This document shows positions 1-52,062 of a stretch of DNA of 52,062 bases, one piece after another (position 1 is the first letter of the stretch; each line of letters starts with the position of its first letter). The stretch is from contig NZ_JXDF01000027.1 of the NCBI RefSeq assembly GCF_001308195.1, forward strand, positions 1-52,062, read 5' to 3'. The notes beneath the pieces were generated by a model that was given only the letters and a program-made list of their open reading frames with translations, had not been told where the DNA came from and ran no database searches. This DNA comes from Apilactobacillus kunkeei (GTDB taxonomy: Bacteria; Bacillota; Bacilli; Lactobacillales; Lactobacillaceae). Position numbers and translations under genes: made by a program.

Positions 1-3000
1 TTACTGCACTACTTTGTGCACTTGAGCTACTTTGTGCTTCATGACTTGATGCACTACTTTGTGCACTTGAGCTACTTTGTGCTTCATGACTTGATGCACT
101 ACTTTGTGCATTCGAGCTACTTTGTGCTTCATGACTTACTGCACTACTTTGTGCACTTGAGCTACTTTGTGCTTCATGACTTGATGCACTACTTTGTGCA
201 CTCGAGCTACTTTGTGCTTCATGACTTACTGCACTACTTTGTGCACTTGAGCTACTTTGTGCTTCATGACTTGATGCACTGCTTTGTGCTTCATGACTTG
301 ATACACTGCTTTGATATTCTGAACTACTATTATTTGAATTAGAATCAATTAATTCAAGATTTCCTTCAGCATCAGATCTATACTTATGTCCGTCTATCAC
401 TTCTTGTTGACTAACTACCAAATGACCTAGACTAGCTTCATAGTATTTTTGAGTTCCATCTTTAAATGAAATAATTTTACCTTTAACCTGAATTCCATTT
501 TCATCAAAATAATATCCATATCCATCAATGTCAATGCTACCAGTTGCTAAAGTACCATCACTAAGAGCATAGTAATAATTTCCATTTTTTTCAAAAAAAC
601 CACCAGTATAAGCATGTCCATATCCGCCATCAAAATACATTAACTTGCCATTAACATTTTCAATTACATCTTTTAGTTGTGTATAATCGTCGTTAAAGAA
701 TACTTTTGTACCGTTAATGTCTTGATAACCTTTTAAAAGATATCCATTATCGTCAGCGTAATAAATCTTTCCATTACGATTAATGAAAGTGTCCCTTGCC
801 ATGTTTCCAAGATCATTATCAAAGTAAACCATTTTTCCATTACGTAAGGCAAAAGTATTCTTTTCTTGAATGCCTTCAGAATTAAAGTATGAATAATCGG
901 TACCAATCTTTTGAATGCCAGTTACAAAATCTCCATTCTCATCAGCATAATACCAATTATTTTCATAACAAACATAGCCCTTCTTTACCATATTACCGAG
1001 TGTCGGTTCAAAGTACTTTCTTTTACCGTTAATTACAACGATATCGCCCTTAACTTGATAACCGTTTTCATCGTAATATTGTTCGTTATCACCATTAATC
1101 AGTAGGCCTGTGTGAACTGTACCATCCTTGTTAATGTAAAGTTCATGACCCATGTTATTACTATAGTAATATCCAGCAGTGGTTGCCATTGCACCATTAC
1201 TTTGATAGTAATACATTTTCCCATCAGGATCTCTGTAAATGAAATCCCTTAAATTAACACCATTAGATACAAAGTAATAATTAACACCATTAATTTTTTC
1301 TGGAGATTTAACAAAATTTCCATCGGCACCAATGTAATACCAATTTCCATTATCATCTTCTAAGAATGCATTTGTAGGAACATATCCACTAGTTGAAATA
1401 TACTTAATTTCCCCATTAATATTCCTTAATCCATATTGAACATTTTCACCGTATAGTTGTTTTGGAAGAAAACTAGAAGAAATATTACTGTTATCATTAG
1501 TAGTTACTGTAAAGTACCCACTGTTTCCTAAATTACTTAAAACAAATTGTGAACCTCTACCTTGAATATTTGATCCATTAAGATATTGAGCAGTCCATGT
1601 CTTAATCTTAGTAGAAGCATCGATTGGTTGTCCTGTTGAAATTTGCTTTATGGTAAATAAATCTGGATATAACTCTTTCAGTTTGCCTAAAAATTCTCCA
1701 CCGTACTTAGCTTGATAATCTGTTCCGGAACTTTTACTAAATGTATCATAAAGTACATTCGTGAATGAATTAGTTGATTCAAGAGCCCCCTGCGGATCTA
1801 CTCTTGATGCATCTACTATTTGTTGATTTGGTAAAGAGTAGAGTTGATCAGGAACAAAATCAGCTATTACTTTAATTCCTTGTGCATGCAAAGATTTAAT
1901 CGCATCAGTTAGTTGTTCAGCTGTACCGTATTTAGTTGGGGTACCAAATCCTAAATCATATCTATCATTAAATGCATAACCATTCTGAACAGTAGAATCT
2001 AAGAAAGTTCCATCTGTAGTTGAACGATACTGAGGTGGTAACTCAACATACGTAAATCCTAATTGTTTAAATTTATCTGCGTTCTTTTGAATAACAACAT
2101 TTTCGTATTGATCAGTTGTTTTAGCAAAATCTTGAAAGTTAGAAAATGCTTCAAAGATTACATTAGAATCAGATGCAGAATTCGAGTGAAGTGATTGACC
2201 ATCATTCGTTGGTGTTGTACTTGGATCCGTTCTGATATCTTGACTATCAGATGCTCCCAAAGGAACCCACATTGACAAATATCCTGACACCTGTGGATTT
2301 GCATAACCCTTTATGACGCTCCCATCCAATGTTAAGTCACCATTATCATCAGTACGAGCCAATACGTATCCATTAGCACTATCACTATTAAATGTAGCAA
2401 TACCAGAATCAGTAGCTGTTAATAATTGACGATATTCTTGATTTTTATGTGCAGCACCCATATGTACTACAACTTTATCTGTACTAGATAATTTAAGATT
2501 AGGATTGTTGCTTTCAATTACCGCAATACCGGATGTTCTGGTAGTATCATCACCAACATCTGTTGATTTCAAAGCACCTTTTCCATATCTAACCGATGTT
2601 AAGATTGTGTCAAAGCCATTATCTACTTTAACTGTATTCATCGATTGTCCACCAGAAACATATTTTATTCTAGCGTTGAGCATAGAAGAAATAGAATCAT
2701 AATAAGGTGATCTATTAGCCATGAATTGTCCATTATCAGTATACATATCTCCGTAATAAACTCTTGGAGTTGTATCCTTATTAGTTAATATTAAGGCATA
2801 AGAAGCTGGAATATTATATTGAGTATATTTTTTATCAGTACTATTTTCGTCGCTATTATAAATTTCAAAGGCTTTACTTATTTGATCTAATGTAGGATTC
2901 AATCCAGTGGAATTTGGTGCAATTTTATCAATCACAATATTAGAAATAATACTTTGAACACCATTATCATGAGCTCTAACAATTGAATAATTAGGAATGT

Positions 3001-4684
3001 TTGTATTTTCTGTATCGTCGTTTGTTCTATCTACAACTCCTGAAGTAATTAGAGAAGATAAATCATATCTATTTGAAGGTGAGCTCATTAAGTCAGCTTG
3101 TAAGGCACCTAAATAATCACCATCAATTGTCATTTGATTTGTTCCATGATTCTTTTCATAATAAGCATCATTCTTACTCCAATCTTCTAATATAGAAATA
3201 TGATTATTGGAGTTACTATCGTTTTCATTAATCTTGTATGCACTCTTAAAGTATTCACCAATGATATTCAAAATATCTGCATCCATGTTATCGACAGCAT
3301 CAACACGAACACTGTCAAAATTACCATTTGGATCATTTTGAGTGATACTACCAAAATTCATAAGGTAGTATAACCAGTTTAGTGTTTCTGCTTGTACAGT
3401 AGGATTCGAATTATCTACATCATTCCCAAGCAAAAATTCATAACCATAATAATTGCTTTCTTTGTAATCAACTTTACCATCTTGTTTAGATGGAGTACGA
3501 CCAAATAATCTATAATCTGAATTAGCATTTATAGTTTGTGAATTATTGCCATAAGCCACATTTCCACCCTGGAATCCATCAGAAACATTATAGTCTTCAC
3601 TATTAACATTCCATTCATCTTGAGAATTAACAAAAGTGGTAAATAAAGATTTAATCTCACTTAAATCACCATTATCTGCTTTAATTTTGTTTTCAATGCT
3701 TAATCTTACAGTAGCAGCTGCTTGGTTGATATCATTTGCACTACTATTATTATCAAAATGACCACTAACTAGACCATTTTTGCTCATATAGTTTAAGTAA
3801 TTAATTTCAATTGTCTTGTTAGGCCACCACACACTCAATAGTGGTCGAAAATCTGCATCAGTAGAATTTCTCCATTGAGTATCGCTAACCTGAATTTGTT
3901 TAGGACGATACCATGAGTCAGCTGTTAAAAAGCCATCAACATTTGTAATTGATTTACCATCTGGGGTGTAAATAGATAAATGATCTGATGAGTTGATTGA
4001 GCCATCCGAAAATTTTGAATCATTAAAAGTAGTTAAATAGCCATTAGGTCCAAAATAATAATATGTGTCATTATCTTCCATCAAAGCAGATTTTACTTCA
4101 TTATTGTTTGAATCATAAAAATATGTCTTTCCATCAATGTTCTTTGTATGCGATTTTAAGTTTTGTGAAGCATTGGATGCTAAAGATACACTTAAAGGAA
4201 CAGATTCATATGATTGCACAGACTTATTAGACTGTGATGCTGAATCAGATTTTTCTGACAAATTTGAACTCGTTGATGCTGATTTTGAACTTTGTGATTG
4301 ATTTGAAACGTCTGAACTTGTTGATGACTCATGTGAATTAGATGATTGATTCATAACATCTGAACTTGATGAAGAAGTCACAGCACTAGAGTTTGTTGAC
4401 GACGCTAAGCTTGAATTGTTTGAATTATCAGTGCTAGGTACAGACGAAGAACTTGCTCCGCTTATGTAAGATGACGCTGAATATGCACTTTTAGCACTAC
4501 CGGAATCTGCCGAAGCATAGCTACCTGAATATGTAATATGATTTTGACTAGCTTTTGCTGTAACATCATTAATATTTTGGAATAATACAATAGACATTGT
4601 TGCTGAAACAATACCTGCAACAACCCAGTTTTTTCCACTTTTGTACATTTTATAATGCAATTTTCTATCTTGATAATTATTCAT
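1..4684 (-). CDS. GH70 glucansucrase, secreted, 3' end outside window
   Basis: Extracellular transglucosidase that polymerises or branches alpha-glucan from sucrose. The frame is open from ATG at 4684 to the window edge (1,561 codons). Residues 12-20 (KMYKSGKNW) match the KxYKxGKxW signal motif; a Ser-rich stretch follows to about residue 165. GH70 motifs appear in the permuted order of the family: FDSVRVDAVDN with nucleophile D462, SILEDW with acid/base E500, RAHDNGVQ with D573, then motif I (ADFVPDQLY) only near residue 943. Residues about 1120-1440 are aromatic/Gly glucan-binding repeats (GxxYYxxxxG), also present near 180-265. From about residue 1447 a 15-residue Ser/Ala/Gln/His repeat runs off the window. 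Motif IV reads HDNGVQ rather than the dextransucrase HDSEVQ, so linkage type is open. The RBS is AGGTGG, 5 nt before ATG. Confidence 0.95.
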   Translation of the reverse strand, partial: MNNYQDRKLHYKMYKSGKNWVVAGIVSATMSIVLFQNINDVTAKASQNHITYSGSYASADSGSAKSAYSASSYISGASSSSVPSTDNSNNSSLASSTNSSAVTSSSSSDVMNQSSNSHESSTSSDVSNQSQSSKSASTSSNLSEKSDSASQSNKSVQSYESVPLSVSLASNASQNLKSHTKNIDGKTYFYDSNNNEVKSALMEDNDTYYYFGPNGYLTTFNDSKFSDGSINSSDHLSIYTPDGKSITNVDGFLTADSWYRPKQIQVSDTQWRNSTDADFRPLLSVWWPNKTIEINYLNYMSKNGLVSGHFDNNSSANDINQAAATVRLSIENKIKADNGDLSEIKSLFTTFVNSQDEWNVNSEDYNVSDGFQGGNVAYGNNSQTINANSDYRLFGRTPSKQDGKVDYKESNYYGYEFLLGNDVDNSNPTVQAETLNWLYYLMNFGSITQNDPNGNFDSVRVDAVDNMDADILNIIGEYFKSAYKINENDSNSNNHISILEDWSKNDAYYEKNHGTNQMTIDGDYLGALQADLMSSPSNRYDLSSLITSGVVDRTNDDTENTNIPNYSIVRAHDNGVQSIISNIVIDKIAPNSTGLNPTLDQISKAFEIYNSDENSTDKKYTQYNIPASYALILTNKDTTPRVYYGDMYTDNGQFMANRSPYYDSISSMLNARIKYVSGGQSMNTVKVDNGFDTILTSVRYGKGALKSTDVGDDTTRTSGIAVIESNNPNLKLSSTDKVVVHMGAAHKNQEYRQLLTATDSGIATFNSDSANGYVLARTDDNGDLTLDGSVIKGYANPQVSGYLSMWVPLGASDSQDIRTDPSTTPTNDGQSLHSNSASDSNVIFEAFSNFQDFAKTTDQYENVVIQKNADKFKQLGFTYVELPPQYRSTTDGTFLDSTVQNGYAFNDRYDLGFGTPTKYGTAEQLTDAIKSLHAQGIKVIADFVPDQLYSLPNQQIVDASRVDPQGALESTNSFTNVLYDTFSKSSGTDYQAKYGGEFLGKLKELYPDLFTIKQISTGQPIDASTKIKTWTAQYLNGSNIQGRGSQFVLSNLGNSGYFTVTTNDNSNISSSFLPKQLYGENVQYGLRNINGEIKYISTSGYVPTNAFLEDDNGNWYYIGADGNFVKSPEKINGVNYYFVSNGVNLRDFIYRDPDGKMYYYQSNGAMATTAGYYYSNNMGHELYINKDGTVHTGLLINGDNEQYYDENGYQVKGDIVVINGKRKYFEPTLGNMVKKGYVCYENNWYYADENGDFVTGIQKIGTDYSYFNSEGIQEKNTFALRNGKMVYFDNDLGNMARDTFINRNGKIYYADDNGYLLKGYQDINGTKVFFNDDYTQLKDVIENVNGKLMYFDGGYGHAYTGGFFEKNGNYYYALSDGTLATGSIDIDGYGYYFDENGIQVKGKIISFKDGTQKYYEASLGHLVVSQQEVIDGHKYRSDAEGNLELIDSNSNNSSSEYQSSVSSHEAQSSASSHEAQSSSSAQSSAVSHEAQSSSSAQSSASSHEAQSSSSAQSSAVSHEAQSSSNAQSSASSHEAQSSSSAQSSASSHEAQSSSSAQSSAV
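6..290. repeat. 45-bp tandem repeat in the glucansucrase C-terminus
   Basis: Six consecutive 45-bp units start at 6, 51, 96, 141, 186 and 231, with a partial unit from 276. Each begins GCACTACTTTGTGCA on the plus strand. On the minus strand, in the glucansucrase frame, each unit encodes 15 residues rich in Ser with the core SHEAQSSSSAQSSA. Units differ by a few substitutions (CTTGAG/CTCGAG/TTCGAG; TTGAT/TTACT), mostly synonymous or Ser/Ala/Val changes. The unit is in phase with codons, so copy number can change without a frameshift. The array may continue beyond the left edge. Confidence 0.95.
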
Positions 4685-4740
4685 AAATACCACCTATATG
4701 TTATAAACTTATTATAATTTTTCAATATTATTGCAATAGT

Positions 4741-4769
4741 ATTGTAACAAAAACGTATAAAAAAGTTAA
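4741..4769 (-). promoter_or_regulatory. Glucansucrase promoter
   Basis: On the minus strand, TTAACT (4764-4769) and TACAAT (4741-4746) are separated by 17 bp, about 57 bp upstream of the glucansucrase ATG. No operator is evident in the AT-rich stretch between this promoter and the hydratase terminator. Confidence 0.6.
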
Positions 4770-4889
4770 TAATATTTAAGATTTTATTAACATTGTTATG
4801 GTAAGTGTAGAAATAACCCGTTATATCAACTTTTTATATTTAATATTTTCTTAAAAAATAAAGCAATATATATTACATAAATATTACAA

Positions 4890-4920
4890 AAAAGAACATC
4901 CCCTATTAGGATGTTCTTTT
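4890..4920 (-). terminator. Terminator of the hydratase gene
   Basis: Hairpin AAGAACATCC / GGATGTTCTT with a short loop and T tracts on both strands, starting 10 nt after the hydratase stop. Confidence 0.85.
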
Positions 4921-4929
4921 TCATAACTT

Positions 4930-5730
4930 TTATTTAACATTCAATTTTACTTCACTAAACCCTTGATTAAATGTTGCTGTCCATTGTCCTTTGGTTAAGT
5001 GTGGAGGAAGCAGGAAGGTTCCCGAAGATACCCTTTGGCCTGCCTCTAGTCTTAGATCTTGCTCATCTAGTTTTTTGACCAACCATTGGAGTGCGTTTAA
5101 AGGATTACTTAACACTTCGGAAGATGATCCAGTCGCAACTTCTTCACCATCATGTCTTAGTGTAGTTGTAACATTTTCTAAATCATTAAGTGAGAAACTA
5201 TTAGTATCAAATTCCTCTCCATAGACTACGTATCCGCCAACAGCAGCATCTGACATGACCATGTACTTAGACAGTGATGGGAACCAATCAGAAAATCTTG
5301 AGTCTGGAACTTCTACTCCTGATGACACTGTGGTCTTATTTGCTAAATCCTCTAGGCTATCGGTTGGCAATAATGGCTCTTTAGCTTTAAAGACCAGCTC
5401 AACTTCGGCAAGTGGATCCATAAGTTCACTGTTCAGTGATAATGATACCGGTGATTGAACGAAATGTGATTTAACTTGAGCTCCATATAGTGGTTCGTTT
5501 GAATCGAACATATCTTGGGTTTGCTTACTAGTCAAACTGACCTTGTATCCACCAAGATCTTCATCTTTTAATTCCATTAATCTTCTTTGAACTCGATATG
5601 ATGACTCTTCATCAGACACCATATCTTCCCATTCATCCATTTTTAATGGTTTCTTGGTCTTGTATGCTTCAAACAATGCGTTGGCTAATCTTTCTTCAGT
5701 TGCGGTTAATTCTAATTCAGTAGTTGTCAT
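4930..5730 (-). CDS. 2-keto-4-pentenoate hydratase-like protein (FAH superfamily)
   Basis: 266 aa, the length of MhpD-type hydratases, which add water to 2-hydroxypenta-2,4-dienoate. Family-like features are the acidic pair in AEVELVFKAKEPL (about residues 108-120), the GGYKVSLTSKQTQ substrate-region segment near 60, and the C-terminal block NALQWLVKKL...LEAGQRVSSGTFLLPP. No signal peptide is seen, so it is cytosolic. No other aromatic catabolism gene is nearby, so the natural substrate is uncertain; a related 2-oxo acid hydratase or decarboxylase role is possible. It is monocistronic, led by a T-box and a 28-aa upstream ORF, which ties expression to amino acid supply. RBS AAAAGGAG is about 10 nt before ATG. 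Confidence 0.8.
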   Translation of the reverse strand: MTTTELELTATEERLANALFEAYKTKKPLKMDEWEDMVSDEESSYRVQRRLMELKDEDLGGYKVSLTSKQTQDMFDSNEPLYGAQVKSHFVQSPVSLSLNSELMDPLAEVELVFKAKEPLLPTDSLEDLANKTTVSSGVEVPDSRFSDWFPSLSKYMVMSDAAVGGYVVYGEEFDTNSFSLNDLENVTTTLRHDGEEVATGSSSEVLSNPLNALQWLVKKLDEQDLRLEAGQRVSSGTFLLPPHLTKGQWTATFNQGFSEVKLNVK

Positions 5731-5747
5731 AATAATACGCTCCTTTT

Positions 5748-5834
5748 CTAGCAGCGTACCTTATTTGGTGACGCTGCAATCCAAAATAAAATATTAATCT
5801 GTCCATCATCTAACTCACTAATCGGTAATTGCAT
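5748..5834 (-). CDS. 28-aa upstream ORF between T-box and hydratase
   Basis: ATG at 5834, TAG at 5748-5750, preceded by AGGAAAGGAAGTGGTGACA, a good Shine-Dalgarno. The peptide begins MQLPISELDDGQ and continues with an Ile-rich hydrophobic stretch (INILFWIAA). It ends 17 nt before the hydratase start. I do not recognise it. It could be a real small protein, a translational coupler for the hydratase, or a regulatory leader peptide; four Ile codons in an apparently Ile-specific T-box transcript are suggestive only. Confidence 0.5.
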   Translation of the reverse strand: MQLPISELDDGQINILFWIAASPNKVRC

Positions 5835-5871
5835 TGTCACCACTTCCTTTCCTAATCCTGATTGATAAATA

Positions 5872-6158
5872 AAAAAGCGCCCTCAAACCCACACTTAATA
5901 TGGGTCTAAGGACGCTTCCGCGTGTTACCACCTTTAATTTAATAGTCTAAAAAGACTATCCTCTACGTACGGATAAAAATCGATACGCTGTCAACTTAAC
6001 GGTTGCTACCGGCGCCACTTACTGTTGTTTCAGTGGGCTAACTAAAGAATGATAACTTTTAATCAGGTTCGTTATGCTGTCACATCAACCCAGCACTCTC
6101 TTAAAACGATTCTGATTAGTTGTTCTTATAATCGCTATTTATTTATCTAATTGACCCT
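5872..6158 (-). ncRNA. T-box leader (probably tRNA-Ile) upstream of hydratase
   Basis: Reading the minus strand, Stem I contains the AAGAGAG segment and a terminal region. The candidate specifier ATC (rc of 6051-6053) is followed by A and TTCTT, which pairs with AAGAA on the 5' side, as in known T-boxes. The conserved T-box AAAGGTGGTAACACGCG is at 5921-5937; its TGGT bulge would pair with ACCA of an A-discriminator tRNA. The terminator GCGTCCTTAGACCC / GGGTTTGAGGGCGC plus a T run is at 5872-5919. In the family, uncharged cognate tRNA stabilises the antiterminator and turns on downstream genes. T-box identity is firm; the Ile specifier is by-eye and less so. Confidence 0.9.
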
Positions 6159-6186
6159 ATTATAAGAGCGTGATTAGAAAAGTCAA
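6159..6186 (-). promoter_or_regulatory. Promoter of the T-box/hydratase transcript
   Basis: TTGACT (6181-6186), 16 bp, TATAAT (6159-6164) on the minus strand, directly downstream of the oligopeptide-binding protein stop codon. Confidence 0.85.
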
Positions 6187-6196
6187 CACTTTTTAA

Positions 6197-7834
6197 TTAT
6201 TTTTTAATAAAAGTTTTCGTATAGTTCCATTGCGGACCAGCAGTGTTGTGAATAACGTCTTTAACGTAGCTCTTTTGTAGGTAGTAAGTTCTTACTTGAT
6301 ATAGTGGAGTAATTCCTTGATCATCGTTTAGTTCCTTACTTGCATCGATTAGATCTTGCCAACGTTTGCTTGCGTCATTTGCATCTGTAGTGCCAGCCTT
6401 CTTTAATAATGCGTTAAACTTAGCATCGTTGTACTTACCAAAGTTGTAAGGTGTGTTTTGTTCAGGAATTTGTAGGAAGGTAATTGGGTCTTTGAAGTCT
6501 CCACCCCATGATGATAGTGAAATTTCGAAGTTACCCTTAGTTAGATTGTCGTTGGCTAACTTACCCGGAATGGTTCTTAGGTTTAAAGTGAAACCAGGAA
6601 GAACTGATTCCAGTTGCGCCTTTAAGTATTGTGTCGCAACTGGAGTGTTAGCATCATCAGTTGAAGCCATTAATGATAATGACACGTTCTTGATGCCTAA
6701 TTCCTTTAATCCCTTTTCATAGTATTGTTTAGCTAACTTCTTGTTGTAAGCTAGCGAGTCTTTGCTGCCTTGTTGGTCAGCAAAATCCTTGCCAGTCTTT
6801 GGATCATTAGCTAAACCGTAAGGAACGAATCCAGTAATCTTTTTGGTGTTGAAACCAAGAATACTTTCGTTTAGTTGATCTCTATCGATTGCTAAAGAGA
6901 TTGCCTTACGAATGTTTTTGTTGTTAATAATCTTTCTGTTTTGTTCATCAGGGTCGTTAAAGTTGTAACGTAGGAATGTAGTCATTGAATATGAGTAATC
7001 ATGCAATTCTGAATTATTCTTGTAGTTCTTTAATTGTTCTGATGATAATGCAGTCACATCAATCTTACCTTGGTTGTAAAGGTTCAAACTAGTGGTTGGG
7101 TTAGCTACAACAGTGTAGTTAATCTTATTTAGTTTGATGTCCTTAGCATCCCAGTAATTATTGTTCTTTACATATGACCAAGTATCATTAGTTCCATTCC
7201 ATCCCTCAATTGAGAATGGTCCTGAATAAACCATGTACTTAGCATTAGTTCCATACTTATCACCATACTTAGTAACAGTAGCTTGGTCTTGTGGTCCAAA
7301 TAATGGATAAGCCATCAAGGTCTTGAAGTATGCGATTGGTTTAGTTAACTTAATTTGAACTGTATGTTTGTTAAGAGCTTTAATCCCTAACTTATCAGGG
7401 TTCATCTTACCGTTAGTGATAGCTTCACCGTTTTCAACATCGTTGAATAAGTATGAGTACTCAGCCTTAGTTGCAGGTTTTACAGTCCGACGCCATGAAT
7501 ATACGAAGTCATTGGCAGTAATGTCCTTGCCATTACTCCACTTGGCATCTCTTAGTTTAAATGTCCATGTCTTACCATCCTTACTAGTCTTAGCACTTTG
7601 CGCTAAATCTAGTGTTGGTTTCCCATCATCACCAAGCTTGTAAAAACTACTAAAGGCATTTCCTGTGGATCCATATCCAGTAGATGTTGAGATATCTAAA
7701 GTACTTAATTGTGATGTGGCTGCTAAATTTAATGTTTGTGTCTTGGCATCGTTACCGCCTGAATTATTACCACATGCTGATAGCGTTACCCCTGCTAACG
7801 CTGTCATTACTGATGCTACTAATAACTTTTTCAT
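6197..7834 (-). CDS. Oligopeptide ABC transporter substrate-binding lipoprotein (OppA-like), copy 1
   Basis: 545 aa, SBP_bac_5 family, which captures peptides outside the membrane for an ABC importer. Lipoprotein signal with lipobox LSAC, lipidated Cys at residue 21. Family segments include DGKTWTFKLRDAKWSNGKDITANDFVYSWRR in two parts near residues 85-115 and YSGPFSIEGWNGTNDTW near 205. No permease or ATPase subunit lies nearby, so it is an orphan that must use a transporter encoded elsewhere. RBS AGGAG is 9 nt before ATG. A leader with a Cys-rich ORF and a strong terminator precedes it, suggesting amino-acid-responsive attenuation. Two paralogues occur at 42981 and 45031; this copy is the more divergent by inspection. 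Confidence 0.93.
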   Translation of the reverse strand: MKKLLVASVMTALAGVTLSACGNNSGGNDAKTQTLNLAATSQLSTLDISTSTGYGSTGNAFSSFYKLGDDGKPTLDLAQSAKTSKDGKTWTFKLRDAKWSNGKDITANDFVYSWRRTVKPATKAEYSYLFNDVENGEAITNGKMNPDKLGIKALNKHTVQIKLTKPIAYFKTLMAYPLFGPQDQATVTKYGDKYGTNAKYMVYSGPFSIEGWNGTNDTWSYVKNNNYWDAKDIKLNKINYTVVANPTTSLNLYNQGKIDVTALSSEQLKNYKNNSELHDYSYSMTTFLRYNFNDPDEQNRKIINNKNIRKAISLAIDRDQLNESILGFNTKKITGFVPYGLANDPKTGKDFADQQGSKDSLAYNKKLAKQYYEKGLKELGIKNVSLSLMASTDDANTPVATQYLKAQLESVLPGFTLNLRTIPGKLANDNLTKGNFEISLSSWGGDFKDPITFLQIPEQNTPYNFGKYNDAKFNALLKKAGTTDANDASKRWQDLIDASKELNDDQGITPLYQVRTYYLQKSYVKDVIHNTAGPQWNYTKTFIKK

Positions 7835-7875
7835 ATTTTTTCACTCCTATGTGTTTTTATGTGCTCAATCAAAAG

Positions 7876-7930
7876 AAAAAGACCACTGCCCGAGGATAAC
7901 AATAATGTTAGCCTCAAACAGTGGTCTCTT
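7876..7930 (-). terminator. Leader terminator (attenuator) of OppA copy 1
   Basis: Hairpin AGACCACTG...GAGG / CCTC...CAGTGGTCT followed by TTTTTCTTTT in the untranslated leader, about 45 nt before the structural ATG. Lying between promoter and gene, it is an attenuator, not an end-of-gene terminator. Its loop carries GCTAAC, complementary to GTTAGC inside the leader ORF (8007-8012), a possible alternative pairing. Confidence 0.85.
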
Positions 7931-7976
7931 ATTCGTATAACTCAATTTTTATTAATTTCTGTCAAACTATCTCGAG

Positions 7977-8054
7977 TTACACGATTAAAAAGGTTACCAC
8001 TTTTGTGCTAACGACAGTTTGACAACAACATGAAATTAAAATTACGTTCTTCAA
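7977..8054 (-). CDS. 25-aa leader peptide with Cys-Cys-Cys-Gln
   Basis: TTG start at 8054, 8 nt after AGAAGG; TAA at 7977-7979. The peptide reads (M)KNVILISCCCQTVVSTK then a Val-rich tail. Three consecutive TGT codons lie at 8022-8030. It sits between a strong promoter and the attenuator, the position of an amino-acid-sensing leader peptide. TGTCAAACT (8016-8024), overlapping the last Cys codon, can pair with AGTTTGACA (7960-7968), so ribosome position over the Cys codons could alter folding. The second locus at 44733 has the same TGTTGTTGTCAA core. Translation and the Cys response are inferred. Confidence 0.7.
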   Translation of the reverse strand: MKNVILISCCCQTVVSTKVVTFLIV

Positions 8055-8091
8055 ATGGATAACCTTCTTTCGTACGGATTGATTATCTTGA

Positions 8092-8120
8092 ATAATACAT
8101 GCTTACAAATGAGAAGTCAA
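8092..8120 (-). promoter_or_regulatory. Promoter of OppA copy 1 leader
   Basis: TTGACT (8115-8120), 17 bp, TATTAT (8092-8097). The bases before the -10 (ATG) match those of the OppA copy 2 promoter. Confidence 0.85.
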
Positions 8121-8236
8121 TGATTAATTCTAATTATTTTTTAATATAAAGTAAAAGCACCTACTTTTTCATTGCTCTATCAGTAAAAGTTGTATACTAT
8201 GAAGTAGCAAAGTAAAAATGAGAAGGAATGAAAAAA

Positions 8237-8584
8237 ATGAAAAGTACATTTTCAAAAATTGTAATCGTCATTATCTTGTTATTCATTGCCATCATCGCTG
8301 CTATTAGTATCGCCACCAAGAATAGTAACGTTGATTCCACATTGAAAGCAGTTAATCAAACCGTCGCTGTGACAAAGAAAAAACATAATGGTAAATATGA
8401 ACTAATTGTTAAAAATAATCAAACAAGTCAATACAGTTTTCCTCGTCTTGATTCATTGAAGAAAGACACCTACAAAAAAGGAACTAAACTAACATCTACC
8501 AAGTTAGTCCAAGATGAACAAACCAACTTCTACAAGATCAATGATAATACTTACGTGCTATCTTCTGATGTAGATGTTAAATAA
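8237..8584 (+). CDS. Small membrane-anchored extracellular protein, unknown function
   Basis: 115 aa from the ATG at 8237. That start is chosen because AGAAGGA lies 9 nt upstream, whereas an in-frame ATG at 8228 nearly abuts the Shine-Dalgarno. Residues about 6-28 form one hydrophobic helix (IVIVIILLFIAIIAAISIA); the remaining about 85 residues are polar, Lys/Thr-rich and probably extracellular, with a DNTYVLSSDVDV end. No lipobox and no family I recognise; the tail vaguely resembles SH3-like or SLAP-type surface modules. Monocistronic, with TATACT about 25 nt upstream of the RBS and a strong terminator behind. Confidence 0.7.
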   Translation: MKSTFSKIVIVIILLFIAIIAAISIATKNSNVDSTLKAVNQTVAVTKKKHNGKYELIVKNNQTSQYSFPRLDSLKKDTYKKGTKLTSTKLVQDEQTNFYKINDNTYVLSSDVDVK

Positions 8585-8615
8585 AAAGAGACCTCCGCGG
8601 AGGCCTCTTTTTTTA
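8585..8615. terminator. Bidirectional terminator
   Basis: AAGAGACCTCCGCGGAGGCCTCTTTTTTT, a GC-rich hairpin with T runs both ways. It ends the small membrane protein gene and faces the end of the EPS operon. 8616-8756 holds no further feature that I can support. Confidence 0.9.
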
Positions 8616-8756
8616 ATTATGGATTAATAAACGTGGGACAAAGTCCCTGGAATAAAGTAATCTATCTTCTCTTACCTATTCATAAATTAATATAACATCT
8701 GATGATTAATTCCCTAAAAAACGTCGATTATTTTAGGATTAGTTTTTAATGCTACT

Positions 8757-10166
8757 TTATAAATTTAAGATAATAGTTTTAAATGTTTTAAAATAAAACG
8801 CTAATGTAACAGCGACATACGTAATGACATATGCAATCAGACTAATCCAGATATTACTGATGTGGCTAATGACAATAAATGCAAATGCCATGATCATCAA
8901 GTAATAGAAGTTCTTAATGAACTTCACTCCAGATTCAGCGTTCATAAACCATTCAAGGGTTAGATACCATATCATTAACAGTGGAATTGATAATAGCGCG
9001 ATTTTAAGCGTACTATGACTTAATCTAAATCCAACGTAGTAAACGGCAAAGTCAAATACTAAGTTGGCTAATGAGATATAGCAGAAGTCCTTAATTTTCT
9101 TAGCCATGATGTAGTCATTGAATATATAAGACTGCACAATACAAGTAATCCCGACTCCCGGAAAGACGACACTTAAATATTGAACAGATTCACTATAACT
9201 AGCAATAAAATTGTTAACTATCCAAGCGATTGGATAGTACGAAGCAATGACGAAAAAAACAATTGCGTTCATGACTGCCATGTTTGAATCATGATTAGAT
9301 ACAACCGCTGATTTCCCCACCTTTTTCATGTACGGTAACATTACCGAAGAAACGGCGTTAAACACTGTTAATAGCAAGGCCGCTAGTGAGTATGCAAATG
9401 CATACTTACCATATTCACTAACCTTGAAAAACATTGAGATAAATTGATTATCAGCGTTAACCATCACCATCGTAATTTGATACGAGATCATAATTGCGAA
9501 ACCAACTCTGAAAAATACCCGGATATTTTTAAATTGGCTAGCCAAAGTTTTACGTTCACCTAATATAATTTTCTTATATCTAACGAGGTAGTAGCAAAGT
9601 AATATAAACACAGCGAAGTTCATGTAAAACATGTAGTAAGTGACGTTTACATTGAAAGCTGTAAATTTATATAGGTACAAAGCTAATAATAAAAAGAATA
9701 GATTGATAAATGATTGAAGTCTTGCGATAGATGCCAATTCACTAAAGCGCATAATACACTTAGAAAAGAACTGAAAGTATGTTAGTGCATTCAATAAGAA
9801 TGAATATATAGCAATTGCAATAATAATTTCTCGATTAATTTGCGGGATATTAATTAAGCATGCAAAGATACTCATTACAATACTTAAGAATAACTCGAAT
9901 ATTAACAAGAATAACGTATAGGTTCTAAACTTATTAAACGAGATATCTTCTATTTTTTTACCAGCATTTCGAATTAAAATCCCATCGATAAATCCAATGT
10001 GAAGCAATGGTACATACGTCGTATATAGTGAGAATATTTTATAGTAACCATATCCATCATGACCCAAGATAACAGGCGTAATAAATGATGATAAGACACT
10101 AATCATCAGTGATATTAAATTACTGATCATTAGATTGATTATATTTTTAACAAGTCCCTTATTCAT
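8757..10166 (-). CDS. Polysaccharide flippase, Wzx-like (MATE/PST family)
   Basis: 469 aa with about 14 hydrophobic segments and the N-terminal pattern of polysaccharide transporters (NLISLMISVLSSFITPVILGHDGYGYYKIFSLYTT). Wzx proteins move lipid-linked repeat units across the membrane for polymerisation. It is the last gene of the EPS operon, after the MFS gene, with a 36-nt gap; GTGTAAAAGGGTAA precedes the ATG. No terminator directly follows it; the nearest is at 8585-8615. Confidence 0.88.
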   Translation of the reverse strand: MNKGLVKNIINLMISNLISLMISVLSSFITPVILGHDGYGYYKIFSLYTTYVPLLHIGFIDGILIRNAGKKIEDISFNKFRTYTLFLLIFELFLSIVMSIFACLINIPQINREIIIAIAIYSFLLNALTYFQFFSKCIMRFSELASIARLQSFINLFFLLLALYLYKFTAFNVNVTYYMFYMNFAVFILLCYYLVRYKKIILGERKTLASQFKNIRVFFRVGFAIMISYQITMVMVNADNQFISMFFKVSEYGKYAFAYSLAALLLTVFNAVSSVMLPYMKKVGKSAVVSNHDSNMAVMNAIVFFVIASYYPIAWIVNNFIASYSESVQYLSVVFPGVGITCIVQSYIFNDYIMAKKIKDFCYISLANLVFDFAVYYVGFRLSHSTLKIALLSIPLLMIWYLTLEWFMNAESGVKFIKNFYYLMIMAFAFIVISHISNIWISLIAYVITYVAVTLAFYFKTFKTIILNL

Positions 10167-10202
10167 TTACCCTTTTACACCTACATTCTCAATGAAAAAT
10201 AC

Positions 10203-11420
10203 TTATTCTGCGTTTGAATCTCTCAATTCCGGCACTTTAATCTTAACTAGGATAAATGTAACCAATACTACTAAGGCACTAACGTAGAAGACCACGTTGT
10301 AATCCCAGATAGATGAAATAATACTTCCCATTAATGAACCAATACAAATACCAACGGCTTGTGCACCTTGGTTTAGACTAAATGCCATCCCTGTAGATTC
10401 TGATGGTGTTCCCTTTGCCAGCAATGTTTGAACAGATGGAAAAATTGCCGCATTTGAAACCCCAGTTAAGAATCTAAATACACCAAAGAATAGAACGGTT
10501 GGTGCAAAGCCTTGAGGGAAAATAAATAGAATTGCCAAGATGAACCCAAGCGTTAGGATTTTGTTGGTACCATATCTGTCTCCTAGTCTTCCGAACCAAG
10601 GAGAAACAAGTACCATCCCAATACCTGGCATAGCTGCAACAATCCCTGATACAACAGATACGTTTCCAGAGTTATTCATTAACTCTTTAACGTATAAGGT
10701 AATCAATGGATTGATTGAGTTGTTCATAATTTGAAGCGCGATTGAAATAATTAAAATCCAAACAACAAAGTGTGTGTTTGGGAAACGTTTGATAATTTTA
10801 ACAAACGATTCCTTCTTTTCTTTTAGCTTAGCTGGATCTGGCTTGAAGTGTTCTTCTACGAAGAAATAAGTTAGTAAAAAGAACGAAAATAGTAGTAATC
10901 CCGTTACCATAAATGAAACACGAATACTCAATAATCGTACTAATAAACCACCAAAAATAGGTCCAACTAAAAATCCACTTGTGTATCCAGTTGATAGCCA
11001 ACTTAATGCATATCCAGTCTTGTTTCTGGGTGTACTAGTTGCAACCAATGCGATTGAGTTAGGGATAACCCCGTCAAAGAATCCTTGTAGACACTTTAGG
11101 ATTAGAAGTTCCCAGACATTGGTACAAAAAGCCATTAAAAATAGCGTAACAGCTGAACCGAATGATGTTTGTAACACCATTCTCTTTCGTCCATGACGAT
11201 CCGCAAATCGTCCCCACATGGCCGATGTAAAAATTACGACAATAAAAGAAGAAGCATATACAATTCCACTAAGTAGTGAGAGTTGGCTCTTACTAAAATC
11301 GCCTAATTCAGAAATATATAGCGGTTGAAATGGAATAACTTCACTAAAGGCAATCCCTGTTAGAAAAGTACCAAATAGCAATATCCAAAGATTCTTACGC
11401 CAATGTTTATTATCGTCCAA
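10203..11420 (-). CDS. MFS transporter, drug:H+ antiporter-1 type
   Basis: 405 aa, 12 predicted membrane segments. It has the DHA1 signature MWGRFADRHGRKRMVLQ between TM2 and TM3 and a second-half repeat (WFGRLGDRYGTNKILTLG). Resembles MdtG/PmrA-type efflux proteins; substrate unknown. TTG start, with GGAGG 7 nt upstream. It lies inside the EPS operon between wzy-like and wzx-like genes, a place normally reserved for polysaccharide genes, with a 68-nt upstream gap in which CGGGTAT occurs twice. It may be a later insertion or may export something linked to the polysaccharide. Confidence 0.88.
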   Translation of the reverse strand: MDDNKHWRKNLWILLFGTFLTGIAFSEVIPFQPLYISELGDFSKSQLSLLSGIVYASSFIVVIFTSAMWGRFADRHGRKRMVLQTSFGSAVTLFLMAFCTNVWELLILKCLQGFFDGVIPNSIALVATSTPRNKTGYALSWLSTGYTSGFLVGPIFGGLLVRLLSIRVSFMVTGLLLFSFFLLTYFFVEEHFKPDPAKLKEKKESFVKIIKRFPNTHFVVWILIISIALQIMNNSINPLITLYVKELMNNSGNVSVVSGIVAAMPGIGMVLVSPWFGRLGDRYGTNKILTLGFILAILFIFPQGFAPTVLFFGVFRFLTGVSNAAIFPSVQTLLAKGTPSESTGMAFSLNQGAQAVGICIGSLMGSIISSIWDYNVVFYVSALVVLVTFILVKIKVPELRDSNAE

Positions 11421-11488
11421 AATTATTCCTCCTCTGTTTAAAGCAACTGTCTATAATAACATATACCCGAAGAAAAAATAATACCCGA

Positions 11489-12652
11489 TTATTGTTTCAT
11501 GCTAATTTTATTTACCATGAAGAATGAACAGATAATTGGTAGCAGTGCGTAGTAGTCAATTAATGTTGATTCAAAGCTACCCTTGAAGATTAGCGCAATT
11601 AAAACAATATACAAAATATAGCAATCAGCCTTATGTGCGTTAACAAATGATTTTGCGTATATATATGTATAAATTAAAGAACCGATAATACCAGTCGAAA
11701 TCAGGTTGTAAACGTATTGATTGTCTACCCAAATTGGATTGCCCTGTGCGAAATCACTAACGTTGAATAGATTAAAACCAAATACCTTAAAAGCCTCATT
11801 TTGTAAAAATAAACGATTGGAGGTTAAATCATTTAACTTCACGAAAAAGGTACTGAATTGATTATAGTAAAACACAACCATGACCGATGTTAAAGTCATA
11901 ATCAATAGGATGAAAATTCCTAATAATGGCTTAAATGATTTGATATTCTTGTTGAATACGAGCGGAATAATTAGTAGCACCATTAAGATGAATGCCACTT
12001 GTGAACTTCTTGAATCTGCATATACGAATTCAATAAAGAATCCTGTGATAAACATAAGTAAGAACCAGAATAGATTACTGATTTTCTTTAAGTTTTGTAG
12101 ACGTCCCGTACTATAGAAGAAAAGTAAAAATGAAATCAGAATGTATAGGCAGTACCCACCAAATGAATTAGGATGGTTAAATCCTAATGAACTTCTGATG
12201 GTGTCCCCTCTTGGAACATATACATCATATTGACTGGGAAAAATACCACAGAAAAACATTATTAAAATCGAAGCAATACAGGCAAGTCTGGTGACAAAAT
12301 CGACCTTAATAAATTCCTTAAAGCTGACCGATTCACTATTCATGATTAAAAATGACAGGCAAATAATCTGAAGATTAATCGATTTAAAACCAATCATATC
12401 AAGCAAAAACAAACCAGCTAAAATGATTAGGCAACTCATTTTGAGTCGATCGTTGATGTTTAACAATAAAAGCGTGGCTTGCAAAACAATAAAAATGGCA
12501 ATTCCAGCCCACCAAATCATTTTTACATATCCAGGTTCTGGAAGTTGATCAACACTATTAAATTCACTGTACATATATAGCATTGATGTAGCCATTAAAA
12601 CTATATACGAAAAAAGATATAATCGTTGTTTTATTATGTCTATCGTACCCAC
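11489..12652 (-). CDS. Polysaccharide polymerase, Wzy-like membrane protein
   Basis: 387 aa, about 10-11 membrane segments with a large extracytoplasmic loop containing the GFNHPNSFGGYCLYI motif (about residues 155-170), seen in O-antigen ligase/polymerase-type proteins. Sequence similarity in this family is low, so assignment rests on topology, this motif and position between glycosyltransferases and Wzx. GTG start; its RBS AAAGGAG lies in the last codons of the upstream GT14 gene, indicating translational coupling. Confidence 0.78.
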   Translation of the reverse strand: MGTIDIIKQRLYLFSYIVLMATSMLYMYSEFNSVDQLPEPGYVKMIWWAGIAIFIVLQATLLLLNINDRLKMSCLIILAGLFLLDMIGFKSINLQIICLSFLIMNSESVSFKEFIKVDFVTRLACIASILIMFFCGIFPSQYDVYVPRGDTIRSSLGFNHPNSFGGYCLYILISFLLFFYSTGRLQNLKKISNLFWFLLMFITGFFIEFVYADSRSSQVAFILMVLLIIPLVFNKNIKSFKPLLGIFILLIMTLTSVMVVFYYNQFSTFFVKLNDLTSNRLFLQNEAFKVFGFNLFNVSDFAQGNPIWVDNQYVYNLISTGIIGSLIYTYIYAKSFVNAHKADCYILYIVLIALIFKGSFESTLIDYYALLPIICSFFMVNKISMKQ

Positions 12653-12654
12653 GT

Positions 12655-13539
12655 TTATTCTCCTTTATTAGCTAAGTAGTCTTTAAAGGTGTCTGTGATT
12701 ACCGCTTCATCATCAATCTTTCTACCAAATGCATACTCGGTATTAACGACTTTCTTTAGACGATCAACGTCATCAGTAGTAAAGACATATGGTTTACCAT
12801 GACCATTCAGCCAATCGATATAACGGCTAGCCATCACACTTGATCGAGTCATTCTGTAATCATCAGAATAGTAATCATACTTTTCAGTAAGACCTTTTGG
12901 CTTCAAATCACGCAATATGGTTTGAATAAAGAATTCATCACCAGTAAATGTGTTCTTAAACATCTTGAAGTCCTTGAAATCAAGCACTCTTTTGACGTAT
13001 TTAATGTCCATTGAGAACCAGTTACATCCCTTTTCCAATATCTTGTGCTTCAATCTATCAACACCTAGGATTGTATTGATGTATTCAAGATTCTTAATAA
13101 TCATGTAGAATCTAACACCGGTCTTTAGTTTCATGTATCTAATTGGGTAATAGTACTTGGCACGGTTATAAATTTGTCTGTCGATATAATCTAGAAAACC
13201 AATTGCATATGGTTTCTTTTCAAAGTATGACTTGAAGTAATCTGGGGTCATTAATGGCATGTCGTTTGATGAAATTAGGTGGACATAATCGTAACGATGT
13301 GTATTGTAGACTTGTTCTAACATCATACGTTCAACCATTGTTTGGGTATCAGTACCCCAATAAACCTTGCGGCGATTTTTAATAAAATAGATTTGAGAGT
13401 GAACACTCTTAAATTCTGGAATATCAAATTTCTTATCCCAATGGATAAAAAAATCAATTTCTGGATCATCTAATACATCGATGGTGTTTTGAACAATCTT
13501 GCCGTCTCCGTATCCCATAATCATAACTGCGTGTTTCAT
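12655..13539 (-). CDS. GT14-type glycosyltransferase (beta-1,6-GlcNAc transferase-like)
   Basis: 294 aa, cytosolic. Features of the core-2/I-branching family: HAVMIMGYGDGKIVQNTI start, FFIHWDKKFD, KVYWGTDTQTMVERMML, and YDYVHLISSNDMPLMTPDYFK near residues 95-115, followed by GCNWFSMDIKYVK and TFTGDEFFIQTIL, a conserved acidic segment. Probably adds a branch or side sugar to the EPS repeat unit. Tandem paralogue of the next gene upstream (13555), with the same domain order; 15 nt separate them. Confidence 0.85.
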   Translation of the reverse strand: MKHAVMIMGYGDGKIVQNTIDVLDDPEIDFFIHWDKKFDIPEFKSVHSQIYFIKNRRKVYWGTDTQTMVERMMLEQVYNTHRYDYVHLISSNDMPLMTPDYFKSYFEKKPYAIGFLDYIDRQIYNRAKYYYPIRYMKLKTGVRFYMIIKNLEYINTILGVDRLKHKILEKGCNWFSMDIKYVKRVLDFKDFKMFKNTFTGDEFFIQTILRDLKPKGLTEKYDYYSDDYRMTRSSVMASRYIDWLNGHGKPYVFTTDDVDRLKKVVNTEYAFGRKIDDEAVITDTFKDYLANKGE

Positions 13540-13554
13540 AGTTTCCTCCCAATC

Positions 13555-14415
13555 TTAATCTTTCAATAATGACGCTAAGTCGTCACCGTCGGTTACATTG
13601 TGCGCAAAGGCATAGTCTGAATTAACAACTTTGCCTAGTTCGTCTCTGTCTTCATCAGAGAATTGATAAGCATTTTCATCGAACCAATTAATCTTTTTAG
13701 TTTTGACATAGTTAGCGTATCTAGCTGAATCACCGTAAGCTTTCATCAAGTTAAAGCGATTAGAATTCATTGTGTATTCAGGATTGTTAGTCTTTAAGTT
13801 CTTCAATGCGGTTTGCGCAAAGAAGTTCTTTGGATTAATGGTATGACGATAGTTATCAACCTTTTGTTCATCTAGTTCGGTTACATATTCTCTTGGTAGT
13901 GAGAAGTAAGGACATCCCTTTACGACATCTTCACTAGCAATTCTTTCAACACCAAACAAGTGGTTTAATAACATGCATACTTTAACGAATGGAAAAGCAG
14001 TCCATACTCTTTGGTAGTTAAAGTTGTTAAATGGGTAGTAGAAAGCCAATGAATGTTGATCTTGAGAATCGGAGAATTCTACAAACCCTAATTTAACCGG
14101 TTTACTTGCGAAGTAATCCTTGAAGTATTGTTTGGTCATCAATGGAAAATCATTGGATGAAATTAAATGAAAGTATTCATAATCACCCTTCAACGCTTGT
14201 TGAATTAGTAATTTTTCTTCTGCTAATTCAGCAAAAGTTTGAGCATGTACCTTCTTATTGCATCCAACAAAGGTTAACTTGGAGTTCTTGGCAGTTAAAC
14301 TACCGTTGTTTTTAGCGTAAATATAAAAATCGATATCTTTATCATCAAGTAGATTGATTGTTTGTTGTAAAGTATCAAATCCACCATTATTCATAACAAG
14401 AATTGCTTGTCTCAT
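13555..14415 (-). CDS. GT14-type glycosyltransferase, paralogue
   Basis: 286 aa. Same architecture as its neighbour: QAILVMNNGGFDTLQQTI, DFYIYAKN, YEYFHLISSNDFPLMTKQYFKDYFASKP, GCPYFSLPREYV and a C-terminal FAQTALKNLK segment. It has NNGG where the neighbour has GYGD near the N-terminus, and KKVHAQTFAELAEEKLL where the neighbour has KVYWGTDTQT, so donor or acceptor specificity has probably diverged since duplication. Central part of the EPS operon. Confidence 0.82.
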   Translation of the reverse strand: MRQAILVMNNGGFDTLQQTINLLDDKDIDFYIYAKNNGSLTAKNSKLTFVGCNKKVHAQTFAELAEEKLLIQQALKGDYEYFHLISSNDFPLMTKQYFKDYFASKPVKLGFVEFSDSQDQHSLAFYYPFNNFNYQRVWTAFPFVKVCMLLNHLFGVERIASEDVVKGCPYFSLPREYVTELDEQKVDNYRHTINPKNFFAQTALKNLKTNNPEYTMNSNRFNLMKAYGDSARYANYVKTKKINWFDENAYQFSDEDRDELGKVVNSDYAFAHNVTDGDDLASLLKD

Positions 14416-14436
14416 TTCTTAATCAAATCCCTCTTA

Positions 14437-15204
14437 CTATATAAGTCTTATTAATCTCTTCAATTTAGCTGGCACCAATAACTTGGCGGCTGTTAGTACA
14501 TTAATATATTCATAGTAAATTGGTAAGTTAAAGTCATAAATATATTGATGCACTAATCTAATGGTATTCTTGCGATCTAAAAATCTAGTGTTAGTAAATG
14601 ACTTGCTATATTCCACTAGCGGTCTCTTGATGTTGGCACCCTTATAGCCATTCTTGTATAGACGCATCCATAGTTCGTAATCTTCCACTCTTAAATGGTT
14701 AACAGCTTCAGAATAGCCACCAACAGCTTTGATTACTGAAGCTCGCATCATAATTGATGGATGTACATAGGGATTTCTCTTAATCAAGTCGAATTCGTCT
14801 GGATGACTTGGTAAATCAGTGACTAGGCTATGATCATCAAACACTTCATCAGCGTTTGAGCCCACAAAACTATATTCAAGGTTATCTTGTAAAAATTTCA
14901 ATTGAGTTTCAAATCGATCTGGCAATGAGAAATCATCATCGTCCATTCTAGCGATGTAATCACCATTAGATATGCTAAGACATCTATTTAAAGACTTTTG
15001 CAGTCCCATGTTGTGCTCGTTTCTGATTAACTTCACACGATCATCTGACTTGGCAATCTTTTGTAATGTGGCATAGGTATCGTCGGTTGAACAATCATCA
15101 CAAATGATAAATTCGATATCTCTGACTGTTTGTTGCAAGATTGATTCAACTGATCGACTAATCTTCTGACCACGATTATAGGTAGACATAATTACTGAAA
15201 TCAT
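14437..15204 (-). CDS. Family 2 glycosyltransferase
   Basis: 255 aa from the ATG at 15204. That start follows TTTAAGGAGAACGAA and avoids the 11-nt overlap with the upstream gene implied by an earlier in-frame ATG at 15231. GT-A fold motifs: ISVIMSTYNRGQKISRSVESIL at the N-terminus, CDDCSTDDT near 40, and the metal-binding DDD (ARMDDDDFSLP) near 90. It transfers one sugar of the EPS repeat unit in the cytosol; the sugar cannot be told from sequence. Confidence 0.88.
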   Translation of the reverse strand: MISVIMSTYNRGQKISRSVESILQQTVRDIEFIICDDCSTDDTYATLQKIAKSDDRVKLIRNEHNMGLQKSLNRCLSISNGDYIARMDDDDFSLPDRFETQLKFLQDNLEYSFVGSNADEVFDDHSLVTDLPSHPDEFDLIKRNPYVHPSIMMRASVIKAVGGYSEAVNHLRVEDYELWMRLYKNGYKGANIKRPLVEYSKSFTNTRFLDRKNTIRLVHQYIYDFNLPIYYEYINVLTAAKLLVPAKLKRLIRLI

Positions 15205-15220
15205 TTCGTTCTCCTTAAAA

Positions 15221-16306
15221 CTATCCCTCATAAATTCTGCTGTATCCCTGTACGAAGGAATCCTTTGAATATAGACATTCCACGTCTTTGCGTGCCATTA
15301 CACCCTTATACGAGTTTTCATCTCTTTTGATGCTTGCGCATTGCTCGTCAAATTCATCAACGGTGTTAAATTTAAAACCATTAGTGTCATTAATCACTTC
15401 TGAATTACCACTAACATCGGTGACAAAGCATTTTTTTCGTAAGGCCATGGCTTCCAATAACACGATTGGAAGACCTTCCCACTTAGATGTCAAAATAAAG
15501 TTGGCATATTCTTGAATGCTTTTCATCACTTCTTGATTGGAAAGCCACCCTGTTACTTTGATATTGGATGCTGATAGTTCATCTCTCATTGGTCCATCAC
15601 CGATCCAAATAAATTGCCATTCAGGGTGTCTTAAAGCGATTTGATTAAACAATTTTGGATTCTTTTGTTCGTTGATTCTACCAACTGTGTAAAACACGTT
15701 CGTCAACGTGTTAGAATCACTATTCACAAATGAATCAATGTAATCCAAATCCACACAATTATTTACATACTTAGAATTCTTATCAATCTTTTTGGCATAC
15801 TTATATTCACCACTACCACAAGCGATTGTCGTGGTATTTAGCTTACTCAACAAAGATTCAATGGCGTAGTATATATTTCTTTTTAAAGGCGATTCATTAC
15901 CCATCAAAAAAGAGTAACCATGTGGTGTATAGAAGAATTGGATGTTTTTCAAACTACGGAAATTGAATAGTTTGATCATTCTACCAATGGCACCAGCTTT
16001 TGATGAATTCAAGTGGACGACATCTGGTTTGACGTCCAATATCTGCTGTTTAACTTCACAGTATGCCCTATAATCGGCAATTGGACTAACAGCACGTTGG
16101 AAATTCTTTACTTCGATTAAGTTAACTCTGTTATCAAATAGCTCTCTCAAGTTATCAGGAGTTTGTTGTCTAACTCCATAAAGCAATGTAATATCATTGC
16201 CCTTTTTCGCTAGTTCATTGCATAAAAGTAGTAGGTATGAGAGGACTCCTCCGCCGAGTGACTCTACAACATACATAATTTTCAGTTTTTCTTTCTCTCT
16301 TGGCAT
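15221..16306 (-). CDS. Family 4 glycosyltransferase
   Basis: 361 aa, GT-B fold. N-terminal KIMYVVESLGGGVLSYLLLLCNELAKKG with the Gly-rich acceptor loop; DVVHLNSSKAGAIGR near 95; C-terminal donor-site segment SKWEGLPIVLLEAMALRKKCFVTDVSGNSEVI with the conserved Glu pair of GT4 enzymes. The GGGVLSYL segment resembles EPS rhamnosyl/galactosyl transferases, but donor is not determinable. Operon position immediately after the priming transferase suggests it adds the second sugar. Confidence 0.88.
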   Translation of the reverse strand: MPREKEKLKIMYVVESLGGGVLSYLLLLCNELAKKGNDITLLYGVRQQTPDNLRELFDNRVNLIEVKNFQRAVSPIADYRAYCEVKQQILDVKPDVVHLNSSKAGAIGRMIKLFNFRSLKNIQFFYTPHGYSFLMGNESPLKRNIYYAIESLLSKLNTTTIACGSGEYKYAKKIDKNSKYVNNCVDLDYIDSFVNSDSNTLTNVFYTVGRINEQKNPKLFNQIALRHPEWQFIWIGDGPMRDELSASNIKVTGWLSNQEVMKSIQEYANFILTSKWEGLPIVLLEAMALRKKCFVTDVSGNSEVINDTNGFKFNTVDEFDEQCASIKRDENSYKGVMARKDVECLYSKDSFVQGYSRIYEG

Positions 16307-16321
16307 AAAATCTCCCTGTTA

Positions 16322-16951
16322 CTAATACGCTTCGTTTGGATAAATCATAATCCAAACCGTCTTAAAACAAATCTTCATATCTAACAAAAGACTTGCGTGT
16401 TCAATGTAATCAATATCTAGCTCTACCATTTCATCAAAGTCTAATGAATTTCTTCCGCTCACTTGCCATAGACCGGTACAACCAGGCTTGACCTTTAGTC
16501 GCTCCTTATCATGTTCACTGTATTGAGCGACTTCTTCTGGCAAAGGTGGTCTTGGACCAACAACTGTCATATTACCCAATAACACGTTGATTAATTGTGG
16601 TAATTCATCGATACTATGGCGTCTAATGAAGCACCCTACCCTAGTGACTCGAGGGTCATTGCTCATCTTGAACATGGCACCGTTAACTTCATTTTGTTCG
16701 GTTAATTCTCTTTTCTTAGCATCAGCATTTTGACACATTGATCTGAATTTGTAGATTCTAAATGGTTTTCCATCCTTACCAATTCTTTCTTGTGTGTAAA
16801 AAATGGGACCTCTATCATCTAAATAAATACAGAGTGATACCACCAATGTTAGTGGCAACGTAATTAGTAACGCAAATAAACTAGCAGCAATATCAAATAA
16901 TCTTTTAACAGTAAGGTAAAAATTACTATAAATATTTGAATGCTTTTCCAT
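16322..16951 (-). CDS. Priming undecaprenyl-phosphate sugar-1-phosphate transferase
   Basis: 209 aa, short bacterial sugar transferase (PglC/WcaJ C-terminal domain) family. KRLFDIAASLFALLITLPLTLVVSL is the re-entrant membrane helix. Catalytic and family motifs follow: GPIFYTQERIGKDGKPFRIYKFRSM, RRHSIDELPQLINVLLGNMTVVGPRPPLP and KPGCTGLWQVSGRN. It loads the first sugar phosphate on undecaprenyl phosphate and so commits material to EPS synthesis. It follows the phosphatase gene with a 20-nt gap. Confidence 0.93.
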   Translation of the reverse strand: MEKHSNIYSNFYLTVKRLFDIAASLFALLITLPLTLVVSLCIYLDDRGPIFYTQERIGKDGKPFRIYKFRSMCQNADAKKRELTEQNEVNGAMFKMSNDPRVTRVGCFIRRHSIDELPQLINVLLGNMTVVGPRPPLPEEVAQYSEHDKERLKVKPGCTGLWQVSGRNSLDFDEMVELDIDYIEHASLLLDMKICFKTVWIMIYPNEAY

Positions 16952-16971
16952 TTCTATTTAACCTACCTTCT

Positions 16972-17763
16972 CTATTTCCCAAAAAGCTTCTTAAAGAATT
17001 TAGAAGCTGTGCTTTCTTCCTTGACTCTATCTATATTCCCTATTTCAATTGTTTCGCTGTTCCAAACCTTTTCGGCATTTTGTTCATATTGCAAGGCAAA
17101 GTCTTTGCCCTTCTTTTCTGCCAAACGGTCAAAGGCTTCCTTCATTCTAAAACGACGACCTTCCATGTTATGGGCATCGGATGAAAACATGAACCCAAGT
17201 CCAGCATCGACAATCTTGTCTGTAAAACGTTGAATTGTTGAACCAAAGCCACCAACATAACTGGTAGCGGTGATTTGAGTTAGGCATCCCTGACTAACCA
17301 AATCAAATAAGATGTCTGGATCTTGTTGAATTCCGTGATTACGTTCCGGATGAACGATGATTGGAATAATCCCCTTCACCTTTAATTCAAAAATCATGTC
17401 TTCTGCATATTCAGGCACCCCACTATGTGGGAATTCAAGCATCATGTACTTCTTATTGATACCGTCAGCATATAACACGTCGTCTTCATCAATGTCTTTC
17501 AAAAGGTCACCATTGATGTGAACCTCTTGACCCGGACGTAACTCAATACCGATATTGTTGTCGTTAAAAGTCATTTGTAAGTTAGCGACTTCTTTTTCGA
17601 TTTCTTTTCTGTGATTTATATATTCGCCATCCATGTGATGGGGAGTTAGTAGGATTTTATTGATTCCATCTGATTTGGCTTCCCTTGCCATATCCAAGGC
17701 CATACTAATAGTCTTTGCCCCATCATCTACAGATGGCAACATGTGACAATGTAAATCAATCAT
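16972..17763 (-). CDS. PHP-type protein tyrosine phosphatase (CpsB/Wzb-like)
   Basis: 263 aa, PHP metallo-phosphatase. MIDLHCHMLPSVDDGAK at the N-terminus has the HxH metal site; LLTPHHMDG near 40, HPERNH near 138 and SSDAHNM near 193 give the other metal ligands. It dephosphorylates the tyrosine tail of the adjacent BY-kinase, setting the phosphorylation cycle that controls EPS length and output. RBS AGGAG precedes ATG, 10 nt after the kinase stop. Confidence 0.93.
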   Translation of the reverse strand: MIDLHCHMLPSVDDGAKTISMALDMAREAKSDGINKILLTPHHMDGEYINHRKEIEKEVANLQMTFNDNNIGIELRPGQEVHINGDLLKDIDEDDVLYADGINKKYMMLEFPHSGVPEYAEDMIFELKVKGIIPIIVHPERNHGIQQDPDILFDLVSQGCLTQITATSYVGGFGSTIQRFTDKIVDAGLGFMFSSDAHNMEGRRFRMKEAFDRLAEKKGKDFALQYEQNAEKVWNSETIEIGNIDRVKEESTASKFFKKLFGK

Positions 17764-17773
17764 TTAATAACTC

Positions 17774-18493
17774 CTACTTTGAATAATAGTAATAGTAATC
17801 GTTGGTGATGTTGTCCTTAGACATGTTCATCACACCACCTAGGATGTTGGCGTTAACCTTCTTTAGTTGTTCTACGGCCATCTTGGCACGTTTCTTTTCT
17901 GCCACGCCTTGTGGTAATACGAAAATAGTACCGTCAACAGTAGTAGAAACGATTGATGCATCAGTCATTGTGTTAACAGGTGGTACATCAACAATTACCA
18001 AGTCATTTGGCTTGTTAAACTTGTTGATAATATCAATAATCTTGCGGTTTCCTAGTAATGCAGATGCATTAGGTGGAATCGGACCACTGGTAATTACGTT
18101 TAAGTTATCAATTGAAGTGTATTTGATAGTGTCTTCAATTGTTGAGTTACCAGATAAGATTGTTGATAATCCCTTTTGGTTGCTGACGTTAAAGCTTTTG
18201 TGAACCGTTGGTCTTCTCATATCAGCATCGACTAAAACAACGTTTCTACCTTGCTTGGCGTAAGTAACGGCTAAGTTAGCACTGAAAGTAGACTTACCTT
18301 CTGAAGGATCACTTGAGGTCACCATAATGCTCTTTAGTTCACCATTGATGTTGGCGAATGAAATATTAGTCATTACAGTTCTGAATTGTTCAGATACTGA
18401 TGAAGTTGGGTACAATTCAGCAACCAAATTAACCCCGAATTTGGAACTGTCATCATTTAATTTTTTCTTTGGACTCTTATTAAATAATCCCAT
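17774..18493 (-). CDS. Bacterial tyrosine kinase (CpsD/EpsB-like)
   Basis: 239 aa. Walker A SDPSEGKST at residues 61-69, Walker A' VVLVDADMRRPT near 85-96, Walker B LVIVDVPP near 162, and a C-terminal tyrosine cluster (DYYYYYSK) that is the autophosphorylation site of this family. It lacks membrane segments and is activated by the membrane partner encoded just upstream (18506), the split arrangement of Gram-positive bacteria. Confidence 0.95.
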   Translation of the reverse strand: MGLFNKSPKKKLNDDSSKFGVNLVAELYPTSSVSEQFRTVMTNISFANINGELKSIMVTSSDPSEGKSTFSANLAVTYAKQGRNVVLVDADMRRPTVHKSFNVSNQKGLSTILSGNSTIEDTIKYTSIDNLNVITSGPIPPNASALLGNRKIIDIINKFNKPNDLVIVDVPPVNTMTDASIVSTTVDGTIFVLPQGVAEKKRAKMAVEQLKKVNANILGGVMNMSKDNITNDYYYYYSK

Positions 18494-18505
18494 TACACTC
18501 TTCCT

Positions 18506-19216
18506 TTATTTCTTAATTTGTTTACTGATGGTTTGCATGTCAATATCACTGATTGTTCCTAGGTTAATAAGACCCAAGTCCTTTTCGATAAAGTCAGTCG
18601 TAGATATTGTTTTATCGTTGAATTCACTCAATAGTGCTAAGAACATTCCTAAGATAATACCAACCAGTGCACCGGCTAGTAGGCTAATCCCCTTCTTAGG
18701 GAAGATTGGCTTCTTAATTTCTCTAGCCTTTGAAATAATTGAGACGTTATTGACGTTCATAATGTTCTTGATTTTTGATTTGAATGTAGAAGCAGTAACG
18801 TTAGCGATTCTAGCTGCTTGCTTTGCATCGTGAGAAGTAACGTTAATATTAATAACTTGTGAATTTGTGTCAGTTGAAACGTTTAATTCACTGTCCTTAT
18901 AAATCTTGTTACCAACCTTATGCTTTACTGAATTACCAACTGTTTGACTGCTCAAAATACTCTTATATGTATTAACTAGTTGCAAGTCGGTAGATTGAAT
19001 TTGTTGTTGTTCAGCTGCTTGAGCGTCACGATCCAATCTTTGGCTAACGATAATTTCTGATGTCGCTTGGTATTTTGGTTTAACGACAAAAAATACTCCG
19101 ATTGCAAAAACCAATACTGTAATTACAACCGTAGTAATTATCAATTTGATATGTTTAGACAAAATGCGAAAGATTTTGTTTAATTCTTCTAAAGAATTAG
19201 TTTCTTGTTTCTCCAC
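18506..19216 (-). CDS. Chain-length regulator / kinase activator (Wzz/CpsC-like)
   Basis: 236 aa with two membrane helices (about 20-45 and 178-198) flanking an extracytoplasmic domain. The second helix follows the Pro-rich KKPIFPKKGISLLAGALVGIILGMFLALL signature of Wzz proteins. A cytosolic tail would contact the kinase. GTG start, with AGAAGGGTG upstream. First gene of the EPS operon, preceded by an extended -10 promoter. Confidence 0.92.
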   Translation of the reverse strand: MEKQETNSLEELNKIFRILSKHIKLIITTVVITVLVFAIGVFFVVKPKYQATSEIIVSQRLDRDAQAAEQQQIQSTDLQLVNTYKSILSSQTVGNSVKHKVGNKIYKDSELNVSTDTNSQVININVTSHDAKQAARIANVTASTFKSKIKNIMNVNNVSIISKAREIKKPIFPKKGISLLAGALVGIILGMFLALLSEFNDKTISTTDFIEKDLGLINLGTISDIDMQTISKQIKK

Positions 19217-19280
19217 TATAAAGCACCCTTCTATTAGTTATTTTAAATATCTTCATTAAGTAAACTATAAACAATTGTTC

Positions 19281-19289
19281 ATTATATCA
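19281..19289 (-). promoter_or_regulatory. EPS operon promoter (extended -10)
   Basis: On the minus strand TGATATAAT (TG at the extended position, then TATAAT) lies about 65 nt upstream of the first EPS gene. No good -35 is present at 17 bp, consistent with an extended -10 promoter or an activator-dependent one. TTGTCA occurs 29 bp upstream, too far to be a standard -35. Confidence 0.55.
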
Positions 19290-19394
19290 CCTTAAAATCG
19301 CTAGAAAAGGGAACTTGACAAATATAACTGTAGTCTAATTAAGATTTAAACGTTTTATAACTCAATTTAAATTTTCCCTTTTGAACAAATGTAT

Positions 19395-19430
19395 AAAAAA
19401 AGATACGACAAAAATGTCGTATCTTTTTTA
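19395..19430. terminator. Terminator between LCP gene and EPS operon
   Basis: AAAGATACGACA / TGTCGTATCTTT hairpin with T tracts. It starts 9 nt after the LCP stop on the minus strand, so the EPS operon needs its own promoter. Confidence 0.9.
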
Positions 19431-19438
19431 TTTTTTAT

Positions 19439-20416
19439 TTAATCTTTTAAACTTTCGTTGATTAGGCTAGAAATTCTGTTTTGTTCAGTACCAGAAACAT
19501 CTTGGAATGATACGCCGTCTAGCATTTCACCAGTTCCATGTGCGTAATCACTCTTAATGTTTTTATTAGTCCCTCTGTAATGCAATGCTAATTGAAGCAT
19601 GTCGCTCATGGTCAAATTAGTTTTCAAGTTATGAGAAATTGAGTTCAAAAAGTCAGAATTAATCACTGTTTTGTATGAGATAGCCTTCTTCATTAGGGCC
19701 TCCAATACTAATCGTTGTCTGCCTTGGCGACCATAATCACCTTGTGGATCTTGATATCTCATGTTGGAGAACCACATTGCTTTCTTTCCATCCATGTGTT
19801 CTAACTTACCCTTAGTGTAGTGTTGACCTTCATAGCTAAAGGTTAACGGAGAAACAACATCAACTCCACCAACTTGATCGATGGCCTTCTTAAGTCCACC
19901 TAGACTCAAAGTAACGTAATAGTCGACTGGAATGCTGAAGTGACTTTCGACAGCATTAATTGCTTCTTTGGCACCACCATAAGTGTAGGCAGCATTAATT
20001 TTTGATGGTGAGTATTGTTGGAAATCAGGTAAATTAACCTTCATATCACGTGGGATACTTACCATTGTGGTTGTATTGGTCTTTGGATTTAAGGTCACAA
20101 TCATCATACTATCTGTACGACCCTTGTCACTTCTGCCATCAAAATCGGTATCGGTACCCATAAATAGTAATGATACTGGTTTTTCAGACTTCAAAAGTGA
20201 ATCGGCATCCCTAACCGTCTTCGCTCCAGAAGGTTGATATACTGCATCGGCAGTCTTCTTAACTGTATGGTAAGCAGCAAATGCACCTACTCCCAATAAT
20301 ACAATCAATAATCCAATAATCCATAAAACAACTTTTTTCCAAGTCTTCATGTGTTTCTTGGATGTGTTTTTGTTGTTTCTTCGACTCATGTTTTCGTCGT
20401 TATTCAAAACACTCAC
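19439..20416 (-). CDS. LytR-CpsA-Psr family glycopolymer ligase
   Basis: 325 aa. A short cytosolic Arg/Lys-rich N-terminus and one helix (about 29-50) precede the extracellular LCP domain: SLLFMGTDTDFDGRSDKGRTDSMMIV, TTTMVSIPRDMKVNLP, KINAAYTYGG and the RYQDPQGDYGRQGRQRLVLEAL catalytic Arg-rich motif. LCP enzymes attach undecaprenyl-linked polymers to peptidoglycan; next to this operon it probably anchors the EPS or a wall polymer. Start uncertain: GTG at 20416, TTG at 20407 and ATG at 20389 are in frame and none has a strong RBS. Confidence 0.92.
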   Translation of the reverse strand: MSVLNNDENMSRRNNKNTSKKHMKTWKKVVLWIIGLLIVLLGVGAFAAYHTVKKTADAVYQPSGAKTVRDADSLLKSEKPVSLLFMGTDTDFDGRSDKGRTDSMMIVTLNPKTNTTTMVSIPRDMKVNLPDFQQYSPSKINAAYTYGGAKEAINAVESHFSIPVDYYVTLSLGGLKKAIDQVGGVDVVSPLTFSYEGQHYTKGKLEHMDGKKAMWFSNMRYQDPQGDYGRQGRQRLVLEALMKKAISYKTVINSDFLNSISHNLKTNLTMSDMLQLALHYRGTNKNIKSDYAHGTGEMLDGVSFQDVSGTEQNRISSLINESLKD

Positions 20417-20514
20417 TCTTTTCTTTCATAATTAATATTCATAATTTCCGTGAACAATTATACATCAATAATTTTTGCATAATCCACTTAACTCTTAATT
20501 CTATATGCCTATAA

Positions 20515-21795
20515 TTACAAATTCAAGACTGGAAAAATCATGTAGATACCAAAAGCCATGACAATTAATGAAAGAATAATTACGATTTTTTTGTAAATTC
20601 CCTTCATTTTGTATCGATCTGGCAACGCTTTGGTTTCAAGCATTAATAAGAAGCCAAGCACAATTGGTACCATCAAGGCGTTAATTACTTCGACTGTAAT
20701 CGCAATTGAAACTAAGTCCTCGTTAAATAATACCAACAAGGCACTGATGATTAATACCAGTGAATACATTGAATAAAAACCTAAGTTGGAAAGATTAATT
20801 CGTTCGTTTAAACTGTGTTTCCAATCCAATACCTCTGTCATCCCCCATGTTCCGGCTAAAACAACAACGATGGCAGCAACCAGTGCCCCACCTAGGATAC
20901 TAGATCCCATAATCGCTTTGGCGGGTGCCATTCCGATATATCTACCAATTGAGGTTACCAAGTCACCAACCGTTTCTTCGGTGGCATGAAGTTTACTATG
21001 AAAAACGGTCGCGGCAAATAATACGATGAACCCAATCATAATCCCCTGGGTAATGAATGTTCCCACCATTGTATCTGTCTGTTCCTTTTTAATCATGTGA
21101 CGCTTTAGGCCCTTATCGACTACCGCACTTTGTTGGTAAAAAATCATCCATGGCATAATTACCGCACCAACGTTTGCGGCTACCAAATATACATAACCAT
21201 CATCATGGATTGGAATTGATTGAATCCCCGTTATGATGGAGTCCATGTTTGGATGAACCATGAAAATTCCGATGATAAATGTTAATTCAAACAAACCAAA
21301 GATAATCCCAATCTTTTCAACGCGACGGTAACTACCTAAGAAGGCAATTAAGATGAGAACAAACGTACTTAGTGGAACGGTAATCCATTTGGAAACACCA
21401 AACAATTCACCAACTCCGGCAATCCCGATAAACTCGGTCAAAAGCGCTCCAATGGTTGAAATCATTAAGGTAATCGCCGAGACATATGCCCAGAATTTAC
21501 CAAAGTATTCGCGGATTAATTCACCATGACCCTTCTTTGTGACAATTCCCAATCGAACCGTCATTTCTTGCACCATAAATAGAATTGGAATTAACAACAA
21601 CTGAGGTAAAATCATGGAATAACCATAACTAGCACCGGATTGTGCCGCCGTAATTAAGCACCCTGCATCGGTATCGGCTAGCATAACAATCAACCCCGGG
21701 CCAATCACAATTAACCACTTTTTCAGCTCCAACCAGAACCGTTTCAAACGGTTGCTCGAAGTGTCGTTAATTTCTGAATCTATTCTTTCTTTCAT
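20515..21795 (-). CDS. Nramp family divalent metal transporter, variant motifs
   Basis: 426 aa from ATG at 21795, chosen because AAAGGA lies 9 nt upstream; an in-frame ATG at 21831 lacks a site. About 11 membrane helices. TM1 reads MLADTDAGCLITAAQSGA where classical MntH proteins have DPGN; TM6 reads VGAVIMPWMIFYQQSA where they have MPH. The Met-Pro pair is kept but the His is Trp. Family is clear; the transported ion (Mn, Fe, Mg or other) is not. Monocistronic; I see no clear metal-regulator box in the 70 nt upstream. Confidence 0.85.
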   Translation of the reverse strand: MKERIDSEINDTSSNRLKRFWLELKKWLIVIGPGLIVMLADTDAGCLITAAQSGASYGYSMILPQLLLIPILFMVQEMTVRLGIVTKKGHGELIREYFGKFWAYVSAITLMISTIGALLTEFIGIAGVGELFGVSKWITVPLSTFVLILIAFLGSYRRVEKIGIIFGLFELTFIIGIFMVHPNMDSIITGIQSIPIHDDGYVYLVAANVGAVIMPWMIFYQQSAVVDKGLKRHMIKKEQTDTMVGTFITQGIMIGFIVLFAATVFHSKLHATEETVGDLVTSIGRYIGMAPAKAIMGSSILGGALVAAIVVVLAGTWGMTEVLDWKHSLNERINLSNLGFYSMYSLVLIISALLVLFNEDLVSIAITVEVINALMVPIVLGFLLMLETKALPDRYKMKGIYKKIVIILSLIVMAFGIYMIFPVLNL

Positions 21796-21871
21796 CAATA
21801 AGTATCCTTTCAATTTATTTATCTCTCTCAACAGTCAGGGTATTCAATTGTACAAAAAAATTTTCCAATAA

Positions 21872-21905
21872 AAAAGGGTTGTTATTTTTCATAACAACCC
21901 CTTTA
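21872..21905 (-). terminator. Terminator of the GT39-like gene
   Basis: AAGGGGTTGTTAT / ATAACAACCCTTTTTT on the minus strand, immediately after the stop codon at 21907. Confidence 0.9.
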
Positions 21906-21906
21906 T

Positions 21907-23274
21907 CTATTTACTTGAACTTTGATCAACGTTATCAAACAATCCATAGAATAGCTTTTGATTATCTTTTCCTAGGATTCTTGCAACATTGAAATTTTTT
22001 ATATAAACACGTTTATTAATTGATTTAATATAGACAGTTTTTTCAACAATCGAATTTGGACTTTGGTTTGGATTTAGGTGAATCACATTATTTGGATTTT
22101 CCTTATATTGTTCAACCGAATCCGCTAAATTGTAGCTAGGCATGATGTAATTATTAAACTGATTACTGCCTAGGAAACCAACATTCATTCCGATAATGAT
22201 GGTTAGTCCCACCGCTAGTATCGATGTCGTGAAGTAGTTGGACAAACGACTAAGTGGCTTCTTCATCATTTGGGACACAATCGTCATCATGAAGAAGATT
22301 GCCACTGCGTATGCTGGATAAGCGTATCTAGCAATGTAAATTGGTCTTACCGCCACTGAAATCGCAATTCCAGTCAAAGTGGTTAGAACAAATGTCAACA
22401 GTACAATGGTTAGTGTTGATTTAAACTTCTTTGACATATTTAGATATGCCCAAATCGTTGGATAGATTAGCAATACCATAAAGGCAATCGCATAGTATTG
22501 GCCACCATTATCGGTAAAAACATCCGCAAATAAGTTCACAAAATTATTGATAATGTTTTCGACGTTTACTGGTGGAATCCAGTAGGAAGATGACACCTGT
22601 TGGGCTTGTGCAAATGCGACAACTCCCCATGGAACAAACATCACTAAAAACACGATAATCCCTCGTAAGATGGCGTTTCCGTCGTATCGATTAAATTGAA
22701 ATTTAACGAAGTATAAGAACAGCATCCATCCTGCTGCCACAGCCGCAAAGTAATGGGTATACGATGCAAACGATGCAAAGATAACCGCTAAGAAAATGTG
22801 ACCAATCTTCTGCGAATTATCGTAGTGCTGCAATTGATTCAATACTAACGCTAAGAACAACGCTGCTAAAGCGTACATTCTAATCTGCGTAGAATATCTC
22901 ATAATACTTGGTGCTAGGAAGAATCCCGCCCATTGAATGGCGTTGGCACCTGGAACGCCCAAGTTTTTCACCGTCTTGGATAGTGTTAAAAACGTTAAGA
23001 CTGCTAATATGTATGAAAATAATCGCGCAATAATGACCTTCGTGAAGAACGAATTCGTCCAAAAAGCAGTAATGCTCAAGAAGAATCTTAATGCTATATA
23101 GTACAACGGTGGATGCACATCCATCGAATCCAGTCTGATTATATCCCCGTAATTATGTCCTACCAATGCCATCGTGAAACTTTCATCACGCCAAATTGTT
23201 GGGTGCATAAAAAATAACATGTATGCAATTGATATTAAAAATAGACCCAATGTAAGTTTGGCCTTCTTGTTCAT
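21907..23274 (-). CDS. GT39/PMT-like membrane glycosyltransferase
   Basis: 455 aa, about 11 membrane helices then a soluble tail of about 90 residues. The first extracytoplasmic loop has TIWRDESFTMALVGHNYGDII, containing the Asp-Glu of GT-C enzymes, followed by the HPPLYY motif. These enzymes move a sugar from a polyprenyl-phosphate donor to a protein or wall glycan outside the cell. Neighbour genes do not reveal the acceptor; it is separate from the EPS operon. Confidence 0.82.
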   Translation of the reverse strand: MNKKAKLTLGLFLISIAYMLFFMHPTIWRDESFTMALVGHNYGDIIRLDSMDVHPPLYYIALRFFLSITAFWTNSFFTKVIIARLFSYILAVLTFLTLSKTVKNLGVPGANAIQWAGFFLAPSIMRYSTQIRMYALAALFLALVLNQLQHYDNSQKIGHIFLAVIFASFASYTHYFAAVAAGWMLFLYFVKFQFNRYDGNAILRGIIVFLVMFVPWGVVAFAQAQQVSSSYWIPPVNVENIINNFVNLFADVFTDNGGQYYAIAFMVLLIYPTIWAYLNMSKKFKSTLTIVLLTFVLTTLTGIAISVAVRPIYIARYAYPAYAVAIFFMMTIVSQMMKKPLSRLSNYFTTSILAVGLTIIIGMNVGFLGSNQFNNYIMPSYNLADSVEQYKENPNNVIHLNPNQSPNSIVEKTVYIKSINKRVYIKNFNVARILGKDNQKLFYGLFDNVDQSSSK

Positions 23275-23307
23275 CAGACAATCACACCTCTTTATTTATT
23301 ACTACTA

Positions 23308-23316
23308 ATTATATCA
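23308..23316 (-). promoter_or_regulatory. Extended -10 promoter of the GT39-like gene
   Basis: TGATATAAT on the minus strand, about 34 nt upstream of ATG and between this gene and the end of the polymerase operon. No convincing -35. Confidence 0.5.
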
Positions 23317-23350
23317 GAGCTGAGAAGGTGTGTCTTTTTTTGCCACATAA

Positions 23351-23710
23351 TTATTGCACAATCAAAATCTGTTGGATGGATAATACCATTTCACCATCTT
23401 CAGTCATAATTGTAACCTGGCTAGGTTGTAGGTTCATTACAAGTCCGTTTATTACGCTCTTGTTCCCATCATCATTAACATAGGTGATCTCTGTTTTAGC
23501 ATGGCCTTCTCCCTTATGTTCCAATTCCTCGTGAACACTTTGAAAATCCATATACATAAAGCTATCATCAAAGGCTTCCTTGTGCTCTTTTCTAAGAGCA
23601 CTGACGTGATCAGAAAGCATAAATCCTTGCCACTTTAGCATCCCTCTGTCGTGATAGTAATAGTCAAAGAAGTTTTGCACTGTATTGTCGTCAATGTGGT
23701 GATTTAACAA
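23351..23710 (-). CDS. YolD-like protein
   Basis: 119 aa. The segment DRGMLKWQGFMLSDHVSALRKEH (residues about 21-43) matches the YolD family pattern (DRGxxKWxxMMLPEH), and the C-terminal part is a beta-rich domain. YolD-like genes often sit beside Y-family polymerases of the UvrX type; function is not established. Third gene of the SOS operon, 2 nt after the preceding gene. Confidence 0.75.
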   Translation of the reverse strand: MLNHHIDDNTVQNFFDYYYHDRGMLKWQGFMLSDHVSALRKEHKEAFDDSFMYMDFQSVHEELEHKGEGHAKTEITYVNDDGNKSVINGLVMNLQPSQVTIMTEDGEMVLSIQQILIVQ

Positions 23711-23712
23711 CT

Positions 23713-24039
23713 TTATCCGACCTTTCTTTTGGGACGTTGAATGTAGGAATTACGACTGTCCCATTTAATGCCTTCGAATCCAGTGAACACGATGGTTAAC
23801 TTTAGGTCCTTTTCGATTAGGTTTAAGATTTCCTCCAAGTCAGCAATCCAAGTACTTTCCACGTGGTGCAATGGTGTTACTCGCGTGATGTGACCTGGTT
23901 TGTATCTAATCATGTAGAAATTAAATTGATGGTCGTAATGATCAAAAACGACCTTAATTCTGTATTGGACATTATATTCACGCTTAAATAATGGTTCTGC
24001 TCTATCTAGTATTAATTTTGCTGTTTGTTGATTAGTCAT
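23713..24039 (-). CDS. Conserved hypothetical in the SOS polymerase operon
   Basis: 108 aa from ATG at 24039, which overlaps the polymerase stop (ATGACTAA) and follows GGAGGAA by about 8 nt; a longer frame to 24063 is less likely. Soluble, basic C-terminus (RPKRKVG), centre rich in Tyr/His/Phe (FDHYDHQFNFYMIRYKPGH). I do not recognise a family. Overlap with the polymerase and position before the YolD gene argue for a role in the same damage-tolerance unit. Confidence 0.7.
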   Translation of the reverse strand: MTNQQTAKLILDRAEPLFKREYNVQYRIKVVFDHYDHQFNFYMIRYKPGHITRVTPLHHVESTWIADLEEILNLIEKDLKLTIVFTGFEGIKWDSRNSYIQRPKRKVG

Positions 24040-25330
24040 ATGCATTTCCTCCATTGTGACCACCTACTAATCCGGAACGTTTTAACATTGTGCCGCCCTT
24101 TTCTAGACTGTGACCTTTAAAGATGGCAGTGGCGCCAAACTTGTCCCTGATTTCATCTGCTACTTTATCGACTTTTGATTTCTTAATTTGCACCTCTGGA
24201 TCGGCAAAAATGTCTAATTGTTGAGCATTACTACTGCTTAATCTGGTATATGAGACACCGACATTTCTGACCCTTTCGCCGTGCCAATACTTATGGAATA
24301 AATCCATGACTGCTCCAACCAATTCACGGTTATCCGAAGTCGTGGTAATTTTTTGTTCGTGTGAAATGCTGGTTCGATCGCTGCCTTCACTTTCCGCGTA
24401 CGAAAAGCCGAGGTAAAGATGAACACAGCTGGTTTGTTTCTTTCTGTGGCGTAAACGAGATGCCACTTGTTCGGCGATTTCAGTAATAACGACTTCTAGT
24501 TCGTGTTGGTCCTTGTAGTCCCTTGGTAGTACCTGGGAATTGGATAAGCCCTTATCCTTGATTGGCACTTTTTGGTCTAATTGAGCACGGTCAATTCCCC
24601 ACGCAATCGCAAAAAGTTGGTATCCCATCACACCTAAGTGCGTCTTTAATTGATATGGATCTGTTCTCGCCAGTTCACCTAGGTTATGAATCCCTAGTTT
24701 GGCTAAGTTTTCAGCGGTATGTTTACCAATACTCCAAATCTTATCGATGGGTTCAATTGGCCAAACATTCTTGGCAAAAGTGTCATAGCTTAATTGGCCG
24801 ACTAGGTCCTTATTGTGTTTAGCAAACAAGTCCAACGCTAGCTTGGCTTGCACTGGATTGTCACCAATTCCAACTGTCGTGTATAGACCAAGGCGTTGTC
24901 TGACCGTCTTTTGAATTTTTCTGGCTACTTGGGCAGGACTATCGCCGAATAATTGCCATGTGTGGGTCAAATCCAAGATGGTCTCGTCGATTGAGTATGG
25001 AAAACATTGTTCTTCATCGGCGAACTCATGGAAAATTTTATTGATTGCCAAGTTCTTTTGAATGTACAAATTCATCCTTGGAGGAACCACAATTAATGAA
25101 TCATCCCAAGGCAAATCACGCTTTCTAGTCACGTTCGTAATGTGGAATCGTCTCTTAGCTGTCGGAGACGATGCTAAGATTAATCCACCGTTGGTATTGT
25201 CTTGATCAGACATCACCACTAAGCTAGCCGTCAGTGGATTCAAACCTAATTGAACGCACTCAACACTGGCATAAAACGACTTATTATCAATGACCATAAA
25301 GACCCCTTTGGGTTCATTTGAATAATCCAT
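24032..25330 (-). CDS. Y-family DNA polymerase (UvrX/DinB type)
   Basis: 432 aa. Translesion polymerase: VIDNKSFYASVECVQ near residues 13-27 holds the first catalytic Asp, and YSIDETILDLT near 110 holds the second acidic pair. YTTVGIGDNPVQAKLALDLFAKHNKD and the IWSIGKHTAENLAKLGIHNLGELA helix-hairpin-helix follow, then the little-finger domain. The C-terminus lacks a clear beta-clamp motif by eye. Its promoter contains a LexA box, so it should be DNA-damage induced. First gene of a three-gene operon. Confidence 0.93.
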   Translation of the reverse strand: MDYSNEPKGVFMVIDNKSFYASVECVQLGLNPLTASLVVMSDQDNTNGGLILASSPTAKRRFHITNVTRKRDLPWDDSLIVVPPRMNLYIQKNLAINKIFHEFADEEQCFPYSIDETILDLTHTWQLFGDSPAQVARKIQKTVRQRLGLYTTVGIGDNPVQAKLALDLFAKHNKDLVGQLSYDTFAKNVWPIEPIDKIWSIGKHTAENLAKLGIHNLGELARTDPYQLKTHLGVMGYQLFAIAWGIDRAQLDQKVPIKDKGLSNSQVLPRDYKDQHELEVVITEIAEQVASRLRHRKKQTSCVHLYLGFSYAESEGSDRTSISHEQKITTTSDNRELVGAVMDLFHKYWHGERVRNVGVSYTRLSSSNAQQLDIFADPEVQIKKSKVDKVADEIRDKFGATAIFKGHSLEKGGTMLKRSGLVGGHNGGNAYD

Positions 25331-25357
25331 GTTGGGTTCCTCCTTTCAGTAAAATAT

Positions 25358-25386
25358 ATTATACGAACAAATGTTCTTTTTTGCAA
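25358..25386 (-). promoter_or_regulatory. SOS promoter with LexA box
   Basis: TTGCAA (25381-25386), 17 bp, TATAAT (25358-25363). The spacer contains AGAACATTTGTTCG (25364-25377), matching the Gram-positive LexA consensus GAAC-N4-GTTC. A bound repressor would block the promoter directly. Confidence 0.88.
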
Positions 25387-25388
25387 AC

Positions 25389-25416
25389 AAAAAAACAGAC
25401 CGTTTTACGATCTGTC
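25389..25416 (-). terminator. Terminator of the SemiSWEET gene
   Basis: ACAGATCG / CGGTCTGT hairpin followed by seven T on the minus strand, 14 nt past the stop. Confidence 0.85.
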
Positions 25417-25429
25417 GTCATAAGCCTTT

Positions 25430-25744
25430 TTAATGAATAAACACTGTAACAAGTGTTATTAAACCAAAAATAACTCCCGGAACATTTGAAATAATTAAAG
25501 GCCAATCTTTGTAGGTCTTAAACCAACCATATAGGGTCCACAAGGTAGCGTTAATAGTGGCCACGAATGGTTGGATTGGGCTAACTGGGTTACCAGAAAA
25601 GTTTTGCATAATTTCTGGAATGTAAGCAATGTACATTAGTGATGAAGTAAAGATAGCCACTTTACTCATAATTTTTAGATTACGAATTCGTTTGTCAGAA
25701 ACTTCTCTTCGTTGATTTTTTGGAACATAATTATCAATCTTCAT
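25430..25744 (-). CDS. SemiSWEET family sugar transporter
   Basis: 104 aa with three membrane helices after a basic N-terminus of about 25 residues. YIPEIMQNFSGNPVSPIQPFVATINATLWTLYGW carries the Pro-containing helix 1 and the Asn/Trp pair of helix 2-3 typical of SemiSWEETs. It works as a homodimer and facilitates diffusion of sugars. RBS GAGGAGATATAT precedes ATG. Monocistronic. Confidence 0.85.
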   Translation of the reverse strand: MKIDNYVPKNQRREVSDKRIRNLKIMSKVAIFTSSLMYIAYIPEIMQNFSGNPVSPIQPFVATINATLWTLYGWFKTYKDWPLIISNVPGVIFGLITLVTVFIH

Positions 25745-25882
25745 TGTATATATCTCCTCTATGCATACTGAAAAATTGACAGCTATTATTTGGTTTATAG
25801 TATATTAATATTATATCACTGTCGTTTCAAGAGGTTTATTAAGAAAAGTATAAAATTGGTTAAGCTTCTTTACCAATTTTAT

Positions 25883-25911
25883 TTGACTTTTTTCTAATCC
25901 AGTTTTAATAT
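25883..25911 (+). promoter_or_regulatory. Promoter of the first brnQ T-box transcript
   Basis: TTGACT (25883-25888), 17 bp, TAATAT (25906-25911). Confidence 0.7.
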
Positions 25912-25917
25912 AATGAC

Positions 25918-26185
25918 AAATAAACGATTGCGATGAGAAAGTTGAGTAATAACTGACATCAACCAAAGCGAGCTTCGTCTGGTGAAAGGAAGCGTTGATC
26001 AGGTTACGAAAATCCCTTTCGAGCGATGTACTGAACAAAAAGTAAAGTGCATGGGGAGCGCCCCTTACAGCGTCAGCGTATGTTAGTACGTCAAGGTAGC
26101 TTTTTTAAGCTACGAATGTAAGGTGGTACCGTGTCGAATGACGCCCTTAGTCTAATTGTAAAGTTAGATTAAGGGCGTTTTTTTG
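25918..26185 (+). ncRNA. T-box leader, tRNA-Ile type
   Basis: Stem I base pairs GAAAG with CTTTC; the specifier loop has GAGTA on the 5' side and CGAAA-ATC-C on the 3' side, giving the Ile codon ATC at 26012-26014. The CTTTCGAGC that follows is the conserved flank. T-box AAGGTGGTACCGTG is at 26120-26133, with TGGT to pair with the tRNA ACCA end. The terminator ACGCCCTTAGTCTAA / TTAGATTAAGGGCGT plus a T run is at 26141-26183. Ile starvation should permit readthrough into the BrnQ gene. Confidence 0.93.
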
Positions 26186-26230
26186 TGCCCCGCAATCAGT
26201 TAATTAATACATAAAAAAGGAGATGATGGC

Positions 26231-26392
26231 ATGGATAGTCCGATTGACATTTTACACATAGTGATTCAATTCAAACACATACAATTTTTAAAGGAGATTT
26301 ATTATGGAAGACTTAAACAAAAAGCCATTATCAGTAAAACAATATTTAGTCGTCAGTTCACTGTTATTCGCACTATTCTTTGGTGCTGGTAA
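26231..26392 (+). other. Possible short ORF between T-box and brnQ
   Basis: An AAAGGAG site at 26216-26222, strong enough for a gene start, precedes ATG at 26231 by 8 nt. The frame begins MDSPIDILHIVIQFKHIQF (Ile-rich) and runs 53 codons, overlapping the start of BrnQ in another frame. A matching AAAGGAGATGATGG site occurs after the second T-box. Translation is not shown; it may be a coupling or regulatory ORF. Confidence 0.3.
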
Positions 26393-27680
26393 CTTAATTT
26401 TCCCACTTCACTTAGGCCAACTAGCTGGTGCTCATTGGTTCACCGCCATGCTTGGTTTCTTATGTACAGGAGTGGTATTACCCTTACTATCAGTTCTAGC
26501 CATCAGTGTGACTCGTTCAAAGGGTGTCTATGACATTGGAACCCCACTGGGATCAACATTTGCATTGGTATTCATGGTATTAATCCACGCTACCATCGGA
26601 CCTTTATTTGGTACCCCTCGTACCGCTACCGTTCCTTTTGCAGTCGGTGTTCAACCATTACTACCAAGTAACTTTATGCACTATGGTTTGCTAGTATTCT
26701 CATTTCTATTCTTTCTAGCCGCATTCCTTCTTTCATACAAGGAATCATCAATCATGGCTAGTGTTGGTAAACTATTGAACCCTATCTTTTTAGTATTACT
26801 ATTCGTAGTATTCTTCTTGGCATTTCTACATCCAATGAGCTCAGCAGGTAGCCAACCGGTCACCGCAGCTTATCAAAGTGGATCATTCTTCAATGGTTTC
26901 TTGGAAGGTTACAACACCATGGATGCCCTAGCCGGACTTGCCTTTGGTGTTACTGTCGTAACCGCCGTTAACCAACTTGGTAAGACTAACCCACTTAGCA
27001 ACGCCAAAGTAACTGCCAAAGCCGGTTTCCTAGCCGAAGCACTAGTCGGATTAATCTACGTTGTCCTAATCTGGTTGGGTGCCACTACCCTAGGTCATTT
27101 CAAGGCATCAGCAGATGGTGGTGTTGCCTTTAACCAATTAATGACTTACTACCTAGGTGCAACTGGACACGCACTACTAGCCACACTACTAACCCTTACA
27201 TGTCTAACTACTGCGATGGGATTAGTTGCCGCATTCGCCCAAGATTTCCACAAACATTTCCCAGCATTAAGCTACGTTCAATGGTTAGGACTAATGTGTG
27301 CCGCATCATTTCTAACTGCTAACTTTGGACTAGATACCATCATCCAATGGTCAACTCCAATGCTAATGTTTTTATACCCATTCGCAATGGTATTAATCCT
27401 ACTATCAGTATTCTCACCACTATTCAAACGTGATTCAGTCGTCTACTTCTGGGTCGTATTATTAACCACTGTGCCAGCATTGATGGACATGCTAGCATCA
27501 TTTCCACCAGTCGTATCACAAAGTGCATTTGCCAAAATGGTCGGAAACTTCCAACAAAGTTATCTTCCATTGGCATCAATCGGAATGGATTGGGTACCAT
27601 TTGCGGTCGTAGGTTTACTACTTGGCCTAATGTGTCACTGGTACAAAAATAAAAAATATTTACAAACCGTTACAGACTAA
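26304..27680 (+). CDS. brnQ: Branched-chain amino acid:cation symporter, copy 1
   Basis: 458 aa, LIVCS (BrnQ) family, 12 membrane helices. Family segments: [28 protein letters not shown] at the N-terminus (the unwound ion-binding helix), [19 protein letters not shown] near 203-221 and [17 protein letters not shown] near 300. Imports Leu, Ile and Val with Na+ or H+. RBS AAAGGAG is about 8 nt before ATG. Controlled by the upstream Ile T-box. Closely similar to the second copy at 28844, a tandem duplication separated by one unrelated gene and a second T-box. Confidence 0.95.
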   Translation: [458 protein letters not shown]

Positions 27681-27696
27681 CGTTTAAACAAACAAT

Positions 27697-27729
27697 CAGA
27701 GTTGAGCGAAATGTTCAACTCTTTTTTTA
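27697..27729 (+). terminator. Terminator of brnQ copy 1
   Basis: AGAGTTGA / TCAACTCT hairpin with eight T. Confidence 0.9.
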
Positions 27730-27775
27730 TTGTTCAAGAGTGATAACATACTTAAGTAAGAAAGGAAGTGCTATT

Positions 27776-28429
27776 TTGAACAGTAAAAAAGTAATCATTT
27801 CTGTTATATCAATTGTTGCTGTTTTAATCCTAGGAACAGTGGCGTTTGCATCCGTTAAACATAACGATCAAACCCATAATACTGCTGAATCAAGCAGCTC
27901 AAAGGCAACAAGTTCTACTGTATCAACTAGCAGTAGTTCATCTTCTATGTCATCTAGTTCAAGCAGCAAAAAAGAAACTGCTAAGAAAAAAGAACAACCA
28001 AAGCAATACTCTATTCCAATTCCTGCTAGTCCAATCTACAAACCAATCACCCATGATTTCTACGGTGACTGGTACTACGGTAATCAAGCCAAGATTCAAG
28101 TCGGCGACTACATCTTTAGAGGTGATCATCCAACCGACCCAGTATCTGGTCCAGGTCCATTGGTAATGGAAAGATACCGTACAACTAACGCCGTGTACAT
28201 CAGATCATTATATGAAATCAACACATACTGGCCTGCTACACTTAAGGTTAATGGTGATGAAAGTTATAATGTCATGGTCACAAGTAACGCCGACAAGTTC
28301 ACTGATTTCAAGATCTACACATCGGTTCCTACCAAGCAACCAATTAAGGAATACGTCTTTAAACAAAGTCATCCTGAATTAGTAGACAAGAAATTCATTT
28401 CTACCGATGAACTAGATTCTCTAAAATAA
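27776..28429 (+). CDS. Membrane-anchored exported protein with Ser-rich linker
   Basis: 217 aa from TTG at 27776, which follows AAAGGAAGTG; an upstream ATG at 27740 has no site. One N-terminal helix (KVIISVISIVAVLILGTVAFA) anchors the protein; about 45 residues of Ser/Thr/Lys linker follow; residues about 85-217 form an extracellular domain with YKPITHDFYGDWYYGNQAKIQVGDYIF. I do not recognise the domain; similar small anchored proteins of lactobacilli are unassigned. It lies between the two brnQ units but has its own start and no shared terminator with them. Confidence 0.72.
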   Translation: MNSKKVIISVISIVAVLILGTVAFASVKHNDQTHNTAESSSSKATSSTVSTSSSSSSMSSSSSSKKETAKKKEQPKQYSIPIPASPIYKPITHDFYGDWYYGNQAKIQVGDYIFRGDHPTDPVSGPGPLVMERYRTTNAVYIRSLYEINTYWPATLKVNGDESYNVMVTSNADKFTDFKIYTSVPTKQPIKEYVFKQSHPELVDKKFISTDELDSLK

Positions 28430-28432
28430 AAT

Positions 28433-28461
28433 TTGACTTTCATAAATTTTGCTGATATATT
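28433..28461 (+). promoter_or_regulatory. Promoter of the second brnQ T-box transcript
   Basis: TTGACT (28433-28438), 17 bp, TATATT (28456-28461), with an extended TGA just before the -10. Confidence 0.8.
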
Positions 28462-28467
28462 TTTTAT

Positions 28468-28748
28468 ATTCAATAAATCAGTTTAAAAAAGCGATGAAAA
28501 AGCAGAGTAACAATTCGGCTAGTTCAAGAGAGTTCCTACTTTCTGGAAACGGGATAACTACTAAATTGCGAAAGTATCTTTGGAGCTATATACCGAAATC
28601 CGTTGGAGAGTAACGTATATTGGGTACACCCATTACAGTGTTAGCGTATGTTAGTACGTGAAGTGGCTAGACTATTTGTCTAGCAATTAAAGGTGGTACC
28701 GTGCACAAAGCACCCTTGGTTCAATACGAGCTAAGGGTGCTTTTTTAT
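28468..28748 (+). ncRNA. T-box leader, tRNA-Val type
   Basis: Specifier loop: 5' GAGTA, 3' GCGAAA-GTA-T followed by CTTTGGAGC, giving the Val codon GTA at 28574-28576. AAGAGAG is present in Stem I. T-box AAAGGTGGTACCGTGC is at 28689-28704; terminator GCACCCTTGG / CTAAGGGTGC plus T run at 28709-28746. The same register of GAAA-specifier-N-CTTT as in the first T-box supports the reading. Val starvation should induce the second BrnQ. Confidence 0.92.
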
Positions 28749-28774
28749 TGCTTTAAAAAAAGGAGATGATGGTT

Positions 28775-28798
28775 ATGAAAAACGTTGTGAGTAGTTAG
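28775..28798 (+). other. Possible 7-aa leader ORF after the Val T-box
   Basis: AAAAGGAGATGATGG then ATG at 28775: MKNVVSS followed by TAG. Two adjacent Val codons in a Val T-box transcript are notable. The Shine-Dalgarno is as good as that of BrnQ itself, yet lies about 80 nt earlier. Function unknown. Confidence 0.3.
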
Positions 28799-28843
28799 CA
28801 CATATAACAAATCAAGAACACAATTATTAAAGGAGCGCTTATT

Positions 28844-30226
28844 ATGCAAGACGAAATCAAAGACATTAATACAAAACCATTGTCAATCAAACAATATCTA
28901 ATCATCGGTTCAATGCTATTCGCACTATTCTTCGGTGCGGGTAACCTAATCTTCCCAATTCACTTGGGTCAATTATCAGGTGCCAACTGGGTACCTGCCA
29001 TGCTAGGTTTTCTAGCTTCTGGGGTATTATTACCACTACTTTCAGTTCTATCAATCAGTATCTCTCGTGCCAAGGGAGTATACGACATTGCCAAACCACT
29101 GGGACCAGTATTTGCAATCATTTTCTTGGTATTAGTTCATTCAACATTGGGACCATTGTTTGCCACACCTAGAACTGCCAGCGTTAACTTCACAGTTGGG
29201 ATTCAACCATTCATCCCTGATCACTACATCAAACTAGCAATGTTTATCTTCACCGCACTATTCTTCATTGCTACATTCTATCTATCATATCGAACATCAA
29301 GTATCATCGATAACCTAGGTAAGATTTTAAACCCATTATTCTTGGCACTATTGTTCCTAGCCTTCTTATTGGCATTCTTACATCCAATGGGTGCTGCTTC
29401 AGCACAACCAGTTACCCAAGCTTACCAACACCAATCATTCTTCAATGGTTTCTTGCAGGGTTACAACACCATGGATGCATTGGCAGGATTAGCCTTTGGG
29501 GTTACCGTTGTTTCCGCTGTTAACCAACTAGGAAAGACATCTCCTAAGTCAAATGCAAAGGTAACTGCCAGAGCCGGTCTAATCTCCGAAGCATTGGTTG
29601 GAATCATCTACATCATCCTAATCTGGATTGGTGCCACTTCATTGAACCTATTCAAGATTAGTACCGATGACGGTGGAACTACTTTCAACCAATTCATGGG
29701 TCACTACTTAGGAATTACCGGCCACGCCTTACTAGCAACATTGATGACTCTAACCTGTGTTACCACAGCCGTAGGACTTGTTGCTGCGTTCGCCCAAGAT
29801 TTCCACGAACACTTCCCTCGTTTCTCATACCACCAATGGTTAGCATTTAACTGCTTCGTATCATTTATCATTGCAAACGAAGGTCTATCACTTATCATCA
29901 CTTGGTCAACTCCAGTATTGATGTTCCTATATCCATTTGCGATTGTATTAATCATCCTAGCATTATGCTCACCACTATTTAACAAGGATAGAAACGTTTA
30001 CCTATTCACCATTATCTTTACTCTAATCCCAGCATTCTTCGATATGTTGGCAGCCTTTCCACCAGTTATCTCAAACATCTATTTCATCCGTGCATTAATC
30101 AATGCGGAACAAAAGATTTTACCGTTTGCCTCAATTGGTATGGACTGGGTAATTCCAGCTATCGTTGGTGCCATCATCGGATTAATCATATACAAGACTT
30201 CCGGTCATAAGGAAGCCAAAATTTAA
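28844..30226 (+). CDS. brnQ: Branched-chain amino acid:cation symporter, copy 2
   Basis: 460 aa, LIVCS family, 12 helices. It shares long blocks with copy 1 ([55 protein letters not shown] versus [14 protein letters not shown]). RBS AAAGGAG is about 8 nt before ATG. Its leader T-box reads a Val codon whereas copy 1 reads Ile, so the two copies probably answer to different starvation signals and may differ in substrate preference. Confidence 0.95.
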   Translation: [460 protein letters not shown]

Positions 30227-30233
30227 TAAAAAC

Positions 30234-30267
30234 TTAACGGCTATCCATTGGGGGTAGCCGTTTTATT
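30234..30267 (+). terminator. Terminator of brnQ copy 2
   Basis: AACGGCTA / TAGCCGTT hairpin followed by TTATTT. Confidence 0.8.
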
Positions 30268-30318
30268 TGTGTTGAAAAGTGCTAAAATAAAGTTGTATAA
30301 ATTACGTGGAGGCGCAAT

Positions 30319-30963
30319 ATGAAAAAATTATCAATTATTGGATTTGCTTTATTAGCAGTTGTAACACTTAGCGCATGTTCAAATTCCAAGACCAAGCAAG
30401 AAGCGGATCAATCAACTAAACCCACTAAGTACGTTAAATTAATAAACGAAAACAACCAAACTAAACTGGTCACTAAAAAAGGTAGCATTACTTTCTACAA
30501 GACCTATCGTGGTACTAGCTACGATAACAATGGTAAGAAACGTTTCGACATGGTTCTATACAGTTTCAAAGCCACTAACAATTCAGATAAGATGTTAACC
30601 GCTGGCCAAATCGTAAACAACACTAAACTACTAGCTTCAGCCAAGGTTGATGGTAAGGACAAGAAGCTAGATCAACCACTTGCCTACTCATCTGCTTACA
30701 CCAACAAGAATGCCAATGAACAAGCCAAATTGAATCGCTATGAACAAAGTTGGGAAAACGAACCAATTCGCCCACATCAAACAATTATCATAACTAGTCC
30801 AGATGCCTTTCAATTGGTCGATAAAGGTAACAACGAAGATATGCTGGTAGTTACTCAAGACAACTACACTAAGAAATCCGTTATCAGTCAAAAGCACAAC
30901 AAACTATCACTATCACAAATTCACGCTAAGAAAGTTAATAAAGCTATCGACATCGTGAAGTAA
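30319..30963 (+). CDS. Lipoprotein with Ig-like domain (possibly DUF5067-like)
   Basis: 214 aa. Signal with lipobox LSAC, Cys at 20. After a Lys/Thr linker, a beta-rich domain shows VLYSFKATNNSDKMLTAGQI, the pattern of telokin/Ig-like lipoproteins that describe 'normal force' between a peptide strand and substituents. RBS TGGAGGCG before ATG. Role unknown; DUF5067 assignment is from general resemblance only. Confidence 0.72.
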   Translation: MKKLSIIGFALLAVVTLSACSNSKTKQEADQSTKPTKYVKLINENNQTKLVTKKGSITFYKTYRGTSYDNNGKKRFDMVLYSFKATNNSDKMLTAGQIVNNTKLLASAKVDGKDKKLDQPLAYSSAYTNKNANEQAKLNRYEQSWENEPIRPHQTIIITSPDAFQLVDKGNNEDMLVVTQDNYTKKSVISQKHNKLSLSQIHAKKVNKAIDIVK

Positions 30964-31002
30964 TAAAAAAACGTTGAGAAATTAATCTCAACGTTTTTTA
31001 TT
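30964..31002. terminator. Bidirectional terminator
   Basis: AACGTTGAGA / TCTCAACGTT with T tracts both ways, between the convergent lipoprotein and LemA genes. Confidence 0.92.
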
Positions 31003-31017
31003 TTTGCGTATATATAA

Positions 31018-31629
31018 TTAGAAGTTAACTGATGGTGCGTTTTGAGCGTTTGAATCAGCTGTGAAGTAGTTAACCTTCTTGTGACCAGTCATTCCAGCAA
31101 CAATTGAACCTGGGAACTTAACAATCTTGTCATTGTAAGCCCTAGCTGCTTGGTTGTATCTGTTTCTTTCAACACTGATACGGTTTTCACTACCTTCTAG
31201 TTGAACCATTAATGTTTGCATGTTTGAGTTAGATGCAAGGTTTGGATATGCTTCCTTGATTGATCCAACCAAGATGTTCAATGAACGTTCTTGAGTATTC
31301 AAGGCGTTTACCTTATCGGAAGTTGAACTGGCATTATTGTATTGGTTCTTGGCGTTGTAGTATTGAGTACGCGCCTTAGTAATATCGCTGTATACTGATT
31401 TTTCTTGTTTTTGTTGACCCTTAACGGCGTTAACCAAGTTAGGGATTAAATCAGCACGACGTTGTAGGACTGTTTGGACTTGACCTAATTGTTCTTCAAC
31501 GCCTTGTTCACTGGTAGCCATGCTGTTAGCAGACTTGATGAAGCCACCAATTAAAGCAAATAATAAAACGACAACAACTGCTAGTGAAATGAACCAGCCT
31601 TTTTTATAAAATGGTTTATTTTCAATCAT
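31018..31629 (-). CDS. LemA family protein
   Basis: 203 aa. One N-terminal helix (GWFISLAVVVVLLFALIGGFI) then a helical extracytoplasmic or cytosolic domain with the family core VEEQLGQVQTVLQRRADLIPNLVNAVKG and LEGSENRISVERNRYNQAARAYNDKIVKFPGSIVAG. Function is not established; LemA proteins commonly pair with TPM-domain proteins, as here. RBS AAGGAG, 16 nt after the TPM gene. Confidence 0.93.
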   Translation of the reverse strand: MIENKPFYKKGWFISLAVVVVLLFALIGGFIKSANSMATSEQGVEEQLGQVQTVLQRRADLIPNLVNAVKGQQKQEKSVYSDITKARTQYYNAKNQYNNASSTSDKVNALNTQERSLNILVGSIKEAYPNLASNSNMQTLMVQLEGSENRISVERNRYNQAARAYNDKIVKFPGSIVAGMTGHKKVNYFTADSNAQNAPSVNF

Positions 31630-31645
31630 AATTTATCTCCTTAAT

Positions 31646-32479
31646 TTAAATTGAGGAACCTCCGCCCCCAAAGTTTCCGCCGCCTCCAGACGAGCTAAAT
31701 CCACCTGATGAACCACCTCTGGAGTTACCTAATCCGCCAAGCAATGCTCCTAATAAGAAGGTATCTCCGGAATCATAGCGACCACCGCCACCACCATTTC
31801 GGTGGTTATCGTCGTCATCACCATTACTTTTTATCACCCAGATGGCAGTTCCGATAATAACTAAAATAACTATCACCAATAATATTCCAGCCAATTTATT
31901 ATTATGGTTTTGTGATACTTCTGCTTTGGCTTCATTTAAAGATTTATTAGCATAACGTTTATCCAAAATTGATGCAACTTGGTTAAAAGTATTTTGTAGA
32001 CCTTGATTAATCTCATCATTATTATTGGACTTTAATAATGATTTATTGGCCTGTAAAATCTGATTGGTAGTAGCATCGGGTAGGATGTCTTCTACCCCGT
32101 ATCCGGTGGAGATACGGACATTGTTCTTACCACCGTTTTGGGCAAATAGGATTAATACCCCATTATCCAAACCTTTCTTACCAAACTTCCATCTAGCATT
32201 ATCTAGCAAGCTATCTGAATAGCCATCGATATCCTGATCCCCGGTACTTTTCACGGTCATCACGACAATTTGAGGCTGTGTTTTAGTTTTTTGATATTCT
32301 TTTTCTTTATTAATTACCAATTGTTTTGTCTTATCAGTCAATATATTGGCATAATCATCAACAACATACTCTTTGGTAGGTGTTGGATTGGTGCTTTCCG
32401 CGTGGGTTGTAATTGGCACAAACCACATTAAAGCAACCAATGGCAAGACAATCGAAGCCAGCCATTTCAGTCTTTTCAA
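31646..32479 (-). CDS. TPM-domain membrane protein (YgcG-like)
   Basis: 277 aa from TTG at 32479, preceded by CGAGGAG; a TTG at 32515 also opens the frame but has a poorer site. Signal peptide, then TPM domain (EYVVDDYANILTDKTKQLVINKEKEYQ; DNGVLILFAQNGGKNNVRISTGYGVEDILPD). One helix (LLVIVILVIIGTAIWVI) and a Gly/Ser-rich tail ending GGGNFGGGGSSI, as in this family, follow. Related TPM proteins act in quality control of membrane complexes, but role in lactobacilli is unknown. First gene of the pair with LemA. Confidence 0.9.
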   Translation of the reverse strand: MKRLKWLASIVLPLVALMWFVPITTHAESTNPTPTKEYVVDDYANILTDKTKQLVINKEKEYQKTKTQPQIVVMTVKSTGDQDIDGYSDSLLDNARWKFGKKGLDNGVLILFAQNGGKNNVRISTGYGVEDILPDATTNQILQANKSLLKSNNNDEINQGLQNTFNQVASILDKRYANKSLNEAKAEVSQNHNNKLAGILLVIVILVIIGTAIWVIKSNGDDDDNHRNGGGGGRYDSGDTFLLGALLGGLGNSRGGSSGGFSSSGGGGNFGGGGSSI

Positions 32480-32604
32480 TCTATCTCCTCGCTTTCCCCT
32501 TCTGATTAGCTTCAATATTACATAAATCCATATTAATAGTAAAGTTTTTTATTTTCGCAAAAATGATTATAATAGATATATAAATTCAAGTCAGGAGTTT
32601 TCAA

Positions 32605-33777
32605 ATGGACGCTATTGAATTGGGAAAAGATAAAGCCCAACAATTAAATAAATTCATCGAATTAGCTACACAATGTATCGATGACAATAAAGGAGACGAC
32701 GCCATTTCTTTACTAAGCTCTGCTATCTCACAATACCCAGCAGGGGTTATGACTACTGAAGAAATCGAAGGAAAAATTCCAAGTCGTTCTGAAATTTTAA
32801 CTAAACTAGGAATTATTTTTACAGAATCCGGCTCATCATTAGATCCAACCGGAGTACATCTATTTCAACAAGCAATCTTATACGATAGCAAGTACGTGGC
32901 TGCCAACTATTACTTAGGTAAAATCCTAATGAATAACGGCAACATTGCCGAAGCAAACGAACTAATGGAACGCGCCTTGAACAACAGTGTTGAAGGCGAT
33001 CGTTTCTATGGTCCAGCTCAAAAGGCAATCGAAGAAATGACCGATATGACTGACAGCAAGGATCCAATCTTTGCTACCGACTACCTTATCGGTCAATCAA
33101 TGTCACACGCTCTAATCGATAGTCCCATCGGAACATTCAAGAAGATGAGCTTTGACAAGATTGAAAACAAATACGATGCCAATGTTCAAATGTTTCCAAC
33201 CGATGCCACTACCGAAAAGCTAAACGGCATTCGTGAATTCAACTCTAACCACGGGTTTGAACAAACCAGCTTCGAAGAGTTCCTACCAGCCCACCTACCA
33301 TTGTTCGAAGAACACAATCATCTTTCATTAATGCTAGGCGAAGGGTATACCCTAATCGACATGGGAGCGGAAATTTATGACGTTTGTGGTCTAAACATCG
33401 AACCTCAATTGACGTTTACATTCTACAAACTAATTAATAATGAAACAAACTGCTACTCATACCTATTATTAGCCGGTAAGAGTCCATTGGAATTAAAGGA
33501 TCGACAACTAAGCGTAGACGAAAAATTTGAATACGACACCCGTATTTTTGACGTCTACAAAAATAAAATTTTCTTTGATTCGGACAATATGATTAAGTTC
33601 TCTCTTGCACTAGCCAAGGACTATTTCAATGATGATATTACATTGGATAACATCAAAAACAAGTCCATCAACGGTGTTAAGGATGAAACATTTAACCAAT
33701 TACTAGAAATTCATGATGACTTCAACATCAACGATTCACGTGTTCGAATCATCATTGATACAGATATCAAAGCATAA
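32605..33777 (+). CDS. Cytosolic protein with TPR-like N-terminus, unknown function
   Basis: 390 aa. Residues about 10-150 are helical with tetratricopeptide-like pairs, the clearest being GVHLFQQAILYDSKYVAANYYLGKILMNNGNIAEANELMERAL. The C-terminal 240 residues are acidic and mixed alpha/beta (LPLFEEHNHLSLMLGEGYTLIDMG) with no family I recognise. No signal or membrane segment. Monocistronic, divergent from the TPM operon; RBS CAGGAG before ATG. Confidence 0.75.
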   Translation: MDAIELGKDKAQQLNKFIELATQCIDDNKGDDAISLLSSAISQYPAGVMTTEEIEGKIPSRSEILTKLGIIFTESGSSLDPTGVHLFQQAILYDSKYVAANYYLGKILMNNGNIAEANELMERALNNSVEGDRFYGPAQKAIEEMTDMTDSKDPIFATDYLIGQSMSHALIDSPIGTFKKMSFDKIENKYDANVQMFPTDATTEKLNGIREFNSNHGFEQTSFEEFLPAHLPLFEEHNHLSLMLGEGYTLIDMGAEIYDVCGLNIEPQLTFTFYKLINNETNCYSYLLLAGKSPLELKDRQLSVDEKFEYDTRIFDVYKNKIFFDSDNMIKFSLALAKDYFNDDITLDNIKNKSINGVKDETFNQLLEIHDDFNINDSRVRIIIDTDIKA

Positions 33778-33778
33778 T

Positions 33779-33812
33779 AAAAAAGCTACCAATAATTGGT
33801 AGCTTTTTTTGT
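33779..33812. terminator. Bidirectional terminator
   Basis: AAAAGCTACCAA / TTGGTAGCTTTTTTT between the TPR-like gene and pnuC, convergent. Confidence 0.92.
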
Positions 33813-33817
33813 GATTA

Positions 33818-34570
33818 TTAAGCGTCAGCTTCCACTTTTTCAGCGTAAGCTTGTTCTTCCTTCATTAAACGTTTCTTTTCGCGTTCGTTGAACCATGGAG
33901 AAACAGTGAAGGCTAGGATATCGTTAGCAACGTAAATTGCTGAGTTAACAAACATCGCAAGAGTTGCTGATCCTTCTCTGAATGTGATGAACCATAGAAC
34001 GACTTGGGCTAGACCTGAAGCTAACCACCAGAAGTATTGGTTGTTGTAACGTAGGAAACAGATGATTCCGGCAGTTAAACAAACAGCAAAACTAAAGGCA
34101 TCGTAGAATGGACGTGGTTCATTAGTAAGTGCTTTGATTGCGAAACCAGAAATTAGGTAAACCGCTAGAGTGAAGATAATTGAAATTGCCCAACTCTTAG
34201 CAGTGAACTTTCTAATCTTAGAAACCATGTTAACGTTCCAGTCTGTACTCAATAGAACTGGAATATCTAGTGTAATAACGTATGCTAATTGTTCACCGAT
34301 ACTTAAGTAGTTCTTTGCTGAGAAACCAACAATGATGAAACAAATTGCTGATAGAATTCCCAACACCCCGTTAACTGACTTAGCAGCGTTAATTGCAAGG
34401 ACACATAGTACCCCTAAGGTAGTACCGATGAAAGTTAAAATTGAAAGCCATGTAATTGGTGCATTTACCAATGTCATAACTTGAGCACCTAAACTAAAGA
34501 AGAATAAGTAGTAATTTTGTTGTGGCCAACCCTTTAGTTGGTGGGCCAAAAATTTAAAATAAGCTGACAC
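33818..34570 (-). CDS. pnuC: Nicotinamide riboside transporter PnuC
   Basis: 250 aa with 7-8 membrane segments. Family features: WPQQNYYLFFFSLGAQVM, NGVLGILSAICFIIVGFSAKNYLSIGEQLAYVITLDIP, and the C-terminal WW/RYNNQYFWWLASGLAQVVLWF segment of the binding core. Facilitates uptake of nicotinamide riboside for NAD synthesis. GTG start; its RBS ATAGGGG is inside an 11-bp inverted repeat arm whose partner lies 110 nt upstream, so access to the ribosome may be controlled. Confidence 0.93.
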   Translation of the reverse strand: MSAYFKFLAHQLKGWPQQNYYLFFFSLGAQVMTLVNAPITWLSILTFIGTTLGVLCVLAINAAKSVNGVLGILSAICFIIVGFSAKNYLSIGEQLAYVITLDIPVLLSTDWNVNMVSKIRKFTAKSWAISIIFTLAVYLISGFAIKALTNEPRPFYDAFSFAVCLTAGIICFLRYNNQYFWWLASGLAQVVLWFITFREGSATLAMFVNSAIYVANDILAFTVSPWFNEREKKRLMKEEQAYAEKVEADA

Positions 34571-34577
34571 AATGAAA

Positions 34578-34708
34578 ACCCCTATCTCTATATTTGGAAC
34601 CTAAAATATGTATGCATACAATATATAGTGTTCTTTCTTAAAAACAACACTATATATACTACCATGCTCAATATTTTTTGCAAGGGTCTCAAAAGTCGAG
34701 ATAGGGGT
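34578..34708 (-). repeat. Nested inverted repeats upstream of pnuC
   Basis: The outer arms ACCCCTATCTC (34578-34588) and GAGATAGGGGT (34698-34708) are perfect 11-bp inverted repeats; the arm near the gene contains the pnuC RBS. An inner perfect 12-bp inverted repeat, ATATATAGTGTT / AACACTATATAT, is at 34621-34657. Candidate promoter TTGCAA with TAGTAT at 16 bp lies inside the element on the minus strand; if used, the distal arm would not be transcribed. It could be an RBS-sequestering leader, a repressor site or a small MITE-like insertion. Confidence 0.6.
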
Positions 34709-34777
34709 CAAATTACCGAAATTACAGTAATAATTAAATATTAAATTTTTTATTTTTATTTTTGAAACTATCTGTGG

Positions 34778-35131
34778 TTATTTTGCGTCAATTACGACAG
34801 AACCAGCTAGTGTGCTGATCAACATAAACACAATAATTCCGACCGCGGAATCGTCAAATAGTTTTACTGACAGAATCACTGAAATTAATAGCACCAAAAA
34901 GAAGATGATTGATTCTAACAATTGGTTACTTGATTGCTTTTGCACGTGGAAAAGAAAATAAACCACCCTGTTAGCCCTGTTAAACAAGACTACCAAGAAG
35001 TATACCAATAGTAATAACAATCCAGTCAGAAACCAGTTAAATTTAAGCAATTCTGACACCAAAACTACGATGGATAACGGCATCCATAAGACAAGTAGTT
35101 CAGCGATAAAAAATCTTAAGTCTATATGCAT
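34778..35131 (-). CDS. Small membrane protein, unknown
   Basis: 117 aa with four predicted membrane helices (about 8-28, 33-50, 73-92, 95-113) and a short basic loop between helices 2 and 3 (NRANRVVYFLFHVQKQ). No family recognised. A GGAG lies 12 nt upstream of ATG, a weak spacing. Divergent from fumarase. Confidence 0.6.
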   Translation of the reverse strand: MHIDLRFFIAELLVLWMPLSIVVLVSELLKFNWFLTGLLLLLVYFLVVLFNRANRVVYFLFHVQKQSSNQLLESIIFFLVLLISVILSVKLFDDSAVGIIVFMLISTLAGSVVIDAK

Positions 35132-35251
35132 GATATATTGCTACTCCTACATAATATGTATATTCTATTGTATCATTTGGATAATGTTTTCGGTAGTAAG
35201 AGCTAAGGAAAATGGCTATAATTATCGTATATTCTAATAAAAGGACTTGAT

Positions 35252-36622
35252 ATGATGGAATTTCGCATTGAACACGATTCATTAGGTGAGGTCAAAGTAC
35301 CTAAAGACGCTTTATTTGGCCCCCAAACGCAACGTAGTCTACATAATTTTAACATTGGTCGCACCATGCCAATGGAAGTCATCTATGCACTTTTGAAGAT
35401 TAAAAAAGCCGTCGCTTTTGTTAACCACAATAATCAAACACTAGATGATAAAAAGTATTTCGCCATCAACGAAGCAATCGACAAACTAATCGATGGCGAC
35501 TATAAGGATGCCTTTCCACTTCACGTTTATCAAACCGGGAGCGGAACCCAAACCAACATGAACGTCAACGAAGTAGTCGCAAACCTTGCCAACAAACTAC
35601 ACCCAGACGCCCACGTTCATCCAAATGATCACGTCAACCAATCACAAAGCTCAAATGACACTTTCCCTACCGCCATGATGATGGCAGCATATCAAGCCAC
35701 CAACAGTGTCATTAAGACCGTTGAAAACCTAATCGCATCGTTTGATAAGAAACAAAATGAGTTCGCATCAATCATCAAGATTGGTCGTACTCACTTACAA
35801 GATGCCACTCCTATCACAGTCGGCCAAGAAATCAGTGGTTGGAAATCAACACTTGAACACGACGTTGTCACTTTAAACGCCATCAAACAATCACTACTAG
35901 AATTACCAATCGGTGGCACCGCCGTCGGAACTGGTCTAAACACCAAAAATGGTTTTGACCAAGACGTCGTCGATACCATTAATCACAACGAAAACACCAA
36001 CTACAAAGTGGCAGAAAACAAGTTCCATGGTCTAGCCGACCATTCCGAAATCACTTCGGTTCACGGTATTTTTAAGACCTTGGCATCCGATTTAATCAAG
36101 ATTGGAAACGATATCCGTTTTCTTTCTTCCGGACCTCGTGCTGGATACAACGAACTATCAATTCCAAGTAACGAACCGGGATCATCAATCATGCCTGGTA
36201 AGGTCAACCCTACTCAGATTGAAGCATTGACGATGGTTTCCGCAAAAGTATTTGGAAACGACGCTACCATTACCTTTGCTAATAGCCAAGGAAACTTCGA
36301 AATGAACGTTTACAAACCAATCATCATCGATAGTTTCTTGGAAAGTACCGAATTGTTGAATGAATCAATTAAGTCATTCACCGAAAAATTAGTTGATGGT
36401 TTAACAGTAAACGTCGATCGTATCAACGAACTATTGAATAATTCATTGATGCTAGTGACTGCCTTAAGCCCTCACATTGGTTATGAAAAGAGCGCCAAAA
36501 TCGCCCAATGGGCTGAACAAAATAACACCACCCTAAAGGAATCCGCTCAACATTTCGATATTGATGAAAAAGATTTCGACAAGTGGGTCAACGTTTCAAA
36601 TATGACTCACCCAAACAAATAA
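35252..36622 (+). CDS. fumC: Class II fumarate hydratase
   Basis: 456 aa, iron-independent fumarase/aspartase superfamily, interconverting fumarate and malate. GSGTQTNMNVNEV near 97, THLQDATPITVGQE near 180 and the superfamily signature GSSIMPGKVNP near 310 are intact. ATG at 35252 or the adjacent ATG at 35255, after AAAGGA. Cytosolic. Lactobacilli lack a full citric acid cycle, so it probably serves malate/fumarate use as electron sink. Monocistronic, ending in a shared terminator. Confidence 0.95.
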   Translation: MMEFRIEHDSLGEVKVPKDALFGPQTQRSLHNFNIGRTMPMEVIYALLKIKKAVAFVNHNNQTLDDKKYFAINEAIDKLIDGDYKDAFPLHVYQTGSGTQTNMNVNEVVANLANKLHPDAHVHPNDHVNQSQSSNDTFPTAMMMAAYQATNSVIKTVENLIASFDKKQNEFASIIKIGRTHLQDATPITVGQEISGWKSTLEHDVVTLNAIKQSLLELPIGGTAVGTGLNTKNGFDQDVVDTINHNENTNYKVAENKFHGLADHSEITSVHGIFKTLASDLIKIGNDIRFLSSGPRAGYNELSIPSNEPGSSIMPGKVNPTQIEALTMVSAKVFGNDATITFANSQGNFEMNVYKPIIIDSFLESTELLNESIKSFTEKLVDGLTVNVDRINELLNNSLMLVTALSPHIGYEKSAKIAQWAEQNNTTLKESAQHFDIDEKDFDKWVNVSNMTHPNK

Positions 36623-36634
36623 TTGAATGTACAC

Positions 36635-36669
36635 AAAAAGCAATGCCAGAATGAGGCATTGCTTTTTTA
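36635..36669. terminator. Bidirectional terminator
   Basis: AAAGCAATGCC / GGCATTGCTTTTTT between the convergent fumC and CPBP genes. Confidence 0.92.
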
Positions 36670-37368
36670 GTGATAATAATAACCAACAATCGATATCGTC
36701 ACAGCATTTAATACTATGTGCATCAAAATTGCGGCCCTAACGTTTCTAGTCTGGTTATATAACCAGGCCATCCAAAAACCATACTGGGCAAAGAAGATAA
36801 ACGAGAATAGATTATGATATCTCATATGGAATAATCCATAGAATAATGCGGAAACAATCTCACCTAACCATCGCCACTTATCGGAAAACGCCACGTCTAG
36901 AATGTAGGCTCTAAATACCAGTTCTTCTAGAATTGGTGACAAGAAGACGAACCCAATCACTAATAGAATTAACGACCACGTATTATCATACAGATCTCTA
37001 GGAAAGTGGATTGCTTCAATTTGGAATCTATTTTGGAAGAAAATATCGAACATGTAAATATAAGCCTGGGCAATTAAAAATGCCATCACAGTTGCGAAAG
37101 CTGTTAGTTGATAGTCCTTTAGACTTAGTACCTTAAATATATTCCCGTTACCGTATCGTCTGTACGCGTAAACCGCGAAGTTTAGCATAATGATGTAGGC
37201 ACCAAAGAATTCAATAGTTAAAGCCACATTATTAACGTTGGCCTGATTAGATTGAATATATTGAACAGGAATAAACTGAATTGAACTAGCAACCATGCAG
37301 ATTAGGCAAAAACCGATGAAACCACGTTTTAAGAGGTGGTCCGATCTCCAAGTGTCACTGTTACGCAC
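36667..37368 (-). CDS. CPBP (CAAX protease/Abi) family membrane protein, copy 1
   Basis: 233 aa, about 7 membrane helices. The three CPBP motifs are intact: EELVFR (E148, E149, R153), FYGLFH (H181) and HIVLN (H217, N221). These are intramembrane glutamate proteases; in lactic acid bacteria relatives give bacteriocin self-immunity or process membrane proteins. A second copy from the same family is next to it. Confidence 0.88.
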   Translation of the reverse strand: MRNSDTWRSDHLLKRGFIGFCLICMVASSIQFIPVQYIQSNQANVNNVALTIEFFGAYIIMLNFAVYAYRRYGNGNIFKVLSLKDYQLTAFATVMAFLIAQAYIYMFDIFFQNRFQIEAIHFPRDLYDNTWSLILLVIGFVFLSPILEELVFRAYILDVAFSDKWRWLGEIVSALFYGLFHMRYHNLFSFIFFAQYGFWMAWLYNQTRNVRAAILMHIVLNAVTISIVGYYYH

Positions 37369-37471
37369 CGTTCATCCTTCTTTCTAGATGTTATCAATGA
37401 AAACCATTTTTAAACTCTTAATTTTTATACTCTTATATAATACTCAAGACGTATTTTACCATTGAACGGTG

Positions 37472-38269
37472 CTATAATTTCTTAAGTTTTGGTAAAATTT
37501 TGTTGTCAGATGACTTGTAATTAATGATTGAGAGTGCCACGATTGAATATATCAATACATACATAGATAGCCCCCACCATTGGTTAGTTTGGACACTTGT
37601 ATAATTGGTTGCTGACATTCCCTTAATCAATGTCACCAAGAAATCATAAATAAAGTGAAGCGCCATTGGAACGATGATGGTCCCACTCTTAATGTATACG
37701 GCACCCAATAGCATTCCTAATGCGGCTGCATTGACCACTTGAAGAGAAGTAAAACCAAATGATTGGCTGGTAAGGTTAATGTAGTGGAAACCACCAAAAA
37801 TTAGCGCAGAGATAACCAAACTGGTAATGATTCTCCATTGATCAGTTGATTTTCTCGTCATTAGTTTTAATACAAATGCTAGAATGATTCCTCTAAACAT
37901 CAATTCTTCAGGCAATGCCGCAATGGTGCCGACGTCTAATGCAATCCAGAAGTTCTTATGCGTAAAACATGTAAGTACGATGGTAAAGCAGATAACTAGA
38001 AATACTAGCCACCCCACCTTGGTCTCACTGGGTTTGAAGAATATCTTTTGTTTGATAATCCAGTAGTTCAATAAACAAATTACCAAAATTGACACAATCT
38101 TGTAGATGTTTAAGTAAGTGTAGAAGTGTTCGACTGGATTGAAGGCAAATAGATGGAACACAAATTTATAAACATGTGGCATCACGTAATCATCGATTAA
38201 CAATTCTGCAATCAAGATGATTGGAATTAAGATCCATTTCCAATTATCCTTAATCTTTTGGTTTAACAT
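37472..38269 (-). CDS. CPBP (CAAX protease/Abi) family membrane protein, copy 2
   Basis: 265 aa, about 8 helices. Motifs: PEELMFRG (E121, E122, R126), FGGFH (H162) and HFIYD (H205, D209). It is only distantly similar to copy 1, so this is not a recent duplication. Lies downstream of the LytTR/ABC operon but after its terminator, with a separate start. Confidence 0.88.
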   Translation of the reverse strand: MLNQKIKDNWKWILIPIILIAELLIDDYVMPHVYKFVFHLFAFNPVEHFYTYLNIYKIVSILVICLLNYWIIKQKIFFKPSETKVGWLVFLVICFTIVLTCFTHKNFWIALDVGTIAALPEELMFRGIILAFVLKLMTRKSTDQWRIITSLVISALIFGGFHYINLTSQSFGFTSLQVVNAAALGMLLGAVYIKSGTIIVPMALHFIYDFLVTLIKGMSATNYTSVQTNQWWGLSMYVLIYSIVALSIINYKSSDNKILPKLKKL

Positions 38270-38329
38270 TTAATCACATCCGTTAAATTAATTATAGGTT
38301 CATTCTATCATACTAAGTTAAAACAAAAT

Positions 38330-38358
38330 AAAAGCAGCCATTATCGGCTGCTTTTTTA
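38330..38358 (-). terminator. Terminator of the ABC/LytTR/DUF3021 operon
   Basis: AGCAGCC / GGCTGCT hairpin with flanking A/T tracts after the DUF3021 stop. Confidence 0.85.
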
Positions 38359-38366
38359 AGCTCTTC

Positions 38367-38795
38367 TTAATTATTTTTTTGGTTCATTTTTTGTTTACGT
38401 TTAGTGATTTCATCATTAATTTCTCTAGTAGAACGATGAAACATAGCGATGCTACTGCTACAAATAATCACATAAATGACTATGAATTCAACGGTAAAGG
38501 TGGTAAAGATGTTTGGATTCCAAAAATCAAAATATGGTGTAATTACGAGATTCAATGCGACAACAATCATGTATGATAAAGCACCATGAATGACAAATTC
38601 CCATACAATACCGATTCTTTCACTCTTAAATATCACACTCAGTAATCCGATTAATCCACTTGCGAATAAAAAGATTAACCTATCAGATATGTTATAGGAA
38701 CTGCTATTAAAGTATAATCCGGTAACTACATATAAAAATGATCCATACAACATCCCCATAAAGAAACGCTTAAATAGATTCCAAAATAAGTTCAT
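38367..38795 (-). CDS. DUF3021 family membrane protein
   Basis: 142 aa, four membrane helices and a basic C-terminal tail (KRKQKMNQKN). DUF3021 proteins are regularly encoded next to a LytTR regulator and are thought to modulate it. RBS AAGGATGTGAG lies at the end of the LytTR gene, 6 nt gap, implying coupling. Confidence 0.8.
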   Translation of the reverse strand: MNLFWNLFKRFFMGMLYGSFLYVVTGLYFNSSSYNISDRLIFLFASGLIGLLSVIFKSERIGIVWEFVIHGALSYMIVVALNLVITPYFDFWNPNIFTTFTVEFIVIYVIICSSSIAMFHRSTREINDEITKRKQKMNQKNN

Positions 38796-38801
38796 AATTT
38801 C

Positions 38802-39257
38802 TCACATCCTTAGACTTTTCTTCAAACCAGGTAAATACTTACGACTAACATTTAACTTTAAATCATTAGTTAAAAATGCCGTCATGTTTCCCGAAAATGC
38901 TGTTTCCATATAATCTAAGTGATCAATATTGATAATCGCGGATTTACTGATTTGAATAAAGTGATGTTTTTTCAATTTTTCATACATATCTTTTAAAGTC
39001 CCAGTGGTGACAAACTGTTCCTCAGTGGTGTAGATATTCAATTCATTTTGATAGACCTCAATGCCGACAATATCATCAACAGCAATCATCTGAACACGGT
39101 CGTTAGTATTAACTGGAAGCCAATTATCATTTTCATTCGATGCATCCTTTAGCATCGATAATAAGTCAATGACTTCAGGGGTTAGTTCTTTGGCACTGAC
39201 CAACACGTTGATTTCGTCATCGTTCAATCGACCATCCTTATTAAAATCAATCTTCAA
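38802..39257 (-). CDS. LytTR-domain transcriptional regulator
   Basis: 151 aa from TTG at 39257, 8 nt after GGAGG; the in-frame GTG at 39266 sits on the Shine-Dalgarno itself. The N-terminal about 50 residues are a short dimer-type domain (ELTPEVIDLLSMLKDA); residues about 55-151 are LytTR (VDDIVGIEVYQNELNIYTTEEQFVTTGTLKDMYEKL; FIQISKSAIINIDHLDYME). There is no receiver domain, so it is not a classical two-component regulator. Probably controls this operon through the direct repeat at 41095-41124. Confidence 0.9.
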   Translation of the reverse strand: MKIDFNKDGRLNDDEINVLVSAKELTPEVIDLLSMLKDASNENDNWLPVNTNDRVQMIAVDDIVGIEVYQNELNIYTTEEQFVTTGTLKDMYEKLKKHHFIQISKSAIINIDHLDYMETAFSGNMTAFLTNDLKLNVSRKYLPGLKKSLRM

Positions 39258-39290
39258 TCTACCCACCTCCTTTTTTATATCTTATCATAA

Positions 39291-40148
39291 CTACTTTGCA
39301 TTTTTTCTAAATCTAGTTAGCATCACAAATGCAATTAGGAAAACACCGATAAATGATACGCATACCCATGCATCCCCGATTGATTTTTCAAAGCCATTAA
39401 TCACAAGTCCCATTGTGGATTTAAAATTACTTAGCACGTGACTATCCACATGTTGAAAACTCGTCTTTATTTGTGAGTTCATCAAAATATTTCTTACCAG
39501 CGAAGCATCGTAAGGAGCTGGTGTATACTTTAGAATCTTGCTGGCACCACTTGGAAGCAATCCTAATGGCATGTAGACTCCCGCAAAGAAACCCGCAGAA
39601 CTGGAAATAATCGCATTCAATGACGGGATTACTGATGCCTTTTTAACAAACATCAAGATAATCATGTTGAAGAGTGTCCAAACCACACTACCAATCAACA
39701 TTGCGCCCAATAGTTGACCCGAAATAGCAAAGTTAAAGGGAAGTTGATCCATCAACATGAATAAAACGGATAGGATGACATAAACAATCACCTGCATCAT
39801 TAAACCAATCAAGGTGGCACTAATGACGTAGCTCATATCAATCACTGATTTATTCGCATTGGTCATCATTAGATCATCCATGCGTTTACTTTCAATATCA
39901 TAGATTCTTTGGTGCAAAGCATCCCCAGTAGTTGTGATGGCAGCAATCGCAATGGTTCCACCAATTAACCAATAATCCAGTAGTTTGACCCCATCATCAA
40001 TACCTGTCCATCCCTTTTGAATGTTATTTTTCAAGAAAACCACGTACAAGACCACCGAGATTAGTGCACCCATTAGTGAAAAGATAATGCGCTTTCTATC
40101 ACTAAAATATAATTTCAAATTACGATTGATTAAACTAGCTAAAATCAT
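39291..40148 (-). CDS. ABC-2 type transporter permease
   Basis: 285 aa, six membrane helices. NRNLKLYFSDRKRIIFSLMGALISVVLYVVFL at the N-terminus and SSAGFFAGVYMPLGLLPSGASKILKYTPAPY near 180-210 are typical of ABC-2 exporters. Pairs with the ATPase whose stop it overlaps by one base. Substrate unknown; relatives export lipids, drugs or peptides. Confidence 0.9.
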   Translation of the reverse strand: MILASLINRNLKLYFSDRKRIIFSLMGALISVVLYVVFLKNNIQKGWTGIDDGVKLLDYWLIGGTIAIAAITTTGDALHQRIYDIESKRMDDLMMTNANKSVIDMSYVISATLIGLMMQVIVYVILSVLFMLMDQLPFNFAISGQLLGAMLIGSVVWTLFNMIILMFVKKASVIPSLNAIISSSAGFFAGVYMPLGLLPSGASKILKYTPAPYDASLVRNILMNSQIKTSFQHVDSHVLSNFKSTMGLVINGFEKSIGDAWVCVSFIGVFLIAFVMLTRFRKNAK

Positions 40149-41029
40149 TACTTAATCTCCTTTCCGGTCAAAGCAATAAAGATATCGTCCATTGATCCGT
40201 GAATATATTCAAAGTCTGAAATATCATTTTTGTATTCTTCTATAATGCTGATTGCTTCTTGATATGAATTAACTTTTAATAACACCTTATTGTGCAAAAC
40301 TTTAACGTCATCAAGCATGGATAATTTATCCACAGTGGATAAGTCGTTTGCGTAAAGTATCAATGTATTCTGTGCATAACGCGCCTTTAGATTGTCAACA
40401 GTATCAGAGGCTACAATCTTTCCCTTATCCAGTACATATACCCAATCAGATTGATCAGCTTCTTCCAAGTAGTGAGTTGTCAATATAATGGTTAATCCCA
40501 TTTCATGGCGTAGCTCATTTAGTACTTCCCAAATTTTATTTCTGGTCTGAATATCTAAACCAGTTGATGGTTCATCCAAAAATAATAATTTTGGCTTACT
40601 TAGCAATGCACGCGCAATGTCGACACGTCTTCTTTGTCCACCGGATAATGAGCCATACTTTTGTTTTTGAATGGATTTGATTTCTAACTTATCTAGCAAA
40701 TCCTTTTGAAAATCAGCATCAAAATTCTTATAAAGTCTGCCAGCAATCTTTAAGTTATCTTCAACAGATAAAGATTTATCTAGAACACTATTTTGGAAGA
40801 CAACACCTAATGAATCGTTGTAATTTTTATCATTGGGGGTCAAACCGTTTAGTTGAATCTCTCCTGCATCTGGTTTTAATAGACCAATTAACATGTTAAT
40901 GGTTGTCGATTTTCCGGCTCCGTTATGACCTAGAAAAGCGACAAGTTGACCATCATTAATTTGCAAATCGATGTGATCAACTGCAATTTTATTTTTAAAT
41001 CGTTTTGTTAATCCGTTTACTTCTAACAT
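40148..41029 (-). CDS. ABC transporter ATP-binding protein
   Basis: 293 aa from ATG at 41029 after AGGAGGTTATAAA; a longer frame to 41155 lacks support. Walker A GHNGAGKST near 36-44, signature LSGGQRRR near 134, Walker B LLFLDEPSTGLD near 154 and the switch His in TTHYLEEAD. The C-terminal about 70 residues (DDVKVLHNKVLLKVNSYQEAISIIEEY) resemble the accessory domain of DrrA/NatA-type exporters. First gene of the ABC/LytTR/DUF3021 operon. Confidence 0.93.
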   Translation of the reverse strand: MLEVNGLTKRFKNKIAVDHIDLQINDGQLVAFLGHNGAGKSTTINMLIGLLKPDAGEIQLNGLTPNDKNYNDSLGVVFQNSVLDKSLSVEDNLKIAGRLYKNFDADFQKDLLDKLEIKSIQKQKYGSLSGGQRRRVDIARALLSKPKLLFLDEPSTGLDIQTRNKIWEVLNELRHEMGLTIILTTHYLEEADQSDWVYVLDKGKIVASDTVDNLKARYAQNTLILYANDLSTVDKLSMLDDVKVLHNKVLLKVNSYQEAISIIEEYKNDISDFEYIHGSMDDIFIALTGKEIK

Positions 41030-41094
41030 TTTATAACCTCCTAATCGATATGATAATCTTACGTCAATTCGACAAATTAATAACAAAATTTCAT

Positions 41095-41124
41095 ATAAGT
41101 GGTATTTTTTGCTAGCTAAACGGT
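41095..41124 (-). promoter_or_regulatory. LytTR-type direct repeat operator
   Basis: On the minus strand ACCGTTTAG (41116-41124) and ACCACTTAT (41095-41103) are in direct orientation, 21 bp start to start. The first fits the published AgrA/LytTR half-site pattern [TA][AC][CA]GTTN[AG][TG] at every position; the second departs at two of the GTT bases. It lies 66-95 nt upstream of the ABC ATPase start, so it is the probable binding site of the operon's own LytTR protein. Confidence 0.65.
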
Positions 41125-41137
41125 AATAATCACAATA

Positions 41138-41173
41138 TAAAAACCACAAGCCCATTGGACCTGTGGTTTTTAT
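41138..41173 (-). terminator. Terminator of the PTPS-related gene
   Basis: AAAACCACAGG / CTTGTGGTTTTT on the minus strand, 7 nt after the stop at 41180. Confidence 0.88.
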
Positions 41174-41179
41174 CGTTTA

Positions 41180-42865
41180 TTATTTATTATTTTTAAATCC
41201 ATACTTTCTGATCAATGCTGTTATCAAAATAATAATTCCGACAACTGCAAATAAATATGAAAGTAGTTCCTTCTTAGTTCGATGAACGATAATCTGAACG
41301 TGATGACGACCAGCTGAAAGATGGGAAACCGTTAGTAAAGCATGGTGATTAGCCGTTGTTTTAACAACTTTACCATCAACAAGCACTTCATAAGAAATCC
41401 CTTTGTAATGTAGGAAAGGCAATGTTAGTTTCTTAATTTTAACCGGTGCTTTAAATGAGTACTTACCATCACCTAATAACTTTACTTTTAATCGTTGATT
41501 ACCGTTATAGGTAGCAATATGTTTGTTGGTATTACCATAATACTTCATTGCTGCGCTTGGATAGTAGTCACTCACCCCAACGTCACTAAAAATCATATTG
41601 TTGAAATCCTGATTATTATTCAAACGGTACTTCTTACCATCTTCATAAAATTTGTGATTCAACTCAAGATTATTCTTGGTTTCATTAACCACTGATTGTT
41701 GAGCATTAAATTGCAACAATACAATTCCAATCGTTGCAACAACAATTGCAGTCCATGTAAATGATTCTTTTTTGAACATTTTCACAACAATTTCAGCGAA
41801 TAGATAACAAAAAATTAGTTGTGGAATGATGTTTAAACGCCAAGTGAATTGAAGAGAATCATTAATTCCAGTCTTCGCAATTAAATCCCAAGGAAACAAA
41901 TTACTACATAGAATTAAGAATCCAATTCCAACAAATAATAATTGTTTCGAATATGTTCCCAGACGTCTAAAAAAGATAATCCCGAAAGCTAATCCTAATA
42001 AATTAATTATATTGAAAAATGGACCTACACTATTTTGAATAATTGATAGGTACCAGACATATGTGTCTGTTCCAGCAACTTTCCAATAAGATGGTGGAAA
42101 ATTAATAGAATTATTACCAACAATAATTATAAACGGTATCCAGTATAGTGCAGTTAGTAAAACGGTCATCACAACTGCTTTTCCCAAAGCGATTAACTTA
42201 TCTTTGTTTAGTAATTTCATAATGTTAATAAGTGTCATAACAATTAAGAAAAAGATGGCAATTGCAGTATTTACCACGTGACACATGATGATCGCACTCA
42301 TTCCGAGACTTAATTCAATCCAGTCGTTTTTTTCTAATAGATTTAAGAAGCCAAAAAGAATTAATGGTAAATAAATGATAGAAGATGAACGCCCGATATC
42401 ATAACTGATAACGGCATGGAATAAAACTGTGGCCGCCAAAGTGTAACCAGATGCAAAAATAAAACTAATCTTTCTGTTATAGTTGTAGCTATAACTAGCA
42501 AAGTAAGCCACAATCAACGCAAAAAAGTTTCTTAGCATCAATACGGTATAAACCAACGGAATAAATGATTTAATTACCAAAGAAAGTAATGCAATAGGCA
42601 ACATCCCTAATTGTGGGTACAATGCCATTACGGCGGAACCAGTTTGGTTATATTGGTTTAATGCTACCAGTGGAAACGGACTCTTATTAACTAATGATTC
42701 ACGTAAGTCCCAAATTCGTTCCCAGTGAAAATGCATGTCTGATCCCATTGTAATAAATTTGTAGTGCCACATAATTGAGACACTTAATATCGACATGACC
42801 ATAAAAATTAAAATGACAATCGCATGATTGCGCCAGAGGTCATGCAGTCTATTTTTTAGATTCAT
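41180..42865 (-). CDS. PTPS-related integral membrane protein
   Basis: 561 aa, about 11-12 membrane helices then a beta-rich C-terminal domain of about 130 residues and a last helix. The first loop GSDMHFHWERIWDLRESL and the NQYNQTGSAVMALYPQLGMLPIALL segment are typical of '6-pyruvoyl-tetrahydropterin synthase-related' membrane proteins, which look like GT-C glycosyltransferases. Acceptor and donor unknown. Monocistronic. Confidence 0.78.
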   Translation of the reverse strand: MNLKNRLHDLWRNHAIVILIFMVMSILSVSIMWHYKFITMGSDMHFHWERIWDLRESLVNKSPFPLVALNQYNQTGSAVMALYPQLGMLPIALLSLVIKSFIPLVYTVLMLRNFFALIVAYFASYSYNYNRKISFIFASGYTLAATVLFHAVISYDIGRSSSIIYLPLILFGFLNLLEKNDWIELSLGMSAIIMCHVVNTAIAIFFLIVMTLINIMKLLNKDKLIALGKAVVMTVLLTALYWIPFIIIVGNNSINFPPSYWKVAGTDTYVWYLSIIQNSVGPFFNIINLLGLAFGIIFFRRLGTYSKQLLFVGIGFLILCSNLFPWDLIAKTGINDSLQFTWRLNIIPQLIFCYLFAEIVVKMFKKESFTWTAIVVATIGIVLLQFNAQQSVVNETKNNLELNHKFYEDGKKYRLNNNQDFNNMIFSDVGVSDYYPSAAMKYYGNTNKHIATYNGNQRLKVKLLGDGKYSFKAPVKIKKLTLPFLHYKGISYEVLVDGKVVKTTANHHALLTVSHLSAGRHHVQIIVHRTKKELLSYLFAVVGIIILITALIRKYGFKNNK

Positions 42866-42943
42866 TATAATTAAATACCTCTAATCGTTATTTAATATCA
42901 TCTAATTATACCATTATTATAAAAAACTAGAATTTAAAAAAAT

Positions 42944-42978
42944 AAAAAGGTCATCCATTATAAGATGACCTTTTTATT
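42944..42978 (-). terminator. Terminator of OppA copy 2
   Basis: AAAGGTCATC / GATGACCTTTTTATT hairpin right after the stop at 42981. Confidence 0.9.
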
Positions 42979-42980
42979 AA

Positions 42981-44597
42981 CTATTTAACGTAAGTTTCAG
43001 AGAAGTCCCAGATTGGGCCATTTCCGTAGAAACGCACATTGTGAATATCACTCTTAATTAGTTCAGCTTGTGCTGGTTGGAATAGCGGAATTAGACCTTG
43101 GTCGTCTAATAATACCTTTTGGGCGTCTACTAAATCGTTCCAGCGTTTTGCTGGGTTCAAAGCATCATCGTCATTTGATTTATCAATCAACTTGTCGTAT
43201 TCAGCGTTACTCCACTTAGCAGTATTCATTGAATTAGTTGAGTATCTAATATTTAGTGGTGAAATAGGATCACTAATTGATGGACTCCAACCTGTAACTG
43301 CTACTTGATATTGGCCACTTAAGAATCTTGAGGTCGCTACTGTGTTTGGAAGTAATGTTAGATTAACTTTCAAACCAGGTAGCTTAGAAAATTGGTTTTG
43401 AATGAATTCAACAATAGGTTTAGCATCATCACCATTATTACTATTAATGGAAATGGTTAAGTTCTTTTTACCGATTTCACTTAAACCTTTTTTCCATAGC
43501 TTCTTAGCTTGTTCAACGTTACCGTTGACTGCGTCAGAAACGCTAGCGTAGTCGTTAAAGTCTTTACCGTTACGTGATGCCAAAGTATCTGGCACAATTC
43601 CACGTGCTTGAGTTGAACCGTTACCTAAAACATCGTTTAGTAGTTCTTTTCTATTGATGATTAACGATAGTGCCTTTCTGATGTTAACGTTTCTAAACGC
43701 AGGTTCGTTCTTGTTACTTAGTGATAGGTATCTTACACTGTAAATCTTTCTTAAATGGAAGTCCTTTGAGTTCTTGTAGCTGCTATATTGTTGCTTACCA
43801 ACTAAAGTAGTTTGATCTAACTTACCGCTTTGGTATTCGTTCAAAGCAGTTTGTGGGTCCTTGATTACTGTGTACTTGATGCTGTCAAGTTTTGTCTTGT
43901 CAGCATTGTAGTATTCCTTGTTCTTGGTTAAAGTCCATGAATCGTTGGTACCATTCCAGTTAGTAATTTTAAAGGCACCATTATATAGCATTTTGCTACT
44001 GGTTGTTCCGTAGCTCTTACCATATTTCTTAACAGTACTTTCTGATTGTGGGTAGAACACTGGTAATACTAATAGGTTCAAGAAGTATGGTTGGGGTTTA
44101 ATTAACTTAATTTGTAGCTTGTACTTACCGATTGCCTTCACGCCCAATTGATCTGATGATAGTTGTGACTTAGAGATGGCTGTGTAGTTTTCAATGTTAT
44201 CCATGTAGTAAGCTTCTTGTGAGGCGGTCTTTGGATTAGCACTACGTTTGATACCGTATTCGAAATCCTTTGCTGTTAATTCTTGGCCATTACTCCACTT
44301 AGTGTGTTTCAAATCAAATGTGTATGTCTTACCATCCTTTGAAACGTGATAGCTCTTGGCGGTTGCTAGACGCACCTTGTTACTACCATCTGGAGATACT
44401 AAACCAGAAAAAGCATTATAAACAGCTTGTTGAGTGTTAGTGTCAACAGCTTTTGATGGATCAAGTGACGCAATGGATGCGTTTGTCATCCAGTTCAGGT
44501 GTTTTTTATTACTTGATTGACTCTTACCACAAGCGGTTAATACCAAACCAAGTAATGCAGTGGTAACGATGATTGATAATATCCGTGACTTTTTCAT
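42981..44597 (-). CDS. Oligopeptide ABC transporter substrate-binding lipoprotein (OppA-like), copy 2
   Basis: 538 aa from ATG at 44597, which is 7 nt after AAAGGAG; the ATG two codons earlier abuts the site. Lipobox LTAC, Cys at residue 23. SBP_bac_5 features: SLDPSKAVDTNTQQAVYNAFSGL, DGKTYTFDLKHTKWSNGQELTAKDFEYGIKRS (two parts), NGAFKITNWNGTNDSW. Very similar to copy 3 next door and less to copy 1. No permease or ATPase nearby. Preceded by a leader with a Cys-Cys-Cys-Gln ORF and terminator. Confidence 0.93.
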   Translation of the reverse strand: MKKSRILSIIVTTALLGLVLTACGKSQSSNKKHLNWMTNASIASLDPSKAVDTNTQQAVYNAFSGLVSPDGSNKVRLATAKSYHVSKDGKTYTFDLKHTKWSNGQELTAKDFEYGIKRSANPKTASQEAYYMDNIENYTAISKSQLSSDQLGVKAIGKYKLQIKLIKPQPYFLNLLVLPVFYPQSESTVKKYGKSYGTTSSKMLYNGAFKITNWNGTNDSWTLTKNKEYYNADKTKLDSIKYTVIKDPQTALNEYQSGKLDQTTLVGKQQYSSYKNSKDFHLRKIYSVRYLSLSNKNEPAFRNVNIRKALSLIINRKELLNDVLGNGSTQARGIVPDTLASRNGKDFNDYASVSDAVNGNVEQAKKLWKKGLSEIGKKNLTISINSNNGDDAKPIVEFIQNQFSKLPGLKVNLTLLPNTVATSRFLSGQYQVAVTGWSPSISDPISPLNIRYSTNSMNTAKWSNAEYDKLIDKSNDDDALNPAKRWNDLVDAQKVLLDDQGLIPLFQPAQAELIKSDIHNVRFYGNGPIWDFSETYVK

Positions 44598-44645
44598 ATC
44601 CATACTCCTTTGTTCAATAAATACTCTTTACATAGATGGCCATCT

Positions 44646-44701
44646 AAAAAAAGAAAAAGGGCGTCATGATTCTACGCTAAAAAGCCGAACCATGACACCC
44701 C
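44646..44701 (-). terminator. Leader terminator (attenuator) of OppA copy 2
   Basis: Stem GGGTGTCATGGTTC / GAATCATGACGCCC (with G-U pairs) then TTTTTCTTTTTTT, between the leader ORF and the structural gene. Its place upstream of the coding region and in the same transcript marks it as an attenuator. Confidence 0.88.
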
Positions 44702-44732
44702 GTTATAATCTAATTAAAAAACGTCTTCTTGA

Positions 44733-44804
44733 TTAGAATATAAGAATAGAGTTCATGCTTCGATATTGACAACAACACATTTGTTCTTCGTTAAACATCT
44801 TCAT
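44733..44804 (-). CDS. 23-aa leader peptide with Cys-Cys-Cys-Gln
   Basis: ATG at 44804 follows AAGGAGGGG, one of the strongest Shine-Dalgarno sites in the window; TAA at 44733-44735. The peptide reads MKMFNEEQMCCCQYRSMNS then a short hydrophobic end. Three consecutive TGT codons are at 44769-44777. It shares TGTTGTTGTCAA with the leader of OppA copy 1, while the surrounding residues differ, so the Cys run is what is conserved. The attenuator begins 32 nt later. Confidence 0.8.
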   Translation of the reverse strand: MKMFNEEQMCCCQYRSMNSILIF

Positions 44805-44832
44805 TATGAACCCCTCCTTATGATTTATAAGT

Positions 44833-44861
44833 ATAATACATCCGAACGAAATTTTTGACAA
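44833..44861 (-). promoter_or_regulatory. Promoter of OppA copy 2 leader
   Basis: TTGTCA (44856-44861), 17 bp, TATTAT (44833-44838). The 44862-44994 stretch upstream is AT-rich and I see nothing else in it. Confidence 0.85.
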
Positions 44862-44994
44862 CCATAAATATTCGATATAATTATCCAAAAAGCACGAACT
44901 ATTCTTTTTATTTTATAACAATCATAAAAATTATATACGCTACAAAGCTGTCAAACGTTGATAAATCAACATTTAATATAAAGCTAAAACAAAA

Positions 44995-45027
44995 TAAAAA
45001 GTCACCAAAAATTTTGGCGACTTTTAT
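44995..45027 (-). terminator. Terminator of OppA copy 3
   Basis: AAAAGTCGCCAAAA / TTTTGGTGACTTTTT hairpin after the stop at 45031. Confidence 0.9.
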
Positions 45028-45030
45028 GAT

Positions 45031-46653
45031 TTATTTAATGTAAGCGTGAGAGAAATCCCAAACCGGACCATTTCCTAAGTACTTAACACCATGAATATTA
45101 GTTTTCATTAGTTCTGGTTGGGCCTTTTGAATCAATGGAATAATTCCTTGATCATTTAAGATTACCTTTTGAGCATTTACTAAATCAAAGAAACGTTTAT
45201 TTTGATTATTAGCATCTTCATTATTTGAACGATCAATGTACATATCATACATTGCGTTGCCCCATTTAGAAGTATTAATTGGACTGGTTGAAACTTTAGT
45301 TTGTAGAGGTGAGATTGGATCACTAATTGATGGGTCCCATCCTGAAACTGAAAGTTCGTAATCAGATTTTAATGAACGACCGGAAGCAACGTTATTAGGC
45401 AAGATTTCTGCATTTACCTTTAGTCCTGGTAATTTTTCTAATTCGGTTTGCAAGAATTCAGTAACAGAACGACTCGTTTGATCGTTGTTGTTCATAATTG
45501 AAATTGATACAGACTTCTTACCAATTTCTTTTAATCCCTTAGCCCATAATTCTTTTGCTTTAGTTAAATCACCAGTAGTAGCATCTTTAACAGTAGCATA
45601 ATCATTGAAGTCCTTACCGTTCATGTAAGCCAAAGTATCTGGAACCAATCCTCTGGCAGCAAATGAACCGTCCCCTAAAACATTTTGAGTTAATTCTTCA
45701 CGATTAATTGCTAATGATAAAGCTTTTCTTAAGTTCTTGTTTTTTAGAGCAGGAACTTTGCTTTGATTAATGGATAGATATTGAACCATAAACTGCTTGT
45801 GGTTCACAAAATCTTTATTATTCTTGTAGGTGTTAACTTGTTGTTTACCTGCTAATAGTGTTTGATCCAACTTACCTGATTGGTATTCATCCAATGCAGT
45901 TTGTGGATCCTTAATCACTGAATAGTTGATGGCCTTTAATTTCACGTTAGCATTATCATAGTAGCCTTTATTCTTGGATAATGTCCAAGCATCGTTGCTA
46001 CCTTTCCAGTTTTTAACAGCAAATGGACCATCATATACCATCTTATCTGATGTTGTTCCGTAAGCGGTACCGTATTTTTCAACTAACGTCTTTTGTTGAG
46101 GATAAAAGACAGGTAATGCTAAGACATTTATAAAATCAGCTTGTGGTTTAGTTAAAGTAATTTGCAACTTATTGTCGCCCATTGCTTTAACTCCCAATTT
46201 ATCAGCTGACATTGAACCTGTCTTCACTTTATCGTAATTCATAATATTAGCCATGTAGTATGCCATTTGTGAAGCAGTCTTAGGATCGGCGCTACGTTTG
46301 ATTCCGTATTCAAAATCACCGGCAGTAACCTTCTTACCATTACTCCACTTAGTGTTTCTTAAGGTGAAAGTGTAAGTCTTTCCACCATTAGTAACCTTGT
46401 AATTCTTTGCAATTGCTAGGTCAATCTTATTTCCTTTATCGGGAGTAACTAAACCACGCATTGCGTTGTATAAAACTTGATCACTGGTAACATCAACAGC
46501 CTTAGAAGGATCTAAAGTGGTCAATGTTGTATTACTCATCCAATTCAATGAATCTGTTCTAGATGTTGTATCTGATGATTTACCGCAAGCGGCAAGCACC
46601 ATTGTTGCAGCAATGGCCACTACACCTAGTTTTGCAATTGACTTGAATTTCAT
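45031..46653 (-). CDS. Oligopeptide ABC transporter substrate-binding lipoprotein (OppA-like), copy 3
   Basis: 540 aa. Lipobox LAAC, Cys at residue 22. Aligns with copy 2 along its length (TLDPSKAVDVTSDQVLYNAMRGLV; YTFTLRNTKWSNGKKVTAGDFEYGIKRSAD; KVSTSPINTSKWGNAMYD), so the two are tandem duplicates. RBS AGGGGGATGA about 8-10 nt before ATG. Unlike copies 1 and 2 its short leader has neither a Cys ORF nor a terminator, so the copies are probably expressed under different conditions. Confidence 0.93.
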   Translation of the reverse strand: MKFKSIAKLGVVAIAATMVLAACGKSSDTTSRTDSLNWMSNTTLTTLDPSKAVDVTSDQVLYNAMRGLVTPDKGNKIDLAIAKNYKVTNGGKTYTFTLRNTKWSNGKKVTAGDFEYGIKRSADPKTASQMAYYMANIMNYDKVKTGSMSADKLGVKAMGDNKLQITLTKPQADFINVLALPVFYPQQKTLVEKYGTAYGTTSDKMVYDGPFAVKNWKGSNDAWTLSKNKGYYDNANVKLKAINYSVIKDPQTALDEYQSGKLDQTLLAGKQQVNTYKNNKDFVNHKQFMVQYLSINQSKVPALKNKNLRKALSLAINREELTQNVLGDGSFAARGLVPDTLAYMNGKDFNDYATVKDATTGDLTKAKELWAKGLKEIGKKSVSISIMNNNDQTSRSVTEFLQTELEKLPGLKVNAEILPNNVASGRSLKSDYELSVSGWDPSISDPISPLQTKVSTSPINTSKWGNAMYDMYIDRSNNEDANNQNKRFFDLVNAQKVILNDQGIIPLIQKAQPELMKTNIHGVKYLGNGPVWDFSHAYIK

Positions 46654-46712
46654 AAAAGTTCATCCCCCTGTCTGAAAACTATTTCATCATAATTTTCCAC
46701 AATATGTTATCA

Positions 46713-46741
46713 AAAATAGCACATCTAAAAAGTCAATGCAA
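46713..46741 (-). promoter_or_regulatory. Promoter of OppA copy 3
   Basis: TTGCAT (46736-46741), 17 bp, TATTTT (46713-46718), with a TG at the extended -10 position. The transcript leader is only about 55 nt. Confidence 0.6.
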
Positions 46742-46839
46742 TCAAAAATATCGTGCCCTAATTATTATAAGTGGCAATTATTACATAAAATGATAGAATA
46801 TCTATATTATCACAATATTTTAACAAGGGACTGATTCAT

Positions 46840-47568
46840 ATGCGTATTGGAGTTACATCAGATATCATCTTTAGTCAGGATGAACCTTTCCGTCAAAGAG
46901 AAGGACATTTTGCTCAAAGGACTTTGATGAACTGTTTGCTAGAAAATAACATCACTCCAGTTATCTTTCCAGTTGGAAAGCCAAGCATGGCTGCCGAATT
47001 ATTAGAAACTGTCGATGGTGTAATTTTTACCGGTGGTCCAGATGTATTGCCCAAATATTACGGCGAAGAACCAATTGCTCAAATTGGTCGTACATTTGAA
47101 ACCAGAGATGAATTCGAATTAGCGTTAGTTAAGCAAGCAATTAGAATGCACAAACCAATCTTAGCAATTTGCCGTGGATTACAAATCGTAAACGTTGCAA
47201 TGGGCGGAACTTTATACCAAGACATTGGTGCTCAATTCACCCCACAAAACGGATTACCTCAATTACAACATGAACAAAAGGCAATCGGATACTCTCCAGT
47301 GCATCACATCAGTATTGATGACGATTCACTATTAGCCAAGACATTTGGCACTCGTGCATTTGTCAATTCATTCCATCATGAAGCTGCTAAGGACGTTGCT
47401 GAAGGACTTCATGTAGTGGCTCGTGCCGATGATGGTATGATTGAAGGCTTAGAAAATGACGACAAGTCAATCCAATGTGTGCAATGGCATCCAGAAAATA
47501 TGTGGGATCAATACGATGAAGAAAACCAACTATTCGTTGACTTCTTCAACCGCGTTCACCACTTCTAG
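46840..47568 (+). CDS. Gamma-glutamyl-gamma-aminobutyrate hydrolase-like class I amidotransferase
   Basis: 242 aa, peptidase C26/PuuD family. Nucleophile C111 in LAICRGLQIVNVAMGGTLYQD and the His/Glu partners H217 and E219 in VQWHPENMW. GGPDVLPKYYGEEP near 65-78 is typical of the family. Hydrolyses gamma-glutamyl amide bonds; the exact substrate (gamma-Glu-GABA, gamma-Glu dipeptides) is not given by sequence. RBS AAGGGA, 9 nt before ATG. Confidence 0.9.
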   Translation: MRIGVTSDIIFSQDEPFRQREGHFAQRTLMNCLLENNITPVIFPVGKPSMAAELLETVDGVIFTGGPDVLPKYYGEEPIAQIGRTFETRDEFELALVKQAIRMHKPILAICRGLQIVNVAMGGTLYQDIGAQFTPQNGLPQLQHEQKAIGYSPVHHISIDDDSLLAKTFGTRAFVNSFHHEAAKDVAEGLHVVARADDGMIEGLENDDKSIQCVQWHPENMWDQYDEENQLFVDFFNRVHHF

Positions 47569-47575
47569 ACAAAAT

Positions 47576-47608
47576 AAAAAAGTCGACCTAAGCAGGTCGG
47601 CTTTTTTT
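47576..47608. terminator. Bidirectional terminator
   Basis: AAAGTCGACCT / AGGTCGGCTTTTTTT between convergent genes. Confidence 0.9.
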
Positions 47609-48311
47609 ATTTGTTGGTAACTTTGATTGCACGTAAGAAGAAGAAACGTTCGAATTTTCTGTGCATGTATTCAACTTTTAGTCCTCTGTTTTCAAACTCG
47701 TTGGCATATTTCTTTGTCATACGAGGAGTGTTTACCATAAAGATAGTTCCCTTATCAGCAATTACACGAGCAATTTCAAAAGCAATATCTTTATAAACAG
47801 CCCTCTTAGGTGTGCTTAATTGATTACCATTTGCTGAAATGGCTGTAATAACATCGAATTCATTATCGTCAAAAGGTAGGTTTTCAATATCTGCAGTGGT
47901 GATTTCAATGCGATCTTTAACATTTTCTAAGTATGCATTTTTTTCAAGGCGTTTGATTGTGTATTGATACTTGTCTTCGACACCATAAACTTTCTTTAGC
48001 TTAGTATCACGGGCTAGCTTGATTAATGCGTAGCCAGTACCTGTACCTAAATCTAATCCCTTACTCTTGCCTTCGAACTTGTTTTCATCAACGAATTGAC
48101 GAACAAAGTTCTTCTTAAAGGTAACACTCCTAAATAGTGCCCAAATTGCAATTAAAATTAGGATTAAAACGTACATGTAAAATCTCTTTTTGTGGTCTAA
48201 AGCAATTGATCCTAAAAGGCATAGTGCACCAACGATTGCAGCAGCAATAATGTATGGTTCATCAGTCTTATATCTGTACCAATGTTTTACCCAACCGGTA
48301 AATTTTTTCAT
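47607..48311 (-). CDS. Membrane-anchored SAM-dependent methyltransferase
   Basis: 234 aa. Two N-terminal helices (about 20-40 and 43-62) then a class I methyltransferase domain: KGLDLGTGTGYALIKLAR (SAM-binding motif I, near 85-102), VYGVEDKYQY, TTADIENLPFDDNEFDVITAISANG. Substrate unknown; the membrane anchor points to a lipid or membrane target. RBS AAAGGATACATAATA before ATG. Confidence 0.85.
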   Translation of the reverse strand: MKKFTGWVKHWYRYKTDEPYIIAAAIVGALCLLGSIALDHKKRFYMYVLILILIAIWALFRSVTFKKNFVRQFVDENKFEGKSKGLDLGTGTGYALIKLARDTKLKKVYGVEDKYQYTIKRLEKNAYLENVKDRIEITTADIENLPFDDNEFDVITAISANGNQLSTPKRAVYKDIAFEIARVIADKGTIFMVNTPRMTKKYANEFENRGLKVEYMHRKFERFFFLRAIKVTNK

Positions 48312-48410
48312 TATTATGTATCCTTTCTAAAAAACACTCTGAATATATAATAACAAATATAATCCAAATTACTTAAAAAATAAATTGATTTTTCAAATTA
48401 AATCGACGAA

Positions 48411-48968
48411 TTAAGAATTCTTTAAAGCATTTAAACTAAGATTTAACATCTCAATGAAGCTGGATTCTGCCCTCACTTCGGGGCTCTTAAACCAACCAGT
48501 TCCAACGTTCAAAATATCGCCAACTACCAGGCTTCTAATTAGTCGACTGGCCTTTAGTAACTTATCTGAATCGATGTAACTTTCAAGCATGCGATCAATC
48601 AATATTTTCAACTCGTTAAAGGCATCTGTAACAATCTTATATTGATTGGTACGATGATGTGAAATTACAAATTGAGCCATGTTAATGTGTCTTACGCCCA
48701 TCTTTCTAAACGTTAGTGCTAATGAGGTCACGCCATCATGACCACTCTTGCCAAAAGTCTTTTCTTGAGCAATTTTACAAGCTGATGAAACAACGGTCCC
48801 GACAATTGCATACTCTAATTCCTTTTGGTTCTTAAAGTAGTTATATAACGATTGAGACGTAATCTTCATCTTCCTAGAAATAGTGGAAAATGTAATTTTT
48901 TCACCCTTTTCAATCATGATGATTGCGGTCTTGATAATATCTTTTTTTGAAATCGTTGCTGTTCTCAC
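48411..48968 (-). CDS. TetR family transcriptional regulator
   Basis: 185 aa from GTG at 48968, 7 nt after GGGGG; an in-frame ATG at 48986 has no site. N-terminal HTH: KKDIIKTAIIMIEKGEKITFSTISRKMKITSQSLYNYFKNQKELEYAI. The C-terminal ligand domain is helical and resembles TetR_C proteins with an LIRSLVVGDILNVGTGWF segment. It is divergent from the TauE-type exporter gene, with duplicated operator-like sequences between them, so it probably represses both. Confidence 0.9.
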   Translation of the reverse strand: MRTATISKKDIIKTAIIMIEKGEKITFSTISRKMKITSQSLYNYFKNQKELEYAIVGTVVSSACKIAQEKTFGKSGHDGVTSLALTFRKMGVRHINMAQFVISHHRTNQYKIVTDAFNELKILIDRMLESYIDSDKLLKASRLIRSLVVGDILNVGTGWFKSPEVRAESSFIEMLNLSLNALKNS

Positions 48969-48991
48969 ATCGATGCCCCCAAGCATATAAA

Positions 48992-49033
48992 TTGATAATT
49001 ACATATTGAATGATATAATTACATATTGTAATT
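48992..49033 (+). promoter_or_regulatory. Divergent TetR/TauE promoter with duplicated operator
   Basis: AATTACATATTGTAATT (49017-49033) is a near-perfect palindrome (AATTACA / TGTAATT). A second copy, AATTACATATTGAATGA (48997-49013), begins 20 bp earlier. The exporter promoter TTGATA (48992-48997), 16 bp, TATAAT (49014-49019, with TGA before it) is covered by both sites. On the minus strand TACAAT inside the palindrome may be the regulator's own -10. Confidence 0.7.
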
Positions 49034-49081
49034 AATAAAAAACGAAAAAGCAAATAACTCTATTTAGAGAGGATTATTATC

Positions 49082-49834
49082 ATGTCTAGTATTATCTTTT
49101 TAATCGTCTTTGGTGTTGCAGTCGGAATGCTGACTATCCTATTAGGTGGTGGTGGCGGTGCCATCTATCTAGGAATTTTAACCGGTGTCATCGGTCTAAA
49201 CGCCGCTAACGCAGCATCTACATCCTTGGTAACTAGTTTGCCACCATTAATCATCGGAGCAATCAGTTACTACCGCCAAGGAAAAATTGATGTCAAAATC
49301 GGAAACCAAATGCTAATTGCTGCACTACCATCTGTAGTCGCTGGTTCCATCCTATCTCACTTCATCCCCGATTCTTTCTACAAATGGATTATCGGTTTAA
49401 TCATGATTATTCTAGGTGTTAACATGCTTAGAAAAACCAAACAGGTTTCTGAAGCAGGCATCGATAATAACGGAAATGACCGACTAAAGGCTTCCCTATA
49501 CGGATGTTTAGCTGGTCTAATGGTCGGAGTTGCCGGAATGAGTGGTGGCGCGGTTATCACTGCCGGACTATTCATCCTAGGGCTTGAAACCTTCAACGCA
49601 ACTGCCACATCAACATACGTATTGGCATTCATGTCCACCGTTGGTATGTTATTCCACTTAGCAGGTGGATCAATCGATTGGTATGCTGGTTTACCACTAA
49701 CCTCCGGTGCAATCGTCGGTGCCATTGTTGCTCCAATGTTAGCAAGTGGTCTTGCCAAGAGCCCAATCAGTAAGTACTTAAAACCATTTATTGGTATAAT
49801 GCTGATCTTACTTGGCGTTAAATCATTACTATAA
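49082..49834 (+). CDS. TauE/SafE family membrane exporter
   Basis: 250 aa, eight membrane helices in two similar halves, each with a Gly-rich first helix: GMLTILLGGGGGAIYLGILTGVIGL and GLMVGVAGMSGGAVITAGLFILGL. Family members move sulfite, sulfoacetate or other small organic anions; substrate is not determinable. RBS GAGAGGA before ATG. Regulated with the divergent TetR gene. Confidence 0.9.
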   Translation: MSSIIFLIVFGVAVGMLTILLGGGGGAIYLGILTGVIGLNAANAASTSLVTSLPPLIIGAISYYRQGKIDVKIGNQMLIAALPSVVAGSILSHFIPDSFYKWIIGLIMIILGVNMLRKTKQVSEAGIDNNGNDRLKASLYGCLAGLMVGVAGMSGGAVITAGLFILGLETFNATATSTYVLAFMSTVGMLFHLAGGSIDWYAGLPLTSGAIVGAIVAPMLASGLAKSPISKYLKPFIGIMLILLGVKSLL

Positions 49835-49837
49835 AAT

Positions 49838-49868
49838 AAAAAGATCTGACGTTGTCAGGTCTTTTTTG
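49838..49868. terminator. Bidirectional terminator
   Basis: AAAGATCTGAC / GTCAGGTCTTTTTT between the convergent exporter and DUF1541 genes. Confidence 0.88.
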
Positions 49869-49872
49869 ATTG

Positions 49873-50592
49873 TTATTTAATTGCTTTTAGTTCTTGTTGA
49901 GTTAACCACTTGTGGTTCTTCATAACCATCTTAGTCTTAGTATCCTTGAAAGTTACTACGTAAGCAGGTCCTTTGTGAACCTTAACAATCTTACCCTTAG
50001 CACCCTTCATATTGTACATGTGATCGGCTAAAACAGTAACCTTCTTACCAGCTTTTAGGGCACCCTTTGCTTTTAGTTCGCTAGCTACTAACCACTTGTG
50101 GTTCTCAACCATCTTGCCACCGTTTGTTGGCATGAAGTCAATTTCGTATAGGTCGGTCTTGTATACACCGGCAACAGTTGCCTTAGCGTTGTACATCCCT
50201 TCCATGTGCTTAGCCTTTAGTGTTACCTTTTGGCCAACGTGGAATTTAGCATGAGTAGCTTTCTTCAATCCCTTTGGTAGTTTAGAGTTCATGTTCATTT
50301 CTAAACCATCCATCATCATGCCACTCATCATTGAGTGTTTCATATTCATCTTCTTCGAAGATTTTTTAGTCATCTTCATGGTTGATTTCTTGGCAGTAGT
50401 CTTCTTTGCTGACTTCTTAGTCATCTTCATAGTTGATTTCTTGGTAGACTTCTTAGTAGTCTTCTTTTCCATCTTCATTGATGACATGTCGTGCATGTTA
50501 CTCATTGAATCAGCACTTACAGCTACACCAGATAGTAATGATAGTGATAAAGCAGCAACTGAAAGTGAAGTCATAATGTTTCTTTTCTTCAT
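49873..50592 (-). CDS. Exported DUF1541 (YdhK-like) protein with Met/His/Lys-rich region
   Basis: 239 aa. Signal peptide ending near VAVSADS. Residues about 30-105 are low complexity: Met/His clusters (MSNMHDMSSMKM; MKHSMMSGMMMDGLEMNMN) around a Lys/Thr/Met repeat (TKKSTKKSTMKMTKKSAKKT). Two DUF1541 units follow, each ending in a KNHKW or ENHKW motif (AKATVAGVYKTDLYEIDFMPTNGG...VENHKWLV; GAKGKIVKVHKGPAYVVTFKD...MKNHKWLT). A CopY-type box in the promoter and Met/His clusters suggest a copper-handling envelope protein. RBS AAGGGGTG before ATG. Confidence 0.85.
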   Translation of the reverse strand: MKKRNIMTSLSVAALSLSLLSGVAVSADSMSNMHDMSSMKMEKKTTKKSTKKSTMKMTKKSAKKTTAKKSTMKMTKKSSKKMNMKHSMMSGMMMDGLEMNMNSKLPKGLKKATHAKFHVGQKVTLKAKHMEGMYNAKATVAGVYKTDLYEIDFMPTNGGKMVENHKWLVASELKAKGALKAGKKVTVLADHMYNMKGAKGKIVKVHKGPAYVVTFKDTKTKMVMKNHKWLTQQELKAIK

Positions 50593-50674
50593 TATTTGGC
50601 ACCCCTTATAAAATATGTTTTACATTAAATAATCTTGCTTGATTAAGAATATATCAAATCGGCTTGTCTTTGTC

Positions 50675-50684
50675 TACAAATGTA
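50675..50684 (-). promoter_or_regulatory. CopY-type box in the DUF1541 promoter
   Basis: TACAAATGTA, matching the cop box TACANNTGTA of lactic acid bacteria. On the minus strand it abuts a -35-like TAGACA followed 17 bp later by TATATT, so a bound repressor would cover the promoter. Confidence 0.55.
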
Positions 50685-50787
50685 ACCCGAAATGATTAAA
50701 AAGATTAAAATCTTCTGAAAATGTAGAAAAATATCTAATTATAGGTTAAGATAGTCATAATATTTAATTTGAAAGAAGGATTCATAC

Positions 50788-51945
50788 ATGAAGTTTCAAA
50801 AAAGCATCATGACCGCTTTAGCTGGCGCTGTCCTAATCACCACACCTGCTGTTGCCGCCAATGCCAGCTCACTACCAAGCAAATCTTCCAGTTACTGGAA
50901 TAAGGCAGGTGTCGTTACCACTACCAAAAAAATTGAGGCAACTGAACACAAGGTAGTGAAGAAGAAGATTTCTAAGAAAGTTCTAAAGAAGGTTAACATC
51001 AAAAAGGGAGCCAAAATCTCTGTCACACACGTGAAGGGCAATGTTTGGAAAATTACCGGAATTAAGACTGCTAAGAACACTGTTTTAACAACTAGCCAAG
51101 CCAAAACTACTTGGATGAAACAAGTTGCTAAAAAGAACACCGCTAAAAAAGCTACCAAGGTAACTGTTAATACTAACAAGAACGTTCCTTTATACGCGGT
51201 TACCAAGAAGACCACTGTTTACGGATACGCTGTTAAGAACAACACCATCCAATCCAAGAAGATTATCAAAAAGAGCACCATTGCTAAAAACCAAGTTATT
51301 TTAGTTAGAAAATTAAATAACGGTCAATGGATGTTAATCGGTGGAAGCGTTCCTGAAATCAAGAACGGTATCTGGATTACTAAGACCACTAAATCAAACT
51401 GGATTAAACGCGTTCCTGTTTACACTACCAGTAAGAAGACTGTTCCTACCAACGACTTAAGCACTAAGGCTGCTAACGATGCTTACTATGCATTGAACGC
51501 ACCAATCAGCACAGGTAAGACCGTTCTTAAATTTGGTGATTCAGTGAAGGCAATGAAGATTGACGATTCAAACGAAATGCTTGTAATAGGTGGTAAGAGT
51601 TACAAGGTTACAATCAACAACAACCAACCTTATGCCATCACATCAAACACTTTAGTATTAAAACTAGCTAACGGAAACACTGGACTACAATCACTATACA
51701 ACCCTGGTGATAGTCGTGTAATTCTTCCAAAAACTTATACACCTTCAAATGGTGATCAATGGTTCCAATACAATCCAAAGCAAAGTAACTACAAGGTTTA
51801 CGTATATGCAAGTTCTCTTGAAGGTTGGTTGTATCGTGAAGTATATACACCAAAGCAAACTACAACTAACAACACAAATTCAAACACTACCAACAATAAC
51901 CAAGAAAAAGATACTGGAAATACTAATACAACTACTTCTAAGTAA
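50788..51945 (+). CDS. Secreted Lys/Thr-rich surface protein, unknown
   Basis: 385 aa. Signal peptide (FQKSIMTALAGAVLITTPAVAANA) with cleavage near residue 27, then a strongly basic region (about 60-240) with recurring Trp-x-Lys segments (SYWNKAG, TTWMKQV, SNWIKRV) and 'VPLYAVTKKTTVYG / VPVYTTSKKTV' repeats. These resemble small SH3-like wall-binding or SLAP-type modules. The C-terminus is an Asn/Thr tail with no LPxTG. RBS AAGGA, 7 nt before ATG. High positive charge suggests attachment to wall polymers. Confidence 0.75.
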   Translation: MKFQKSIMTALAGAVLITTPAVAANASSLPSKSSSYWNKAGVVTTTKKIEATEHKVVKKKISKKVLKKVNIKKGAKISVTHVKGNVWKITGIKTAKNTVLTTSQAKTTWMKQVAKKNTAKKATKVTVNTNKNVPLYAVTKKTTVYGYAVKNNTIQSKKIIKKSTIAKNQVILVRKLNNGQWMLIGGSVPEIKNGIWITKTTKSNWIKRVPVYTTSKKTVPTNDLSTKAANDAYYALNAPISTGKTVLKFGDSVKAMKIDDSNEMLVIGGKSYKVTINNNQPYAITSNTLVLKLANGNTGLQSLYNPGDSRVILPKTYTPSNGDQWFQYNPKQSNYKVYVYASSLEGWLYREVYTPKQTTTNNTNSNTTNNNQEKDTGNTNTTTSK

Positions 51946-51951
51946 TAAAAA

Positions 51952-51971
51952 AGGACTGACAAATATGTCAG
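51952..51971 (+). terminator. Broken terminator of the Lys-rich protein gene
   Basis: AAAAAAGG then the arms ACTGACA / TGTCAG, as in other terminators here, but the expected closing bases and T tract are missing: the IS end starts immediately after. See the mobile element at 51972. Confidence 0.6.
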
Positions 51972-52062
51972 TGAACTGAACCCCTTGAGTTGGAGAAATC
52001 TAACTTAAGGGGTTCTTTTATGTTTTCTAAAGAATTAAAATTAGCTGCCATTAAAGATTATT
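51972..52062 (+). mobile_element. Left end of an IS3-type (IS150-like) insertion sequence
   Basis: Begins TGAACTGAACCCC, resembling the TG-starting inverted repeat of IS3-family elements. It is followed by a 14-bp stem GAACCCCTTGAGTT / AACTTAAGGGGTTC (51975-52014), whose 3' arm contains the transposase RBS AAGGGG, and then an OrfA-like start at 52020. The rest lies beyond the window. Confidence 0.7.
52020..52062 (+). CDS. Transposase OrfA-like protein, 5' end only
   Basis: ATG at 52020, 7 nt after AAGGGG: MFSKELKLAAIKDY, the start of an IS3-type OrfA helix-turn-helix protein. Only 14 codons are inside the window, so the call rests on this segment plus the flanking terminal repeat and hairpin. 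Confidence 0.6.
   Translation, partial: MFSKELKLAAIKDY

Follow-up and report, generated by a model that had tools for sequence, protein, structure and literature searches.

Cysteine-codon leaders before two oppA genes of Apilactobacillus kunkeei

The window analyzed here is a whole stretch of 52,062 nucleotides from A. kunkeei (contig NZ_JXDF01000027.1, assembly GCF_001308195.1). On its minus strand, oppA2, whose product is 99% identical to its counterpart in A. kunkeei DSM 12361, is preceded by a leader with a short cysteine-codon ORF. A paralogous leader with its parts in identical order precedes oppA1. The features of the two loci are as follows.

44833..44861, minus strand: promoter-like site TTGTCA-N17-TATTAT of the oppA2 leader (10/12 matches)
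44811..44819, minus strand: strong Shine-Dalgarno (SD) sequence AAGGAGGGG of the oppA2 leader, which is also arm 1 of an SD-hiding helix
44733..44804, minus strand: leader ORF MKMFNEEQMCCCQYRSMNSILIF, 23 aa (24 codons including the stop)
44769..44777, minus strand: TGT TGT TGT (three Cys codons), proposed stall site
44742..44763, minus strand: switch segment, able to pair with the SD region or, as antiterminator, with the 5' arm of the terminator (pairing p 0.0025, the floor of 400 shuffles)
44657..44701, minus strand: intrinsic terminator hairpin of the oppA2 leader, -26.8 kcal/mol
42981..44603, minus strand: oppA2, orphan peptide-binding lipoprotein, presumably under leader control
7977..8054, minus strand: paralogous leader LKNVILISCCCQTVVSTKVVTFLIV, TTG start
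7876..7930, minus strand: terminator of the paralogous leader, -34.5 kcal/mol
6197..7834, minus strand: oppA1, 38% identical to oppA2

The oppA2 leader reported in the preliminary description is real: a strong SD, the codons TGT TGT TGT CAA (44777-44766, minus strand) and a terminator with a T-rich tail lie before oppA2. The terminator hairpin (44701-44657, minus strand) is followed by TTTCTTTTTT, with the tail reaching about 44647. The region 44861-44630 folds with a z score of -4.19, and none of 200 shuffles was equally stable; a generic terminator scan listed neither the oppA2-leader nor the oppA1-leader hairpin. The promoter-like site is weak by itself because shuffles of the leader region gave 2.4 such sites per region. 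The leader at 7977-8054 was also as first described, except that it starts with TTG. Two elements of a leader-peptide attenuator are therefore present before oppA2, i.e., a short ORF with an SD that is predicted from sequence to be translatable, and an intrinsic terminator between leader and gene. No Cys leader was found before a third oppA-like gene (45031-46653), which lies just upstream of the oppA2 leader, or before two further oppA-like genes elsewhere in the genome, and an Rfam search of the window gave no T-box at 44600-44861 or 7877-8120.

Conservation within the genus

In the whole 1.56-Mb genome, the 12-mer TGTTGTTGTCAA is found at two places only, namely the two leaders. Across 16 genomes of the genus it has 14 copies, of which 13 sit 163-196 nt before an oppA-like match, the single copy with no such match behind it being in G007; the reversed 12-mer occurs 7 times in the same genomes. 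The preliminary description had raised the question of whether the genes behind such leaders are enriched in transport functions. Within the genus they are, as the exact 12-mer precedes oppA in 13 of 14 cases; elsewhere our search started from the gene and not from the leader, and the enrichment is stated for the genus only.

From the matches listed for the 16 Apilactobacillus genomes, we read 75 oppA-like ones and disregarded 8, of which 7 were weak and one is the second half of the gene that is broken in G009. An upstream short ORF (uORF) with adjacent Cys codons precedes all nine oppA2-type genes, which are at least 63% identical to oppA2 (eight have CCC and one has CC), and all 12 oppA1-type genes (11 intact genes at least 60% identical to oppA1, plus the broken copy in G009), and a CC-containing short ORF with an SD precedes none of the remaining 54. 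The G009 copy (G009:C1:163730-165101) is interrupted by in-frame stops and retains both the Cys leader and the terminator.

Cys runs might arise by chance in random short ORFs. Among 1500 dinucleotide-shuffled upstreams, 38 do contain a short ORF with CC and an SD, and one has CCC (450-nt rule). However, under the same rule such ORFs are present in 20 of the 75 real upstreams (21 within 600 nt), every one of them in the two clades, and in 0 of 75 on the opposite strand. The two-clade restriction and both controls refute chance as an explanation, which we regard as extremely improbable, in line with the first assessment of these leaders.

Across the genus, the Cys run is retained while the flanking residues change, and it is confined to the two oppA clades; a leader-peptide attenuator is expected to conserve consecutive codons for the amino acid that it senses, and these leaders do so. 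The shared Gln codon, which the preliminary description suggested might matter for stalling, is not needed. Q follows the Cys run in 13 of 21 leaders (the two Apilactobacillus types plus two relatives), and the other eight have I, M, H, R or L there; of 62 distinct leaders that contain a Cys pair or run, 21 have Q next. Within the genus, the oppA2 leaders have Q, R or H after CCC, the oppA1 leaders Q or I. Since this residue varies, Gln is not part of the constraint, and its role as a signal component was rejected. The independence of the two leaders, also claimed initially, is unproven: by eye, the N-terminal pattern (M/L)FN..Q..CCC recurs in several leaders of each type, which makes leader copying possible.

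Leaders and T-boxes before oppA1 relatives in Lactobacillaceae

Matches to oppA1 (E up to 1e-118) were found in 84 of 201 Lactobacillaceae genomes. Outside the genus, 60 of the 61 listed matches with at least 46% identity were read (G169 was left out). A Cys-rich uORF precedes 48 of these 60 genes, six have a T-box at the same position instead, and six have neither. The 48 uORFs show CC, CCC, CCCC and CCxCC patterns, a few have spread-out Cys codons, and odd members include one with an ACG start and one of only 7 aa. Four more distant oppA genes (43-46% identity, L203-L206) have no leader. Among plasmid-borne oppA1 relatives, three of four carry the leader (Lactobacillus salivarius UCC118, L. 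amylolyticus and L. intestinalis), and that of L. curvatus has none.

Five of the six T-boxes were detected by Rfam below the gathering score (65.8-84.7 vs 93 bits), and the sixth (L173) was recognized by eye only; at the gathering threshold, Rfam gave no match on nine oppA1 loci. Like the attenuator proposed below, the T-box riboswitch (RF00230) senses tRNA charging and controls a terminator, but it has no ORF and binds tRNA directly. As its specifier at these loci reads AUG by eye, i.e., Met and not Cys, a Cys T-box in oppA1 orthologues was rejected.

In a FastTree phylogeny of 106 proteins, the oppA1 types group together with the T-box members inside, whereas the oppA2 types are in a separate part, beside leaderless paralogues. 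This separation implies that the leaders are either separate gains or one leader that was copied. In genus g32, the Cys codons in the leader of the oppA2-like genes (L207 and L208) stand singly and apart from each other.

Several lineages show additional features. At seven loci (L150, L154, L183, L198, L193, L197 and L200), a second short Cys-codon ORF with an SD lies between the terminator and oppA (example peptides are MKKACCCRMLRGSI, MAKSCCCWMMTKN and MESECNCKRISDT); this ORF could add a translational layer. In genus g30 (L155, L156 and L157), a conserved small ORF with the end WRGSSRG..AM lies between the Met-type T-box and oppA. The leaders of genus g38 (L180, L182, L187, L191, L195, L196 and L201) have MMM directly before CCPCC, which suggests that Met shortage might also be sensed.

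Leaders before cysteine-synthesis operons

A Cys-rich uORF was also found at 15 of 20 cysE loci in Lactobacillaceae (20 fetched out of 47 strong matches listed), either before cysE or before a cysK/CBS-lyase-cysE operon; the other five lack both leader and T-box. Of 30 cysK2/CBS loci from four other Lactobacillales families (the best 30 listed matches), 27 have such a uORF and three have neither. Moreover, all four named plasmid operons carry the leader (L. rhamnosus Lc 705, L. casei ATCC 393, L. paracasei IIA and L. fermentum DR9). An E. faecalis operon has it too, with the leader annotated as a hypothetical protein (WP_002355203.1). The targets thus include genes that supply the sensed amino acid, namely the cysE/cysK2 operons, and the putative cargo of OppA may serve the same supply. 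Cys runs conserved before two oppA clades as well as before cysteine-biosynthesis operons support the common sensing mechanism that was proposed from the two A. kunkeei leaders. In the genus of the window, no cysE match is strong (the best have E 1e-11 to 1e-13), and no CBS was found in the A. kunkeei genome at 1e-70, which would fit a dependence on imported cysteine without proving it.

Published expression data are available for one operon of this kind. According to the available text of a 2018 paper (PMC6004538), cysE2-ctl1-cysK2 of L. paracasei FAM18149 was higher in medium deficient in cysteine than in medium deficient in methionine (log2 2.9 to 3.2, ~8-9x) and had high 5'UTR coverage, no T-box and a terminator motif AAGGGCGCGAAA-N16-TTTCGCGCCCTT; its control mechanism was described there as "yet to be discovered". 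The exact AAGGGCGCGAAA-N16-TTTCGCGCCCTT motif is present in L. rhamnosus Lc 705, whose operon has it 69-odd nt downstream of the leader MMSQSMFNAINCCCRTTRFWRCSAC. Judging from the Lc 705 sequence, the terminator of cysK2-ctl1-cysE2 in the L. casei group is preceded by a leader of this kind. The accessible parts of an L. rhamnosus ribosome-profiling paper (PMC9140532) make no mention of Cys leaders.

A probable cysteine-responsive attenuator

The ORF with its SD, the Cys run and the terminator, their conservation, the pairing potential of the RNA and the like layout before cysteine-synthesis operons fit classical attenuation in parts and order, from which we infer the dynamics, namely stalling and antitermination in the cell, as well as the peptide cargo. 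The oppA2 leader is very probably a cysteine-responsive transcription attenuator, in which ribosome stalling at the Cys codons would prevent termination. When Cys-tRNA is plentiful, the ribosome would pass the Cys codons and reach the stop codon, the switch segment (44763-44742) would be covered, or would pair with the SD of its leader, the terminator would form, and oppA2 would stay untranscribed. When Cys-tRNA is short, the ribosome would stall on the Cys codons and leave the downstream switch segment free to pair with the 5' arm of the terminator before its 3' arm is made. Polymerase would then read through, and OppA2 would be made and would import cysteine-containing peptides. The T-boxes in six oppA1 relatives bear on this reading in both directions: being another sensor of tRNA charging, they speak for it, and reading Met instead of Cys, they speak against it.

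The leader might instead affect only translation or RNA decay, with the hairpin being an ordinary small-RNA terminator, as its SD can be hidden by downstream RNA and, in a few genera, another ORF with Cys codons lies past the terminator. However, a terminator-like hairpin follows the ORF in 69 of 69 oppA leaders in a scan with no shuffle control (70 of 70 before L202, with no terminator in place, was set aside) and in 34 of 34 other leaders tested, and the 5'UTR coverage of one such operon is high in the available text of PMC6004538. We consider this alternative quite unlikely.

For attenuation of transcription, the RNA from 12 nt past the first Cys codon of the run was compared with the 5' arm of the terminator, against shuffles (L163 was excluded). 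Antiterminator pairing reached p<0.05 in 41 of 68 oppA leaders (about 3 expected; 26 of 42 after thinning of similar peptides) and p<0.01 in 20 of 68 (about 1 expected). It starts at a median of 18 nt past the first Cys codon, the search itself starting at 12 nt by design. Among leaders of one type (e.g., L058, L065 and L066), the pairing arms vary in sequence with pairing kept, as expected for maintained pairing. Nine of 34 cysteine-operon and plasmid leaders also reached p<0.05. In this simple duplex test, 27 of the 68 oppA leaders and 25 of the 34 other leaders, whole lineages among them, had no significant antiterminator; the leaders of genus g38 fail it, and the L. paracasei cysK2 leader gave p 0.74. 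In the SD helix, 98% of cells are paired in oppA2 leaders with 2 double changes, and oppA1 leaders have 8 double-change cells, a number reached by 0 of 500 shuffles. Covariation is thus helpful for the SD helix, but it is weak in the antiterminator, where as many as 54 and 278 of 500 shuffles reached the observed scores.

In full-length folding, the terminator was always preferred and no state-dependent switch was seen. In the oppA2 partial transcript, the antiterminator had a value of 0.75 without a ribosome, 0.77 with a stalled ribosome and 0.56 with the ribosome at the stop codon (0.82, 0.82 and 0.33 for oppA1). When the ribosome was placed at the first Cys codon, the energy of the antiterminator was -25.2 kcal/mol, compared with -13.6 kcal/mol for a ribosome at the stop codon (-38.6 and -20.3 kcal/mol for oppA1). 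Since the antiterminator forms even without a ribosome and the full-length RNA prefers the terminator, the switch would rest on kinetics. Equilibrium folding with ribosome masks gave a weaker antiterminator at the stop codon but no clean switch.

Cys makes up 14.4% (271/1887) of the leader residues, which speaks for the attenuator. CC, CCC and CCxCC as well as Met (6.6%) are frequent, and a nascent Cys-rich peptide could be the sensor in place of Cys-tRNA charging, either as an arrest peptide or by sensing thiols, metals or redox state through CC or CCxCC in the exit tunnel. This appears unlikely: beyond Cys, the peptides have little in common between genera and the residues around the run vary, targets in cysteine metabolism and peptide uptake suit tRNA charging, and 6 of 60 orthologues have T-boxes instead. 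Another alternative is that the leader encodes a small protein with a function of its own, or a peptide signal taken up through OppA, and that the Cys run is incidental; PrgZ, a pheromone-binding protein, is among the nearest solved relatives. Five leader peptides tested had no match in Pfam or NCBIfam, however, and were rejected as a known protein family; nothing but Cys is common in sequence, and like leaders precede cysteine-synthesis genes, which makes such a role very unlikely.

Relation to known systems

According to the title of the report (Canestrari et al. 2020, cited in PMC13236596), the mycobacterial polycysteine uORF attenuators likewise have runs of Cys codons in a short upstream ORF and respond to cysteine. 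These ORFs are leaderless and belong to Actinobacteria, whereas the Lactobacillales leaders are SD-led, have an intrinsic terminator and include oppA among their targets. Candidate Cys leader peptides with a Cys run before cysteine genes were likewise proposed in Actinobacteria, for cys operons of Mycobacterium and P. acnes and for cbs of B. longum, but in the available text (PMC1262725) no terminator was found for them and the Cys run is near the stop codon. The uORFC-8-2 motif before cysS in Rhodobacterales also has tandem Cys codons, an intrinsic terminator and predicted ribosome-mediated attenuation; as presented in the accessible text (PMC8632094), it differs in being alphaproteobacterial, with one target gene and two Cys codons inside a conserved RNA motif. 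Within Firmicutes, His leader peptides before hisS paralogues of bacilli are a further case of leader-peptide attenuation with exchange for T-boxes, but they concern histidine, and the available part of that paper (PMC2965389) holds no cysteine or oppA case. No report of Cys leader peptides in Lactobacillales was found in the full-text literature, the coverage of which was partial and mostly without subscription papers. This kind of attenuator is already known; its lineage, targets and scale look new.

Taken together, these leaders probably form an order-wide cysteine regulon of Lactobacillales, which would comprise peptide-binding proteins in cysteine importers and cysE/cysK2/CBS operons in cysteine makers, would be interchangeable with T-boxes and would have a second Cys uORF in some genera. 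If true, such a widespread system would provide a testable answer to the published question of how L. paracasei cysK2-ctl1-cysE2 is controlled, point to the probable physiological function of orphan OppA proteins, and allow small ORFs annotated as hypothetical (e.g., WP_002355203.1 of E. faecalis) to be re-read as regulators. The pathways concerned underlie the formation of sulfur flavour in cheese and the growth of bee lactobacilli. In lactobacilli, the amino-acid sensors described so far are usually T-boxes, and the cysteine leader peptides would add a second sensor type beside them. Three T-box leaders are present elsewhere in the window, at 5905-6141 (minus strand), 25924-26151 (plus strand) and 28485-28720 (plus strand).
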